Positions 1 to 61,040 of a stretch of 61,040 nt of DNA are shown here, piece by piece (position 1 is the stretch's first letter; each line of letters starts with the position of its first letter). The position numbers and the translations under genes were made by a program. The notes under the pieces were generated by a model. That model had not been told where the DNA came from. It searched no databases and saw only the letters and a program-made list of their open reading frames with translations. The DNA is from an uncultured Verrucomicrobiota bacterium. GTDB taxonomy: Bacteria; Verrucomicrobiota; Verrucomicrobiia; Limisphaerales; CAIQOK01. The stretch is from positions 1 through 61,040 of the forward strand of contig CAIQOK010000120.1 in assembly GCA_903873415.1 (NCBI GenBank), read 5' to 3'.

Positions 1-202
1 CTGCCGAGGTGAAAAACCTCACACCGCAAGCCTGGGTCAGGTAGCGGGCCAAGACATCCGAACCTTCTTGATCAGGAAATCTGCGCACCCTGAGGCATGG
101 ATCCGCCGGTCGGATACGGAAGACCTTGGGATCTCGCCGTCTGCCGCAGTCTGAGCAAGGAATCAGATGCTCGGTGTTAAAGCCGTAAAGGTTCCGCGTC
201 AT
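1..202 (-). CDS. Hypothetical protein, partial (N-terminus only)
   Basis: An open minus-strand frame begins with ATG at 202 and runs off the left edge without a stop, giving 67 visible residues. The visible part has a CxxC pair (PCSDCG) followed by a basic stretch, which could be half of a zinc-binding site. It lies downstream of ahcY on the same strand, separated by a strong hairpin at 272-299, so it is probably an independent unit. No ribosome binding site is obvious. I do not recognise a family and the reading rests only on an open frame with plausible codon use. Confidence 0.3.
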   Translation of the reverse strand, partial: MTRNLYGFNTEHLIPCSDCGRRRDPKVFRIRPADPCLRVRRFPDQEGSDVLARYLTQACGVRFFTSA

Positions 203-271
203 TTGTTGCCCGACCGCAGAAGAGTGCTGTTCCAGAATGGTCAGCGCGGGTCGAGGACGATTTTCAAGCGA

Positions 272-299
272 AACGGCGCGTCGTTGCCGACGCGCCGTT
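272..299 (-). terminator. Hairpin after ahcY
   Basis: A perfect 12-bp inverted repeat (AACGGCGCGTCG at 272-283 and its complement at 288-299) with a 4-base loop lies 28 bases beyond the ahcY stop. No clear U-tract follows on the minus strand, so it may be a Rho-assisted or mRNA-stabilising hairpin rather than a classical intrinsic terminator. Confidence 0.55.
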
Positions 300-327
300 G
301 TGCATGGTGGAGCCTGTAAAGACCGGC

Positions 328-1797
328 TTAGTAGCGGTAATGTTCCGGCTTGTAGGGGCCGTTGGCCGACACGCCGAGATAATCGGCCTGTTTCTTGGAG
401 AGCTTGGTCAGCTTGACACCGATCCGGTTGAGATGCAGGCGGGCCACTTCCTCGTCCAGTTGTTTGGACAGGCGGTAGACGCCGACTTTGTTGGTGCCGC
501 GGTTTTTCCACAGATCAATCTGGGCCAGGCACTGATTGGTGAAGCTGGCGCTCATCACGAAGGAAGGGTGGCCGGTGGCGCAACCGAGGTTGACCAAGCG
601 TCCTTCGGCCAGCAGATAGACGGTGCGGCCGTTGGGCAGCACATACTTGTCATACTGCGGCTTCACATTGATACGCTCCACCCCTTTGAGGTTGTTGAGG
701 CGGTCGACCTGTATCTCGTTGTCGAAGTGGCCAATGTTACAAATGATCGCCTGATCCTTCATCTTGAGGATCTGCTCGACCGTGATGACATCGCAGTTGC
801 CGGTGGTGGTGACATACATGTCTGCCGTGCCGAGCGTGTCTTCCAGCGTGGTGACCTCGAAGCCTTCCATCGCCGCCTGCAGGGCGTTGATGGGATCGAT
901 TTCGGTGACGATGACCCGGGCGCCAAATCCGCGGAGTGAATGCGCGCTGCCTTTGCCCACATCGCCGTAGCCGGCCACGACTGCGACCTTGCCGGCGATC
1001 ATCACATCGGTGGCGCGTTTGATCCCGTCAGCCAGCGATTCGCGGCAGCCGTAGAGGTTGTCGAATTTTGATTTGGTCACCGAGTCGTTCACGTTGATGG
1101 CGGGGACCAGGAGTTTGCCCTGCTCGAGCATCTGGTAGAGGCGGTGCACTCCGGTGGTGGTCTCCTCGGAGACGCCCTTCCATTCCTTGACGACCTGACT
1201 CCAGAAGCCGGGGCGTTCCTTGGCCACGCGCTTGAGCAAGGTCTTGATGACGGCGATTTCGTGGTTGTCGCTGGGGGTGTTGACCCAGTTGTCCCCGTTT
1301 TCCAGCTCGTAGCCTTTGTGGATAAGCAGGGTGGCGTCACCGCCATCATCGACGATGAGTTGCGGGCCCAGGTTGCCGGGGTGGGTCAGGGCAGCGAGGG
1401 TGAAGTCCCAGTATTCCTCAAGTGTTTCACCTTTGTGCGCAAAGACCGGAATGCCTTCCTTGGCGATGGCTGCGGCGGCCTGGTCTTGCGTGGAGAAGAT
1501 GTTGCAGCTGGCCCAGCGAACGGAGGCGCCCAATTCGACAAGCGTCTCAATGAGCACGGCCGTCTCGATGGTCATGTGCAGGGAGCCGGTCACGCGCACG
1601 CCCTTGAGGGGTTTGAGCGGGCCGTATTTTGCGCGGATGGCCATCAGGCCCGGCATTTCATGCTCGGACACCTGGATGGTTTTACGGCCCCACTCGGCCA
1701 GAGAGAGGTCCTTGACCTGGAAGTCGGGCTGGACGGCGGTTTTGGCCACGGCCTTGACGGTTTTGGCCCGGGAGGGGGTTAGTTTGATTGCGGGCAT
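328..1797 (-). CDS. ahcY: Adenosylhomocysteinase
   Basis: The 489-residue product hydrolyses S-adenosylhomocysteine to adenosine and homocysteine, removing the inhibitory by-product of SAM-dependent methylation in the cytoplasm. Family signatures are SLHMT (residues 72-76), [11 protein letters not shown] with the substrate/NAD lysines (237-247), the Rossmann motif GYGDVGKG (276-283), and the C-terminal KPEHYRY that reaches into the neighbouring subunit. A helical insertion near residues 185-225 is typical of bacterial forms. The first 20 residues are a low-similarity extension and no better start is visible. It lies 72 bases downstream of metK on the same strand, which fits co-transcription as a methyl-cycle unit under the divergent ArsR-methyltransferase regulator. 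Confidence 0.97.
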
Positions 1798-1838
1798 ATT
1801 ATTATTTCTATTTCTGGTTTCAGTGGGGTGTTTTCAGT

Positions 1839-1862
1839 GGCAAACCGCATCCGCGGTCTGCC
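1839..1862 (-). other. Hairpin between metK and ahcY
   Basis: Two 10-base arms at 1839-1848 and 1853-1862 pair with one mismatch around a 4-base loop, inside the 72-base gap between metK and ahcY. On the minus strand no T-run follows, so it is more likely an mRNA processing or stabilising element, or a partial attenuator, than a full terminator. Confidence 0.4.
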
Positions 1863-1869
1863 GGTTTTC

Positions 1870-3063
1870 TCAGAGGGCGGCTAACAAATCTTCCACCTTG
1901 TTGGTGATTTCCCATGTCAGGTCGGGATCATTCTTCCCGAAATGCCCGTAGTTGGTGGTCTTTGAATAGATCGGACGGCGCAGGTTGAGCTGGTCGATAA
2001 TGTCTGAGGGCTGGAAGCTGAAGACCTCGTTGATCGCGGCGATGATCTTGTCCTCGGGCACGGTGGCCGTGCCGAAGGTGTCCACGTGAACACTGACCGG
2101 GTCGGGATGACCGATGGCGTAGGCGAACTGAACCTCGCACTTGGCGGCGAGTTGGGCTGCAACCACATTCTTGGCGACCCAGCGGCCCATGTAAGCCGCG
2201 CTGCGGGCCACTATCGTCGGATCCTTGCCGGAGAAAGCGCCGCCGCCGTGACGGCCCGAGCCGCCGTAGGAGTCCCCTATGATCGTGCGTCCGGTCAGGC
2301 CCGTGTCGCCTTGGGGGCCGCCGACCACGAAACGGCCGGTGGGGTTGATCAGGAACTCGGTCTTGGCTGTGAGCATTTTGGCGGGCAACACTTTTTTGAT
2401 GACCTTCTCAATGCAGAATTTTTCAATCTCCGCATGGTCCACATCGGCGGAATGCTGGGTGGAAATGACGACATTGGAGATGGCCACGGGAACGCCGTTT
2501 TCATAAATCACGGAGACTTGGGATTTGGCATCGGGGCGCAGCCACGGGACCTTGCCGCCTTTGCGGATCCGGGTCAGTTCCCGGCCGAGCCTGTGGGCAA
2601 ACATGATCGGAGCGGGCATCAGTTCGGGGGTTTCATTTGCGGCGTAGCCGAACATCAATCCTTGGTCGCCGGCGCCCTGCTTGCCGGTCTTCTTGCCTCT
2701 GGCCTTGCGGGCATCCACGCCTTGGGCGATGTCGGGCGACTGACCGGTGAGGATCACGTTGACGAACACCTTGTCGGCATGAAACACATCGTCATCATTG
2801 ACGTAGCCGATTTCGCGGATGGCTTGGCGGGTGATTTTCACCACATCGATCACCTCGGTGGGGTTGCGATAGCCGATTTTGGGGATGGTGATTTCGCCGC
2901 CGACGATGGCGACGTTGGATTTGACGTAGCATTCGCAGGCCACCCGGGAGGTCGGGTCCACGGTCAGGCATGCGTCCAGAACCGCGTCGGAGATGGTGTC
3001 GGCCACTTTGTCGGGGTGCCCCTCGCCGACGGATTCAGAGGAAAAGATGTATCGATTGCTCAT
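1870..3063 (-). CDS. metK: S-adenosylmethionine synthase
   Basis: The 397-residue enzyme makes SAM from methionine and ATP. Visible signatures are the N-terminal GEGHPDK (residues 13-19, ATP and metal contacts), [12 protein letters not shown] in the central domain, and the glycine-rich phosphate-binding segment [11 protein letters not shown]. Length is close to the roughly 385-400 residues usual for bacterial MetK. It is the first gene of a probable metK-ahcY operon and is transcribed away from the ArsR-methyltransferase gene. A palindrome in the shared 122-base intergenic region overlaps its candidate -10 element, so regulation by that protein is likely. Confidence 0.98.
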
Positions 3064-3101
3064 GGAATATGTGTTGTTTCAACCGCAGCGCCAATAACAT
3101 A

Positions 3102-3129
3102 TTGACGTATCATGATGTGATGATATATA
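3102..3129 (+). promoter_or_regulatory. Candidate promoter of the ArsR-methyltransferase gene
   Basis: TTGACG at 3102-3107 and TATATA at 3124-3129 are spaced by 16 bases and resemble sigma-70 -35 and -10 boxes. The palindrome at 3108-3125 fills the spacer, an arrangement expected for autorepression. Confidence 0.5.
3108..3125. promoter_or_regulatory. Palindromic operator, SahR-like
   Basis: TATCAT (3108-3113) and ATGATA (3120-3125) form a perfect 6-6-6 inverted repeat. It occupies the spacer of the plus-strand promoter and the candidate -10 of the minus-strand metK promoter. ArsR-family regulators bind such AT-rich dyads. Known SahR regulators of the SAM cycle in proteobacteria are ArsR-family proteins controlling the same genes; extending that name here is inference. 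Confidence 0.6.
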
Positions 3130-3147
3130 GTCTTGGCACCGCGTCAA
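3120..3147 (-). promoter_or_regulatory. Candidate metK promoter
   Basis: On the minus strand TTGACG (3147 to 3142) and TATCAT (3125 to 3120) are separated by 16 bases. The -10 hexamer is the right half of the palindrome at 3108-3125, so a protein bound there would block RNA polymerase. Confidence 0.45.
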
Positions 3148-3185
3148 CTTGTTTCCGGTAAAAAGTTGCGCGCGGGCCCGAAACC

Positions 3186-4115
3186 ATGCCCGCTATTTTA
3201 AAAGCACTCAAAGCCCTGTCCGACCCGACCCGGCTGCGCATCGTGGCGCTGCTCGTGCACGACGAGCTCTCGGTCAATGAATTGCAGGAGATCACCCGCC
3301 TGGGTCAGTCGCGCATCTCGACCCATCTGGGGCTGCTGGCCGACTGCGACCTGGTTCGCGCCAGGCGCGAGGGCAAGCGGACCTTTTACAAGCTCAATAG
3401 TCAGGCCGCCGGGGCCACCGGCGAGTTCATCCAGCTGGCGATCCGCGGGGCTCTTGAGTTGCCGGAGCAGGGGGGCGATCAGATCAATCTCAAGCGGATT
3501 CTGCACCGGCGCCGGGAGCAGGCGACGGTTTTTTTCAACCAGGTGGCCGGACGTTTCGACCGCGTTTATGGTCCGGGCCGGTCATGGCAGGCATTCGGGC
3601 ATTTGCTGCTGCGCATTCTGCCGCCTTTGGTGGTGGCGGATCTGGGGGCGGGCGAAGGACTCCTGAGCGAGCTGCTCGCGCGGCGCTGCAAGAAAGTGAT
3701 CGCGGTGGACAACTCGGAAAAAATCGTTGCCTTCGGCGCCGCCAAAGCGAAGAAGAACGGCCTGAAAAACCTGGAGTTTCGCCAGGGCGACCTGCAAAGC
3801 CCTCCGATCGAGGCCGGGAGCGTTGACCTGGTGATACTCAGCCAGGCGCTGCACCACGCTTCATTGCCTTCGGCGGCCGTGACGGCGGCGTATCAGATCC
3901 TCAAACCCGGCGGCCAGATTCTCATTCTCGATCTGCTAAAGCATGGGTTCACCAAGGCCCACGAGCTCTACGGTGACCGATGGCTTGGATTTGCGGAGAG
4001 CGATCTTCACTCCTGGCTTGAGACTGCGGGATTCAAACGCATTGAAATCAGCGTGGTGGCACGCGAGGAGCAGCCGCCGCATTTCGAGACGATGCTGGCC
4101 GGGGCGGAGAAGTGA
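3186..4115 (+). CDS. ArsR-family regulator fused to a SAM-dependent methyltransferase domain
   Basis: The 309-residue protein has an N-terminal winged helix of ArsR type (about residues 1-75, with SDPTRLRIV and the recognition-helix region GQSRISTHLGLL) and a C-terminal class I methyltransferase domain (about 115-305, motif I DLGAGEG at 152-158 and a later QALHHA segment). The metal-binding cysteines of classical ArsR sensors are absent, and the methyltransferase domain suggests sensing of SAM or SAH. It is divergent from metK and ahcY with a palindrome between them. This matches the logic of SahR, the ArsR-type SAM-cycle repressor described in proteobacteria. Whether the domain methylates anything is unknown. 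Confidence 0.9.
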   Translation: MPAILKALKALSDPTRLRIVALLVHDELSVNELQEITRLGQSRISTHLGLLADCDLVRARREGKRTFYKLNSQAAGATGEFIQLAIRGALELPEQGGDQINLKRILHRRREQATVFFNQVAGRFDRVYGPGRSWQAFGHLLLRILPPLVVADLGAGEGLLSELLARRCKKVIAVDNSEKIVAFGAAKAKKNGLKNLEFRQGDLQSPPIEAGSVDLVILSQALHHASLPSAAVTAAYQILKPGGQILILDLLKHGFTKAHELYGDRWLGFAESDLHSWLETAGFKRIEISVVAREEQPPHFETMLAGAEK

Positions 4116-4191
4116 CCGTGTGTGGGGGGCGGCTGATGGGCAGTGCCAGAGCAGTGTTCCGGGGACGCGAATTTCAAATTGCTCTCGAGGC

Positions 4192-5235
4192 CTAAGAATC
4201 GGGGTGTGGTTCTAGAATTTTTCTGGCGGCCCGCAGGACCGACTGGGCCAGTTCGGGAGGGTGCATCACGCGGGCATCGCCGCCCCAGCTCAATACCCAG
4301 CGTTCCACCTCGCTCAGGGCGGAAAGGTTGAAGGACAATTCCACTTGGCCTCCTGCCAGTTCGGTGAGCTGCTGCGACTCGTGCCATTTTTTTTCGCGGA
4401 TGTAATCGGCGACGCGGGCCTGAAAGCGCAGCACCACATTAAAGGATCCCTCGCCGGACTGTACGCCGAAGCTGCCGCGCAACCTTTGATCCAGGGAGAA
4501 TTTTTCGGGCGCGCTGAACGAGTGCCCGGTCAGGGTCACGGACCGCATTCGCGCCGGCACGAAGGTGCGGATGTCCTTGCGCAGGTGGTCGAAGGCGAAC
4601 AGATACCACTCGCCGTTGATGTTGGCGAGGTGATAAGGGTCAACGATCCGATGTTCGGGGGCCTTGCCGCCGGGTTTGCGGTAGAGCAGTTTCAGCTGTC
4701 TGCGCTGTGCGGTGGCCCGGGCCAGCGTGTCGAATATTTCCAGACTCAGAACCGGTTCCACCCGGGTGCGGAAGGAGATGGTTTCCTCCATTTGCGCCAG
4801 GTTGAGGGAGATGGTGTCGGGCAGGGCCTGTTCCATTTTCCGCAGGGCGCTGAGAAGCGGTTTCTCGAAGCTGGTGCCGCGGTATTGCTGGAGGGCCTTT
4901 TCCGCCACCACCAGCGCAAAGAGTTCGCCTTCGGAAATCTGCAGGGTGGGGAAGGTCCCCACCTCTGCGGTGTAATAGAACCCGAAACGTTTGCTGTCGT
5001 AGGCGATGGGCAACTGCAGCCGGTCCCGCATGAAGTCCAGATCTCGGTGGACGGACTTGGTGCTGACCTCGAGGAGGCGGGCCAGCGTGGTGGCGTTGGG
5101 CAGGCTGGCTGACTGCAGGGCCTGATGAATGCGGAGCATGCGCTCCAAGGGCGGGCGTGAGGAGAGGCTCCGCTTGGGCGGCTGGGTCTTAGAGCCCGGT
5201 GAGGGACGGGGCTGGCGTTTGGCTGGAGTCGTCAA
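4192..5235 (-). CDS. WYL-domain transcriptional regulator
   Basis: The 347-residue protein has a DeoR-like winged helix (about residues 33-95, including TLARLLEVSTKSVHRDLDFM), a middle helical region, and a WYL domain with GEWYLFAFD followed by RTFVPARM, then a WCX-like C-terminal region. WYL proteins are DNA-binding regulators that sense ligands such as nucleotides or nucleic acid ends; the target here is unknown. The long frame starts at 5235 and overlaps the upstream lipoprotein gene by 47 bases. An internal ATG at 5139 (residue 33) begins exactly at the conserved domain and may be the true start. Confidence 0.85.
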   Translation of the reverse strand: MTTPAKRQPRPSPGSKTQPPKRSLSSRPPLERMLRIHQALQSASLPNATTLARLLEVSTKSVHRDLDFMRDRLQLPIAYDSKRFGFYYTAEVGTFPTLQISEGELFALVVAEKALQQYRGTSFEKPLLSALRKMEQALPDTISLNLAQMEETISFRTRVEPVLSLEIFDTLARATAQRRQLKLLYRKPGGKAPEHRIVDPYHLANINGEWYLFAFDHLRKDIRTFVPARMRSVTLTGHSFSAPEKFSLDQRLRGSFGVQSGEGSFNVVLRFQARVADYIREKKWHESQQLTELAGGQVELSFNLSALSEVERWVLSWGGDARVMHPPELAQSVLRAARKILEPHPDS

Positions 5236-5641
5236 GAATCAGGGCTCCGTTGAGCTCTTTGGTTCGGCGCGATTTGATCAGCACCACCCGATCGAATCCA
5301 CAGCCGCGCAGCAGGCTGTTCCATTCCGTTACCAGTTCCCGTTGTTTCTCGGGTGAAAAATCCCAGGCGGTGACCACCACGGCCAGATTGCGTTTTTGGA
5401 TCTGCATCCGATCCAGAACCTGGTTGAAGTGCTGGCGCGCGACTGGCAGCAGAAATCCATTCTCTTCATATCTGGGCTGCGTGAGGAAAGTATAGTCCCA
5501 GCTGTTGAACTGCAATACCGCATTGGCGGAGGATGCCTCATGGAAAAAACGGGGCGAGCTGGCCGTGGTGGTTGCGCAGCCTGCCAGAAGAAGTCCCGCA
5601 AACCCGCCCAATATTCCGATCCGCCATGATTTCATAAACAT
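5189..5641 (-). CDS. Small predicted lipoprotein, function unknown
   Basis: The 150-residue protein starts with a basic, hydrophobic signal sequence ending in the lipobox LLAGC (Cys22), so it should be lipid-anchored in the cell envelope. The mature part is soluble, with no transmembrane segment and a predicted mixed alpha/beta composition. I do not recognise a family. The gene follows rho on the same strand after a terminator, and its 3' end overlaps the WYL regulator gene, suggesting that these two are co-transcribed. Confidence 0.7.
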   Translation of the reverse strand: MFMKSWRIGILGGFAGLLLAGCATTTASSPRFFHEASSANAVLQFNSWDYTFLTQPRYEENGFLLPVARQHFNQVLDRMQIQKRNLAVVVTAWDFSPEKQRELVTEWNSLLRGCGFDRVVLIKSRRTKELNGALILDDSSQTPAPSLTGL

Positions 5642-5749
5642 GATATTTACCGGCAGGATGACCTTCAGCGACCGCCGTTTTGGCTGGTGCCGGTCTTCCG
5701 TAACAAGTGTTCATCGGCAGGTTGCGGCGTGGACTTGAGTGAAAAGAAC

Positions 5750-5785
5750 AAAAAAAAGCCCCCCCGGAGCCGAGCGCCGGTGGGG
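5750..5785 (-). terminator. Intrinsic terminator of rho
   Basis: A GC-rich hairpin (CCCC-C-CCGG at 5759-5767 with CCGG-T-GGGG at 5777-5785) is followed on the minus strand by eight U residues (5757 to 5750). It begins 24 bases after the rho stop. Confidence 0.8.
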
Positions 5786-5808
5786 TGGAAAAACTAGGGG
5801 TGCGCGAA

Positions 5809-6945
5809 TCAGGCTCCTTTGTCCAACCTGGCCAGGAGTTCGTCGTTGGTCTTGTGTTTTTTGAGGGCGGCAGTCAGGGTTTCCATTGCTTCAACCGGGT
5901 TGAGATCGACCATGGTGCGGCGCAGTTTTCGCACGGCTTCCATCTGCTTGACGGGGAAGAGTTTTTCCTCCTTGCGGGTGCCGCTCTTGGGGATATCAAT
6001 GGCCGGATAGAGTCGGCGGTCGGAGAGTTTGCGGTCCAGAATAAGTTCCATGTTGCCGGTGCCCTTGAACTCCTGGAAAATCAGCTCGTCCATGCGTGAG
6101 CCGGTATCCACCAGTGCCGTGGCGAGGATGGTCAGGGACCCGCCAAACTCGATTTTACGGGCGGAGGCGAACATTTTTCGGGGGATTTCCAAGGCCCGGG
6201 CGTCGACGCCGCCGGTCATGGTCCGGCCGCTGCCGCCATGCACGCTATTGTAGGCGCGGGCCACGCGAGTCAAAGAGTCGAGCAGCACGAACACGTCCTT
6301 GCCCCCCTCGACCATGCGCCGGCAGCGCTCAATCATGAAACGGGAGAGCCGCACATGGGTTTCGAGGTCCTGATCGTTCGAGGATGCCACCACCTCGGCT
6401 TTGACCGAGCGGTGGAAGTCGGTGACCTCCTCGGGGCGCTCATCAATCAGCAGCACGATCACGTGGACTTCGGGATGGTTGGTGGTGATGGCATTGGCGA
6501 TCTGCTTCAGAATGGTGGTCTTTCCGGTGCGCGGCGGGGCCACAATCAGTCCGCGCGTGCCCTTCCCGATGGGGGTCACCATGTCGATGACCCGGGTCTC
6601 AAGGAGATCGGGATCGGTTTCGAGCCGGAATTTTTCGATGGGATCGATGGTCGTCAGGTTTTCAAAGCGCACGGCCTTGGTGTAATCCTGGAAAGCCATG
6701 TCGTTGACCCGCTCGACGGTTTTGAGTTGCGGGCTGGTGCCGCGGTGCGGGGGTTGAGTTTGGCCCACAACGTGGCTGCCCTCGCGCAAGAAGTTCTTCT
6801 TGATTGTGTCAGGCGTGACGAAGATGTCCGAAGGCTTGGGGTGGAAATAATTCAGGGGGGTGCGGAGGAATCCGAATCCTTTTTCGGAGATTTCCAGATA
6901 GCCGGAACCGCTTTCCTGCCCGTTGTTTTTGGTGTCAGTGCTCAT
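5809..6945 (-). CDS. rho: Transcription termination factor Rho
   Basis: The 378-residue protein is a hexameric RNA-dependent ATPase that ends transcripts. The cold-shock-like RNA-binding fold is near residues 13-90 (GYLEISEKGFGFLR). The RecA-like motor has the P-loop APPRTGKT (136-143), the Walker B region VFVLLDSLTR, and the conserved MTGGVDARALEIPRK and ATALVDTGSRMD segments. It is shorter than E. coli Rho (419 residues) because it lacks the N-terminal helix bundle. The P-loop has RT where E. coli has KA, a substitution also seen in other phyla. It is transcribed alone from a 290-base upstream region. Confidence 0.97.
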   Translation of the reverse strand: MSTDTKNNGQESGSGYLEISEKGFGFLRTPLNYFHPKPSDIFVTPDTIKKNFLREGSHVVGQTQPPHRGTSPQLKTVERVNDMAFQDYTKAVRFENLTTIDPIEKFRLETDPDLLETRVIDMVTPIGKGTRGLIVAPPRTGKTTILKQIANAITTNHPEVHVIVLLIDERPEEVTDFHRSVKAEVVASSNDQDLETHVRLSRFMIERCRRMVEGGKDVFVLLDSLTRVARAYNSVHGGSGRTMTGGVDARALEIPRKMFASARKIEFGGSLTILATALVDTGSRMDELIFQEFKGTGNMELILDRKLSDRRLYPAIDIPKSGTRKEEKLFPVKQMEAVRKLRRTMVDLNPVEAMETLTAALKKHKTNDELLARLDKGA

Positions 6946-7143
6946 AGCTGCTTTGTGTAGTCAAAAGGCATCGAGAAAATAACCCGAAATCCGAAACTTA
7001 TCCGTGAAATTTTGGGAAGCTGCCGCGGCGGGAAATTGGAAAAAACCGCTCCGCTCGCGACTAACATGCCTTCGACAAATAGAGTTTTAGATTAAATATC
7101 CTTGCAGCGCAACATCTATTTGAAAACATCCTTTTAAAAAAAT
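6946..7143. other. Leader region upstream of rho
   Basis: This AT-rich stretch should hold the rho promoter on the minus strand. I see only weak matches to -35/-10 boxes and no open frame worth calling. Rho genes often carry long autoregulated leaders. Confidence 0.3.
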
Positions 7144-7161
7144 ACCCGGCCTAAACCGGGT
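7133..7161 (-). terminator. Intrinsic terminator of cysK
   Basis: ACCCGG (7144-7149) and CCGGGT (7156-7161) form a hairpin with a 6-base loop, followed on the minus strand by a long U-tract (about 7143 to 7133). A T-run on the other side means that it could also work on the plus strand. Confidence 0.8.
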
Positions 7162-7235
7162 TGTTTTTTCAGGCTTGGTTCAGGCCAGGGTTAAACGGCT
7201 TCGGCCCGATCCGGCAGAAGGGGTGGTTGCTCGTT

Positions 7236-8219
7236 TCAGCCACCGACCTCGGCTCGGGCTTCGGCGGCCAGAGGCGTGCTGAGGTAGCGTTCGCCGGTGG
7301 AGCAGGCGATGGTCACAATGATCTTGCCCTTGTTTTCCGGGCGTTTGGCCGCCTCGATGGCCGCCACCACATTGGCGCCGGAGGAAATACCGGCCAGAAT
7401 CCCTTCCTCCTTGGCCAGACGCCGGGCCATGGCAAAGGCCTCGTCGTTGCCGACCTGAAGGCATTCGACGATCTGCGGATTGCCTTTTGAATCGTGCAAA
7501 TGCAGGTTTTTCGGCACGAATCCCGCCCCGGTGCCTTGAATCTTGTGAGGCCCGGGTTTGACCGGCAGGCCCGCCAGCGTCTGCGAGATGACCGGGGAAT
7601 CCTTGGGTTCGACCGCGATGGCTTGGAAGGAGGGTTTCTTGGCCTTGAGTGCTTCCACACAGCCGGTGATGGTGCCGCCGGTGCCTACTGCCGCGACCAG
7701 AATGTCCACCTGTCCGTCGGTGTCCTCCCAGATTTCCAAGGCCGTGGTGCGTTGATGAACGGCGGGGTTGGCGGGGTTTTCAAATTGCTGCGGGATCCAG
7801 GAATTCGGGGTTTCCTTGGCAAGTTGCTCCGCCTTTGCAATGGCACCTCTCATCCCTTCGGTGCCGGGGGTTAGCACCAGTTTGGCCCCGAGCATGGCCA
7901 GAAGAGTGCGGCGCTCCACCGACATGGTCTCAGGCATCGTCAGGATTATTTTGTAGCCCTTTGCCGCCGCCACAAAGGCCAGGGCAATGCCGGTATTCCC
8001 GCTCGTCGGCTCAATGATCACCGTGTCGGCGTTGATAACTCCTCGCTGCTCCGCGTCTTCGATCATCGCCATCCCGATGCGGTCTTTTACGCTGCTGAGC
8101 GGATTGAAGAACTCGCATTTCAGCAGGATGGTGGCGTGCAGCCCTGCGGTGACTTTGTTCAAGCGCACCAGTGGGGTGCGTCCGACGGTTTCAAGAATAT
8201 TATTATAAATTCGGCCCAT
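7236..8219 (-). CDS. cysK: Cysteine synthase A (O-acetylserine sulfhydrylase)
   Basis: The 327-residue PLP enzyme makes cysteine from O-acetylserine and sulfide. Motifs are the PLP lysine in SSVKDR (Lys45), the asparagine loop PTSGNTGIA, the phosphate-binding GTGGT region, and the C-terminal [11 protein letters not shown]. The frame is open to 8264, but the family start ([20 protein letters not shown]) corresponds to ATG at 8219, which I chose. It is followed by a good terminator and appears monocistronic. CysK and CysM are hard to separate by sequence alone; overall similarity favours CysK. Confidence 0.95.
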
Positions 8220-8369
8220 AAGTTTTAAGAGAGTTGGATGAGTGCCTGACTGTATTGTGGCCAAAGCGGGCTGCGGGGCAAGTGTTTTTCCGAGGCTGTC
8301 CGAGGCGGATTGGCGCTAGGGGGCGGGTCGCAGGACAGAGAGTCACCGTTGTCGGGGAGGGATCGGCGC

Positions 8370-8395
8370 AAAAAAAGCCGCTCCGGAGAGCGGCT
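8370..8395 (-). terminator. Intrinsic terminator of the 37-residue basic gene
   Basis: AGCCGCTC (8376-8383) pairs perfectly with GAGCGGCT (8388-8395) around a 4-base loop, and seven U residues follow on the minus strand (8376 to 8370). It starts 26 bases after the stop of the small gene. Confidence 0.85.
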
Positions 8396-8420
8396 AAAAT
8401 CAACGGGGCAGGGCGGGTTC

Positions 8421-8534
8421 TCAGCCCTTGGACGCGGCTGTTTTCGGGAACTTGGCGTTGACGGCGGCTTTTTTGCGCTTGGTGTAGCGCTCACGACGGT
8501 TTTTCTTTTCGGTTTTGTTGTATTGTTTGCCCAT
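8421..8534 (-). CDS. Small highly basic protein, 37 residues
   Basis: ATG at 8534 opens a 37-codon frame ending in TGA at 8421. The product begins MGKQYNKTEKKNRRERYTKR and continues lysine- and alanine-rich; roughly 40 percent of residues are Lys or Arg. Such composition suggests binding to RNA, perhaps the ribosome. A strong intrinsic terminator follows directly, which argues that this is a real transcribed gene. It does not match the Thx-type small ribosomal protein pattern that I know. The upstream gap to the divergent lipoprotein gene is only 44 bases. Confidence 0.65.
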   Translation of the reverse strand: MGKQYNKTEKKNRRERYTKRKKAAVNAKFPKTAASKG

Positions 8535-8578
8535 AAGACTTTACTTTTATTTCGCGTTACGATTTCGTTGAACACACT

Positions 8579-9124
8579 ATGATAACTGGCCGCGGCGGAT
8601 TCAACATCTATTTGACTTTATTGTGCGTCGCATCCCTCTGCTGCGCCTGCCAAACCTCCAAAACCCCGAAAAAAGACGATCCCTCCAAGCAAAAAAGCAC
8701 CCTCCGCGTGCACATCGAGGTCGTTGCCGACAGTCTGGATTTTCACGTCGCCGTGCCGGTTTACCGGGAGAATCCGGTGATGGTCAATGTGGACAAGGAC
8801 CCATTTCTGACGGAGGCGGATGTGGATGAGGCCAAGGTGGTGGAGGTTTTGGGGGGCTATGATCTGCAGATCAAGTTCAACCGCCGCGGCAGCTGGATTC
8901 TGGAAAACTACACGACTGCCAATCCAGGCCGACATCTGGCCATCTTCAGTCTTTTCGGCAAGAAAGCCGATGAAAGTCGATGGTTGGCGGCGCCGGTGAT
9001 CCGTCAGCGCATGCCCAACGGGGTTCTGAGTTTTCCGCCGGACGCATCGCGTGCCGAGACGGAGCGGATTGCCCTTGGGTTGAACAATGCCGCCAAAAAG
9101 AACCGCAAGAATTCCCAATGGTAG
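8579..9124 (+). CDS. Predicted lipoprotein with a SecDF P1-head-like domain
   Basis: The 181-residue protein has a signal sequence with a cysteine-rich end (SLCCAC) consistent with lipid attachment. The mature domain (about residues 75-175) follows the pattern of the P1 head of SecD/SecDF: FLTEADV, then GGYDLQIKF, a TTANPGRHLAIF segment, and a final helix with an amino-acid spacing like EEA-LA-L. No membrane channel part is present, so it is a free-standing head domain anchored at the membrane. Its last codons overlap the start of the M23 peptidase gene by 7 bases, which implies translational coupling and a cell-envelope role. Confidence 0.7.
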   Translation: MITGRGGFNIYLTLLCVASLCCACQTSKTPKKDDPSKQKSTLRVHIEVVADSLDFHVAVPVYRENPVMVNVDKDPFLTEADVDEAKVVEVLGGYDLQIKFNRRGSWILENYTTANPGRHLAIFSLFGKKADESRWLAAPVIRQRMPNGVLSFPPDASRAETERIALGLNNAAKKNRKNSQW

Positions 9125-10146
9125 CCGCAATTTTCAGGCTTCGGCCCGGTGCTGTTCGGCTGTTTGCCTTTCTGCTGGCTGGTGCAACCCTCACCGCGCA
9201 GCCCTTTCAGCCTCCCACGGCCAATCACGCCTTGTTTGAACCGGGCGGCGAGGAGAGGTTTTTCACGGGGACAGCCGGAAAACCTCCGGCCAGCGGCTGT
9301 TATGGCTGCGTGCGCAGTGACGGATGGCAGATGCACGAGGGGCTGGACATCCGCTGCCTGCAGCGCGACAAGCGTGGTGAGCCTGCGGACCCAGTGCTGG
9401 CCGCGGCCGAAGGCACGGTGGCCTACGTCAGCCTCAAGGCCGCGCTCTCCAATTATGGGAATTACGTGGTGCTGCGCCATCATGTCGATGGATTGGAAGT
9501 CTACTCGCTTTATGCGCATCTGAGTGGCGTGCGCTCCGGTCTGGCTCCCGGCCAGACCGTCCGGGCCGGGGAAGTCATTGCCACGATGGGGCGCACTTCC
9601 AATACCCGCCAGCGCATCACCAAAGACCGGGCGCATGTGCATTTTGAACTCAACCTTTTCCTGACCGACCGCTTTGCGCAGTGGTTCAAGAAAAACTGCC
9701 CCGGCGAGCGCGATGACCACGCTCAGTGGAACGGCCAAAACCTTCTGGGATTGGATTCCCGCCTGATTCTGGTGGGCGCGCATGACCAGGGCGAAAAGTT
9801 CGGCCTGCTCAATTTCGTGCGCAGTCAGACCGAGGTGTGCCGCGTCGTGGTAAGGTCAACCGGGTTTTCCTGGCTCAAACGATATCCGGCGCTCATCCGG
9901 CCTAATCTCCGGGCCCAGAAGGAAGGCGTGGCGGGTTACGAGCTGGCGCTCAATTTCAATGGCATTCCTTTCGAGCTCATTCCCAGAGCAGCCTCGGAGA
10001 TCAAGGGCAGGGGCAGGTTCCAGCTCCTGTCGGTCAACGAGGCGGAGTATCATAAAAACCCCTGCCGCAAGCTGGTTAAACAGCACGGCAGTGGCTGGGA
10101 GTTGGCCCCGCACGGATTGACCCTGCTGGACCAACTCACTTTTTAA
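9118..10146 (+). CDS. Secreted M23-family metallopeptidase
   Basis: The 342-residue protein has an N-terminal signal peptide (about residues 1-28) and a LytM/M23 fold. Zinc ligands are visible as H73 and D77 in HEGLD and the HxH pair in HVHFEL; GNYVVLRH is also conserved. Such enzymes cut peptide crosslinks in peptidoglycan. A C-terminal region of roughly 130 residues after the catalytic domain has no assigned family. The frame is open upstream to 8980, but the signal peptide fixes the start at ATG 9118, overlapping the preceding lipoprotein gene by 7 bases. Confidence 0.85.
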   Translation: MVAAIFRLRPGAVRLFAFLLAGATLTAQPFQPPTANHALFEPGGEERFFTGTAGKPPASGCYGCVRSDGWQMHEGLDIRCLQRDKRGEPADPVLAAAEGTVAYVSLKAALSNYGNYVVLRHHVDGLEVYSLYAHLSGVRSGLAPGQTVRAGEVIATMGRTSNTRQRITKDRAHVHFELNLFLTDRFAQWFKKNCPGERDDHAQWNGQNLLGLDSRLILVGAHDQGEKFGLLNFVRSQTEVCRVVVRSTGFSWLKRYPALIRPNLRAQKEGVAGYELALNFNGIPFELIPRAASEIKGRGRFQLLSVNEAEYHKNPCRKLVKQHGSGWELAPHGLTLLDQLTF

Positions 10147-10259
10147 CCGATCAAGCCAGAAGGGCGGATTGGAGTTCAGTGTTTGCGCCCCCTGCACGCT
10201 GATTTCTTATCTTCCAGCTTTGGCCTTTCCGCTCTGCCTTCTCCCGCTATATTGGTGCC

Positions 10260-11321
10260 GTGATTGATACTGAAGCAAAGCTGTCCGCCTTTCTGCCTCA
10301 AATCCGCCAAACCACCTGGGTGGCCGTGGATACCGAGGCTGACAGCCTGCATAATTACCCGGAGAAGGTCTGTCTGATCCAGATCAGCACCGCGGGCGGG
10401 GACGAGTTGGTGGATCCGCTGGCGGGAGTCGCTCTGGATCCCTTGCTGGAAGCCTTGTCCGGACACGAACTGGTTTTTCACGCCGCCGACTACGATTTAC
10501 GGATGTTGCTCAAGCACCATCAGTTTGTTCCCAGAGCGATTTTCGACACCATGCTCGCGGCCCGATTGCTGGGGGAGCGGCAGTTTGGCTACAGTCACCT
10601 CGTCGAAAAATTTCTGGGCGTGAGGTTGGAAAAAGGGCCCCAGAAAGCCAATTGGGCACTGCGCCCCCTGACCCTGCGCATGGAGGAATATGCCCGGAAT
10701 GACACGCGTTATCTCAAGCCGCTCTCCGACCAACTCAAAGCCCGGCTCGCCACGGCAGGCCGCCTGGCATGGCATCAGGAATCCTGCGTTCGTTTGATTG
10801 CCGACTGCACCCAGCCGCGTCCCGACGATGGGGATGTGGTTTGGCGTGTGAAGGGCAGCCACGCCCTTGGTCGGGCCGGCTTGGCCGTGTTGCGCTCGCT
10901 GTGGCGCTGGCGCGAGGCTGAGGCCGTCGCTGCCAATCGCCCTCCCTTCTTTGTCCTGAGCCATGATTTGCTGGTGAGCTTGGCCGCCGCCGCTCAGTCT
11001 CAGGAACCTATTGAACCCCTGCTGCCCCGCCATCTTTCGGATCGTCGGCGGTCCGGGATTCGGGCGGCGTTGGCCGACGGCCTGCGCACTCCGGCCGGGG
11101 CCCATCCCCATTCTTTGAAGCACACCAGTTACTGGCCCAGTGAGGCCGAGCGCCGGCGTCAGGCTGAGTTGCAGAAACACCGCGATGCGCGGAGCGCCGA
11201 GTTGAATCTCGATCCGACAATCATTGCCAGCCGGGCCACGCTGGCCGAGCTGGCGCAGGATTGGGAGGCGCATGCGCCCCGGTTGATGCTTTGGCAGCGC
11301 GAGGTGCTGCAGGGGGCGTGA
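10260..11321 (+). CDS. rnd: Ribonuclease D-like 3'-5' exonuclease
   Basis: The 353-residue protein has a DEDD-y exonuclease domain: D24 and E26 in VDTEADSL, an aspartate in FHAADYDLRML, and the tyrosine/aspartate pair in YARNDTRYL. A C-terminal HRDC-like helical domain follows (about residues 200-350). RNase D trims the 3' ends of stable RNA precursors. The start codon is GTG at 10260. The gene converges on the aminotransferase gene, and they share the hairpin at 11326-11347. Confidence 0.9.
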   Translation: MIDTEAKLSAFLPQIRQTTWVAVDTEADSLHNYPEKVCLIQISTAGGDELVDPLAGVALDPLLEALSGHELVFHAADYDLRMLLKHHQFVPRAIFDTMLAARLLGERQFGYSHLVEKFLGVRLEKGPQKANWALRPLTLRMEEYARNDTRYLKPLSDQLKARLATAGRLAWHQESCVRLIADCTQPRPDDGDVVWRVKGSHALGRAGLAVLRSLWRWREAEAVAANRPPFFVLSHDLLVSLAAAAQSQEPIEPLLPRHLSDRRRSGIRAALADGLRTPAGAHPHSLKHTSYWPSEAERRRQAELQKHRDARSAELNLDPTIIASRATLAELAQDWEAHAPRLMLWQREVLQGA

Positions 11322-11325
11322 AAAC

Positions 11326-11347
11326 CGCGCCGGTGGGAACCGGCGCG
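11326..11347. terminator. Bidirectional terminator between rnd and the aminotransferase
   Basis: A perfect 9-bp stem (11326-11334 with 11339-11347) and GGGA loop lie 4 bases after the rnd stop. On the minus strand the hairpin is followed by a short U-run (TTTT), so it can serve both converging genes. Confidence 0.65.
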
Positions 11348-11374
11348 CTCAGAAAAACGCAGTTCCGGCAAAAA

Positions 11375-12550
11375 TCACTTCTTGAGATTTCGCACGAACC
11401 GGTCCAGCCGTTCCAAGCCCTTCTCGATATTCGCCAAGCCGGTGGCGTAGCTGATGCGCAGATAATCATCCGCGCCGAAGGCGATGCCGGGGACGGCGGC
11501 GACTTTTTCCTGTTCCAGCAGCCGGGCGCAGAAGTCGGCTGATTTGAGGCCGGTTTTTGAAATGTTCGGGAAGAGGTAAAACGCGCCCTTGGCGTTCACG
11601 CAGGAAATGCCCGGGATGCTGTTGAGTTTCTGCCATGCGAACTCACGCCGTTTTGAAAATTCCGCCAGCCATTTTGGCAAATGATCCTGCGGCCCGGTCA
11701 GCGCCGCCACCGCCCCCTTCTGTGCAAAGCTTGTCGGATTGCTCGTGCTATGGCTCTGAATGGCATCAATCGCCTTGGCGATGGGTTCCGGCGCCGCGCA
11801 CCAACCCAGACGCCATCCCGTCATGCTCCATGCCTTCGCGAACCCATGCACAATGATCGTATGCTCGAAGTGCGCCGGGGAGAAGCTGGCCACGCTCCTG
11901 GTCTTGGCGCCATCATAGAGCAGGTGTTCGTAGATCTCATCGCTCATGATCAGCACGCCCTTTTCCACGCACACATCCCCCAGCGCCTTGATCTCCTCCG
12001 GCGTGTAGACCGAGCCGGTTGGGTTGCTCGGGGTGTTGAGCACAAAAAGCCGTGTCCGCGGGGTGATCGCCGCGCGCAGTTGCCCGGGGGTGACTTTGAA
12101 CTCCGTCTGGTCGGTCGTCTCAAGAATCACCGGGTTGGCGCCGGCCAGCTTGACCATTTCCGGATAGCTCAGCCAATAGGGGGCGGGGATGATGACCTCG
12201 TCACCCTCCTCGCAGGTGGCGAGGATCACATTGTAGCAGGAGTGTTTCCCGCCGCAGGAGACAATGATCTGGGAAGACTTGTAGGAGAGTCCGTTTTCGC
12301 GCTGGTGTTTGTCGGCGATGGCTTGGCGCAATTCGGGGATGCCGCTGGCGGGGGTGTATTTGGTGAAGCCTGCCGCCAGCGCCTGGGCGCAGGCGTCTTT
12401 GATGTGTTGCGGCGTGTCGAAATCCGGTTCCCCCGCACCGAACCCGACCACATCCTCCCCGGCAGCCTTCATGGCTTTGGCCTTGGAATCAATGGTCAAA
12501 GTCAGGGACGGGGACAGTACGGCGGCTCGTTTCGAGATTTTATAATTCAT
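11375..12550 (-). CDS. Class I pyridoxal-phosphate aminotransferase (aspartate type)
   Basis: The 391-residue protein belongs to fold-type I aminotransferases. Visible are GAGEPDFDTPQHI near the N-terminus, NTPSNPTGSVY (substrate/PLP contacts), SDEIYEHLLYDG with the pyridine-binding Asp and Tyr, and GFAKAWSMTGWRLGW with the Schiff-base lysine. This subgroup usually transaminates aspartate, often with broader aromatic or prephenate activity. The frame is open upstream to 12691, but ATG at 12550 matches the family start (MNYKISKRAAVLSPS). It converges on rnd and diverges from the prepilin gene. Confidence 0.93.
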   Translation of the reverse strand: MNYKISKRAAVLSPSLTLTIDSKAKAMKAAGEDVVGFGAGEPDFDTPQHIKDACAQALAAGFTKYTPASGIPELRQAIADKHQRENGLSYKSSQIIVSCGGKHSCYNVILATCEEGDEVIIPAPYWLSYPEMVKLAGANPVILETTDQTEFKVTPGQLRAAITPRTRLFVLNTPSNPTGSVYTPEEIKALGDVCVEKGVLIMSDEIYEHLLYDGAKTRSVASFSPAHFEHTIIVHGFAKAWSMTGWRLGWCAAPEPIAKAIDAIQSHSTSNPTSFAQKGAVAALTGPQDHLPKWLAEFSKRREFAWQKLNSIPGISCVNAKGAFYLFPNISKTGLKSADFCARLLEQEKVAAVPGIAFGADDYLRISYATGLANIEKGLERLDRFVRNLKK

Positions 12551-12774
12551 AAAATGAGTCGCAAATCTTACGTCCGGGGCCGGGTAGTGCAAGGAGGAAC
12601 TGGACAAAAGAACCGGAGTTGGAACACGCGCGTCCACACACCCCAATCCGGCCCGCATTGCTGGTATTCCATGTCCCCGGCTTGATGCCATAAGCGTGAA
12701 TGATCCAGCGGCCAGTCGCTCCGGCCGGCCTGTTTTATTTTGCCTCCGCTCCGCTTCTCGGCTAACAACAGCCT

Positions 12775-13428
12775 GTGCCAGCGCTGCGGGAAAACCCCAC
12801 CTGTTCCTCAGATCCTCCGCAAAGCGGGGTGTTGTATCCCTGCCGTAGGGGGTTCTCGTTGATCGAGCTGCTCGTTACGCTGGCGATCATTCTGGTTTTG
12901 ACCACAATGTTTTTCGGATTCAACTCGGCCAGTCACCAGCGGCAACAGCTGAAACTCTGCCGTCAAAACCTCCAGACAATCTTTGTTTCTCTTGAAATCT
13001 ACAGTGGGGATTCTTCCGGGAAATTCCCCGTGGTCGCTGCCGCCCGAACCTCCGAACCGGTTCTCGCTTTGCTCGTGCCCCGCTACACGGTTGACACCTC
13101 GGTTTTCATCTGCCCGGGCGGAAAGGATTCGCCGCTGCCCGCCGGCGAAGACTTCGCGGGCAAAAAAATCAGCTATGCCTATTACATGGGCCGGTTTGCC
13201 AACCACCCCGCCGCCGCGCTCATGTCGGACAGGCAGGTCGACGTGCAGTCCAAGGCGCCGGGGGATTCCTTGTTTTCAACCGCCGGCCAACCGCCGGGGA
13301 ATAATCACTCCAAATTCGGCGGCAACCTTCTTTTTTGCGACGGCCATCTCGAGTCTTTTCCCTCCCTCACGCCGGCAGCGCTTCCTGTTGATTCCGGAAT
13401 TGTGCTGTTGAATCCCAGACCGCGATGA
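12775..13428 (+). CDS. Type IV prepilin-like (type II secretion pseudopilin-like) protein
   Basis: The 217-residue protein has the class III leader pattern RRG|FSLIELLVTLAIILVL: cleavage after Gly26, Phe27 as the new N-terminus and Glu31 at position +5, then a single hydrophobic helix. The C-terminal segment HSKFGGNLLFCDG resembles the H-X9-DG motif common in Planctomycete and Verrucomicrobial pseudopilins, but has ten residues between H and DG. The start used is GTG at 12775; a later start would leave a shorter leader. Its stop overlaps the next gene by 4 bases (ATGA), suggesting that both are co-translated. Confidence 0.85.
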   Translation: MPALRENPTCSSDPPQSGVLYPCRRGFSLIELLVTLAIILVLTTMFFGFNSASHQRQQLKLCRQNLQTIFVSLEIYSGDSSGKFPVVAAARTSEPVLALLVPRYTVDTSVFICPGGKDSPLPAGEDFAGKKISYAYYMGRFANHPAAALMSDRQVDVQSKAPGDSLFSTAGQPPGNNHSKFGGNLLFCDGHLESFPSLTPAALPVDSGIVLLNPRPR

Positions 13429-15719
13429 AAATCCAATGTTCCTGCGGTGCCAAGCATTTCTTGGAAATAAAACATTCAATTGAGGCGGAGCCGGTGCTCT
13501 TTGTTTGTCCCCGGTGCGGCGTGGACTGCTCCCCTTTTGTCAACCAGTTGATTCAGCAGGAATTGCCGTGTGCCGGCCCGCTCACGCCCGGGCCGATGGC
13601 CGCATCGGAACCGTCTTTGGCACCCAAACTGGTTGCGCGGCCGCATTTGCACAAGCCGGAGCCCGCCGTCCCGGCCTGGGAGGTTGGCTGCGAAACCTGC
13701 TCGAAACATCCCATGCAACCTGTCATGAGGCACTGTCTGGTCTGTCAAAAACCCATCTGCCGGCAGTGCATGGAAACCTTTGGCTATGTCTGTTCCGTGT
13801 TCTGTCAGGGGCGCGCGGAGTCGACCGGCATTCATGTTCCGCTCTACGCGGGCCGGCGGGCGGTCATTGAGGCCAAACGCTGGCGTCGATTGGGCATGGT
13901 CGGCATGGGGTTGGGTCTTGGATTGGTTGGCTTGGCGGTTTTTTGGATTTGGTATGCCTGGTATGCCTCGGTGCCAAAAGCGGTTTTTTCCATCCGTTTC
14001 GAAGACCGGGCTTATTCGGGCCAAACGGAATTTTGCGGAGGTCAGCTTGTTCTCCTCCACGGCGGCACGCTGGCCCGCTGCGATCTCAAAAGTAAAAAAA
14101 ACATCTGGTCTCGGGACTTGACCGATCATGCCCAGGTCGGCCGGATCGTCGAGACTCGGATGAAAGCCATTCAGCAGGCGATCCATCAGGCCAATGCCGA
14201 GGCCAGCGCCGCGGTCCCGAAAATGCCGGCATCCGAGGACCTGACCAACGGGGCTATCCGCCAATTGTCCTCCGCGCTGCGGTTTTATGTTGTCGCGAGC
14301 AATCTCTGGGTCGCTCATCCCGGCCGGCTCGTTCGTTATGACTGGGACAGCGGCAAGCCCGGATCGGAAATGCCCCTGCCAAACGGTGGAGGTCACGAGC
14401 GTTTGCGTGGCAATGAATTAGTAGTGGCGAGCCAATCCGTTTCGGGGCAGGCCATCGTGACGCATTTGGATTTGATCGGTGGATTGGCAAGAACCGAGGA
14501 ACTAGGTCCGCCCGGCCGCATTTCCCAGATCTCAAATTTCGGCGTGGCGCCGGTTGTAAGCGCCGCCCCGTCGGTGCTGGATCCGGCCAAAGTGACCGCG
14601 CAGGCGCAGCAATTGCCCTTTGCAGCCAGAATAGCCTTGCCCTTTACACTCGCCGTCAACGCCAATCAGGAGCGCGCTCTGGCTGAAATGAGGGATTCTC
14701 CACAGGGTCGACGCCCCGGCCCGTTGGCATCTCCGTCTGATCCGGGTGCGTTTGGGTCTATCCTTCCGGCTGCCGATGGGTTTGTGGAATTCTCTGCCCG
14801 GCTGCTGGAGTCCCGAATTGTCACGCGCTCGGCGATAAAAGCCGCGCCGGAAAAATCCGCGCTCAATCAGTTGTCCGGGGCCAATTCCACCGATGCCGCC
14901 AATGAAATCCTCAATGAAATCCAGCGCAACCGGGGCGATGACACGGTCGCGGAAGATGAAAGCCGCTATCAGGTCGTTGTGCGCCGGCCCGGTATGCCCG
15001 AGCTGCCGGAGTGGACCGGCGAGCTGACCGGGCCGCCGGAGTTGGTCGCTTTGCAAACCGTTGACGTGATTGCCGCCGGCAAAACGGTGCTCGTGCTAAA
15101 CCGGAAGAATCAAAAAATCTGGCAGGCCGGCTTGGCCTATCGGGTTTCCGCAGGACGGGCAGGGGAACCTTTCGCTATTGGGGATGGTCCCTGCGCCGAA
15201 TACGGCGGTGAGCTCTATGTTTTTGATCAGGCCGTTCTTACGGCCTTTGAGTTGGCCACCGGAAAGGTCCGCTGGCGTCTGCCAACGGTCGGTGTGGTTG
15301 GGCTGTTTTTTGACGGCGCCGGAGCTCTCTACGTCAACACCACCACCGCCAGCCCGGAGAGCATCAAATATTCCCGTCAGATTGATATCACTGAAAAGGT
15401 TCAGCCTGTGATTTTGAAACTGGAGGCGGCTACGGGCAAAATCCTTTGGACCGCTCAGCCGGGCGGATTCATTTCCTCCCTCTCTGGCAAATTCATCTAC
15501 ACTGTTGAAACCTACGATCCCGGGGACCAAACCGGGCAGATGGACATAGGTGTGGAAACTCCGCCTTATTTCCGCCTGCGGAGGATTGATCCGGGATCCG
15601 GCCGGGTTCTTTGGGCGAGGATCGAGGAGCGTGTGCCCGTCGCGATGGCATTTGATCAAAACCTTATCCGGCTCGTGTTCAAACGCGAGGTGGAGATCCT
15701 CCGGTTCTTTTCACTCTGA
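13425..15719 (+). CDS. Membrane protein with zinc-ribbon and B-box-like fingers and a PQQ-like propeller region
   Basis: The 764-residue protein begins with a zinc-ribbon-like pair of motifs (C5, C7, C28, C31), then a B-box-like cluster (C89, C92, H95, C104, C107, C112, C115) and one transmembrane segment (about 156-180). The long C-terminal part has repeats typical of PQQ-like beta-propellers, such as AFELATGKVRWRLP and KLEAATGKILWTAQ. A cytoplasmic finger region and an outer propeller is the likely topology. Coupled to the prepilin gene by a 4-base overlap, it may act with the pilus or secretion system, but the function is not recognised. Confidence 0.7.
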   Translation: MKIQCSCGAKHFLEIKHSIEAEPVLFVCPRCGVDCSPFVNQLIQQELPCAGPLTPGPMAASEPSLAPKLVARPHLHKPEPAVPAWEVGCETCSKHPMQPVMRHCLVCQKPICRQCMETFGYVCSVFCQGRAESTGIHVPLYAGRRAVIEAKRWRRLGMVGMGLGLGLVGLAVFWIWYAWYASVPKAVFSIRFEDRAYSGQTEFCGGQLVLLHGGTLARCDLKSKKNIWSRDLTDHAQVGRIVETRMKAIQQAIHQANAEASAAVPKMPASEDLTNGAIRQLSSALRFYVVASNLWVAHPGRLVRYDWDSGKPGSEMPLPNGGGHERLRGNELVVASQSVSGQAIVTHLDLIGGLARTEELGPPGRISQISNFGVAPVVSAAPSVLDPAKVTAQAQQLPFAARIALPFTLAVNANQERALAEMRDSPQGRRPGPLASPSDPGAFGSILPAADGFVEFSARLLESRIVTRSAIKAAPEKSALNQLSGANSTDAANEILNEIQRNRGDDTVAEDESRYQVVVRRPGMPELPEWTGELTGPPELVALQTVDVIAAGKTVLVLNRKNQKIWQAGLAYRVSAGRAGEPFAIGDGPCAEYGGELYVFDQAVLTAFELATGKVRWRLPTVGVVGLFFDGAGALYVNTTTASPESIKYSRQIDITEKVQPVILKLEAATGKILWTAQPGGFISSLSGKFIYTVETYDPGDQTGQMDIGVETPPYFRLRRIDPGSGRVLWARIEERVPVAMAFDQNLIRLVFKREVEILRFFSL

Positions 15720-16406
15720 GCTGGCTGTAGGCACCGCGCCGCGATGTCTTCAACCCCTAAGAAGTGGGGGCGGCGATGCTGAGCGTCGGCCAAGTCCCAT
15801 CCGAGGTTCGTCGCTAAAAGTGACGCCGTAGGCAATGGGTTTGGAAGGGGAAAGCCCTGCTGCGCTGGTTCTGGTGTTGTTGCATTGCCGGTCCTTCTTC
15901 CGGCAATTCTGGTGAATGTGAAAGCTCCCGGTCCGGGACGGTGCCTTGGTTTGGGCCGGGTCCCAGATGGTGGCCGGTTTTTTATCAGGGGATTGCATCG
16001 AACTTGCGCCTTGATTGAATATCGAACGGCTTTCTCCGTCACAGAAGCTGGGCTGTTCCAGTGCGTGCAATTTATCCGGCTGCCACGCAATGGAAGTGGG
16101 GAGATTTTGCCCTTGTGCAAAGTTATGGCATCCAATCAAATGGAATCCGATCCGGACACCTTTAAAAAAATGACAAAGCAAGGCGCTCATTCGCAGTCGG
16201 GACGACCGATTTTTTTTCCCGTAGCTCCGCGGATTTGCCGTGCCTTGGCCTGTTCTGGTTTGGGCTTGGCTTTTAAAGGTAATGGGATCGAGCTGTCGCC
16301 GGCGGACTTCCGTCAATCCTTCAGCAACGGCAAAAGGCGCGATCCACCCGGTGCCTTGGCAGTTCGATTCTCCTGTGTTTTCGGAAAACCCGTGGAGCCC
16401 TCCACA
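15720..16406. other. Intergenic region upstream of the PSD1 gene
   Basis: These 687 bases have open frames in more than one phase, but none shows a domain, signal peptide or convincing start. The frame of the PSD1 gene stays open back to 15885; its composition there does not look protein-like and the signal peptide lies at 16407. I see no RNA gene or clear terminator. Confidence 0.4.
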
Positions 16407-19400
16407 ATGATTCAACTCATCAAACCTCGTTTTGACCCGTATTGCGCCTTCCTGCGATGGTCTCTGCGGCTTGCCGCCTTGGTTTGCTGGATGGCCTGCG
16501 CGGCGCGGGCTGTGGAGTTGACGCCAACAGCAGAGGGATTGGAGTTTTTCGAGAAAAAAATCCGGCCGTTGTTGGCCGAGCGCTGCTACAAGTGCCACAG
16601 TGCCGCCGGTGAGAAGATCAAGGGAGGTCTCCGTCTGGATTCCCGGGAAGGATTGCTGCAGGGGGGGGACACCCGTGCCGCCATGGTTCCAGGCGATCCC
16701 TCCAAGAGCCTGATGATCGAAGCGGTGGGCTACGCTAATAATGACCTGCAAATGCCGCCTAGGGGCAAGCTGGCCGCCGCGGAAATTTCGGATCTGACGC
16801 TCTGGGTGAAAATGGGTGCCCCTTGGCCCAAGGGGGTTGATTCCACCTCCAGCGCCAAGATGTCGGCTTTTGATCTGCAAAAGCGCCGGCAGACCCACTG
16901 GTCATGGACACCCATCCGCAAAATCAAGCCCCCCGCGGTGCAGGACAGCCGCTGGCCCGCCAATGGTGCCGACAAGTTTGTTCTGGCGAAACTGGAGGCG
17001 CAGGGGCTCAAGCCGGCGCCAGCCGCGGAACCCAGGACGCTCATTCGCCGCGCTTATTTTGATTTGATCGGATTGCCCCCGGCGCCGGCTGAGGTGGAGG
17101 CCTTTGTCAGGGATCCTTCCCCCAAGGCGTATGAGAAGGTTTTGGATGGGTTGCTGGCCTCGCCCCAATTTGGCGAGCGCTGGGCCCGGCACTGGCTGGA
17201 TCTGGCGCGTTATGCGGAAACCCTTGGACACGAGTTTGACTACGCCAATTTCAATGCCTGGCGTTATCGCGATTATGTCATCCGCGCTTTCAATGCGGAC
17301 TTGCCCTACAACCGGTTTGTCACCGAACAGGTTGCCGGTGATCTGCTGCCCAACCCCCGGCTTCATCCGACCGAAGGATTTAACGAGTCGGTGATTGGGA
17401 CCGGTTTTTATTGGATGGGCCAGAGAGTGCATTCTCCGGTGGACGTTCGGGCCGAGCAAACAGTGGTGGTGGACAATCAAATCGATGTCATCGCCAAGAC
17501 CTTTCTGGGCCTAACCGTGGCGTGCGCCCGGTGTCATGACCACAAGTTCGATGCCATTTCAACCAAGGATTATTATGCGCTCTTCGGAGTCATGGGCAGT
17601 TCGCGCTACACTCAACGCTCGATATGTCCTGGGGCTAAAATCGCTCCCAAGGTCGCCGCACTGGCGTCGCTCAAACAAGAGATCCGCCCGCTTCTTGGTA
17701 AAGTCTGGCTCGAGCAGGCATCCAGTGTTGCGGTTTATCTTCAGGCCGCGGCTCAAGTCGCAACGAACCTTTCTCCCGCTATCGTCAGCAACCTGGTTCA
17801 GTCGGTCGCTCTGGACCGCCATCTGGATGCCGCCAGGCTCGGGCATTGGGTGCAAGCCTTGGGCGACAAGGGGGTTGCCTCCGCCACCCATCCTCTTTTT
17901 GCCTGGTCGGCGATTGCCGGCGGGTCCGGGCTATGCGATGCCGCTGTCTTTCGGGAGCGCCTGCCCGGGGTGTTGGCTGCGTTGGGAAAAACCAGCCCGG
18001 TCCCGGCGTCTCCGACTGGCGGGGTTTTCGCCGTGTTCAGCGGACGGGATTTCGCGGGTTGGTCGGTGGAGGACGAGGCTTTCGGGCAAGCGCCCGCTCC
18101 GGTCGGGGATTTCATCGTTGGCGACCCGGCCCAGCCGGTGATCACGCTGCTGAGTGAGCCTTCAGCGAGCAGCGCGATTTTCTCACGGCGCTTGGAAGGA
18201 GTGTTGCGTTCCCCTACTTTCACCATCCAGCAGCGTTATATTCATATCCGTGCCGCAGGCCATCAGAGCAGGCTTAACATTCGTGTCGACAATTTCACGA
18301 TGATCATGGATCCGATCTACGGATCGTTGAGACGGATGCTTAACAGCGGGGGGTTGCAGTGGATCACTGTGGATCTGGAAGCGTGGAGAGGGCATCGGGC
18401 TTATCTCGAGTTTGACGATCTGAGCATGCCTGATCCGACCGATGCGGTGAGCCGGAAGTTTGATGGACTGGCTTATGTCGCGGTGAGCCGGGTGGTGTTT
18501 TCCAATGAGTCAACGGCGCCCGCGGAGGAGTCGCGCCCTGTTCTCTCCCGAGTCGGAGAGTGGGGCGGGGTGGGGTGCGGAGCCGAGTTGGCGGGGCTTT
18601 ATCAGCGCGCCACCGTCGCTGCCGTGAAGGCGTGGATCGCAGGGCGCTGGGCGGGAGATGCGACCGGGCAGATAGATTGGCTGAATTGGATGCTGCGCAA
18701 CTCCCTCTTGGATTCCACCGGGCCGGGGGCGCCTTCGGACGTGCGTTTGGCGGCCGCTCTGAAGCGGTTCCGAAAACTGGAGGATGCCCTGCCGGAGCGG
18801 GAGCGGGTGTTGGGAATGATAGACGGCAACGGGGTGGATGAGAATGTGTTCATCCGCGGCAGCCATAAGACCTTGGGCGAGGTGGTGCCGCGCCGCTTTT
18901 TGGAGGCGCTGGGCGGTTCGGATCAGAACCGTTTCACAAGGGGCAGCGGCCGGCTTGAACTGGCTCAGGACCTCACCGACCCCTCCAATCCTTTTTTGGC
19001 GCGGGTGATGGTCAACCGCGTCTGGCAGCATCTTTTCGGGCGCGGGATAGTGCCGACGCCGGATGATTTTGGAGTGCTGGGGCAGGCCCCGACCCATCCG
19101 GAATTGCTGGACTGGCTGGCCGGGTGGTATCGGACGGCGGGCGGGTGGTCGAACAAGAAGCTGATCCGGCTTCTCATGACCTCGCGGACTTATCGCATGT
19201 CCTGTAGTCCCCAGGATGCGGCGGCGGAGGAAAAAGACCCGCAAAACCTGTGGCTGCACCGCATGCCCTTGCGCCGTTTGGAGGGCGAGGCGATTCGTGA
19301 CGCCATTCTGGCCGTGTCCGGCCAGTTGAACCCCGCCATGTTCGGCCCGCCGGTGCCGGTGCATCTGACCGAGTTCATGGATGGCCGCGGCCGGCCCGGC

Positions 19401-19835
19401 CAGAGCGGTCCTTTGGACGGGGCGGGGCGGCGCAGTATCTATCAGGAGGTGCGGCGCAACTTTCTGCCGCCGATGATGCGCGCTTTTGATTTCCCAGTGC
19501 CCTACACCACCATCGGCCGGCGCACCGCGTCCAATGTGCCGGCCCAATCGCTGGTGATGATGAATGATCCCTTTGTGACGGCTCAGGCGCAGCTCTGGGC
19601 CAAGCAGGTTCTGGCGCGGCGCGGGCTCAGTGCCGAGCAGCGGATCGGTCTGATGTATGGCACGGTTTTCAGCCGCCCGCCCGGCGCGGATGAACTGGCC
19701 GCTGCGGTTGCTTTTCTCGACCATCAAGGGCAGGCCTACGGTCTGGCAGAGCCGCAACGCGCCACCGACCCGGCGCTCTGGGCCGATTTGTGCCATGTGC
19801 TGATGAACGTGAAGGAATTTATTTTTCTGAATTGA
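16407..19835 (+). CDS. PSD1-type secreted cytochrome protein (DUF1549/DUF1553)
   Basis: The 1142-residue protein has a signal peptide (to about residue 35), a Planctomycete cytochrome c domain with the haem motif CYKCH (60-64), a DUF1549 domain ([28 protein letters not shown]), a second [10 protein letters not shown] motif near residue 372, and a C-terminal DUF1553 domain ([20 protein letters not shown]). Between the two DUFs lies an insert of several hundred residues, including [10 protein letters not shown], of lectin/glucanase-like sheet character. Such proteins are thought to act in degradation of complex substrates outside the cytoplasm. It is followed after 11 bases by its usual partner, a DUF1501 protein. 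Confidence 0.92.
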
Positions 19836-19846
19836 ACGTCTGAATT

Positions 19847-21307
19847 ATGAGCATGCTCCAACACCATTGCGGGAATTTTCTTCATCGGCCGCTGACCCGG
19901 CGCGAGATGCTGGGCCGTTGCGCCACCGGGTTCGGGGCGGTGGCGCTTTCGGGGTTGCTTGGTGACAAGGCGTTTGGCGGCGTTTTGAAAGGGGCGATGG
20001 ACCCAGCCACAACTCCCTGGGCGGTGCGTCCGCCGCATTATCCGGCCAAGGCCCGCAACATCATCTTCCTTTACATGGACGGGGGGGTTTCCCAAGTGGA
20101 CTCGTTTGATCCGAAGCCGCGCCTGACCAAGGAGCACGGCCAGCCTTTCAAGATGAAGATGGAGCCGACCCAGTTTAACAACAACGGCAGCACGCTGGGC
20201 AGCCCCTGGCAATTCAAGAATTATGGCCAGTGCGGCATGCCCGTCAGCGATCTTTTTCCCCATATTGGCCAGTGTGCCGACGATCTGGCATTGGTGCGTT
20301 CGATGACTTCGGAGTTTTCGGAGCATACCAACGCGAACTATTTTCTCCACACCGGTCTTGGCTTGTCGGGGCGCCCCAGCATGGGGGCATGGGTCGGCTA
20401 TGGCTTGGGGAGCGAGAATCAAAACCTCCCCGGTTTTGTGGTGCTCAACGGCGGATTGATCCCGCCCGGCGGGCTGGAAAACTTCGGCAACGGCTTTCTC
20501 CCCTCCGCCTTTCAGGGCTCCCTCTTCCGGGCCGGCGCCCATTCTGTGGCCAATATCAATCCGACCGAAGCCAATCCGGGCCTGCAGCAAAACAAGCTTG
20601 CCCTGATGCGCAAGCTGGATCAGGAACGAATGGAGCGGAACGGCAAACTTGATCAACTTGAGTCGGCCATATCCAATTATGAGCTGGCCTTCCGGATGCA
20701 GTCGGCGGTGCCGGACTTGATGGATCTGAAGGGCGAATCGGACGCGACGAAAAAACTTTATGGCTTGGACGCGGACTACAAGTTCACGCGCACTTTCGGC
20801 ACGCAATGTCTCGTGGCCCGGCGCTTGGTCGAGCGCGGGGTCCGTTTCATTGAACTCACCTGCCCGGCGGTCAACGGCAATGATCGCTGGGATCAGCATG
20901 GCAATCTAAAAGTGGGGCACGAAACCAATGCCCGCGCCGTGGATCAGCCCATCGCCGGACTGCTCAAGGATCTCAAATCCCGCGGTCTTTTGGAGCGCAC
21001 GCTGGTGGTTTGGGCTGGTGAGTTTGGCCGCACCCCCTTCGCCCAAGGCGCGGACGGACGGGATCACAATCCCTTTGGCTATTCGGTGTGGCTGGCTGGC
21101 GGCGGTGTTAAAGGGGGGACAATCTATGGGGCGACGGATGAATACGGGTACAAGGCGGTGCAAGACAAGTGCACCATTCATGATTTGCACGCCACCATGC
21201 TGCATCTGCTGGGCATAGACCACAAAAAACTCACCGTCCGGTTTTCCGGCCGGGACATGCGCTTGACCGACGTGCACGGGGAGTTGATTCAGCCCATTCT
21301 GGCCTGA
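19847..21307 (+). CDS. DUF1501 family protein, Tat-exported
   Basis: The 486-residue protein starts with a twin-arginine signal (TRREMLGRCATGFGAVALSG, Arg18-Arg19) and has the sulfatase/alkaline-phosphatase-like DUF1501 fold: FLYMDGGVSQVDSFDPKP, then HTGLGLSGRPSMGAWV, and the C-terminal VVWAGEFGRTPF and GRDHNPFGYSVWLAGGG. Its catalytic activity is not established. It is the second gene of the PSD1/DUF1501 pair, a combination that is highly amplified in planctomycetes and verrucomicrobia. Confidence 0.93.
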   Translation: MSMLQHHCGNFLHRPLTRREMLGRCATGFGAVALSGLLGDKAFGGVLKGAMDPATTPWAVRPPHYPAKARNIIFLYMDGGVSQVDSFDPKPRLTKEHGQPFKMKMEPTQFNNNGSTLGSPWQFKNYGQCGMPVSDLFPHIGQCADDLALVRSMTSEFSEHTNANYFLHTGLGLSGRPSMGAWVGYGLGSENQNLPGFVVLNGGLIPPGGLENFGNGFLPSAFQGSLFRAGAHSVANINPTEANPGLQQNKLALMRKLDQERMERNGKLDQLESAISNYELAFRMQSAVPDLMDLKGESDATKKLYGLDADYKFTRTFGTQCLVARRLVERGVRFIELTCPAVNGNDRWDQHGNLKVGHETNARAVDQPIAGLLKDLKSRGLLERTLVVWAGEFGRTPFAQGADGRDHNPFGYSVWLAGGGVKGGTIYGATDEYGYKAVQDKCTIHDLHATMLHLLGIDHKKLTVRFSGRDMRLTDVHGELIQPILA

Positions 21308-21533
21308 TTCAACAGTTCTTTGCGGCAAGGGTTAGGCTGCGGAGAAATTCTTGCGGTGGGGATACCAAGCCTGTGCTGACTGGGGTCTGTGGGATGCGGA
21401 GATCCGGGATGTTGTCTGGGCAGCCGTATGAGGAGGAACTGGTTGAAAAAGGGTGGGTCGTTCTCACGAAAGCGAGTATTGTGCCAAGTTTTGCTTGTGC
21501 TTTGCGCTGTCTTGCCTATTTTCACAATCAAAG

Positions 21534-23036
21534 ATGGCTCAAGGTCTGACATTATCGCATCGCCTGTCGCAGTCGTTGGTGCTCGCGCCGCAACTACAAC
21601 AATCGCTGGCCTTGCTCCAAGCGCCGACTCTCGAATTAAAGGCGCTGGTGGAACAGGAACTGCAGCAAAACCCGGTTTTGGAGGAGGATGCCACCACGGA
21701 GATGGAGATGGTGGATCCCAAAGAACGGGATGGTGATGTTCCTGAGCCGGTCGCCGATCTGGCCGAACCCCCGGAGGATGTGGATTTCGATCCGGCGACG
21801 GAGGGCAATAATCCGCCGGAGCCGGTGGATGATTTTCAAGCGGAGTTTGAACGGTTGTCCCAGCTCGATCAGGAGTGGCGGGACCATTTTTCACAGTCCA
21901 ACTCCCCCATTCGCGCCACCGCCGAGGATGAGGAGCGGCGCCAGTTCATGTTTGATTCCATCGTGGCCCCCACCTCGCTGCAGGAAACCCTCATGGAACA
22001 GGCTCATGATTCCACCCTGTCCGAGCCGGATTTTCCCGTTGCCGAATTGATCATCGGAAACATTGATGATCATGGTTATTTCAAGGCGACGGTGGAAGAG
22101 CTGAGCGTGACGAGCGGTCAGGCGGTTGGAAAAATCCTTGAGGTGCTCAAGGTTGTTCAGACCTTTGATCCGCCAGGGGTGGGGGCGAGGGATTTGCAGG
22201 AGTGTTTGCTCATTCAACTCAGGCGCAGCAACCAGGAGGAGTCTCTGGAGTATCGCATTGTGCGGGATCACATGGACGCTTTGGGCAAGCGGCGCATTCC
22301 CGAGATTGCCCGCGGCACAGGCGTTGAGGTGGATGAGGTGCAGGACGCCATGGAGAACATAGCCCGTCTGGAGCCGCGTCCGGGGCGGGCCTTTGTGGCT
22401 GACAACCAGCAGTATATTTTGCCGGAGGTGTTCGTCCAGCGTTCCAACGGGGAGTTCATCGTCACCACCAACAACGAGCACATCCCCCATTTGCGAATCA
22501 GCAACACCTACAAGGAGCTGATGGCGCAGGGCGAGAATGCCGGCGAAGTCCGCAATTATATCCGCGAGAAAATCCGCGCGGGCAAGTTTCTCATTAAAAG
22601 CCTGCATCAGCGCCAGCAGACCATTCTGAACATCGCCCGGGAAATTGTCAGCCGTCAGCGCGAATTCATGGAGAAGGGGGTTTCCCATCTCAGGCCGCTG
22701 ACCATGGTGCAGGTGGCCGAGGTGGTGGGGGTGCATGAAACCACGGTCAGTCGCGCGGTGTCCGGTAAATACATGGACACGCCCAAGGGCATTTTCGAGA
22801 TGAAGTATTTCTTCACTGCCGGCATTCAAACCGCCAGCGGCGACGGAATGTCCAACACCAGCGTCAAGGATATCATTCAGGAAATGTTCGACGGGGAGGA
22901 CCTGTCCAAACCGCTTTCGGATCAGGAAGTGGTCAAGAGGCTCACTCAGAAAGGGATTTTCATAGCCCGCCGGACCGTGGCGAAATACCGCACCGAACTG
23001 GATATTCTGCCCTCGAATCTCCGCAAGGTTTATTGA
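21534..23036 (+). CDS. rpoN: RNA polymerase sigma-54 factor
   Basis: The 500-residue protein has the glutamine- and leucine-rich region I (LVLAPQLQQSLALLQAP), an acidic linker, the core-binding domain, the helix-turn-helix (MVQVAEVVGVHETTVSRAVSGKY) and the RpoN box ARRTVAKYR near the C-terminus. It directs core polymerase to -24/-12 promoters and needs AAA+ activators. The frame is open to 21453 but the conserved N-terminus begins at ATG 21534. It converges on def and the two coding regions overlap by 7 bases at 23030-23036. Confidence 0.97.
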   Translation: MAQGLTLSHRLSQSLVLAPQLQQSLALLQAPTLELKALVEQELQQNPVLEEDATTEMEMVDPKERDGDVPEPVADLAEPPEDVDFDPATEGNNPPEPVDDFQAEFERLSQLDQEWRDHFSQSNSPIRATAEDEERRQFMFDSIVAPTSLQETLMEQAHDSTLSEPDFPVAELIIGNIDDHGYFKATVEELSVTSGQAVGKILEVLKVVQTFDPPGVGARDLQECLLIQLRRSNQEESLEYRIVRDHMDALGKRRIPEIARGTGVEVDEVQDAMENIARLEPRPGRAFVADNQQYILPEVFVQRSNGEFIVTTNNEHIPHLRISNTYKELMAQGENAGEVRNYIREKIRAGKFLIKSLHQRQQTILNIAREIVSRQREFMEKGVSHLRPLTMVQVAEVVGVHETTVSRAVSGKYMDTPKGIFEMKYFFTAGIQTASGDGMSNTSVKDIIQEMFDGEDLSKPLSDQEVVKRLTQKGIFIARRTVAKYRTELDILPSNLRKVY

Positions 23037-23632
23037 GCTGACTGCCGGCCCGTTTTGGATGGGCCTTTCTTTTTCAGCTCCGCCTTGGTCTCGGATTGCA
23101 GCCAATCCAGTTCCGCCCTCAGCTCCTCCTTGTCTTTCCTGGTCATCCGGTCGATAAACAGGATGCCGTTCAAGTGATCCACCTCGTGCTGCACCGCTCG
23201 GGCCAGCAGTCCGCCGCATCGGAATCGAACCATTTCTCCCGCATCATTGAGCGCGTTGACATCCACGGACTCCGGCCGGGTGATGTCGGCGTAGATTTCC
23301 GGGAAGCTCAAGCACCCCTCGGGGCCCGGCACGGCGTTTCCAGCCGGCTTGACCTCGGGATTGATCAAGACCAAGGGCATAAAGTCATCTACCGGGGCGG
23401 GTTTGCCGTTCAACTCCAAAGTCGATGGGCGGTCGGTGACGCCTCGCACGTCAATGACCGCCAATTGCCAGGCGACGCCCACCTGCTGGGCTGCGAGTCC
23501 GATTCCCTTGAAGTCGTACATGGTTTCAAACATGTCGGCGATGAATTTGCGGGCGGCTGGGGTTACCGATTCAAGCCGCTCGCCTTTTTTGCGCAGGGCG
23601 GGATGACCATAGTTGACCACTTCCAAAATCAT
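23030..23632 (-). CDS. def: Peptide deformylase
   Basis: The 200-residue metalloenzyme removes the formyl group from nascent proteins. All three motifs are present: GIGLAAQQVGV, EGCLSFPEIYA with the metal cysteine, and QHEVDHLNGILFIDR with the HExxH metal site. The frame is open to 23788, but ATG at 23632 gives the family start (MILEVVNYGHPALRKKGERL). It is the last gene of a parB-pfkB-def run, 17 bases after the kinase gene. Its stop overlaps the end of rpoN on the other strand. Confidence 0.97.
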   Translation of the reverse strand: MILEVVNYGHPALRKKGERLESVTPAARKFIADMFETMYDFKGIGLAAQQVGVAWQLAVIDVRGVTDRPSTLELNGKPAPVDDFMPLVLINPEVKPAGNAVPGPEGCLSFPEIYADITRPESVDVNALNDAGEMVRFRCGGLLARAVQHEVDHLNGILFIDRMTRKDKEELRAELDWLQSETKAELKKKGPSKTGRQSAQ

Positions 23633-23649
23633 GGGCTGAAAATCCTCTC

Positions 23650-24768
23650 TTAAGCGGGCCAGTTCTGCATCAGGGCGGCTAGATCCGCGATGGCGGGGCT
23701 CTGAGCGGTCCGGACGTAGTGGCCGCTGGTGGAGACGCCGGTGAGCAGGCTCTCCGCGGTGCCAAAGCCAAGCATCTTGCCCAAGCAAAAGCCGGCGTTA
23801 AAATGGTCTCCTGCACCGGTGGTGGTTTTGGGTTTCGGTGTGAATGGACCCTTGACCAGATGCACCCCATCCGGCCCGGAGGCCACGGCATAGGTGGTCG
23901 GATGCACCACGACAGAGTCGAGTTTGAGCCGGGTATGGATGTCGCTGGTCAGCTTCGTCAAGTCCTCGGGCTGGCGTCCCTGGCAGGAAAGTCCCAGGTT
24001 CGATCCGATCTGGAGCGATTCACTCTCGTTCAACCCGAGAGTCACATCGAAATACTTCTGGAATTGCGACACCAGTTCCAAGCCGTGTGCAATGTCGGCC
24101 GGGGTGCGTTTTTCCGGGTCGGCCAGGTCGATGAACAGCTTGCGGCGCGGGCCTTTGAGCAATGGGCAGACTTCCTGGAGCAAAGCCGCCCAGATGTCGC
24201 TCATCAGCGTGAGCATGGTCCAGTTGACAAAGCCCACCAGTTGGGCCCGCTCGGTCTGCAGGGTGAAATTATCGGCTCCGAAGCGGGACTTGATGTTTTC
24301 CCAATTCATCTGGCGCAGCGACTGGTGTTTGCCCACCATGATTTTGCCGTCCTCAAACTCCAGAGCGTCGGTATAGCCCGGTTCGGCGATGGAGTGAACC
24401 TCGGCGCGTTTGGCGAATTCCGCGAAAACCGGATGCAGGTTGGGGTGTCCGAGCACGCCCAGATAGGTCACCTGAAACCCGAAGCTGGCCAGGGCGTTGG
24501 CCATGATCGGCCCGTTGCCGCCCAGTTTCGTCCATTGGCTGACCAGTTCCACGTTGGTGCTGGTGCCGGCGGCCGCGCCAAGGCGCTCTGCAAACTTTGC
24601 AATGGTCGGCAGGCGCTGGTATTTGTCCGGACTCTCCCGCTTGTCCACGACGTGGAAGATCTCGTCGACGAATCCGTCCAAGCCTACAAACGCGGTGATG
24701 TGCTTGGCGCGGTCGACAGACTCGGTGAGTTGCCGGGCAACGCGGGTGCGAAGTTCGGGTGTGTTCAT
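23650..24768 (-). CDS. PfkB-family carbohydrate/nucleoside kinase
   Basis: The 372-residue protein has the ribokinase fold, with GLDGFVDEI near the N-terminus, the substrate region KLGGNGPIMANALASFG, and the C-terminal anion-hole/catalytic motif TTGAGDHFNAGF with the catalytic Asp. The phosphate acceptor cannot be assigned from sequence. ATG at 24768 has an AAGAGA-like ribosome site and avoids overlap with parB; an alternative in-frame start lies at 24813. It sits in a run parB-pfkB-def with gaps of 34 and 17 bases. Confidence 0.88.
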   Translation of the reverse strand: MNTPELRTRVARQLTESVDRAKHITAFVGLDGFVDEIFHVVDKRESPDKYQRLPTIAKFAERLGAAAGTSTNVELVSQWTKLGGNGPIMANALASFGFQVTYLGVLGHPNLHPVFAEFAKRAEVHSIAEPGYTDALEFEDGKIMVGKHQSLRQMNWENIKSRFGADNFTLQTERAQLVGFVNWTMLTLMSDIWAALLQEVCPLLKGPRRKLFIDLADPEKRTPADIAHGLELVSQFQKYFDVTLGLNESESLQIGSNLGLSCQGRQPEDLTKLTSDIHTRLKLDSVVVHPTTYAVASGPDGVHLVKGPFTPKPKTTTGAGDHFNAGFCLGKMLGFGTAESLLTGVSTSGHYVRTAQSPAIADLAALMQNWPA

Positions 24769-24802
24769 TCTGGGGATCTCTTGGGTTGGGAATCGGAAAG
24801 GT

Positions 24803-25723
24803 TCAATCGGCATTCACGCCGAGGATTTGTAAAAGGCGTTCCAGCTCGTCGTCGCTGAAAAAGGCAATCTCCAAAGCCCCTTTGCCCTGCTGATAGCGCA
24901 GGTGGATCCGGGTGCCCAGCCGCTCGCGCAGTTTGCCCTCCAGATGGGAGATGTGGGTGTTCTGTTTGGCGGGGGCCGCGGCCGGGTTGGAGTGTGGGGT
25001 GACAGGTGCCTGCCACTTGGCCACCAGACCCTCGGTCTGACGCACGTTCATCCCGTCTTTGAGCACCCGTTCCGCAGCCAGTTCCTGCTGCCGCTCATCG
25101 GGTAGTCCCAGGATGACCTTGGCGTGACCGACGCTCAGCCGGCCCATGCGCAGATAGTCCTGAACGGGGGGGGGGAGCTTGAGCAGGCGCAGGGCGTTGG
25201 CGACCACCGCCCGGCTCTTGCCGACCTTGGTGGCGACCTCCTCTTGGGTGAGTTGAAACTGGCCGATCAGTTTGAAATAACCCTGGGCTTCCTCGAGAGC
25301 GTTGAGGTTCTCCCGTTGGAGATTCTCGATCAGCGCCAGCTCGGCCACCGTGCGGTCGTCGGCCTCACGCACAATGACTGGCACCTCGGCCAAGTTCAGG
25401 ATTTGGGCGGCGCGCCAACGTCGTTCGCCGGCGATGAGTTCCAAATGCCCGTTTCGGGCGCGCACGATCAGCGGTTGGAGAATCCCCTGCTCCCGGATGG
25501 AGTCGGCCAGTTCGGTCAACGCTTCCTCGGAGAAATCCTTTCTGGGCTGAAAGGGGGATGGCTGGATGCGGCTCAGTGCGACCCGTTCCACATGTTCCCG
25601 GTCATCCACAGGCTGGGGAGCAAGCTCAACCGGCAGAGAAACCGCGGAGGCAGGCGGTCTTCCGCCGGCGGGAGATCCCGCCAGCAGCGCGCCTAAGCCA
25701 CGGCCCAAAGCTGGTTTTAACAT
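24803..25723 (-). CDS. parB: ParB chromosome-partitioning protein
   Basis: The 306-residue protein begins MLKPALGRGLGALL, has the CTP-binding ParB/Srx domain (IQPSPFQPRKDF, then GERRWRAAQ of box II, and ENLQRENLNALEEA), a helix-turn-helix domain (TQEEVATKVGKSRAVVANALRLL), and a C-terminal dimerisation region. It normally binds parS and spreads along DNA. An in-frame upstream start exists at 25741. No parA gene lies next to it: the upstream 1.9 kb holds only mobile-element debris. No consensus parS site was noticed in the window. Confidence 0.95.
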   Translation of the reverse strand: MLKPALGRGLGALLAGSPAGGRPPASAVSLPVELAPQPVDDREHVERVALSRIQPSPFQPRKDFSEEALTELADSIREQGILQPLIVRARNGHLELIAGERRWRAAQILNLAEVPVIVREADDRTVAELALIENLQRENLNALEEAQGYFKLIGQFQLTQEEVATKVGKSRAVVANALRLLKLPPPVQDYLRMGRLSVGHAKVILGLPDERQQELAAERVLKDGMNVRQTEGLVAKWQAPVTPHSNPAAAPAKQNTHISHLEGKLRERLGTRIHLRYQQGKGALEIAFFSDDELERLLQILGVNAD

Positions 25724-25741
25724 CTGTTCAGATTGAAGCAA

Positions 25742-26229
25742 TTACGGGGTGGATGTCAATGTGAAGCCGTGAAGCCGTGGCACTGCAGGATCCTCAATCA
25801 TTAGCGGGTCACCGGCACGCTAATCCGAATTTGTTCGGATGGGCTTTGCGGCATCAACGGCACCGCGAATACCGCCGCCAGTGGTGTTGGTTTTTTCCGG
25901 GATTCGGAGGGCGTGGCGGGTCAATTGTGCATCAAAAGTCTTCTCTTGCACGATCGGCTTGCGCTTTCCATGCACACACGGTCCGTGGTCCTTGCCCCTT
26001 GCCCTGGTTTCAAGCGCCGCTGGCCCGGCCTGTTGATAGATCCGCGTCTATCCAATAAATCACGTAGGGGCGGCACAGGGCGGCAAAGCGGCAAAGCGGC
26101 AAAGCGCTGAGCACACGTGCAAAACAAATTGGGTTTGTCTGGATTGCGCGCCTGGCGGATGTGTCGCTCCTATGAGGTTTCGAGAAAGCCACTTCAGCCG
26201 TGAAGTCCCGGTTGACAGTCATGACCGCC
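25742..26229. other. Intergenic region upstream of parB
   Basis: Nothing recognisable is coded here. The parB promoter should lie at the left end on the minus strand. A short tandem repeat occurs at 26081-26104. Confidence 0.35.
26081..26104 (+). repeat. Tandem 8-base repeat
   Basis: CGGCAAAG occurs three times in a row at 26081-26088, 26089-26096 and 26097-26104, in noncoding DNA beside transposase remnants. Confidence 0.8.
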
Positions 26230-26589
26230 TTAACACTCTTGGGGGATTGGGCCCGCAGCCATCCTCCGAATCTTGCTTTGATCGGCGCCCTTGGCCAGCC
26301 CGACCAGCTCGACGAGCACTTGGTCTTGAGCAAACCGTTTCATGTCCGCCAGAGAGGTGGCCCCGAAAGCAAAACCCGGCATGATCTGCGACATCAGAGA
26401 GATCGTGGAAAAGCCCGAGGTCTGCTGGTTCCGCGGATCGATGCCATCGATCCTAGCTAGGTTTTTCCAGTCATCAAAGCGCCTGGCCAGGCAATCAATG
26501 AGCGGCTGACCGCCGTGAGCGGAGACACCTTCAGCGGTGTCCAGTCGCAGGTGAAACCGGCAATCTTTTGTCTTGCACGCAGCCAGCAA
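26230..26589 (-). pseudogene. IS1380-like transposase, N-terminal remnant
   Basis: The minus-strand frame carries a segment beginning FHLRLDTAEGVSAHGGQPLI and later FSTISLMSQIMPGFAFGATS, LADMKRFAQD and VLVELVGLAKGADQSKIRR. The layout (a short beta strand, a GG-containing start, then a helical domain with a conserved LxDxxRxxxDxxLxxLLGL pattern) is that of the N-terminus of IS1380-type DDE transposases. The catalytic domain is missing. The assignment is from pattern memory only. Confidence 0.55.
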
Positions 26590-26763
26590 TACATGACGCC
26601 ATAATGGTATAATGAAATCAGGAGGGAAATTAGACTGATTTCAAGGTTTCCGATCTTCGCTAAGGATAGTGGGCTTTAGCGCAAAGTTAATATTTTTCTC
26701 GTTATTCGACAGCCTCATGGTTTTGAGTAAATTTAACTTTTTAAAATCCGACGGTCCGTATGA

Positions 26764-26952
26764 AACATTTTTGTAAGCCTCTATAGCGTGCAGCGGAGCA
26801 CCAGCGTGAGTCCGGCCAGTTGGGTGTCGATCTGGACGACCAACGCGCCGGTCTCGGGTCTGTTCTGCTGCACGGATAATATTGGTGATCTGGAAGGCAT
26901 TGCGCCCGGGGCGGCGTATTACCCGGCTGCCCTGGATGCCTTAATGAGATAG
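26764..26952 (+). pseudogene. C-terminal fragment of a verrucomicrobial-type secreted protein
   Basis: This short frame, cut off by a stop at 26761-26763 on its 5' side and ending with TAG at 26950-26952, reads SLYSVQRSTSVSPASWVSIW, then TTNAPVSGLF, a TDNIGDLEG segment and AAYYPAAL. YSVQRSTN...W...TNAP...F.YTD...AFYRL is a pattern I associate with the C-terminal beta domain of large secreted proteins in Verrucomicrobia. No upstream body of the gene remains, so this is a relic. Confidence 0.5.
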
Positions 26953-27039
26953 GACCGAGGGCGATTGAGCAATTGAAAGAGCGAAGGATGCGTTTGAAAA
27001 ATCCATGAGACTGCGAGGTATCCAACCGCCAGACCCATC

Positions 27040-27375
27040 TGTGCGGAGGGAGTAGGGGCTGCCGGTTGGATACAATCGACCCGTGAAATTGCGGTGAAGA
27101 AGACGAGCGAGCGGCGGTATTCCTTGGCCAGTCTGACGTTGGATGTGGTGTTGTTCGCGCGGGCGGTGCGCAGACATTGGGGACTGGAAAACAAAGTGCA
27201 CTGGGTCATGGAAGGTTGTTTCCACGAAGATCAAAGCCGGGCTTGCGCGGGTCGCGCCGCTGAAAACCTCGCCACCCTCCGCCGGTCCGCCCTGAAGATG
27301 CGGAACAAAGAGACAGCCACGAAGCGCAACATCAAAGGGAAACAGCTCAATGCCGGCTGGAATCATGCTTATTAG
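27040..27375 (+). pseudogene. ISAs1-family transposase, C-terminal remnant
   Basis: The frame, readable from about 27040 to the TAG at 27373-27375, contains QSTREIAVKKTSERRYSLAS, then VRRHWGLENKVHWVMEGCFH, EDQSR, and the terminal KRNIKGKQLNAGWNHAY. These match the conserved C-terminal part of ISAs1 transposases (V-RSHWGIENKLHWVLDV-F-ED-SR, K-KRLKAGWD-DY). The N-terminal two thirds, including the first catalytic residues, are missing, so it is inactive. Confidence 0.8.
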
Positions 27376-27384
27376 CTCGAATTA

Positions 27385-27410
27385 CAGGGCAGACAGATGC
27401 GTCTGTCCTG
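27385..27410. repeat. Inverted repeat next to the ISAs1 remnant
   Basis: CAGGGCAGAC (27385-27394) and GTCTGTCCTG (27401-27410) pair with one mismatch around six bases, 10 bases after the transposase stop. Its position fits a terminal inverted-repeat region of the lost element, but the partner end was not found. Confidence 0.4.
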
Positions 27411-27550
27411 GGGGCATTTCCGTGGTGCCGGGGACGCGAGGGCTGTCTTGCAACCGGCCTCCCCCGCTGGCTTTTTATCCCGGAGTCGGTGCATCGGATA
27501 TTGCTTTCACGGCGTGTCGGGCCCAAGCGCGGTGCCAAGCGTTAGGGCGC

Positions 27551-27588
27551 AAAAAACCGGCGGATCGAGGGGGCCGATCCGCCGGTTT
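27551..27588 (-). terminator. Intrinsic terminator of rpoD
   Basis: A perfect 14-bp stem (27554-27567 with 27575-27588) with a 7-base loop is followed on the minus strand by a U-run (27556 to 27551). It lies about 30 bases after the rpoD stop. Confidence 0.85.
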
Positions 27589-27616
27589 GCAAAGTTATTC
27601 TGCTTGAGTCAGTGGA

Positions 27617-29518
27617 TCAGGCCGCAGCCTCCTCCTCGGCCTCAAGGAATCCCTGAAGATGGCGGACGCGGGTGGGGTGGCGCAATTTGCGCAGCGCCTT
27701 GGCCTCGATCTGCCGGATGCGTTCCCGGGTGACGTTGTACATTTTACCGATTTCCTCGAGTGTCCGCTCGTAGCCATCGAGCAGGCCGAAACGCATTTCC
27801 AGGATCTTGCGCTCCCGTTCGGTGAGAGTGGTGAGCACATCCCCCAGTTTCTCCTTCAGCAAACTGTAACTGGTAACATCCGAAGGGTTTTCAGCCGATT
27901 TATCCTCGATGAAATCGCCGACGCTCACATCGCCGTCGTCGCCCACGGGGGCATGGAGGGAGATGGGCTGCTGGGCCATTTTGAGCAGCGAATTGATGCG
28001 GCCCACCGGCATGTGCATCTCGTCGGCGAGTTCTTCCGGGGTGGGTTCGCGCCCGAGTTCCTGGGTGAGTTGCTTCTGCGCGCGCCACAGCTTGTTCATG
28101 ATTTCAATCATGTGTACCGGGATGCGGATTGTCCGGGCCTGATCGGCGATGGAGCGGGTGATGGCCTGGCGAATCCACCAGATGGCGTAAGTGGAGAATT
28201 TGTAGCCGCGGCGGTATTCAAATTTCTCCACGCCCTTCATCAGGCCGATGTTGCCCTCCTGAATCAGGTCGAGAAACGACTGGCCCCGGTTGGTGTATTT
28301 TTTGGCCACTGAGACAACCAGACGCAGATTGGCTTCGGCCATGTGGGTTTTGGCCTGTTGCGCCTGGTCGGCGGCGCGTTTCAAATCGGTGAACAGCTTG
28401 TAGTAATCCTCCCGCCCCATGCGGACGAAAAGCTCAAGGGTGCCGATCTTGGAGCGCTCGGCATCGATCTCCGAGGATCGGGCGGTGGTTTTGTGGAGGG
28501 CCTCCAATTCCTGTATTCGGCGCAGGCTTGCCTGGAATTTCTCGTGGACGTTGCCCGCCACGACGATCATTTCTTCGATGACGCGCTGTTTGTAGAAGAA
28601 CTTGGGGAACATCAACTGGAGTTTTTTATCGAGCTTTTGAAACTCCTTTTGAAGCAGTTCGCGGCGGCCTTTCTGGGCGGACTTCTGCCAGGACTGGAAT
28701 TTGGAGTCCACTTCGGCGTCTGCGGTGCGGGCCTTCTTGATGAGGGCTCGCAGGTTGCGAAGGTGTTTGTCGCGGTTGGCCACCTGTTTGTCCACGACCA
28801 CCCGGTCAAAGCGTTCCTTGGGGGGCTCGGAGAGCAGCTTTTCCGAGATGGCAATGTGTTCTTTGGCAGTAAAGCCCAGACTGTAGACGATGCGCTTCAT
28901 CTCCACCTCTGCATCCTCAATGCGCTTGCAGATTTCAACTTCTTGCTCTCGTGTGAGCAGGGGCACCTTGCCCATCTGGTTCATGTACATCCGCACCGGG
29001 TCGTCGAGGATTTCCAGACGTGAGTCGTCCTCTTCCTCGGGCTGGGCGGCGGCGGGTTTGGCGCGCTCCACTTCGGCCTGATCAACAATCTCAATCTCGA
29101 GGGTGCGCAGCTTGGTGTAGAGTTCGTCCAGGTCCTCGGGGCTTAGGTTGTCCGGCAAAACATCGTTGATGTCGTCGTAAGTGACATAGCCGTTTTCCTG
29201 GGAGAGGTGCAGGAGGGTCTTAATTACCTCAGTCAAGTCCACGGCGGAGGCCAAAGTGAAGGTGACGTTGGCTTCGGGTTGTCCGGCCGGTTTGGCTGCT
29301 TTGGCCGGGCTGGCCGTCTTGGCTTGGGCCGGGCGGGGAGCGCTTGAGGTGGGCGCGGCTTTGGCCTTGGTGGAGCTGGAGGAAATAATGAATCTCCGGC
29401 GCGCGGGTTTGGCCGGGGAAGTTGCGGGGGCTGCCGGAGGAGTCGGGGGAGTCGGGGCGACCACCTGCGGTTTTGCGGATTTGTTCGGTTTTCGATTCAA
29501 CATATTATTCAGACACAA
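27617..29518 (-). CDS. rpoD: Primary RNA polymerase sigma factor (sigma-70)
   Basis: The 633-residue protein has an Ala/Pro/Lys-rich N-terminus, region 1.1, region 1.2 ([20 protein letters not shown]), a long non-conserved insert, region 2 ([15 protein letters not shown], then [20 protein letters not shown] and AIWWIRQAI), region 3, and region 4 with the -35 recognition helix ([20 protein letters not shown]). This is the housekeeping type. The frame starts at 29518; a second ATG at 29503 (MLNRKPNKS) is equally plausible. A single-gene unit with its own promoter and terminator is likely. Confidence 0.97.
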
Positions 29519-29628
29519 GCCATCCGGTTTGTTTTATTAAAATGGTAGGCAAGCCTGATGCATGCCGTTCGCGCAAACTTTACAAGTTGAGGCCTTTGAG
29601 GCCCTCCCCAATAAAGTGAAAGTGTTTG

Positions 29629-29657
29629 ACTTTACACCAAACACTCTCAGATTCAAC
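29629..29657 (-). promoter_or_regulatory. Candidate rpoD promoter
   Basis: On the minus strand TTGAAT (29657 to 29652) and TAAAGT (29634 to 29629) are 17 bases apart, about 110-120 bases upstream of the rpoD start. The rest of 29519-29868 shows no gene; a short GGCC-based hairpin lies near 29591-29603. Confidence 0.35.
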
Positions 29658-29868
29658 TGTCTCTGCTGATGCACCCCGGCTTTTGGGCTCATTCGTCTTT
29701 CTGAGCGCCGGCCAGAGGGGTGCTTCAGGCGGGTTACATCGCAACGGGCTGAGCGGGGCAAACTTCGCGTTGGTCAGTTCATCACACTGAGCCCTTGGTT
29801 GCAAGGGGAAACTGTGTGGATCCGGGGTTCCTTAATTTTCCCACCCCCGTTTTTCAAAGCATTCACCC

Positions 29869-30321
29869 TTATTCGCGGTGGTTGGAGTCGAGGATCATTG
29901 TTACGGGACCTTCATTGACCAGAGAGACCTGCATTGTGGCGCCAAACTCCCCTGTCGCCACCGGTCTCCCCAGCTCCTTGGTCAGGCTGGCTACAAACCC
30001 ATCATAAAGCGGACGTGCCAATTCCGGAGGGGCGGAGCGCAGGAAAGAGGGACGGTTACCCTTGAGCGTGCTGGCCAGTAAGGTGAATTGACTGATGACC
30101 AAGACGTCTCCGGATATCTGCCGGATCGAGAGGTTCATCAGACCGGTCTCGTCCTCGAAAACTCTCAGCCGGGTGATCTTGGAGGCAAGCCAATCTGCAT
30201 CGGATTTGGTGTCGCCGTTCTCCACCGCGAGGAGGAGCAGTAGGCCGTTTTCGATTTGTCCGCGCAGAGTGCCGGCGATGGATACCGAGGCTTTGCCGAC
30301 CCTTTGGAGGACGGTGCGCAA
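29869..30321 (-). CDS. dtd: D-aminoacyl-tRNA deacylase
   Basis: The 150-residue enzyme hydrolyses D-amino acids from mischarged tRNA. Motifs are RTVLQRVGKASVSI at the N-terminus, SQFTLLASTLKGNRPSF (catalytic region) and NEGPVTMILDS (the GP-containing chiral proofreading motif). The family normally starts directly at M-R-x-V-x-Q-R-V, and here a TTG codon at 30321 occupies that place, two bases after the stop of the small upstream gene. An in-frame ATG at 30351 would add 10 residues and overlap that gene by 28 bases. I prefer TTG because it gives the usual length. Confidence 0.9.
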   Translation of the reverse strand: MRTVLQRVGKASVSIAGTLRGQIENGLLLLLAVENGDTKSDADWLASKITRLRVFEDETGLMNLSIRQISGDVLVISQFTLLASTLKGNRPSFLRSAPPELARPLYDGFVASLTKELGRPVATGEFGATMQVSLVNEGPVTMILDSNHRE

Positions 30322-30323
30322 TT

Positions 30324-30491
30324 TTAGTGGGACTTTCCAGGAGGCAGGCATCCGAGTTTGGCCAAGGCCAGACAATAAGCCAAGCCGCCTGCAATCAGCA
30401 GCCCGAAATGACCGCCCACGGCCTGCAGCATGCCCCAACCAAGCACCACCGCCATGAACAAGTAAACCAGGATTGATCCTATAAAACTCAT
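30324..30491 (-). CDS. Small hydrophobic membrane protein, 55 residues
   Basis: ATG at 30491 overlaps the TGA of the radical SAM gene (ATGA), and the frame ends with TAA at 30326-30324, two bases before the dtd TTG. The product reads MSFIGSILVYLFMAVVLGWG at its start and has two hydrophobic stretches (about 4-27 and 28-46), then a short polar tail. It is probably an inner-membrane protein with two helices. The close coupling to both neighbours supports a real gene. No family is recognised. Confidence 0.7.
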   Translation of the reverse strand: MSFIGSILVYLFMAVVLGWGMLQAVGGHFGLLIAGGLAYCLALAKLGCLPPGKSH

Positions 30492-32146
30492 TCCATTACC
30501 CTATCGGGCTGCGGCATTAATGCGCAAGTTTTTCCATCGGCCAAAGCGGAATGGTCCAGGTCTGCGCTGTTTTGCGGCAGGCTTTTTGTCTGGGCAGGAG
30601 GGGCGGTTGCCAGATGGCGGGCTTGGCGTTTTGGCAGGGAGGATTTTCCGTTCCGCAATCCGCCCGGATCGTCGGCCGGCAGAAAATCCTTCAGGAACGA
30701 GGGTTTATCATGACGTCCGCCGCGCTGGTAATCCCGCCACAACGCCCCCGCCGCGAGTCGTGGATCCAGAGAGAGCTCGTCTTTAAGAAAATCAAACAGC
30801 AGGCCCATCAGCCGGACCAGCGCGATGCTGTCGGTGCGGCCGGTGCGGGCGTGCAGCCAATCGCTGAGCCGCAGGAACCCTGCAAATGGAGAACCTGCGC
30901 CCCAGACCAAGGGCCTGGTTTCCACGAAATTGCCGCTGTTGCCGATCATATCCCAGTAGCGGGTGAAACGACGCAGCCGCTGCATGGCGGAAAAATCAAT
31001 CAGCTTGTTCTGCAGGATTTCGTAGGGGGGGTGGGGATTGTAAATCATCTGCCATTCCGTGTCATGACGCACGATGGGCGTGCCGCGCAGATGTTTTAAA
31101 ATGCCCACTTGAATCTCCTGCGGATCCAGTCCAACCAGCCGGTCGAAGCCGGCTCCAAAACCGGCCTGCGTCTCGCCCGGCAACCCGATGATCAGGTCGG
31201 CGTGTAGGTGCACGCCGGTGGAGCCGCGCAGGAAGCGAAAGTTATCGGCCATTTTTTCATGGTTTTGCCGGCGGCTGATCAGGCTGCCGACCTGTTCATT
31301 GAAAGTCTGGATGCCCACCTCGAATTGGAGGCTGCCGGGAGGGAATTTCAATATCACCTCCCGTAGCGCTTCAGGCAGCCGGTCCGGTACCATTTCAAAA
31401 TGATAAAAGTGGCCGGGTTGATAGCGTTCCAGAAAGAATTCCAAAATCGTCCTGCTGACGTTCCCATTCAGATTGAATGTCCGGTCGACAAACTTGAATT
31501 GTTTTAACCCCCGGGCCAGCAGCACCTGCAGGTGTTCCAGCAAGGCGGGAAGGGGAATTTGCCGGACCGGAATGTCCAGCGAGGAGAGGCAGAACTCACA
31601 GGTGAAAGGGCAGCCGCGCGACGCCTCCACATACACGATCCGGTGCGCAATGTCATCGTCGTTATACAGATCGTAGGGCAGGACGATGCCGTTCATGTCC
31701 GGCACCCCGGCGTGAATAATCCTCGGGAAAAGCCCGTCCCCGGCGCCGGCCTGCCCGGCATCGAGTAATCCCCGGCAGACTTCGGCGAATTTCAAGTCGG
31801 CTTCGCCCGTGATCACGTGGTCGGCTAGAGCGATAATAGCCTGACTCTCAGTCTCATAGCTTACCTCAGGACCGCCCAGGATGATTTTGATTTCCGGTCG
31901 GAGCCGCCGGATGGCGGCAAGGACCTCGGTTGTGGGCCCCACATTCCAAATGTAAACGCCGAACCCGATGATCTTCGGGTTGCGCGCCAGCAGAGCCTCC
32001 ACGATGTCCAAGGGTCGCTGGTTGATGTCGAATTCGGCCAGAGCCGCCCGCGGGCGCAACGTGCCCAGATTGGCCAGCAGGTAGCGCAATCCAAACGCCG
32101 CATGGATGTATTTCGCGTTAAGGGTCGTCAGGATAATGTCCGGCAT
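30488..32146 (-). CDS. B12-binding-domain radical SAM protein (DUF4080-like)
   Basis: The 552-residue protein has an N-terminal cobalamin-binding-like Rossmann domain (GFGVYIWNVGPT, IILGGPEVSYE) and a radical SAM TIM barrel with the cluster motif CPFTCEFC (Cys179, Cys183, Cys186). Later segments (FEVGIQTFNEQV, DLIIGLPGET) follow the Elp3/MiaB-like consensus, and the C-terminal part matches DUF4080-type proteins. The cobalamin-ligating DxHxxG motif is not evident, as in many members. Substrate unknown. First gene of an operon with the 55-residue membrane protein and dtd. Confidence 0.88.
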   Translation of the reverse strand: MPDIILTTLNAKYIHAAFGLRYLLANLGTLRPRAALAEFDINQRPLDIVEALLARNPKIIGFGVYIWNVGPTTEVLAAIRRLRPEIKIILGGPEVSYETESQAIIALADHVITGEADLKFAEVCRGLLDAGQAGAGDGLFPRIIHAGVPDMNGIVLPYDLYNDDDIAHRIVYVEASRGCPFTCEFCLSSLDIPVRQIPLPALLEHLQVLLARGLKQFKFVDRTFNLNGNVSRTILEFFLERYQPGHFYHFEMVPDRLPEALREVILKFPPGSLQFEVGIQTFNEQVGSLISRRQNHEKMADNFRFLRGSTGVHLHADLIIGLPGETQAGFGAGFDRLVGLDPQEIQVGILKHLRGTPIVRHDTEWQMIYNPHPPYEILQNKLIDFSAMQRLRRFTRYWDMIGNSGNFVETRPLVWGAGSPFAGFLRLSDWLHARTGRTDSIALVRLMGLLFDFLKDELSLDPRLAAGALWRDYQRGGRHDKPSFLKDFLPADDPGGLRNGKSSLPKRQARHLATAPPAQTKSLPQNSADLDHSALADGKTCALMPQPDRVME

Positions 32147-32301
32147 CCGGGAAGACTAGCACGCGGCAGCGAACCGAGGCAATGACGGGGCGAAGCTGCG
32201 CGGCGCGGCTCCGGCGGGCGGGGCACGGATCGGCCTGCCGCTTGCCAAGTCGCGGGAATGGCGTAGGGTTGCAGGACACAATTCACGGAAAGGAGCTATC
32301 T

Positions 32302-32763
32302 ATGCCAGTCAATCAACTCAAAAAATATCTCGATGAGCAGCATGTGAAATATTTCAGCATCATCCACTCCGATGCCTACACCGCGCAGGAGGTGGCCGCC
32401 GCCGCGCATATCGCCGGGCGCAAGATGGCCAAGGTGGTGGTGGTGGAACTCGACGGTGAGACGGCTATGGCCGTGCTGCCCGCCGACCGGAAGGTGGTGC
32501 TGCAGGATCTGCGCGAGGTGACCGGCTCGGAACAGGTCCGGTTTGTCTCGGAATCCAAGTTCAAAGACCGATTTCCGGATTGTGAAATCGGTGCCATGCC
32601 TCCGTTCGGCAATCTCTATGGGATGCAGGTTTACGTGGCTGATCCTCTGGCCATGTCTGACACCATCGCTTTTAATGCCGGCACTCACAGCGAAGTGATC
32701 CAGATGGATTTCATTGACTTTGAGCGCTTGGTGCAGCCCAGGGTGGTGAGCTTTACCACCTAA
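32302..32763 (+). CDS. YbaK/EbsC-type aminoacyl-tRNA deacylase
   Basis: The 153-residue single-domain protein has the YbaK fold, with HSDAYTAQEVAAAAHI, the lysine-containing GRKMAKVVVVELDG and IGAMPPFGNLYGM near the C-terminus. Members cut mischarged tRNAs such as Cys- or Ala-tRNAPro; the exact substrate is not predictable. ATG at 32302 follows a clear AAGGAG site at 32290-32295, which fixes the start. It converges on the next gene with a 4-base overlap of the coding ends. Confidence 0.88.
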   Translation: MPVNQLKKYLDEQHVKYFSIIHSDAYTAQEVAAAAHIAGRKMAKVVVVELDGETAMAVLPADRKVVLQDLREVTGSEQVRFVSESKFKDRFPDCEIGAMPPFGNLYGMQVYVADPLAMSDTIAFNAGTHSEVIQMDFIDFERLVQPRVVSFTT

Positions 32764-34670
32764 CCGGGCGCAGTCTGCCCCGGAGGCAACGACAAAGGAG
32801 GAAGGTAGATTCCACGCCGTTTGCGCTGCCACCAACAGCCCGTTTGGCTCTGAGCGGCATGTGTGTTGAATTTGTAGTCGTAGAGTTCGGCACGGATAAA
32901 CCGCGGTGGGGCGGAGGGGAATGGATTGTATTTCAGCAAGGCCAGAACCTCGGGAGAGCCCTGAAGTAGCCGGGTGGAAAACTGGATGAACCAAGGGTTT
33001 TGCTGACATGTGCCCAAGGCCGCAAACCACAGTTGCCACTCCAGCCGTGGCTGGTGAGCCGCGGTCCATCCCGGACAACGCTCCGGGTTCCCGGGCTTGG
33101 ATCTGAACTCATAGGCAGCCCACTTCACGCCGTCATCGCTGCCTTCGATGATGATTTCCTGGCGGTTGGTTGTCATGCTTGCAAACAATCCGTAACTGTT
33201 GAATGAACGCAGCGGCGCGACCCAGCGATAAATCGCGAAGGCGGGATCCGGATGCCGCAGGGTGATTCGGGCCAGGGCGAAGAACTGGATCATCGAAGTG
33301 CTCGCCACAACCGCCGCCAGGGCGAGAGTTGCCGGAAGCGGCCAGTGCAAGCGGGGTGGCGGGGCGGGGGACTGCCGGGCCGGTCCACCCTGCCAACGTA
33401 TTGGCAGGAAGGAGCGAATGGCCGCATCGTCCAGCAGTGGCAGGCAGAGCGCCAGCGTCAACCAGTTGAGAAAACCGCAATTCCCCGTCAGTAAAATGAG
33501 AGCCTGCAGCCCGGCTGTAAGGGTGGCGGCCAGAAGCCGGGGCCGGCGCGGCAGGAATATAAGAAAAGGAATTGCCAGTTCGATGCCTAGAGCCAGGAGT
33601 GTGGCTGTCTTTAGAACCGGTGTCGGAAGTTGGTGGGCATACCACCCTGTCCAGGCCGGCAGCGGCTGGGTTTCAAAATGAAACTTGAGCGCGGTCAGAC
33701 TGCTCCAAGCCGGATCTTTGACGGCGAGCTTTGCCATTCCGGACTCGAACAGCAGCCGGAACAGCAGCCAGCGCAGCAGCCACAAAACAATGCGCGATGG
33801 ATCTGCCTCACGCCAGGGGGGCTGCGGCAGGAGTTGGAGCGGTGCGAGGAAAACCGCCATAAAACCCGTTTCCAGAAGCAGGCTGTCCCACTGAAACCCG
33901 AGGAAAACACCGCCCACCGTCGTCAGGGACAGGTAGATCAGCCAAAGCAGAAACAAGCAGGGTGCCTGCGCCAGACCTATAATCACCAGCACAGCCAGAG
34001 CCGTTCCTGCCGCGCACTGGAATTCCAGAAAACTGTCGCTGGCGCTGAACCAGCAAAGGGTGGGAAACAAGTGGTAACGCTCCAGACCGGCATGATTTGC
34101 TGCGGCTTGACCGCTTGCAAAACGCATCAGGTTTTCGGCGGGGGCTATTCCACGATGGCCCACCAAGCCCGTGATTTGCGTCCACAGCGAGAGAAAAGCG
34201 ATGAGGTAAACGATTCCCAGCGCCCGCAGGAAAAGCCAGCGGACGAGGTGATGCGTCGGCGGTTTCACCTGCCGTCCCCACAGCACGCGCGTTGCGGCCG
34301 AGAAAAACGTCCGGTTCCGCGCCACCAGCCGATAACCCGCCTCGCTGGCCGACGCAAAAGCCGCCGAGTGCTCATACAAGTCCAGCAGCCAGTGTTCGTC
34401 TGGGTTGGAGGCCAGAGCTCGGAATACCGCCCCGGCTCCGATATGAGCCGTCCCGTCGGGCAGGATCAAATGGACTGCTGTTTCAAACTCATCGCCAGTC
34501 AGCCCTGGGAATTGAATGGGAATTTGCGGATCTTGAAACGGGAGGTAGTCGACACGGGGGCCGGTCGTATGGCGCAAGCGTCCCATCCACAGCCGGCAGA
34601 AGTGACACTCGCCATCGAAAACAAGCAATGGTTTGGCGGGTGGATTTGCAACCGGGAACGCGCGCTTCAC
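32760..34670 (-). CDS. DCC-domain/lipase maturation factor fusion membrane protein
   Basis: The 636-residue protein starts with a thioredoxin-like DCC (DUF393) domain with FDGECHFC (Cys22, Cys25) over residues 13-125. It continues as a multi-pass membrane protein of the lipase maturation factor family (about 8-10 helices from residue 140 to 430) and ends in a soluble domain (about 460-620) with FNSYGLFASMTTNRQEIIIE and the conserved NPWFIQFSTRLLQGSPEVLALL. Animal LMF1 helps lipases fold in the ER; the bacterial role is unknown. The thiol motif suggests a redox-linked folding role in the membrane, which is inference. Confidence 0.85.
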   Translation of the reverse strand: MKRAFPVANPPAKPLLVFDGECHFCRLWMGRLRHTTGPRVDYLPFQDPQIPIQFPGLTGDEFETAVHLILPDGTAHIGAGAVFRALASNPDEHWLLDLYEHSAAFASASEAGYRLVARNRTFFSAATRVLWGRQVKPPTHHLVRWLFLRALGIVYLIAFLSLWTQITGLVGHRGIAPAENLMRFASGQAAANHAGLERYHLFPTLCWFSASDSFLEFQCAAGTALAVLVIIGLAQAPCLFLLWLIYLSLTTVGGVFLGFQWDSLLLETGFMAVFLAPLQLLPQPPWREADPSRIVLWLLRWLLFRLLFESGMAKLAVKDPAWSSLTALKFHFETQPLPAWTGWYAHQLPTPVLKTATLLALGIELAIPFLIFLPRRPRLLAATLTAGLQALILLTGNCGFLNWLTLALCLPLLDDAAIRSFLPIRWQGGPARQSPAPPPRLHWPLPATLALAAVVASTSMIQFFALARITLRHPDPAFAIYRWVAPLRSFNSYGLFASMTTNRQEIIIEGSDDGVKWAAYEFRSKPGNPERCPGWTAAHQPRLEWQLWFAALGTCQQNPWFIQFSTRLLQGSPEVLALLKYNPFPSAPPRFIRAELYDYKFNTHAAQSQTGCWWQRKRRGIYLPPLSLPPGQTAPG

Positions 34671-34794
34671 CCGCTATTTATAATGCCAAGGGGCTTCTTT
34701 TCCAAACGCTTAAAAACCGCCCCGACACTCGATCCGAATCGGGTCGGGTTTCTGGCTGAACAAGTTCCTGCCCCGGCCGCGATTGCTTGCCGAT

Positions 34795-35370
34795 TTACAG
34801 GTGTTTTGCCAGTTCGGCCTGGCTGGCGGCGAACACGTCCTTGTGGAGCGAGTTGCCGTGTGAATCGATCGTCACAACCGCCGGAAAATCCTCCACCTCA
34901 AACTCCCAGATGGCCTCCGGCGCGCCGAACTCTTCCATCATATAAACGCCGCAAACCCGCTTGATGCGTTCGGCCAGCACCTGCGCCGCGCCGCCAATGG
35001 CGTGTAGGTAGACGCAGCCATGTTCCTTGCAGGCGGCCAGTGTCTTGTCCCCCATGCCGCCCTTGCCGATGACACCCCGCAGATTGTAATCCCGTATCAC
35101 CTGCCACTGATAGGGTTCTTCGCGGATGCTGGTGGTGGGGCCGGCGGCAACGCATTTCCAACGCCCCTGATCGTCCTTGATGACGACCGGGCCGCAGTGG
35201 TAGAGCATTCCATTTTGCAAGTTGACCTGAGGGGGGAGTTTGCCGCCTTCGTGCAGGTGCTTATGTACGGCGTCCCGTCCGGTGAACAGTGTGCCGGTGA
35301 TGAGCACCTCGTCGCCCACCTTGAGCGCCCGCATTTTCTCTGCGGTAAAGGGGGGGCTTAGTTTGAGCAT
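34795..35370 (-). CDS. fumB: Fumarate hydratase class I, beta subunit
   Basis: The 191-residue protein matches the C-terminal domain of class I fumarases: SGTLFTGRD-like ITGTLFTGRDAVHKHL, YHCGPVV, AAGPTTSIRE, VIGKGGMGDKT and EEFGAPEAIWEFEVEDFPAV. With the alpha subunit encoded at 37615-38493 it interconverts fumarate and malate in the TCA cycle. The two subunit genes are normally adjacent, but here a transketolase gene lies between them. It begins 40 bases after the transketolase stop. Confidence 0.92.
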   Translation of the reverse strand: MLKLSPPFTAEKMRALKVGDEVLITGTLFTGRDAVHKHLHEGGKLPPQVNLQNGMLYHCGPVVIKDDQGRWKCVAAGPTTSIREEPYQWQVIRDYNLRGVIGKGGMGDKTLAACKEHGCVYLHAIGGAAQVLAERIKRVCGVYMMEEFGAPEAIWEFEVEDFPAVVTIDSHGNSLHKDVFAASQAELAKHL

Positions 35371-35410
35371 AGGGATTAGCGTATTGTTTCAGGTCTCCGC
35401 ATGCGCCCGG

Positions 35411-37483
35411 TTATTTTCCAGTCAGACTCCGGGCGGCTTCAACCAGTTTGTCTGCCGTCAGACCGTGCTTCTCGTAGAGTTCCTCGGCCAGATAGGCCGA
35501 CTGTCCGAATTCCCCGTGAATGCCCAGCGACTTCAGGGTGTGGGCGATGCCCGCGTCGGACAAGGCGTGGGAAACCTGCGCGCCCATCCCCCCGATCACT
35601 TGGTGGTCCTCGATGGTCACCACCCGGCCGCCGCAGGCCCTTACCTCAGCACCGATGGTATCCAGATCGACCCGGTTGATGAAGGGGTTGTTGATCACTG
35701 TCGCGCTGATCCCGAGGTTGGCCAGCTTTATGCCGGCTTCGATGGCCTTGTTTACCAGCACGCCACAGCCGATCAGAACAACATCCACACCGCTGCGCAG
35801 CACTTGGGCCTTGCCCCACGCATAAGTCGCGCCCTCGATCCACGTGAGAGGATAGTTTTCACGGCCGACAAAAAAAAGGTAGCTCTCGCCGTCTCCGCCG
35901 CTGCTTCTATCCGCCGCATACCGTTGAATGGCTTGATGCATGAGCGACTCGGCTTCATCCGAACAACTGGGCGCGATCACTACCGTGTGTGGGATGGCGC
36001 TTGTGGCAGCAAAATAAGTGGTCGCCTGATGCGAAGCCCCATCGGCGGCATCCTGAAACCCCACATGCGAGAACATTGCGATGACCGGGGCCTGGGACAG
36101 TGCGGCCATGGTCAGGGGCAAATTGCCCTTGGTCACACCGAATTGCCCGAAGGTGTCCACAATGGGTATCAGGCCGTTTTTGGCAAAGCCCGCCCCCACG
36201 CTGATCATGTTGGCCTCGGCGATGCCCACTTCCACCCAGCGGTCCGGAAAACTTTTTTGGAATAGGCTGATGCCCGTCGAGCCCTGGACGTCGGAGGAGA
36301 TGGAGTAAACCGGATAGCCTTCCTGGGCGGCCTTGATTGCGGCTTTGGCCAGGCCGGTTTGGACCTTGTCTTTTTTCACGGCTGGCAAGCTCGAAGCAGG
36401 CGCCAATGCTTTGGCTTTTTTGGCCGATTCCTTTTGCTCCCACTCGGCCCGCAAAGCATTCGCCCACCCGGCCAATTCCAGCGGGGTCTGGCCGCCAAAG
36501 ATTTCGTCCACAAACTCAACGATCTTTTCCCCGTTGGCCAGAGGGAAACCGTGTCCGCCCGAGGCGCTTTCCATGGTGGCTTTCACCCCAAAACCCTTGA
36601 TGGTTTTCAGCCGGAGACAAACGGGCTTGGCGGGGTTGGACTTGGCCAAGGCGACCGCGTTTTCCAACGCAAGATAAACTTCCTGAAGATTGTTTCCGTT
36701 GGCCACATCAATCACCTCCCACCCCAGCGCTCCGATTCCAAGCAAGGAGGGCCCCATGCTGAACGCGTCCTTGCTGATCCTGCCCGAGAGCTTTGTGTCG
36801 TTGTCCGAGATCAGAACCACGAACGGGTTCATGCGCCCTTTTGCGGCCAAGCCCGGCACCGCCGAGAACGACTCTTTGGCCTCGCCTTCCATCGACGCCC
36901 CATCCGATATGGCGACGAGCGTCACCCGGTCGTTGCCGATCAGCTTGTCGGCCATCGCCAACCCCTGCGCCTGGGGCAGGGCCGACCCGAGCGGTCCGTT
37001 GCTCAGCAGAATGCCCTCGGGGTTGATATGGGACTCTCCGTGGCCGGTCAGTTTGCTGAGGATGCTGCGGAACCCCTTGAGATCCTCAAAGGTCAGCCCA
37101 TCGAAACCGTAAAGGGCGCGCAAGGCGTAAATGCCGTTCTCGGCGTGGCCGGCGTCGTTGACAAAATTAAACGCCTCATGCCACTGCCGGCCGGTGGTCC
37201 GGAACATCAGTCCGTGCATCGCGGCGATGATTTCCGCAAACCCCGCCGGGCCGCCCCAGTGGCAGGCAGCTCCGCCATTGACGGCGTGCACGTTCATCAA
37301 GGCCACCAGCGCGCGGCTGGCTTGCGGATCGGCCAGCAAAACCCCCTCTCCGGCGGCATTGCGGATGGTCACGCTGTATTTGGGCGCCTGCTTCGGCGTG
37401 GGTGCCAGCCTGCATTTGAGCGGAAGTGGACTCAGGGGCGGTGCGTCCACAGGCTTGACGGCGATGGTGCTTTCTACGGCCAT
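35411..37483 (-). CDS. tkt: Transketolase
   Basis: The 690-residue thiamin-diphosphate enzyme of the pentose phosphate pathway has the PP domain (HINPEGILLSNGPLGSALPQ, then the TPP/Mg motif ISDGASMEGE with DN in LISDNDTK) and the Pyr domain (GIAEANMISVGAGFAKNGLI with the catalytic glutamate, TTYFAATSAIPHTVVIAP). A C-terminal transketolase domain follows. It has a 30-residue proline-rich N-terminal extension. It lies between the two fumarase genes in one orientation (gaps 131 and 40 bases), so transcription may be shared. Overall it resembles the divergent bacterial branch more than E. coli TktA. Confidence 0.92.
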   Translation of the reverse strand: MAVESTIAVKPVDAPPLSPLPLKCRLAPTPKQAPKYSVTIRNAAGEGVLLADPQASRALVALMNVHAVNGGAACHWGGPAGFAEIIAAMHGLMFRTTGRQWHEAFNFVNDAGHAENGIYALRALYGFDGLTFEDLKGFRSILSKLTGHGESHINPEGILLSNGPLGSALPQAQGLAMADKLIGNDRVTLVAISDGASMEGEAKESFSAVPGLAAKGRMNPFVVLISDNDTKLSGRISKDAFSMGPSLLGIGALGWEVIDVANGNNLQEVYLALENAVALAKSNPAKPVCLRLKTIKGFGVKATMESASGGHGFPLANGEKIVEFVDEIFGGQTPLELAGWANALRAEWEQKESAKKAKALAPASSLPAVKKDKVQTGLAKAAIKAAQEGYPVYSISSDVQGSTGISLFQKSFPDRWVEVGIAEANMISVGAGFAKNGLIPIVDTFGQFGVTKGNLPLTMAALSQAPVIAMFSHVGFQDAADGASHQATTYFAATSAIPHTVVIAPSCSDEAESLMHQAIQRYAADRSSGGDGESYLFFVGRENYPLTWIEGATYAWGKAQVLRSGVDVVLIGCGVLVNKAIEAGIKLANLGISATVINNPFINRVDLDTIGAEVRACGGRVVTIEDHQVIGGMGAQVSHALSDAGIAHTLKSLGIHGEFGQSAYLAEELYEKHGLTADKLVEAARSLTGK

Positions 37484-37614
37484 AAATTTTCAGTTCTTAA
37501 AGGTTAACAGTCTCTTAGGAAAGCAGATTCCCGAGCGGGTTGGCAAAACAAAATCCCAACTCAAAAGAGCGGTGCGAAATTCCGGTCCCCTTCGGATGAA
37601 ACATCAGCCCCGTT

Positions 37615-38493
37615 TCAATAGAGCCATTGGCTGATTTTTCCATCAGCCTCCAGGCTCACGCCCTGTCGCCGGTAAGCCCAGCACATATAGCTGACACTCA
37701 CAAAATAGGAAGCCGGCACGCGGTTGAGCACGCAGATCTTGGCACCCAGCAGCGTTGTCTTGCCGCCAAAACCCATCGGCCCGATGCCCAGCTTGTTGGC
37801 CGTCGCAACAATGTCCTTCTCCAGCCTGTCCAGTTCGGGATTGGGGTTGTTATCGTCAATTTTCCTCAGGAATTGTTGCTTGGAAGCTTCGTAGCCCGTC
37901 GCCCGGTCGCCTCCCACGCACACTCCCAAAATTCCCGGCCCGCAGCCTTTTCCCTGCGCCTGCAACACCGCGTCGAGGATCACCTTGCGGCAACCTTCCA
38001 GATCGCGACCCGCGGCCAGTTTCTCGTTCGGCAGCGAATATTGCGCCCCCACATTCTCGCAGCCCCCGCCCTTGAGAATAAGTTTCACGCCCACTTCGGC
38101 GGAACGGTGCTGATGGAAATGCAGCGCGGGCGCGCCGGGGCCCAGGTTTGTCCCGTCATTTTTACCGGTGATCGAGTCGACGGAATTCTGTCTGAGAAAA
38201 CCTTTTTTTGTGGCGGTCTTCACCGCTTTCCGGGCGGTTTCCTCAAAGACGATTTGATCGTAACCGGGCGGGCATTCCACGTAGAAAATCACGCTCCCGG
38301 TGTCTTGGCAGATGGGTTGGGACTTGTTTTTTGCCAGTGCGATGTTTTGATCGATGATCTGCATCGCGCTTGCGGCGATAGATCCCTTCTTTTCCTGCTC
38401 CAGCGAGTTGAGGATGGCGCGGTGGACGTCCTCGGGTATTTCCACCGAGGTCCGTCGGATTAGTTCAAGCAATGAATCCTGAAGCATGTTCAT
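37615..38493 (-). CDS. fumA: Fumarate hydratase class I, alpha subunit
   Basis: The 292-residue protein matches the N-terminal, [4Fe-4S]-binding domain of class I fumarases. Cluster cysteines are visible in ICQDTG, GGGCENVG and GKGCGPGILGVCVGG, and the conserved HFHQH and GFGGKTTLLG segments are present. The frame is open to 38556; ATG 38493 (MNMLQDSLLELIRR) is the family-like start. It is the first gene of fumA-tkt-fumB. The oxygen-labile cluster enzyme may be the only fumarase; no class II gene is seen in the window. Confidence 0.92.
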   Translation of the reverse strand: MNMLQDSLLELIRRTSVEIPEDVHRAILNSLEQEKKGSIAASAMQIIDQNIALAKNKSQPICQDTGSVIFYVECPPGYDQIVFEETARKAVKTATKKGFLRQNSVDSITGKNDGTNLGPGAPALHFHQHRSAEVGVKLILKGGGCENVGAQYSLPNEKLAAGRDLEGCRKVILDAVLQAQGKGCGPGILGVCVGGDRATGYEASKQQFLRKIDDNNPNPELDRLEKDIVATANKLGIGPMGFGGKTTLLGAKICVLNRVPASYFVSVSYMCWAYRRQGVSLEADGKISQWLY

Positions 38494-38698
38494 CGCGCCA
38501 AGCCTACAAATGCGGCTGGGCCAAGTCAATCGGACGCAAGTCCGCAACCGTAGCAAACACCGCCTCCAAGAAATGAAAGGCTAAAACGTCGCAATCTTCA
38601 AACTGGATCGGGCAGCGGGTTGAAGGCCCGCAGGCAGGGCTTGTTTGCAGACTCGTCTCATCAACCTGCAAACCGCACTTGGGATCCATCGAGGATGT

Positions 38699-38894
38699 CC
38701 GACCACCCGAGAGCATTTTTGAGATATAATTGAACTAAACATGAAGCGCTGCATGATGCGGAAGAATCGGAGGCCCTTATCTGTCTCCATGGTCTTCATG
38801 AACTCCATGGTTGATTTGTCTTGGGACGGGAGGTTTACCCTGAAGCGCATGGACGGAATCAAGGGGGTGATTAATGGTTTTTCAGTGGCGCAAC
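38699..38894 (+). repeat. Dispersed repeat, copy A
   Basis: This noncoding stretch of about 196 bases is homologous, in direct orientation, to 58550-58744. Shared blocks include CCGACCACC at the left edge, TTTGAGATATAA, CATGAAG-GCTG, GGTCTTCAT-AAC and TGGCGCAAC at the right edge. Identity is roughly 70 percent by eye with few gaps. It is followed directly by an IS1595 remnant. Confidence 0.8.
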
Positions 38895-38984
38895 CGAGCG
38901 TCTATGGGATGGATGTGAAGTAAACAGGGAGGGCGCGCAATTCCGTGCGCGTTGTCGCAGCGCGGCAGAAAGCGCAGGTGGGGA

Positions 38985-39215
38985 GGAAATCTGTTGCCGC
39001 GGGTTAATCGCGTGGCCTCGCCATTGAAGCTTTGGCTGCTGGGAACACATCATGGGGCGGTGAGTTCGGGTCGTCTGGATTATTATCTGGACGAATTCGC
39101 ATCCCGTTTCAACCGCCGCACAGCTGGTTCGCGTGGACTGTTGTTTCATCGGCTCGTGGGTCAAGCCGTGCATTTTTCGCCGATACTGTCCCGCGAGTTA
39201 AAGGAAACATCGAAA
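38985..39215 (+). pseudogene. IS1595-family transposase, C-terminal remnant
   Basis: In one frame the DNA codes LLPRVNRVASPLKLWLLGTH, then HGAVSSGRLDYYLDEFASRF and NRRTAGSRGLLFHRLVGQAV. This is the well-conserved end of the ISXO2-like/IS1595 DDE domain (HRVASLLKRWLLGTHQG, LDYYLDEFTFRFNRR). All upstream transposase sequence is missing, so it is dead. The stretch 39216-39463 beyond it holds nothing recognisable. Confidence 0.8.
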
Positions 39216-39463
39216 TTTCCATTCAGCAAAGTGAGCTGACACGCGTCAAGTGCATATGCCTAATCCTCAAAAATCGTGCCGGCGGCCAAGGCTTAAGCCT
39301 GTTGCGATTTTAAGGGCCTTCTTGCGCCGTTATAGAAACCGGATCGAATTCCTGACGTCTCCGATCGTAAAGGGCAGGGGCACGAGTCGTAATTATCGCC
39401 TGAGAGACTGCGGGAAAATGACCTTTGCGTTGGATCACGCGGTTGCGGGATGGGGCGGCAAAT

Positions 39464-41239
39464 TCACTGTGATGTGATGGTCCAGCCGTTTTTCTGGCCC
39501 GACGGGGCGGTCGGGAGAAAATACGTTTTCAGAAAGCGGTTCAAATCTGTATCCAACAGTTTGAGCGCCTCGGCGATGGGTTGTTCCGTGCCCATGTTTT
39601 TTTGATCCGCCACGAGCAGGGCGCGAAGTTCGTCCAGGTTGCGGGCCCTGCCGCCGGCAGCGTCTTTTGGTGCGCTGCGGAGCAGGTCCGCCAGATTCGT
39701 TTCCCGCAGGTGGCAGGCGTAAGCCCGGACACGGATTTCAAAGGCCCCCAACTCACTGACACTCTGGTCGAAGGCAGAGCGATAAAGCGCGGGGATTTTG
39801 GTTTGCACGGTGAGCGCCGCCAGTCTGGCTGCCTGGATCTTCGCGGCGCACTGCTCGAAACGCAGTTGGATGTCCTCCCGCATCCAGAAATTGGGAGGCT
39901 CAGTCTGGTCGCTTCGCATGAAGAAAGTGCGGCGGGTGGATTGCCATCCGGGGGTCTGCCAACTGGCCCCCTTGAGAACCGCGGCTGTCAGCAGATGGGA
40001 AGGATCGCTTCGTCCCACCTCGCGTGCCAGCCACGAAACATCCCACGGATACATTTCGATGGCTTCTGAGGCGAGCCTCCAGTATTCGGCCACCGTCTTG
40101 GCTGCCGCTCCGTAGGGCTTGGCCAAGGTGGCCAGAGCCGCATCATCGCTGATGTCCGGGTTCCTGAAGAAAAGGCCGGTCATTCTCAGGTTGGGATCTT
40201 CCTGGTCGGGGACGTTTCCGTAATATTCCTTGATGCCCTTGAGTTTTCCGGCGCTGTTGACGGCGCGCAGTGCTCGCAGCGTTGCCAGAGGCGTGGCAAT
40301 GTGGGTGAAGGGTTCCATTTCTTCGGTCAATCCCCCGGTCCATAATTCTCCCAAGACCGGGATGTTCCTGTCTCGGGCTTTGGTGAGGACGTTTTTGAAC
40401 CAGCGGTCCGCTGGCAAGGCAACCTGCACCTCGGCAATGTTCGAGTGGATGGACAGCGCCACGCACGAAGCGTCCAGCAGATCCATGCACTGGTAAACCT
40501 GTCCGGCTGAGAGCTCCCAGGGTTCCCAGAACAGGACGCCTTTGGGATGGAGTTGCCGCCAGGTGCGACCCAGTGTGTTGACGAACTTGGAAACGCGTTC
40601 CGGCAGGGGAACCCCGTGGCAACGAGGGCAGGATCCGGCCTCGCTGCACAGCCAGGCATGCTGGTCGTAGGTGTAGCACAGAAGATCATCCACCCCGGGG
40701 AACTTCGCTGCAAATGATTGGATCAGAGCCGTGTAGCGCGCCAACGTCGCCTCATCTGAAACGCATTGGTCCAGCGGCACCTCTGGTTCCATCGGGGGGT
40801 AAAGCACATTGGGCGCGCCAAAATGAAATAGTGTTCCGAAGCCCAAGCGCCGGCTTAGGGCGATTCGCTCCTTCAATTTCCCGCTACGGGCGGCGATCTT
40901 TTCCGGCGTGCGCAGCTCTTTCCGGTCCCGGTCGCCGGGGGTTGGGGTGAAGCCTGGCGGCAGGGCGACGACATCCTCCAGATTGAGAGGTTCATCGTTG
41001 GGCCGGTACCCCCAAGCAATGTTGAGTTGCAGGACATTGAACCCGAGTTTCTTCATCCGTTGCAGGTTGGCCTCGCTCCAATCCACCTCGGGATGACAGG
41101 GGGCGCCCAGGAATCCTATTTTGTAGTCCACGCGCTGGGCGGGGGCGGGGTGGGCATTGAGGCTGCGGTCGGTGCAGAGCAGGGCGGTCCAGAGCAGCAG
41201 GGCGAGGGCGGTTCGGTTTTTGTTGTTTGGCATAGGCAC
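39464..41239 (-). CDS. Secreted TIM-barrel-like protein, glycoside hydrolase-like
   Basis: The 591-residue protein has a signal peptide (to about residue 29). The next 350 residues read like a beta/alpha barrel of glycoside hydrolase type: MKKLGFNVLQLNIAWGYRP, LGFGTLFHFGAPNVLYPP, DDLLCYTYDQHAWLCSEAGS with a CxxC pair, GVLFWEPWELSAGQ and IPVLGELWTGGLTEE. Acidic residues at strand ends (EPWE, GELW) are candidate catalytic groups. The C-terminal 150 residues are helical. I cannot place it in a numbered family. Gene neighbours are decayed IS DNA and rpsT, so context gives no clue. Confidence 0.6.
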   Translation of the reverse strand: MPMPNNKNRTALALLLWTALLCTDRSLNAHPAPAQRVDYKIGFLGAPCHPEVDWSEANLQRMKKLGFNVLQLNIAWGYRPNDEPLNLEDVVALPPGFTPTPGDRDRKELRTPEKIAARSGKLKERIALSRRLGFGTLFHFGAPNVLYPPMEPEVPLDQCVSDEATLARYTALIQSFAAKFPGVDDLLCYTYDQHAWLCSEAGSCPRCHGVPLPERVSKFVNTLGRTWRQLHPKGVLFWEPWELSAGQVYQCMDLLDASCVALSIHSNIAEVQVALPADRWFKNVLTKARDRNIPVLGELWTGGLTEEMEPFTHIATPLATLRALRAVNSAGKLKGIKEYYGNVPDQEDPNLRMTGLFFRNPDISDDAALATLAKPYGAAAKTVAEYWRLASEAIEMYPWDVSWLAREVGRSDPSHLLTAAVLKGASWQTPGWQSTRRTFFMRSDQTEPPNFWMREDIQLRFEQCAAKIQAARLAALTVQTKIPALYRSAFDQSVSELGAFEIRVRAYACHLRETNLADLLRSAPKDAAGGRARNLDELRALLVADQKNMGTEQPIAEALKLLDTDLNRFLKTYFLPTAPSGQKNGWTITSQ

Positions 41240-41771
41240 TGTTCCTGCAAGCAGGTTATCCGGAGTGCGGTGGCGGCGACATGATACTTTTTGTTTTTTT
41301 GGCGGGCAGAGCGGAGGCCTGCGAGTTGCGACGGCCGCAGCCTTGCTGAGGGGCAGGATTGCCGTGGTTTGGCAGCTTGGACGGAGAATCCAGCGGATGT
41401 TTGGCCTGACTGTTAGCCCCGCCGAATGAGGGGGCGCGCAGTGCGCCTTGGCAGCCTTTTACCGGCAACGGAAGGCCGATCTAGGGGTTTCGTGCAAGGA
41501 GCGGTGGCTGGTTGCAAGCGGGGGGAAGACTGCAGAGTTTCGGTTTGAAGGCACCAAGTCTGCTGGTTTGGGCGTGTTTTTGCGGGGGTGAGTGGCGGTT
41601 TTGAGGGCAAACCACTGTGGCCGAAGCAATGCGTTGGGCGCCGAAGTGTCTTTGGGGAAGAAAAGCGCCCAGTGGGCGGTGACTGTCCGATGCGTTTGGG
41701 CAGATAGAATCCGCCCTGGCGGTTGGAGGACCGCAGATTAGGGCTGGTCGGTTTTTCGGTGTTGAAAAACA
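41240..41771. other. Intergenic region between the secreted protein gene and rpsT
   Basis: No supported gene is seen in these 530 bases. A minus-strand frame from the rpsT end into this region has no recognisable features. The promoter of the secreted protein gene should lie at the left end. Confidence 0.35.
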
Positions 41772-41798
41772 AAAGACAACCGGTGTGCCGGCTGTCTT
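41762..41798 (-). terminator. Intrinsic terminator of rpsT
   Basis: AAGACA-A-CCGG (41773-41783) pairs with CCGG-C-TGTCTT (41788-41798), one mismatch, 4-base loop. On the minus strand TTTTGTTTTTC follows. It lies 24 bases after the rpsT stop. Confidence 0.85.
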
Positions 41799-41821
41799 GA
41801 GGAAAAGGGTCGGAGTGCTGC

Positions 41822-42085
41822 TTATTTAGCGCGGTTGAGCTGCAAGGTGAGACGGGATTTTTTTCGGCTGGCGGTCGCTTTATGAACAATTCCGGTTTTG
41901 GCGGCTTTGTCGAATGCGGAGGCGACGTCTTTGAGCGCAGAAGCTGCCTCGTCTTTTTTACCGGCAGTGACGAGGGTCTGATACTTTTTCTCCAGGGAGT
42001 GGAGGCGCGATTTGACGCTGGTGTTGCGGGCTTGCTTGCGGGCGCTGCTGCGGACCCGGCGTTCGGCGGACTTGGTGTTCGGCAT
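41822..42085 (-). CDS. rpsT: 30S ribosomal protein S20
   Basis: The 87-residue basic helical protein matches bS20: MPNTKSAERRVRSSARKQAR at the N-terminus and IVHKATASRKKSRLTLQLNR at the C-terminus. It binds 16S rRNA early in 30S assembly. Length and alanine/lysine content are typical. It is a single-gene unit with a strong promoter (42118-42145) and an intrinsic terminator. Confidence 0.97.
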   Translation of the reverse strand: MPNTKSAERRVRSSARKQARNTSVKSRLHSLEKKYQTLVTAGKKDEAASALKDVASAFDKAAKTGIVHKATASRKKSRLTLQLNRAK

Positions 42086-42117
42086 AAATTATTCAGTTCT
42101 GCAATTTCGAGCAGTCC

Positions 42118-42145
42118 AGCCTAGCCAAAATGGGCGGGTTGTCAA
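42118..42145 (-). promoter_or_regulatory. rpsT promoter
   Basis: A perfect TTGACA -35 (42145 to 42140) and TAGGCT -10 (42123 to 42118) are separated by 16 bases, placing the transcript start about 25 bases upstream of the rpsT ATG at 42085. Confidence 0.7.
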
Positions 42146-42304
42146 CGCCGAACCGGAGTTTGGAAAAGGCTTTTTTTCATATGGTCGGATCCTGGGACAA
42201 CGGTGGTATTGGGTGGGCTGCTTGTTGACTCACGGCTATATATATGTTGCCGGAGGCTGGAGTCATTAGAGCTTCGGTTTGGCGCATACCCGGCACCATC
42301 GGTC

Positions 42305-42333
42305 TTGATCCGTCACAACTCCCCGTGCATAAT
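42305..42333 (+). promoter_or_regulatory. Candidate xylA promoter
   Basis: TTGATC (42305-42310) and CATAAT (42328-42333) are separated by 17 bases, about 100 bases upstream of xylA. Nothing else is recognisable in 42146-42435. Confidence 0.4.
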
Positions 42334-42435
42334 CGAAGGAGAAATAGTAAAGTCCAGAGTCACGCCGGCGTTTTGCCGGGACGATTCGATGCCAGTTGCA
42401 TACAAAAATAATAAACAAGACCTAAAGTTGACCCA

Positions 42436-43749
42436 ATGAAATCAGCATTTCCAGACATCACACGGATCGCCTATGAAGGGGCGCAATCCAAGAACCCGCT
42501 TTCCTTCAAGCATTACAATGCCGCGGAAGTTGTGGAGGGCAAGACAATGCACGAGCATCTGCGTTTTGCCGTGGTTTACTGGCACACCTTCCGTGGCACT
42601 GGCAGCGACCCCTTTGGAGCGGGCACGATGCAGCGGCCTTGGGATGACGGCAGTAACTCGGTGGTTAACGCCCAGAACCGGGCGCGGGTGGCCTTCGAGT
42701 TTATCCAAAAACTGGGGGCGCCGTATTACTGCTGGCATGACAGGGATGTTGCCCCCGAAGGGGCGACGCTGGCCGAGTCGAACAAGAATTTCGATGCGGT
42801 GGCCAAAGTGCTCAAGGAAGAGCAGAAGCGCACGGGGGTGAAATTGCTGTGGGGCACGGCGAACCTTTTTTCCAATCCCCGCTATGTTCACGGCGCGAGC
42901 ACCAGTTGCAATGCCGACGTGTTTGCTTATGCCGCAGCCCAAGTCAAGAAGGCCATGGAAGTGACGCATGAGCTGGGGGGCGAGGGCTATACTTTCTGGG
43001 GCGGGCGCGAGGGCTACCAGACCCTGCTCAACACGGACATGAAGCGCGAGCAGGAGCATCTGGCCCGGTTCCTTCATCTGGCCGTGGACTACAAGAAAAA
43101 GATCGGGTTCAAGGGCCAGTTTTATATCGAGCCCAAGCCCAAAGAACCCACCAAACACCAGTATGATTCCGATGCGGCGGCGTGCCTGAATTTCCTGCGC
43201 GAGTTTGACCTGCTGCCGCATTTCAAGCTGAATATCGAAACCAACCACGCCACTCTGGCCGGGCATACGGTGCAGCATGAGCTGGAAACCGCCGGCGCGG
43301 CCGGCGCCCTCGGTTCGATCGATGCCAATACCGGGGATGAGCTGCTGGGCTGGGATACGGATCAGTTCCCGACGAATATTTATCTCACCGCCTACACGAT
43401 GTTGTCGGTGCTGAAATACGGCGGGTTTACCACCGGAGGTGTGAACTTTGATGCCAAGGTGCGGCGCGAGAGCTTTGAGCCCGTCGACTTGTTTCATGCC
43501 CACATCGGCGGTATGGACGCATTTGCGCGCGGGCTCAAACTGGCGGCGGCCATCCGCAAGGACGGGCGTCTGGCCGCTTTTGTGGCGGACCGGTATGCGT
43601 CTTGGGACAAGGGGATCGGCGCCAAGATCGAATCCGGCAAAGCCACGATGAAGGAACTGGAGACCTACATTCTCAAGAAGGGTGAGGCTGCGGCCAACAC
43701 CAGCGGGCGTCAGGAATTCCTGGAAAACCTCATCAACGAGTTCATCTGA
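42436..43749 (+). CDS. xylA: Xylose isomerase
   Basis: The 437-residue metal-dependent enzyme converts D-xylose to D-xylulose (and glucose to fructose). Signatures are [25 protein letters not shown] with the catalytic His/Asp pair, [34 protein letters not shown] with metal ligands, [16 protein letters not shown], and [17 protein letters not shown]. Length is that of the group II (E. coli-like) enzymes. It begins a sugar-related cluster with galM and an ABC ATPase, though a terminator separates it from galM. No xylulokinase is in the window. Confidence 0.98.
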
Positions 43750-43763
43750 GCAACGCGTGCCCC

Positions 43764-43799
43764 AAGCCGGAGCGGGCGGACCTCTGTCCGCTCCGGCTT
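43764..43799 (+). terminator. Terminator-like hairpin after xylA
   Basis: A 12-bp stem (43764-43775 with 43788-43799) encloses a 12-base loop, beginning 15 bases after the xylA stop. The U-tract is short (TTT). Confidence 0.65.
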
Positions 43800-44163
43800 T
43801 GCGGGCAGCACCGGCGGGCCTGTGGAACCTCTTGGTTTCATTTTCTTCATTGAGCAGGGCATCCGATTCCCTAGCGCCAGATCCTCAAACGTCATGACTG
43901 CGTCCTTTTCCGGCCGCATGGGTTTGGGTTGGTTTCCTGATTGGGGTCGGCCTTTGATTGCGCTCATAATTTTCTTCCAACCCCCGCCTGCTTCCCGATA
44001 TGGTGGGCCAATGAACTCCATCGCTCTCTGCGCCGGGCCTGCAGTTTGCCTGGAAGCGGTGAGCCGCTTTTCCGGGGGCTTTTCCGTGGCTGTATGGGCC
44101 GGGTTGAAGCGTTCAAGCCGGAGAGATGGAGTCTGATTTAAAAAACAAAAAACCAAACTCACA
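43800..44163. other. Intergenic region upstream of galM
   Basis: Open frames exist on both strands but show no domain, conserved start or ribosome site. No promoter with good spacing stands out. Confidence 0.3.
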
Positions 44164-45300
44164 ATGAACCCAATGATGGAATGGATGCTTCTTCTCGGTG
44201 CTGGAGCTTGTCTGGTCGGTTGCGCGACAAGCGGCCCGCATGTTGATCGGATCAGCCGTAAGCCCTGCGGCACAGCGCCGGACGGTCAGTCCGTGGAGAT
44301 GTTCAGCCTGCGCAACGCCGGCGGGATGCAGGCCACGATCATGAATTACGGGGGCATCGTGACATCGCTGCGCGTGCCCGATCGGAACGGCAACCCGGGC
44401 GATGTGGTGCTGGGCTATGAGCACTTGGACGGCTATTTGAAGTCGACTCCCTATTTTGGTTGCCTTGTGGGACGCTACGGCAACCGCATCGCCAAGGGGC
44501 AATTCAGCGTGGGCGGGGGCAGCTATACTCTGGCCACCAACAATCCTCCCAACGCGCTGCACGGTGGTTTGCAGGGGTTTGACAAGGTTGTATGGAAGGT
44601 GCTCAAAGCCGATGTGGGGCCCGACGGTCCGCGCCTGGTGCTGCACTATGTCAGCAAGGACGGGGAAGAGGGGTATCCGGGCAACCTCAGTGTGACGGCC
44701 ACCTACACGCTGACGGCGGACAATGCCTTGAGGTTGGATTATAAGGCGACGACAGATAAGCCTACGGTGCTGAATCTGACACAGCATTCCTATTTCAATC
44801 TGCGAGGCAGCGGGGATATTCTGGGGCATGTCGTCCAGATCAACGGGGACAAGTTCACGCCGGTGGACGCCACGCTGATTCCGACGGGCGAACTGCGCCC
44901 GGTGGAGGGGACGCCTTTTGACTTCCGCAAGCCCACGGCCATTGGGGCACGGGTGAGCCAGCAGGACGAACAGCTTAATTTTGGCAAGGGCTATGACCAC
45001 AATTGGGTGATCAACAAGCCATGGGGCGAGTTGGTTCTGATGGCGCGGGTTGTGGAGCCGGTCACCGGTCGAGTGTTGGAGGTGCTTTCGACCGAGCCGG
45101 GCGTGCAGTTTTACTGCGGCAATTTTCTTGACGGCACGATCACCGGCAAGGGCGGCTGGGTTTATCAGTTCCGCAACGGGTTTTGCTTCGAGCCCCAGCA
45201 CTATCCCGATTCCCCCAACCATCCGGCCTTTCCGACCACGGAACTCAAGCCCGGGCAGACGTATCAGAACACCATTATTTACCGGTTTTCCACCCAATAG
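44164..45300 (+). CDS. galM: Aldose 1-epimerase, lipoprotein form
   Basis: The 378-residue protein interconverts alpha and beta anomers of aldoses. A lipobox, LVGC with Cys20, follows a hydrophobic signal, so the enzyme is exported and lipid-anchored. Catalytic and binding residues appear in NRIAKG, NALHGG (His), LTQHSYFNLRG (catalytic His) and CFEPQHYPDSPNHP (catalytic Glu region). Placement after xylA and before a sugar ABC ATPase suggests that it prepares sugars outside the cytoplasm for uptake. Confidence 0.93.
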   Translation: MNPMMEWMLLLGAGACLVGCATSGPHVDRISRKPCGTAPDGQSVEMFSLRNAGGMQATIMNYGGIVTSLRVPDRNGNPGDVVLGYEHLDGYLKSTPYFGCLVGRYGNRIAKGQFSVGGGSYTLATNNPPNALHGGLQGFDKVVWKVLKADVGPDGPRLVLHYVSKDGEEGYPGNLSVTATYTLTADNALRLDYKATTDKPTVLNLTQHSYFNLRGSGDILGHVVQINGDKFTPVDATLIPTGELRPVEGTPFDFRKPTAIGARVSQQDEQLNFGKGYDHNWVINKPWGELVLMARVVEPVTGRVLEVLSTEPGVQFYCGNFLDGTITGKGGWVYQFRNGFCFEPQHYPDSPNHPAFPTTELKPGQTYQNTIIYRFSTQ

Positions 45301-45323
45301 TTTTGCGGTTTTGGGTTTAAGAG

Positions 45324-45348
45324 CCTCGCCCTTGCCGGGGGGGCGGGG
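45324..45348 (+). terminator. Possible terminator after galM
   Basis: CCTCGCCC (45324-45331) can pair with GGGCGGGG (45341-45348), including one G-U pair, followed by TTTA. It may partly end transcription before the ABC ATPase gene. Confidence 0.4.
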
Positions 45349-45400
45349 TTTATGGGCATGAGGCGTGGGCTAAGCCGGAGTGGGATAATCCGTTGAAATT

Positions 45401-46921
45401 ATGAGCACTAAACCCCTTCTTTCGATGCTTGGGATCTACAAGCGATTTCCCGGCGTGATCGCTCTGGACAGCGTCAGCCTGGAGGTGGGGCGCGGCGAGG
45501 TGGTGGCGCTTTGCGGCGAAAATGGCGCGGGTAAATCCACGCTCATGAAAATCCTCGGCGGTGTGTATCAGCCGGACGAGGGGTCGATTCAGATCGAAGG
45601 CCGGCCGGTGTCGATCGAGGATGTGACTGATGCGATGGGGTTGGGGGTGGCGTTCATTCATCAGGAGTTGAACGTGCTTGAGAACCTGGACGTGGCCTCG
45701 AACGTGTTTTTGGGGCGGGAGCCCCGGACGGCGCTGGGCCTGGTGGACAACGCGAAAATCCATGCCAACACGCTTCCGCTACTGCGCCGCTTGGGGTTGG
45801 AGGTTTCCAGCCGGACCCGGCTGGACCGGCTGTCGTTGGCGCAGCAGCAGATGGTTGAAATTGCCAAGGCGCTTTCACTCAATTCCCGGCTGATTATCAT
45901 GGACGAGCCGACCTCCAGCCTGACTTTGCAGGAGACCGACCGCCTGCTGTCCCTGGTGGTGGAGCTTCGTAATCAGGGGGTAAGTGTGGTCTATATTTCG
46001 CACCGGCTCGGCGAGGTGGATCGGATTGCGGATCGGGTGGTGGTGCTGCGGGATGGCAAGAATGCCGGGGCTCTGGAGCGTTCGGCGATCAGCCACGACC
46101 GCATTGTGGGGCTCATGGTCGGGCGGGAGATCAAGAGTTTCTATCAGGAATCCCACATTCCCAAGGTGCCGGGTTATTTCAAGGTCCGGAATGCGCGGTC
46201 CAGCCGCTATCCCGCCGCGACGGTTTCCTTTGACGCCGCCCGGGGGGAGATTTTGGGCTTTGCCGGGCTGGTTGGGGCGGGGCGCTCAGAGATCGCCAAG
46301 GCCATTGTCGGCTTGGACGAGCAGGGCGGGGCGGAGGTGAGCATCGGGGAGGAGCGAGTGGCGATCCATTCGGCTCGGGACGCCATCGCCAGCCGAATTT
46401 ATCTGGTGCCGGAGGACCGGCGCAGTGAGGGTTTGGTCGCGCCGATGAGCGTGCGGGAGAACATCACCTTGCCCTCGCTAGGGCGTTTTTCCTCATGCTT
46501 CCTCATCCGCCGGGACCGGGAGCGGCGGGTGGCTCGGGAACAGATCGAGTCGCTCAATATCAAAACGCCAGGCACCGAGGCCCGGGTCGTGAATTTGAGC
46601 GGTGGCAACCAGCAAAAGGTCGTGTTGGCCAAGTGGCTTTCGCTGGATCCCCGGGTGATGATTCTCGACGAACCCACGCGCGGGATTGACGTGGGAGCCA
46701 AGGCGGAGATCTATCGGCTCATGCGGGTTCTGGCGGACGGGGGCGGGGTGATTCTGATGATTAGCAGCGACATGGAAGAGGTGTTGCATGTGAGCGACCG
46801 GATAGCTGTCATGCACGAGGGCCGCATCAGCGGCTTGCTGGAACGGCCTGATTGCACGGAGGAGAACATCATGAATCTGGCTGTGGGCAAGCCGATTTCG
46901 GCCGCCAAGCCGGCGTGCTGA
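45401..46921 (+). CDS. Sugar ABC transporter ATP-binding protein (RbsA/MglA/XylG type)
   Basis: The 506-residue protein has two ABC domains in tandem. The first has Walker A GENGAGKST (39-47), signature LSLAQQQMVEIAKAL and Walker B LIIMDEPTSSL. The second has the degenerate Walker A GLVGAGRSEIAKAIVG usual in this family, then LSGGNQQKVVLAKWL and VMILDEPTRGID. It would energise ribose, galactose or xylose import. The membrane permease and the binding protein normally encoded next to it are absent: the next gene starts the respiratory operon after 300 bases. It may work with partners elsewhere. Confidence 0.92.
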   Translation: MSTKPLLSMLGIYKRFPGVIALDSVSLEVGRGEVVALCGENGAGKSTLMKILGGVYQPDEGSIQIEGRPVSIEDVTDAMGLGVAFIHQELNVLENLDVASNVFLGREPRTALGLVDNAKIHANTLPLLRRLGLEVSSRTRLDRLSLAQQQMVEIAKALSLNSRLIIMDEPTSSLTLQETDRLLSLVVELRNQGVSVVYISHRLGEVDRIADRVVVLRDGKNAGALERSAISHDRIVGLMVGREIKSFYQESHIPKVPGYFKVRNARSSRYPAATVSFDAARGEILGFAGLVGAGRSEIAKAIVGLDEQGGAEVSIGEERVAIHSARDAIASRIYLVPEDRRSEGLVAPMSVRENITLPSLGRFSSCFLIRRDRERRVAREQIESLNIKTPGTEARVVNLSGGNQQKVVLAKWLSLDPRVMILDEPTRGIDVGAKAEIYRLMRVLADGGGVILMISSDMEEVLHVSDRIAVMHEGRISGLLERPDCTEENIMNLAVGKPISAAKPAC

Positions 46922-46996
46922 GAGCGGACTGCGGGCGGGGTCTGCGGAGCAGCGCGCGGTAAATAAAACTTATTACTCTCATTCCCCGGGCCGAAA

Positions 46997-47014
46997 TCGT
47001 GAAATATTTCACAA
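46997..47014. promoter_or_regulatory. Rex-type operator upstream of the ACIII operon
   Basis: TCGTGAAATATTTCACAA matches the Rex consensus TTGTGAA-N4-TTCACAA at all but one of its defined positions, and its core GTGAAATATTTCAC is a perfect 14-bp palindrome. Rex represses respiratory and fermentative genes when NADH is low and is released by high NADH/NAD+. The site lies 7 bases upstream of a candidate -35. No rex gene is in the window. Confidence 0.6.
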
Positions 47015-47021
47015 ACTTTGC

Positions 47022-47049
47022 TTGCCTCCCGGGCTCCTGCCACTATTTT
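47022..47049 (+). promoter_or_regulatory. Candidate promoter of the ACIII operon
   Basis: TTGCCT (47022-47027) and TATTTT (47044-47049) are spaced by 16 bases, leaving a leader of about 165 bases before the actA ATG. The Rex-like site is directly upstream. Confidence 0.4.
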
Positions 47050-47220
47050 ATGTCCCATCGTTTTAACGGTCTTTCGTGGGGCCGCAAAGCGGAGATTTGC
47101 CCGCCGGCCGGAGTTGGGTCGGATGCGGTGGATGAGTTTGGTTTGAAGGCGATCACGCGTCGCGCAGCGAAGCGTGGTCTTTGAATTTAATGGTCAATCG
47201 ACGGCTAACAATGAACTGAG

Positions 47221-47874
47221 ATGTCAGCGATTTTTCCCAAGTGGACCAATCGGCTGCCGCTGATGATTATCTGCGGCCTGCTGCTCACCGGGAGTGCGGT
47301 GATAGCCGGGGTGTGGTATTACTTCACCCCCGAGTACACCCGTGCGGGCTACCAACCGGTTCAGCCGGTGGCCTTCTCCCACAACATCCACGCCGGCCAA
47401 CTCGGCATGGACTGCCGTTATTGTCACACCGGAGTGGAGAAGTCCTGGTTCTCCAACATACCGGCCAGTTCCACCTGCATGAACTGTCACAACCAGGTTC
47501 TCAAAGACGACCCGAAGTTGGCCTTGGTGCGGGAGAGCGCCGCCAGCGGTAAGCCGATCCCCTGGGTCCAAATCCACCGTGTTCCCGACTTTGTCTACTT
47601 TAACCATTCCGTGCATGTGAACCGGGGTGTCAGTTGCGTGGAGTGCCACGGTCGTATCGACCAGATGGACGAGGTGTATCATGCCAAGTCCTTCAGCATG
47701 TCCTTTTGCTTGGAATGCCATCGCAACCCCGCCGCCAAGCTACGTCCGCTTGAAAAAATCACCGACCTCGGCTGGAAGCAGCCTTCCGTGGAAGCGCAAC
47801 ATGCCTTCGGAACCCAAGCATTGGAGCATTGGAAGGTGGAATCCCTGCAAAACTGCTCCGCCTGCCATCGATGA
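47221..47874 (+). CDS. actA: Alternative complex III subunit A, pentahaem cytochrome c
   Basis: The 217-residue protein has one N-terminal membrane helix (about 11-34) and five CxxCH haem sites at 65-69, 86-90, 139-143, 163-167 and 212-216. This is the class III-like cytochrome of ACIII, which passes electrons from the Fe-S subunit to the periplasmic cytochromes. It is the first gene of the operon, and its stop overlaps the actB start (ATGA). Confidence 0.95.
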   Translation: MSAIFPKWTNRLPLMIICGLLLTGSAVIAGVWYYFTPEYTRAGYQPVQPVAFSHNIHAGQLGMDCRYCHTGVEKSWFSNIPASSTCMNCHNQVLKDDPKLALVRESAASGKPIPWVQIHRVPDFVYFNHSVHVNRGVSCVECHGRIDQMDEVYHAKSFSMSFCLECHRNPAAKLRPLEKITDLGWKQPSVEAQHAFGTQALEHWKVESLQNCSACHR

Positions 47875-50800
47875 AAACCATTCCTCCCGCCTGTCCCGAA
47901 CCTGAATTTGGCCGCAAATACTGGCGCGGTCTGGATCAACTGGCCGAGACACCCGAATTCCGCCACTGGCTGGAACGCGAGTTCCCCCAAGGTGCCGGCG
48001 AGTTCACTGATCCGGTTTCACGCCGCAATTTTGTGCAGATCATGTCCGCCTCCTTTCTGCTGGCGGGTGTGGGGTTGGGGGCGACCGGTTGCCGCCGGCC
48101 GGTCGAGAAGCTTGAGCCCTTTGGCAAACAGCCTGACGATTACGTCTACGGCACCTCGCGTTACTACGCCACCTCGATGCCGACCCGCGGTGGGGCCGTG
48201 CCCCTAGTGGCCCGCTCTTATGACGGCCGGCCGGTCAAGCTGGAGGGCAATCCTCATCATCCCGACAGCAATGGCGGCACTGACCGCTGGGCGCAAGCGG
48301 CGATACTGAACCTCTACGATCCGGATCGCAGCCGTCATTTCTACTCGGGTGGCACGACCACCTCCATCGAGTCGGCAATCGATTTTCTGTCGGGTTTTTC
48401 CAAGAAGGCCCAGGCCAACGGTGGTGAAGGGCTGGCTTTCCTGATCGAAAGCAACAACTCGCCATCCCGCTCGCGACTGCAGCAGTTGATCAGCTCCAGA
48501 CTCCCCAAAGCCCGCTGGTTCCTGCACGAGGCGATCGACACGGACATCCACCGGCGCGCGGCCTCCCAGGCATTCGGTGAATCTGTGCAGCCGCGCTTTA
48601 AATTCGAGGCCGCCAAGGTAATCGTCTCACTCGATTGCGATTTTATCGGTTCGGAGGAGGAATCCCACAATCACATCCGCCGCTTCACCCAAGGGCGCAA
48701 GATGGAGAAGGCGGGCGATTCCATGAGCCGCCTCTATATCGTGGAAGCGCTGATGTCGTTGACCGGGGTCAACGCCGATCACCGCCTGCGTTTGCCTGCC
48801 AGTGCGGTCGGGCAAATCGCCTCGGCGTTGATGGCTGAGGTCACAGGGAGTGTGAATGCAGTCGGTTTGCCGTCCGGGGTAAAGCCGGCTTGGGTGGCGG
48901 AATGCGCCAAGGATCTTCTGGCCAACAAGGGCGCTTCCCTAGTCGTGGCCGGTCACCGGCAACCTTTGGAAGTGCATCTGCTGGCCCACGCCCTCAATGC
49001 CGCCCTAGGCAACTTGGGCAAGACCATTGAATTCATTCCGGCACCCGATTTTCGCGAAGCCGGGATTGTCGAATTAGCCGCAGCACTGAATGCCGGTCAG
49101 GTCAACACCCTTGTGATCCTCGGGGCCAACCCCGGCTATACCGCCCCTGTCGATTTGGACTGGTCCAAAACGCAGCGTAAAGCAAAGACGGTGATTCGGT
49201 TGGGTTACTACGAGGACGAGACTTTTGCCGACTGCGATTGGCATATTCCCTTGGCTCACTTTCTGGAATCATGGGGTGATGTGCGGACCAGCGATGGGAC
49301 CCTTGTCCCGGTGCAACCGCTGATTGCTCCCTTGTTCAGCGGGTGGACCGAGTTGGATTTGCTCGCTCGCATTGCCGGGGAGACCGTGACGAGTCCTTAT
49401 GAAATCGTCCGCGCCACTTTTGGCAAGCTGGCAAGCGGGGATGTGGAATTGGCTTGGCGCAAGTTTCTTTACTCGGGGTATCTTGAGAACTCGGCCGCCC
49501 AGCCGGTGGAAGTGCGGTTGGACCGGAGCCAAGTCGACAAAGCCTTGTCTGGCGTGGCGGTGGTGGCGGTCGGCAAGGAAAAGCTCGAAGTGGTTTTTCA
49601 TCGCGACCACAGTGTTGACGACGGGCGCTACGGCAACAACGGCTGGCTCCATGAGTTGCCCGATCCGGTCACAAAACTGGTTTGGGATAATGCCGTTTTA
49701 GTGAGTCGCAAGACCGCCGTTGAACTGGGAGTCAAGAACAACGACATCGTCAAAATCGAGTTGGGCGGTCGATCCGTTCACGGCCCTGTGTTCATCCAGC
49801 CCGGGATGGCTGATTTCACCCTTGGCCTGGCTCTTGGTTACGGCCGTGAAAAAAGCGGACGGGTAGGGAAGGGGATTGGTTTCAACACCTATGCCTTGAG
49901 AACAGCCGCCGCCCAAAACATCACCGTAGGAGCCGGAGTCGCCAAAACCGGAGGTGTGTTCGAGCTGGTCAGCACCCAGACACATTGGTCGATGGAGGGC
50001 CGCCCGATTATTCGCGAGGCAAATTTGGAGCAGTTCCAGGCCCATCCCGAATTCGCCAAGTCGATGAATGCGGAGATGCCCCCCGCTTCAGGACCTTTCT
50101 ATCCCAGTCCCTTCGACGACTTGAAGAAGACGGGTCACCACCAGTGGGGGATGTCGATTGATCTGAACTCATGCGTTGGCTGTTCGGCCTGCATGGTGGC
50201 CTGTCAGAGCGAGAACAACGTCCCGATTGTTGGCAAAGACCAAGTCAATCGCGGCCGCGACATGCACTGGATCCGGATTGACCGTTATTACTCGGGAGAT
50301 CCGGCCAAGGAGAAGTTTCTCGACACGTTCAAGGTGGATGAGAAACAGCAGTTTGAGGAATGGATTGATGACGTTCAGGTCGTCACCCAGCCAATGCTTT
50401 GCCAGCACTGCGAATCGGCGCCGTGCGAAAACGTTTGTCCGGTCAATGCGACCGTGCACGACCAGGAAGGGTTGAACCTGATGGTTTACAACCGCTGCGT
50501 CGGCACACGTTATTGCTCCAACAACTGCCCCTATAAGGTCCGCAGGTATAATTATCTCGATTACAACAAGCGCCCCCTTCAAGAGCTCAAGGGGCCCTTT
50601 TACAACAACGCAGTGACCCATAAGACCGACGGCGAATGGGACTTGTTGCGCTGGTGGCGGGATCCCAACTCAGGCATGCGCACGAGCGACGAATGGGATC
50701 TCATCAAGATGCTCAAAAACCCGGATGTCACCGTCCGGATGCGCGGCGTCATGGAGAAGTGCACTTTCTGCGTCCAGCGCATTCAGCAGGCCGAGATCGC

Positions 50801-51176
50801 CCAGAAGGTCAAGGCCCGGGATACCGGGGACATTCTGGTGCCCGATGGTGCCGCGTCGAAGGAACCTGCCGCACTGAAGACGGCGTGCCAGCAGGCTTGT
50901 CCGGCCGGGGCAATCGTGTTCGGCAACATTGCCGATCCCGAAAGCCGCGTTTCCAAGTTGAAGGCCCAGCAGCGGGATTACTCGGTCCTCGACTTCCTGT
51001 TGACAAAGCCGCGCACCAGCTATCTGGCCAAAGTGCGCAATCCAAATCCTAAGATGCCCGATTACACCGAGTCTCCGTTGAGCCTCGAAGAATATATAAA
51101 GAAGATGGGAAGCCCGTTTGAACCTCATGGCGAGGCCGAAGGCGCCGCACACGCGGCGGAGAAAGGAAAGCTGTAA
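47871..51176 (+). CDS. actB: Alternative complex III subunit B, molybdopterin-like/Fe-S protein
   Basis: The 1101-residue protein has a twin-arginine motif ([15 protein letters not shown]), a large domain of molybdopterin-oxidoreductase fold (about 80-720) that in ACIII carries no Mo cofactor, and a ferredoxin-type domain (about 740-1010) with four cysteine sets: [39 protein letters not shown] and CTFCVQRI, plus CQQACPAGA. These bind three [4Fe-4S] and one [3Fe-4S] clusters in the known complex. A start at 47829 is possible, but ATG 47871 overlaps the actA stop as usual in this operon. Confidence 0.95.
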
Positions 51177-52600
51177 TGGCCTCCACTGATAAAACCATGG
51201 CGTTGCCGGAGACTCCGGCCGAACTGGAGCGCATCCCTCTGGTCAGCAACCAGCGCAGCATAGGCTGGATCTCCGATCAGGTCTGCGCCATCATGGAGGG
51301 CAAGCTGCCCATGTGGTGGTGGGCCGCATTCATCCCCAGCCTCATGCTTTTGTGTCTTTTGGGGACCATGCTGGTTTATCAGGTCACCACCGGTGTAGGT
51401 GTCTGGGGCAACCGGCACCCCGTCATGTGGGGTTGGGATATCATCAACTTCGTTTGGTGGATCGGCATCGGTCACGCCGGGACCTTGATTTCCGCCATCT
51501 TGTTCCTGCTCCGCCAGAAGTGGCGCACTGCAGTTAATCGCGCATCGGAAGCAATGACAATTTTTGCGGTGATGTGCGCCGGTATTTATCCCGCGCTCCA
51601 CGTCGGTCGTGTCTGGTATGACTGGTGGCTCTTCCCCATCCCTAATTCCAACGGGATATGGCCCCAGTTCCGTTCTCCGCTCATGTGGGACGTGTTCGCC
51701 GTGTCCACTTATTTCACCGTCTCTGTTCTCTTCTGGTATATGGGATTGATTCCCGACCTGGCAGTGATGCGGGACCGCTGCACCACCAAGGTCCGCCAGT
51801 TTTTTTACGGTCTGTTTTCCCTGGGATGGACCGGGTCCAACCGGCACTGGCGCAATTACGAGAAGGCCTATCTTATTCTCGCCGGGGTCTCCACCCCGCT
51901 GGTGCTCTCCGTGCACTCAATCGTCTCCCTTGATTTCGCCGTGTCACAATTGCCCGGATGGCACACGACCATCTTCCCTCCCTATTTCGTGGCCGGTGCG
52001 GTGTTTTCCGGATTCGGCATGGTTTTGACGCTGCTTGTTCCTTTGCGCTCGATGTTCAAGCTGGAAGATGTGATTACGATGCGCCACATCGATATCATGT
52101 GCAAAGTGACTCTGGCAACAGGGTCCATTGTGGGTTACGCCTACGGAATGGAGTTCTTCATCGCTTGGTACAGCGGCAATCCCTCCGAGCAGTTCCATTT
52201 CCTCAATCGCGCTTTCGGTCCCTACCAGTGGGGATGGATCATGATGATGTCCTGCAACACTCTGGTCCCACAGTTGTTCTGGTTCAAAAAGTTCCGCCAG
52301 AATCTCAAGTATGTCTTTATCATCTCCATTCTGGTCAACATCGGGATGTGGTTCGAGCGTTTTGTGATCATTGTGATCGGTCTGCACCGGGATTTCCTCC
52401 CGTCGAACTGGGCATACTTCAAGCCGACTTGGGTGGATATTTGCACCTTTCTGGGCACCTTCGGCCTGTTCTTTACCCTGTTCCTGCTGTTCCTGCGGTT
52501 CCTTCCGATGATTGCTATCTCGGAAGTCAAGGGCGTGACACCGCAGGCCGACCCGCATCATCCCTTGGGCGGCGCAAAACCCAAAAACAACGGCCATTGA
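51176..52600 (+). CDS. actC: Alternative complex III subunit C, NrfD-like quinol-binding membrane protein
   Basis: The 474-residue protein has about ten transmembrane helices, beginning [20 protein letters not shown]. NrfD-family traits include [35 protein letters not shown], and [20 protein letters not shown]. In ACIII it is the site of quinol oxidation and probable proton translocation. The ATG at 51176 overlaps the actB stop (TAATG). Confidence 0.95.
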
Positions 52601-52622
52601 TGCCGACACCTGATTTCAAGCG

Positions 52623-53165
52623 ATGAATGGCAATTCCCCAAAACCTTATGGTGTGATAGCGGAGTTCATAACTCCGGCCGACGTTATGCACGCCGCCGAA
52701 AAGGTCCGCGACGCCGGCTACAAACGCTGGGATGTGTTCACGCCCTTTCCGGTGCATGGCATGGACAAGGCCATGGGTTTGGGCAACTCCAAGGTGGGCT
52801 GGTTCGCTTTTCTTGGCGGGGTTACCGGTTACACGACCGGCATGCTGATGATATGGTATCTCAACGCTGTCGATTATCCCCTGGTGATAGGGGGCAAGCC
52901 CATGTTCAGCCCCTTTTCGGCATTCCCACCCTCCTACGAACTGACCATTCTCTTTAGCGCTTTTGGCTCGCTGTTCGGAATGATGTTTTTGAACCGTCTG
53001 CCGCGCCTGCACCATCCTCTTTTGAAAAACCGCCGCTTCGCGCGCGTCACCCACGACCGTTATTTTCTGGTGGTCGAGTGCGCCGACCCGAAATATTCGG
53101 AGATAGCGACTCATAAATTATTGGAACAAACGGGCAGCAGCCACATCGAGGTTGTGGAGGAATAA
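52623..53165 (+). CDS. actD: Alternative complex III subunit D (DUF3341)
   Basis: The 180-residue protein starts with a soluble segment (YGVIAEFITPADVMHAAEKV, then KRWDVFTPFPVHGMDKAMG) and has two central membrane helices (about 58-80 and 97-120), a short cytoplasmic domain following. This is the standard ActD layout. It follows actC after 22 bases, and its stop overlaps actE (TAATG). Confidence 0.93.
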   Translation: MNGNSPKPYGVIAEFITPADVMHAAEKVRDAGYKRWDVFTPFPVHGMDKAMGLGNSKVGWFAFLGGVTGYTTGMLMIWYLNAVDYPLVIGGKPMFSPFSAFPPSYELTILFSAFGSLFGMMFLNRLPRLHHPLLKNRRFARVTHDRYFLVVECADPKYSEIATHKLLEQTGSSHIEVVEE

Positions 53166-53812
53166 TGCGTTACTTTTTACTTATCTTTGTTGTGGGGGTT
53201 CTGGCCGTTACAGGCATAGCCGGACGCCGCGGGGCCCATTCGCGCAATACTCCGTTGCAGATTTTCGCCGACATGAAGCGGCAGTCCAAGCTGCGCCCCC
53301 AGACACCCAACGCTTTCTTTGCCAGCGGCGTCAGCTCGCAGCTGCCTGTTCCCGGCACTATCGCTCATCTTCCCGGGCTTCAGGTCGGGGATCAGGTGAT
53401 TCCTCCCTATCAAGACGCTCCGGTGCTTACGGGGCTTGAGACTGGCTCGACTAATTACGTTCAAAACAACCCGCTGCCTGTCACCGCCGTTCTCCTTAAG
53501 CGCGGTCAGGAACGCTTCAACATCTATTGCGCCCCCTGTCACGGGCAGACCGGTGAAGGTAATGGTATCACCAAGAAAATCGGCGCCATGGGCGTCGTCG
53601 CCAACCTCCATGACAAGAGGATCGTGGAGCTTCCGGATGGTGAGATTTATCATACGATCACCTATGGCAAGAATTTGATGGGCCCCTATGGGCCTAACGT
53701 TCCGGTGCCCGACCGCTGGGCCATCGTGGCCTATCTGCGGACCTTGCAGTTAAGCCAGTTGGGACTTGTGCAGGACGTGCCTCAACCCCTTCAGGGAGCT
53801 TTGAAGAAGTAG
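53165..53812 (+). CDS. actE: Alternative complex III subunit E, monohaem cytochrome c
   Basis: The 215-residue protein has a hydrophobic N-terminus (signal or lipoprotein-like anchor), the DMKRQSKLRPQ segment typical of ActE, and one haem motif CAPCHGQTGEG with a later methionine (KNLMGPYG) as a probable axial ligand. It receives electrons from ActA and passes them towards a terminal acceptor. Confidence 0.93.
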   Translation: MRYFLLIFVVGVLAVTGIAGRRGAHSRNTPLQIFADMKRQSKLRPQTPNAFFASGVSSQLPVPGTIAHLPGLQVGDQVIPPYQDAPVLTGLETGSTNYVQNNPLPVTAVLLKRGQERFNIYCAPCHGQTGEGNGITKKIGAMGVVANLHDKRIVELPDGEIYHTITYGKNLMGPYGPNVPVPDRWAIVAYLRTLQLSQLGLVQDVPQPLQGALKK

Positions 53813-53815
53813 ACT

Positions 53816-55096
53816 ATGAGTTCGCATTCAAACAAACCGGCTCTGACTCCAATGGATTTGTCCCGTTGGCGCAAACTCCCCACCCTCCTGCTGGGCATTG
53901 GTTTCCTAATTGTGGCCGCGGGCTTCGTCGTGAGTTACAAGCACGACCACCTTCATAACTTCGCTTCCTCCTGGCTGGTGGCCTTTATGTTTTATCTCAG
54001 CGTTTGTCTGGGATCACTCTTTCTGGTTCTGGTTCATCATCTGTTTGATGCCGGCTGGTCCGTGCCCATCCGCCGCTTCCTGGAACATATCTCCACCCTC
54101 CTGTTTCCATGGATGGCTATTCTTTTTATTCCGGTGGCATTGTTATCCAACCGCCTCTACGAGTGGATGTCCCACACTGCCGCAACGGATCACGCGCTCA
54201 AGGCCAAACAGCCTCTCTTCACAATGACCGGTTTTTACGTCGTGGCTGTCGGCTGTTTTGCCATCTGGTGGCTGCTCTCCCACCGCCTCCGTTTCTGGTC
54301 CCTTGAGCAGGACCGCACCGGTGGCGCCAAACCCACCCACAAAATGCGATCCTACGCCTACTGGGGTATCTTCGCCTTCGCTGTCACTCTGACCTTTGCC
54401 GTGTTTATGTGGATGAAGGCCATGCAGCACGAATGGTTCTCCACAATGTATGGCGTTTATTACTTCGCCGGCAGTGTCTGGATGACTCTCGCCATGGCTT
54501 ATGTGATCACAATGCTATTGAACCGCCAAGGCATCCTGACCAGCGTGCTCCATGAGCATCAGTTCTATTATCTTGGATCACTGATGTTCGCTTTCACCGT
54601 CTTCTACGCCTACATCCATTTCTCTCAATACTTCATCATCTGGAATGCGAATCTGCCCGAGGAAACCTTCTGGTATGCCGTTCGCGAGAAAGGCACCTGG
54701 TTTTGGGTGGGGATGATTATTATTTTCGGCCATTTTTTCATCCCTTTTCTGGCCCTGTTGCGCATCGACTTGAAGAGCAAATTCTCTTACATGACCGCGG
54801 TTGCCGCTTGGGCTTGGGCCATGCATTATTTTGATATGACCTTCAACATCAAGCCGGTCGGTCATCCGGAGGGTTTCCCGTGGCAGTGGGTCTGGCTCGA
54901 CTTGGGCTGCCTGGCTTTCATGGGCGGTCTCCTTTCCAAAATCTTCCTGTCGAAATTCGTGGCTCATCCCCCATACCCTCTCAAAGACCCCCGCCTCTCT
55001 GAAGCCATGGGGCTCTATCACCCTGTCCCGACCCAGATTTCGGGCGGCGAACTCGACGAGACCGACGAAATGCCCGATGCCCCACGCTCCAAGTAA
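53816..55096 (+). CDS. actF: Alternative complex III subunit F, NrfD-like membrane protein
   Basis: The 426-residue protein has about ten membrane helices, including FMFYLSVCLGSLFLVLVHHL, FTVFYAYIHFSQYFIIWNAN and FIPFLALLRIDLK. It is the second NrfD-like subunit of ACIII and is thought to form a proton path rather than a quinol site. It starts 3 bases after actE, and the next gene follows after 6 bases. Confidence 0.94.
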   Translation: MSSHSNKPALTPMDLSRWRKLPTLLLGIGFLIVAAGFVVSYKHDHLHNFASSWLVAFMFYLSVCLGSLFLVLVHHLFDAGWSVPIRRFLEHISTLLFPWMAILFIPVALLSNRLYEWMSHTAATDHALKAKQPLFTMTGFYVVAVGCFAIWWLLSHRLRFWSLEQDRTGGAKPTHKMRSYAYWGIFAFAVTLTFAVFMWMKAMQHEWFSTMYGVYYFAGSVWMTLAMAYVITMLLNRQGILTSVLHEHQFYYLGSLMFAFTVFYAYIHFSQYFIIWNANLPEETFWYAVREKGTWFWVGMIIIFGHFFIPFLALLRIDLKSKFSYMTAVAAWAWAMHYFDMTFNIKPVGHPEGFPWQWVWLDLGCLAFMGGLLSKIFLSKFVAHPPYPLKDPRLSEAMGLYHPVPTQISGGELDETDEMPDAPRSK

Positions 55097-55102
55097 TTTC
55101 CC

Positions 55103-55486
55103 ATGAGCAGCCAAACTGAACCCTGCACCAATTGTAAATCCTGGATGGCCTATGCCGGCGGGATTCTGGGAGCCTCATTGATCGTGGCGGGTCTTGTGTG
55201 GGCGATGCGTCACTACACCCAAGTCGCGCCGCTCAATGCCAACCGCGCCGCAGAGCGGGCCGCCGCCCTCAAGGAACTCCGTTCCTCCGAGTCCGACACC
55301 TTGGAGACCGTTGCTTGGATCGATAAGAGCAAGGGAATGGTTCGCCTTCCGATTGAGGTCGCCAAGGAACTTGCCGTCAAGCTTTGGCAGAATCCTGCCG
55401 CCGCAAGAGCAGAGTTGATCTCCAGGCAGGAGAAGGCTTCCTTCGTCCCCCCGCCGCCTGCGCCCAAGCCCAGTGCGTTTGAATAA
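55103..55486 (+). CDS. Small membrane-anchored protein of the ACIII operon
   Basis: The 127-residue protein has a CxxC pair near its start (PCTNCKSW), one membrane helix (about 16-35), and a periplasmic part of about 90 residues ending in a proline-rich tail. The SKGMVRLPIEVAKELAVKLW segment resembles the short conserved stretch of small proteins found beside ACIII and caa3 genes. It may be an assembly factor or accessory subunit; there is no known catalytic motif. Confidence 0.75.
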   Translation: MSSQTEPCTNCKSWMAYAGGILGASLIVAGLVWAMRHYTQVAPLNANRAAERAAALKELRSSESDTLETVAWIDKSKGMVRLPIEVAKELAVKLWQNPAAARAELISRQEKASFVPPPPAPKPSAFE

Positions 55487-55502
55487 AAACAACGTCGACT
55501 CG

Positions 55503-56948
55503 ATGAACGAACGTTCTTCCAATCAGTCGGCCGCCACGGCGCCGGATGAAATTTCCCTTTCGTGTCGTGGCCCCCTGGTCATGCTTTTCCTCCACGCCGC
55601 CTTCTGGCTGGTGGCGGCCTCGGTGTTGGCCTTGGTTGCCTCGCTTAAATTCCATTCGCCGGCATTCCTCTCCGGATGCGCCTGGCTCACTTACGGCCGC
55701 GTTCATTCCGCCGCAGTCAACGCCCAACTCTACGGTTTTGCTGTCCAAGCCGGTCTGGGCGTCGCCCTCTGGATCATTGCCCAAACCGGCCGCTCCCCAC
55801 TGCCTCACCCATTGGGATTTATCATCGGCGCCGCTGTCTGGAATCTAGGTGTCCTCTCAGGCATCGTGGCTATCCTTGCCGGTCAAGGCACCGGCTATGA
55901 GAACCTCGAATTCCCCTTTTATTCAGCCCTTCTCTTGTTTCTTGGCTTTCTAGTTGTGGGTTCCGGCGCGCTGCTCGCCATCCACTCCCGCCGTGAGCGT
56001 TCCCTCACCCCGGCCCACTGGTTCCTCATCGCCGCACTCTTCTGGTTCCCATGGATTTTATCCGGCGCCTATCTTCTCTTGACTGTCTGGCCTGTGCGGG
56101 GTCTCATGCAATCAATGGTCGTCTGGTGGTTTGGCGGCAACCTGACTTTTGTGTGGTTGAGCCTAGTCGGACTGGCTGCCCTGTTCCATTTCATCCCCCA
56201 AATCCTAGGACGTCCACTTCATAGCCGTCAGATGGCGCTCTTCACCTTCTGGACTCTCCTCTTCTTTGGTAGTTGGACCGGAATTCCATCAACAGCCCCG
56301 GTGCCCGCGTGGATTCCTGCTCTTAGTGCCGTGATGACTCTGTTGACATTGGTGACTCTTCTTTCAGCATGGACCAACCTTCGCCAAACCAACTCCGGTG
56401 GCCAGCCGTTACCCGGCAACCTTGCCCCGCTTCGTTTTCTTCTGTTCGGTTTGGGCATGTTCCAGCTTGCCGGCTTGATGCGGATCGTCCTTAGCCTGCC
56501 TGTTCTTGGGCATATAACCAGCTTCACATGGTTTGCTGCGGCTCAAATCCAGCTCCAGTCCTTTGGCTTCTTCAGCATGGTCATGCTGGGCGCCGTTTAC
56601 TTCATCTTTCCCCGGCTCATGGGAACCGGATTGAGCTGCACCAAGGCCCCCCTCCGCCATTTCTGGCTGGCTGCCGTGGGTTGCCTGCTCGTTGCCCTGC
56701 CGTGGGCGTTGGGAGGTGTCGCCCAGGGACTCAAACTCGCTGACGCTTCGATTCCCTTCATGGTCATTAGCCACTCCACGCTTTCATTTTTGCGTGTAAG
56801 CTCCCTCGGTGAGGTGTTGATTCTGGTTTGTAACCTCATGTTTGCCATGAATTTGTTGATGACAACTACCCGATGCGCCTCCACCTTTTTTCTCCCCGCT
56901 TTTTTAGCGATCACCGCCCAAACGCCTAAGGCGGAGGTGAAACCATGA
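55503..56948 (+). CDS. CcoN-like membrane protein lacking haem and copper ligands (pseudo-oxidase subunit I)
   Basis: The 481-residue protein has about twelve hydrophobic helices and aligns along its length with cbb3 oxidase subunit I (CcoN): YGRVHSAAVNAQ (64-75) with YGRxRPxHTNA, YENLEFPFY, VVWWFGGN (206-213) with QWWYGHN, SWTGIPSTAP (257-266) with IWAGPHHLHYTALP, and AAAQIQLQSFGF (345-356) with TIGHVHAGALGW. At each place the ligand histidine is replaced (by Ala, Gly, Pro/Ser, Gln, Gln), and the crosslinked tyrosine position reads Phe. It can hardly reduce oxygen. The start could be GTG 55473, but ATG 55503 avoids overlap. Its stop overlaps the next gene. Confidence 0.85.
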   Translation: MNERSSNQSAATAPDEISLSCRGPLVMLFLHAAFWLVAASVLALVASLKFHSPAFLSGCAWLTYGRVHSAAVNAQLYGFAVQAGLGVALWIIAQTGRSPLPHPLGFIIGAAVWNLGVLSGIVAILAGQGTGYENLEFPFYSALLLFLGFLVVGSGALLAIHSRRERSLTPAHWFLIAALFWFPWILSGAYLLLTVWPVRGLMQSMVVWWFGGNLTFVWLSLVGLAALFHFIPQILGRPLHSRQMALFTFWTLLFFGSWTGIPSTAPVPAWIPALSAVMTLLTLVTLLSAWTNLRQTNSGGQPLPGNLAPLRFLLFGLGMFQLAGLMRIVLSLPVLGHITSFTWFAAAQIQLQSFGFFSMVMLGAVYFIFPRLMGTGLSCTKAPLRHFWLAAVGCLLVALPWALGGVAQGLKLADASIPFMVISHSTLSFLRVSSLGEVLILVCNLMFAMNLLMTTTRCASTFFLPAFLAITAQTPKAEVKP

Positions 56949-57823
56949 ACTACGGACCGCTTGTTTTCTTAACCGCTTTTGTGGCTCTCTCAGCCTCTTG
57001 GTTCGGTTTTGTCTTGACCCCCCAAATTCAAATCGGACGTTTGACGGAGTCGACCAACACCCTGAACACGGCTGAACTCTATCCGAAAGCGCGTCCGGGG
57101 CAGGCCGCCCAAGGCCTTCAGGTGTATCGCGCCAATGGCTGCGCCGCCTGTCACACCCAGCAGACCGTTCAAGAGGGCACTTCCATTGACGTTTATTTGC
57201 TTGAAGTCGGGACCAACGCCGCCGCCGTTGCCACCGCTCTGGTCAATGCCAATGTCGGATTCACCAGAATCGACGACCCAGGCTTTTTTCTTAACCTTCC
57301 TAAAAACATACTTCCCGGAACCACGATTGAAGCCGCCAAACGCGCTTTCAAAGGTGCCCAATCCGCGGGGGCCAAGGCCCAGATACGTATTAACCCCCAA
57401 GGACCGGATATAGCCCGCCATTGGGGCGTCCGTGGTTCGGTCGCGGCAGACTATCTTTTTGACCAGCCTGTCATGCTGGGATCCCAACGCGTCGGTCCCG
57501 ATCTCTCGAATGTGGGAGCCCGTCTACCGGATGTGAACTGGCACTTGCTCCATCTCTATGCTCCGCAGCAAGTGGTCAAAGGCTCCTTGATGCCGCCCCA
57601 CCGCTTTCTTTTCAACGTGTCCAAAGCCGGGCAACATCCTTCTCCTGACGCGCTGCAAGTTCCCCCAGAGGTCGCACCCGCTCCGGGTTATGAGGTTGTT
57701 CCAAAACCGGAGGCTCTTGCTCTTGCCGCTTATCTTGTGAGCCTGAATTCGTCCACACCTGTTTTTGAAACCCCGATGACTCTCGCTTCCAGCGCTACCT
57801 CAACCAATTCACCTGCGAAATGA
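56945..57823 (+). CDS. CcoO-like membrane-bound monohaem cytochrome c
   Basis: The 292-residue protein has one N-terminal membrane helix (about 5-25), the haem site CAACHTQQTV (66-75), and the CcoO-type motifs LFDQPVMLGSQRVGPDLSNV and WHLLHLYAPQQVVKGSLMPP with the axial methionine in MPP (216-218). Compared with CcoO it has a lineage-specific insert of about 70 residues after the haem motif. It overlaps the pseudo-CcoN stop (ATGA), so the two are made together and likely pair in the membrane. Confidence 0.88.
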   Translation: MNYGPLVFLTAFVALSASWFGFVLTPQIQIGRLTESTNTLNTAELYPKARPGQAAQGLQVYRANGCAACHTQQTVQEGTSIDVYLLEVGTNAAAVATALVNANVGFTRIDDPGFFLNLPKNILPGTTIEAAKRAFKGAQSAGAKAQIRINPQGPDIARHWGVRGSVAADYLFDQPVMLGSQRVGPDLSNVGARLPDVNWHLLHLYAPQQVVKGSLMPPHRFLFNVSKAGQHPSPDALQVPPEVAPAPGYEVVPKPEALALAAYLVSLNSSTPVFETPMTLASSATSTNSPAK

Positions 57824-58443
57824 GCCAGTCGATCAAACGTTCCGCTCCTGCCAGTCCGTCTTCCTCCCAGCCTTTGCTGAAGGAACCGGCTTTCCCCATC
57901 TGGCTGATCGTCTTTCTTACCCTCCTCCTCTATGCGGGAGCCGTTTATTTTGACGGGCATGGCTCCGGATTTCATCCTCAGGTCTATGCTCCCTACAGCT
58001 CTTACACCCAGCTCGCAGACCTTCAGATAACCGGACCGCCTAATCCTCTGGAGATTGGGTTCCGGGTTTATCACAAGCCATCTTGTGTCTCCTGCCATCA
58101 GGCCAGTGGCGCTGGGTCTCCCGGACAGTTTCCACCTCTGGTCGGTTCGGAGTGGGTACAGGAACCCGAGCCGGGCCGCATCATTCGCGCTGTCTTGAAC
58201 GGCCTTCAGGGACCCATCTCCGTCAAAAACCAGCAGTATAACAACGCCATGGTCGCCTGGGGGGGCGTCTTCAGTGATGAGGAAATAGCCGCCGTCATCA
58301 CTTATATCCGCCAAAATAAGGACTGGGGTAACAACGCCCCGGCCGTCACCGCTGACAGGGTCAAAGCCGTGCGTGAAAAGATCAAAGGCCATCCTGGTCC
58401 CTTCACAGCGGACGAATTGCTGAAAATTCCCGCCGCCGATTGA
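57820..58443 (+). CDS. Membrane-anchored monohaem cytochrome c, CcoP-like role
   Basis: The 207-residue protein has a polar start, one membrane helix (about 24-44), a haem motif CVSCHQASGAG (Cys89-His93) and a later methionine (NNAMVAWGGV) as likely axial ligand, in a class I cytochrome c fold. CcoP has two haems; this has one. ATG 57820 overlaps the previous stop. It is the last gene of the operon and the probable electron exit from the ACIII/pseudo-oxidase unit. Confidence 0.88.
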   Translation: MSQSIKRSAPASPSSSQPLLKEPAFPIWLIVFLTLLLYAGAVYFDGHGSGFHPQVYAPYSSYTQLADLQITGPPNPLEIGFRVYHKPSCVSCHQASGAGSPGQFPPLVGSEWVQEPEPGRIIRAVLNGLQGPISVKNQQYNNAMVAWGGVFSDEEIAAVITYIRQNKDWGNNAPAVTADRVKAVREKIKGHPGPFTADELLKIPAAD

Positions 58444-58549
58444 TCCAGTCCTCCGGGTTTGTTTCCGCCTTGATCTGCCCTTTACAATTCAGATGCCTCT
58501 CGGCTCTGAATGACTTCTAAACACCGCTCTTGGGATTAATCCCTTTTCT

Positions 58550-58744
58550 CCGACCACCTGAAAGCACGTTTGAGATATAACTGAAGTAGCCATGAAGTGC
58601 TGTATGAGGCGGAGCCATTAGATTCGCTTTTATTTCTCAAGGGTCTTCATAAACTTCAAGTTCGATTTGGCTTGGGTTGGGAGTTTCACCATGAAACGCA
58701 TCAAGGGCATGAAGTGGGATGAATGATTTTTCTGATGGCGCAAC
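58550..58744 (+). repeat. Dispersed repeat, copy B
   Basis: The stretch matches 38699-38894 in direct orientation over its whole length (about 70 percent identity by eye), with the same ends, CCGACCACC and TGGCGCAAC. It lies just after the respiratory operon and beside an IS1380-like remnant on the opposite strand. The rest of 58444-58870 has no gene. Confidence 0.8.
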
Positions 58745-58870
58745 ATCTCTAGCCAATGCCCAGTCGCCGCCAACGTAAGGAGCTGCTCCCGCGGGGGGCG
58801 AAGGGCAAAGGGGCAGGGCAAAGGGGCCGTCGCCACGCCCCGATCCGGATCCGTCACAGGCACCTCAATC

Positions 58871-59074
58871 TCATCCCCGGGCGCTTCTGGAACTGATCCT
58901 GCCAGGAATCCCGAGGTGCGTGAGAACTCCGCTCCACGCGGTCGGGCCTCCCTGCGGTGTCAGCGATTCCTCCGTTCGTGTGACCGTGAATTTTAACGGC
59001 AAGGTGTCCAAGGAACTCTCATCCTTGCTATCACCCGCCAGGTGAACCGGAACCAGCGATCCAAAAGTGCTCAT
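58871..59074 (-). pseudogene. Transposase N-terminal remnant, IS1380-like
   Basis: The minus-strand frame contains LDTLPLKFTVTRTEESLTPQ followed by GGPTAWSGVLTHLGIPGR. The pattern LPFK-x-ES-LT-x-GG-x-x-x-L-x-LG is that of the start of IS1380-type DDE transposases. It is cut off after about 65 residues. The frame does not correspond to the remnant at 26230-26589 closely enough to be a recent copy. Confidence 0.5.
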
Positions 59075-59159
59075 CGCCCCGGGTTTTATTCACCCATTCC
59101 CCCCTTAACCACCGCTTCAATTGCGGAGATTCGGCTGATAGGATGTTTTTAAAGCACTC

Positions 59160-60230
59160 TTACTTTTTCAGCACCATGGGTTGCGGTTCATTGGTCCCAC
59201 TCCGCTTCTCAGTCAACACCCGGATCAGTCGTTGTTTTACATCTGCGTAGGAACCGTTGGTGACCGTATTGAGGTGGGCTTGAGCCTCCTCATAGCGGCC
59301 AATACTGATTTTCACCCTCGCCAAATGGATGTGGACACCCTCCCGTTCGAGTTCGTCATGCGCCAGGCTTAGCGTGTTGGTCCAGGAAGCAAGAGCGGCA
59401 TTGGTCCGCAGCGGGCGGATTCCGTAGTAGGTCTGCGCCACGTCGGTGGCCAGTGGAAAGTTGGCGGGGTCAAGCCGGAGCGACTTTTCATACAACCCCA
59501 GCGCCTTGTCAAAAACCTGCTGCTCGTTGATATGGTAGAAATCCATCACGTCCCGGCGGTAGAGATAAACCGTGGTGGCGAAATTGTGGTAGTAGACCGC
59601 CTCGAGCGGATTGAGCTCGATGGCCTTGCTGTAGGAGACAAAAGCATTGGTCAGATCTCCCGTGTGCCCGTAAAAATTGGCCAGATTGTTCCAGATCGCC
59701 GGGTTCTTTGGATCAAGTTCCCTCGCCTTTTCCAATTGGGCTACCTCTCCATCTTCGTCCCCGATATCGTGCAGGAAACTCGCGTACGCCACCCGGGCTT
59801 TGGCGTCGCCGGGATGGCGCAGGACAAATTCCGAATAGGCTTTGCGCGTCGATTCAAAGCGTCGCAGGATGCGTTCGCGCATCTCCTTGGCCGGCAGCCC
59901 CGCCCCTTTGGCGGCAAACCCCTCATTCTCCCGGATCCAACCGTCCACCTCCGCCTGCGCCGCATCATCTTCCTTCATAATGGACTGCAGCTCGCCCGAC
60001 ACCGCATCGTTAGGGGCGGGAACAGCCACGCTCAGGCCGGTGGCCTGCGTTATGAGGTTGCTCACTGCGCCGGCCTGGTTGGTGGCCACCAGCGCGCTCA
60101 GGATTCCAACAAGCACATTGCTCACGGGACCCAGCCTAACAGTGGCCAGGGCGAAGTCGAGTATGTGCACGACAGTCCCCGAAACGGCCTCAGACCGCCA
60201 TTTGGAGCCCATGATAAACACAAAATCCAT
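59160..60230 (-). CDS. TPR-repeat protein
   Basis: The 356-residue protein has a hydrophobic N-terminal part (about 16-70) and then tetratricopeptide repeats from about residue 120, for example PKNPAIWNNLANFYGHTGDL, TNAFVSYSKAIELNPLEAVY and ALGLYEKSLRLDPANFPLAT. TPR arrays mediate protein-protein contacts. A second in-frame ATG (residue 7, 60212) is possible. The N-terminus does not look like a clean signal peptide. Partner unknown; the surroundings are mobile-element debris. Confidence 0.8.
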   Translation of the reverse strand: MDFVFIMGSKWRSEAVSGTVVHILDFALATVRLGPVSNVLVGILSALVATNQAGAVSNLITQATGLSVAVPAPNDAVSGELQSIMKEDDAAQAEVDGWIRENEGFAAKGAGLPAKEMRERILRRFESTRKAYSEFVLRHPGDAKARVAYASFLHDIGDEDGEVAQLEKARELDPKNPAIWNNLANFYGHTGDLTNAFVSYSKAIELNPLEAVYYHNFATTVYLYRRDVMDFYHINEQQVFDKALGLYEKSLRLDPANFPLATDVAQTYYGIRPLRTNAALASWTNTLSLAHDELEREGVHIHLARVKISIGRYEEAQAHLNTVTNGSYADVKQRLIRVLTEKRSGTNEPQPMVLKK

Positions 60231-60499
60231 GGCCGCTTTCCGGACGTCCCTCGGGCTGAAGCCTCAACTCCGTCTGCCGGGCCGGCCTTCAGCTTGCTTT
60301 GGGGCGCAATGTCTATGTGTTATGGAGGGGTTGCGACTCCTTATCTCGCGGGCTGTGGAGCGGACTACGTGCCGGTTTGCCACGACGGGGCGGGCCTTGA
60401 GGAGGAGCCCAACGGCATGACCCGGCTGGCATGATATACCAATTGCCGAAAGTTGTTTCTGGACGGATGAGTCCGAAGAGGTCTCGTTTGCCGTGAAAG
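60231..60499. other. Intergenic region upstream of the TPR gene
   Basis: I see no gene or RNA here. The promoter of the TPR gene is expected at its left end on the minus strand. Confidence 0.3.
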
Positions 60500-60764
60500 C
60501 CATGGTGGAGCCGGAGCGGTGTCGCAATTGAAAACCGGCGGCGTGTATTGATGCGGACGTGCCGTCGCCGGTTGAGGGCGTTCTCGCGGCTTTCTCGGCC
60601 TGGCAGAGGGCCTCGGTATGGTCGGTGAAAATCCGAAGGCGGCGCTTGTCCGAGGCCGTATCATGAACATTGAAAATGGTCCGGTATTTTACTTGTGTGG
60701 CCGGACTTTCCCGTCTATAAGTTTTCAGCGTGGTTTTGATCTTGGTTGCGTTGTCAATTGTCAA
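60500..60764 (-). pseudogene. Tyrosine recombinase/integrase N-terminal remnant
   Basis: The minus-strand frame from 60764 reads KTYRRESPATQVKYRTIFNV, then KRRLRIFTDHTEALCQAEKA and ARTPSTGDG. This follows the pattern of the N-terminal segment of a family of phage-type integrases (IYxRESRG-YxxFTLxYY--GKRxRxxFxDxxxAxxxAxxxAxxLxxGEG). After about 65 residues similarity stops, and the catalytic domain is absent. It lies some 90 bases from tRNA-Ser, a common integration target. Confidence 0.5.
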
Positions 60765-60854
60765 ACGTTCTTCGCGTCTGGTTTTGACGGCTGTCGGCTG
60801 ACCCGGGTTTTAAGTGGTCAAAGCTCAACGTAAATCATTATAAGTTAGCTGGTT

Positions 60855-60946
60855 GGAGAGATGGCCGAGTGGCTGAAGGCGCTGGTTTGCTAAACCGGTA
60901 TACCCCTTAAAAGGTATCGGGGGTTCGAATCCCCCTCTCTCCGCCA
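60855..60946 (+). tRNA. tRNA-Ser(GCT)
   Basis: A complete 92-base class II tRNA: acceptor GGAGAGA (60855-60861) with TCTCTCC (60936-60942), discriminator G and encoded CCA (60944-60946), anticodon stem CTGGT/ACCGG with anticodon GCT at 60889-60891, a long variable arm (TACC...GGTA), and T-arm GGGGG TTCGAAT CCCCC. It reads AGC/AGT serine codons. Confidence 0.98.
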
Positions 60947-61008
60947 CTTCAACTTTTCCCCAATAAAATCAAGGGTTTCGAGTGAATCCACTCTCTTTTT
61001 TTCTTCCA

Positions 61009-61030
61009 AACTGTGTGTAAACTGTGTGTA
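61009..61030 (+). repeat. Direct repeat downstream of tRNA-Ser
   Basis: AACTGTGTGTA occurs twice in tandem (61009-61019 and 61020-61030), about 60 bases after the tRNA. Such repeats next to tRNA genes are often integrase arm sites of a genomic island, which here would lie beyond the window. Confidence 0.5.
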
Positions 61031-61040
61031 AAAAGTCCAA

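Follow-up and report, generated by a model that had tools for sequence, protein, structure and literature searches.

A putative Rex operator before the alternative complex III operon of a Limisphaerales bacterium suggests NADH-linked control of its respiratory chain

Many bacteria use alternative complex III (ACIII) in place of the bc1 complex, and we came across no account of what sets its expression. The question is raised by an 18-bp inverted repeat, TCGTGAAATATTTCACAA, located on the forward strand at positions 46997-47014 of a 61,040-nt contig (the window, taken at its full length) from an uncultured Verrucomicrobiota bacterium: could it be the operator of a redox-sensing repressor? Only its second position, C in place of T, departs from the generalized Rex consensus TTGTGAANNNNTTCACAA (quoted from Ravcheev et al. 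2012; PMC5317091), so that the near-perfect operator, one base off consensus, described by an earlier sequence-only reading of the window was confirmed at exactly these positions. It lies 207 nt before actA, in a 299-nt intergenic gap bounded by an ABC-transporter ATPase gene, which ends at 46921, and by actA (47221). By shuffling, the expected number of motif matches with up to three mismatches in the window is 0.05. Across the 3.8-Mb host genome, TTGTGAAATATTTCACAA was found with up to three mismatches in 5 places and its reversed control in none, and TTGTGAANNNNTTCACAA with at most one mismatch in 4 places, against approximately 0.26 expected from the control. The match at 32342-32359 of the window (three mismatches) falls inside the gene for an aminoacyl-tRNA editing domain (32182-32763) and was discarded as a chance occurrence.

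Downstream of the operator, all on the same strand, we found the gene string of an ACIII operon, actABCDEF, with ActD recognizable and actF assigned by position. The first gene, actA (47221-47874), encodes the multiheme cytochrome c subunit of ACIII (Pfam Cytochrome_C7) and has orthologues in 125 of the 146 genomes sampled from the order. It is followed by an actB-like frame (47829-51176), whose true start may be internal, of molybdopterin-oxidoreductase-like plus 4Fe-4S type (Fer4, QrcB/QrcC-like and TAT-variant domains); by actC (51176-52600), for the NrfD family membrane subunit (PF03916, E=1.7e-23); by actD (52623-53165; PF11821 ActD, 222.7 bits); and by actE (53165-53812), for a mono-heme cytochrome c (PF13442). 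The actF candidate (53816-55096) gave no Pfam or NCBIfam match. After the ACIII genes, the same string continues at 55103-58443 with a divergent cbb3-like oxidase, ccoN/ccoO-like although far below the equivalog cut-offs, and a cytochrome c. The frames are those of subunit I (55473-56948; COX1, 118 bits; ccoN as the best NCBIfam match, below its cut-off), a FixO/ccoO-like mono-heme subunit (56945-57823; PF02433) and the cytochrome c (57820-58443; PF00034/PF13442).

Control of ACIII expression by the NADH/NAD+ ratio would follow from the binder belonging to the Rex family. The rex gene that such an operator implies was indeed present: the host genome has one, full-length, on contig C149. Its product carries the Rex winged-helix N-domain (PF06971, E=1.2e-17) and the Rossmann CoA/NAD(H)-binding domain (CoA_binding, PF02629), reaches 238.5 bits against the NCBIfam equivalog NF003993 (cut-off 217) and matches Rex chains in the PDB with E-values down to 1.5e-41, over alignments that include the region QLRKDLAYFG and the nucleotide motif GVGNLG. 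No site with fewer than three mismatches was found around rex in the host genome and four relatives; autoregulation is a common trait of Rex regulons, not a defining one.

We then asked how rex and the motif are distributed in 146 genomes of the order, the closest relatives by name being those of Verrucomicrobia subdivision 3 / Limisphaerales. Using TYGTGAAANNTTTCACRA with at most one mismatch, 92 genomes had both rex and the motif, 8 had rex only, 13 the motif only and 33 neither (odds ratio 29, Fisher p=6e-15), and with one genome per family the same four classes held 36, 2, 4 and 18 genomes (p=1.2e-9). Scanning up to 700 nt upstream of actA in 118 regions, and accepting up to two mismatches, we detected a site in 57 of the 89 rex-bearing genomes, compared with 6 of the 29 in which rex was not detected (Fisher p=7e-5), and the reversed control motif in 0 of 118. 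The six assemblies that retain the site without rex include incomplete ones and some with rex-bearing close relatives. The remaining 32 of the 89 rex-bearing genomes have no recognisable site upstream of actA, and the link to act has therefore often been gained or lost. Beyond the order, Chthoniobacter flavus has a perfect or near-perfect site before actA, and so do a further record labelled Chthoniobacteraceae and several labelled Verrucomicrobiales; no such site was found before actA in Opitutaceae, most Spartobacteria and Balneola records. Among 20 such outside genomes examined for rex, the gene occurred in 9/9 with the act site versus 1/11 without it (p=6e-5), although the sets were picked by presence of the site and the p-values, inflated because the genomes are related, serve as guides only. 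The motif is thus kept upstream of orthologous act operons, both within the order and in C. flavus and other lineages; its absence there would have refuted the sequence-only reading.

Which other genes share the operator? When no more than one mismatch is allowed, the host genome has four sites, and they precede the ACIII-cbb3-like operon (C120:46997, before actA), nuo (C151:18912, before nuoB), atp (C184:5630, around 50 nt before the atpB frame) and a class V aminotransferase gene (C156:19832, immediately before the ATG). An intergenic site with two mismatches (C93:12214) lies before a gene for a small secreted protein, after which come ctaA, ctaB and coxA. This ctaA-ctaB-coxA operon (aa3-type), elsewhere in the host genome, is a second oxidase operon, likewise linked to Rex. 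The other two-mismatch sites of the host (C40, C57, C150, C160, C168, C171 and C182) were rejected as chance matches: they lie mostly inside reading frames, are unlinked to respiration, and about 5 would be expected. We sampled 64 site-bearing loci in relatives, and in 56 of them a match to one of these five targets lay next to the site. At the remaining loci the site is inside reading frames (L258, L261, L271, L272, L276 and L285) or possibly intergenic (L274 and L278). Of the genes before which the sequence-only reading had suggested looking for the motif (act, nuo, cyd and adh), act and nuo did have it, and neither cyd nor adh appeared among the sites examined. Complex I, ACIII, the aa3-type oxidase operon and ATP synthase, the whole chain of oxygen respiration, appear to be under one redox switch. 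As far as we could check, ACIII and ctaAB-cox are additions to the known Rex targets, within an oxidative-phosphorylation regulon; a literature search, which did not cover the Ravcheev 2012 Rex regulon survey, returned no description joining Rex, redox-sensing and alternative complex III. In one relative (G011, C42; loci L296 and L063), the act operon lies next to the class V aminotransferase gene in divergent orientation, with two Rex sites in the intergenic region that they share.

The spacing between the operator and the candidate -35 is also conserved at act, cta and nuo. In the window, a candidate -35 element, TTGCCT (47022-47027), starts 7 bases beyond the operator end at 47014, the distance that had been read from the sequence earlier, and is followed after a 16-nt spacer by a candidate -10, TATTTT (47044-47049), which aligns with the TAAACAT-like -10 of relatives. 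The act promoter did not pass a generic sigma-70 scan; nonetheless, relatives keep the CTTGC of the -35 at the same spacing, and most of their act, cta and nuo promoters have it a few nt after the operator. In these relatives, the distance from the operator end to the TTG of a -35 is mostly 6-7 nt at act, where it ranges from 3 to 8 nt, mostly 5 nt at cta and 5-7 nt at nuo; most promoters of the three groups also have a -10-like TA element, at 15-19 nt. At atp, it is the operator itself that covers a presumed -35 and spacer, whereas the aminotransferase gene has a CTTGC approximately 17 nt upstream, which puts the operator over the presumed -10. Verrucomicrobiales-labelled act promoters have the operator over the presumed -35/spacer. 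The act operator of the window is centred at about -51 from the inferred start, upstream of the -35, and the long act leader gave no Rfam match. Several relatives (e.g. G009, G019, G132 and G089) have a TTGACG-like second possible -35 around 80-120 nt before the actA start, which may belong to a second promoter. The cta promoters of relatives (e.g. L060-L062, L264, L266 and L291) repeatedly show TGAATA...CGTCGAA-like sequences at 20-45 nt ahead of the Rex operator; these may form another promoter-specific box.

Act promoters hold a further element. In those of relatives (e.g. L020, L021 and L160), the box CTWAT-N7-ATTAA has its start 28 nt ahead of the operator and 51-52 nt ahead of CTTGC, and 48 of 118 act promoters contain it, compared with 0.3 in shuffles. 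The window has a degenerate form, CTTATTACTCTCATTCC, on the forward strand at 46969-46985; its distances to the operator start (28 nt) and to CTTGC (52 nt) are exactly those of the relatives. The 51-52 nt spacing from box to CTTGC was kept in 22 of 24 promoters with a Rex operator and in 18 of 24 without one, and the strict form of box plus -35 occurred in 22 places in the 146 genomes, 21 of them at an act promoter. With the same spacing whether or not an operator is there, and a strict form nearly confined to act, the box is independent of Rex and act-specific. It probably serves as an activator or alpha-CTD site with Rex interposed, and its fixed spacing points to a second regulator of ACIII.

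Three other explanations have to be set against a Rex repressor. A lone 18-bp match in one genome could be a coincidence, either a chance palindrome or a structural element with no regulator; with near-zero controls, five functionally coherent operons, a conserved promoter spacing and the joint absence of motif and rex, we give this practically no weight. One could also argue for a CRP/FNR-type activator as the binder. TGTGA-N6-TCACA, the inner core of the perfect motif, also has the core half-sites and spacing of CRP, but the window site itself has CGTGA and the host genome contains only a weak, partial CRP-HTH match. Across genomes, the association between full CRP-type HTH genes and the motif is negative (odds ratio 0.23), and the motif is found in 63 of 67 rex-bearing genomes without a strong CRP-type match and in only 9 of 34 genomes that have such a match and no rex. 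We rejected this binder on its co-occurrence pattern and regard it as very improbable.

A more serious contender keeps Rex as the binder and changes the sign of its action: Rex would activate act (and nuo and cta) from just upstream of the -35, and would be a repressor at atp and at the aminotransferase gene, working there from sites in the core promoter. The nearly fixed gap of 5-7 bp between operator and -35 in act, nuo and cta speaks for it, since many activators act from there, as do the atp and aminotransferase operators, which instead overlap presumed promoter elements. The act operator is moreover unlike the footprinted nuo and atp promoters of Streptomyces avermitilis, where the site is on the core promoter. 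Yet in that species Rex represses both operons directly, with footprints of 27-29 nt over the 18-bp site (PMC5355995). Because of that extent of protection, a Rex footprint at act would reach the -35, and from this promoter geometry we favour repression at act, whether through occlusion or through the loss of a contact made upstream. The overlap of the act operator with the presumed -35/spacer in other orders fits repression as well, and switching respiration on at low NADH would be physiologically odd. Activation by Rex is therefore unlikely in our view, if less so than the other two alternatives.

Repression by Rex is the reading that we retain. Very probably, 46997-47014 is a functional Rex operator through which Rex, releasable by NADH, lowers transcription of the ACIII-cbb3-like operon, in co-regulation with nuo, ctaAB-cox, atp and the class V aminotransferase gene. 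We infer the binding, the NADH response and the repression at act, together with its mechanism, from sequence comparisons. At a low NADH/NAD+ ratio, Rex would bind the operator and reduce transcription of the operon. When NADH builds up, through limiting oxygen or an excess of electron supply, it would release Rex, and the operon would be induced along with the four other targets. At act, Rex would be placed between the upstream act-specific box and a -35 (CTTGC) that is weak. Its footprint would then lie directly against the -35 and keep the box from communicating with RNA polymerase. The broader proposal, that in Verrucomicrobiota one NADH sensor serves complex I, ACIII, the oxidases and ATP synthase, and that at act Rex works by anti-activation from its place between the newly found act-specific activator box and the -35, is more tentative, and we hold it as a possibility somewhat short of an even chance. 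To our knowledge, such a mode has not been reported for Rex. If true, the NADH/NAD+ ratio would govern ACIII jointly with complex I, oxidases and ATP synthase, which would provide a simple, testable respiratory control circuit for a phylum of mostly uncultured environmental bacteria.

The closest known counterpart is the Rex regulon of S. avermitilis (PMC5355995), which has the same operator consensus and likewise includes nuo and F-ATP synthase among its targets; its Rex leaves the DNA when NADH rises, as we propose here. The two systems differ in the terminal oxidase under control, cyd (bd) in S. avermitilis and the ACIII-cbb3-like and ctaAB-cox operons in our case, in the autoregulation of rex-hem, for which no counterpart site was found at rex here, and in the placement of the sites, which overlap or lie downstream of the -35 in S. 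avermitilis, whereas the act site precedes it. The Rex regulons of Caldicellulosiruptor bescii and Thermotogales (PMC6391272) include an aminotransferase of class V / serine-pyruvate type, as at C156:19832 here, although the targets listed for C. bescii are hydrogenases, oxidoreductases and fermentation-linked genes rather than genes of aerobic respiration. Finally, Caldithrix abyssi (PMC5317091) also combines Rex and ACIII in one genome, and the same consensus was used for it; its putative Rex site stands before a rex-hydrogenase gene cluster, in contrast to the operator described here, which stands before act.
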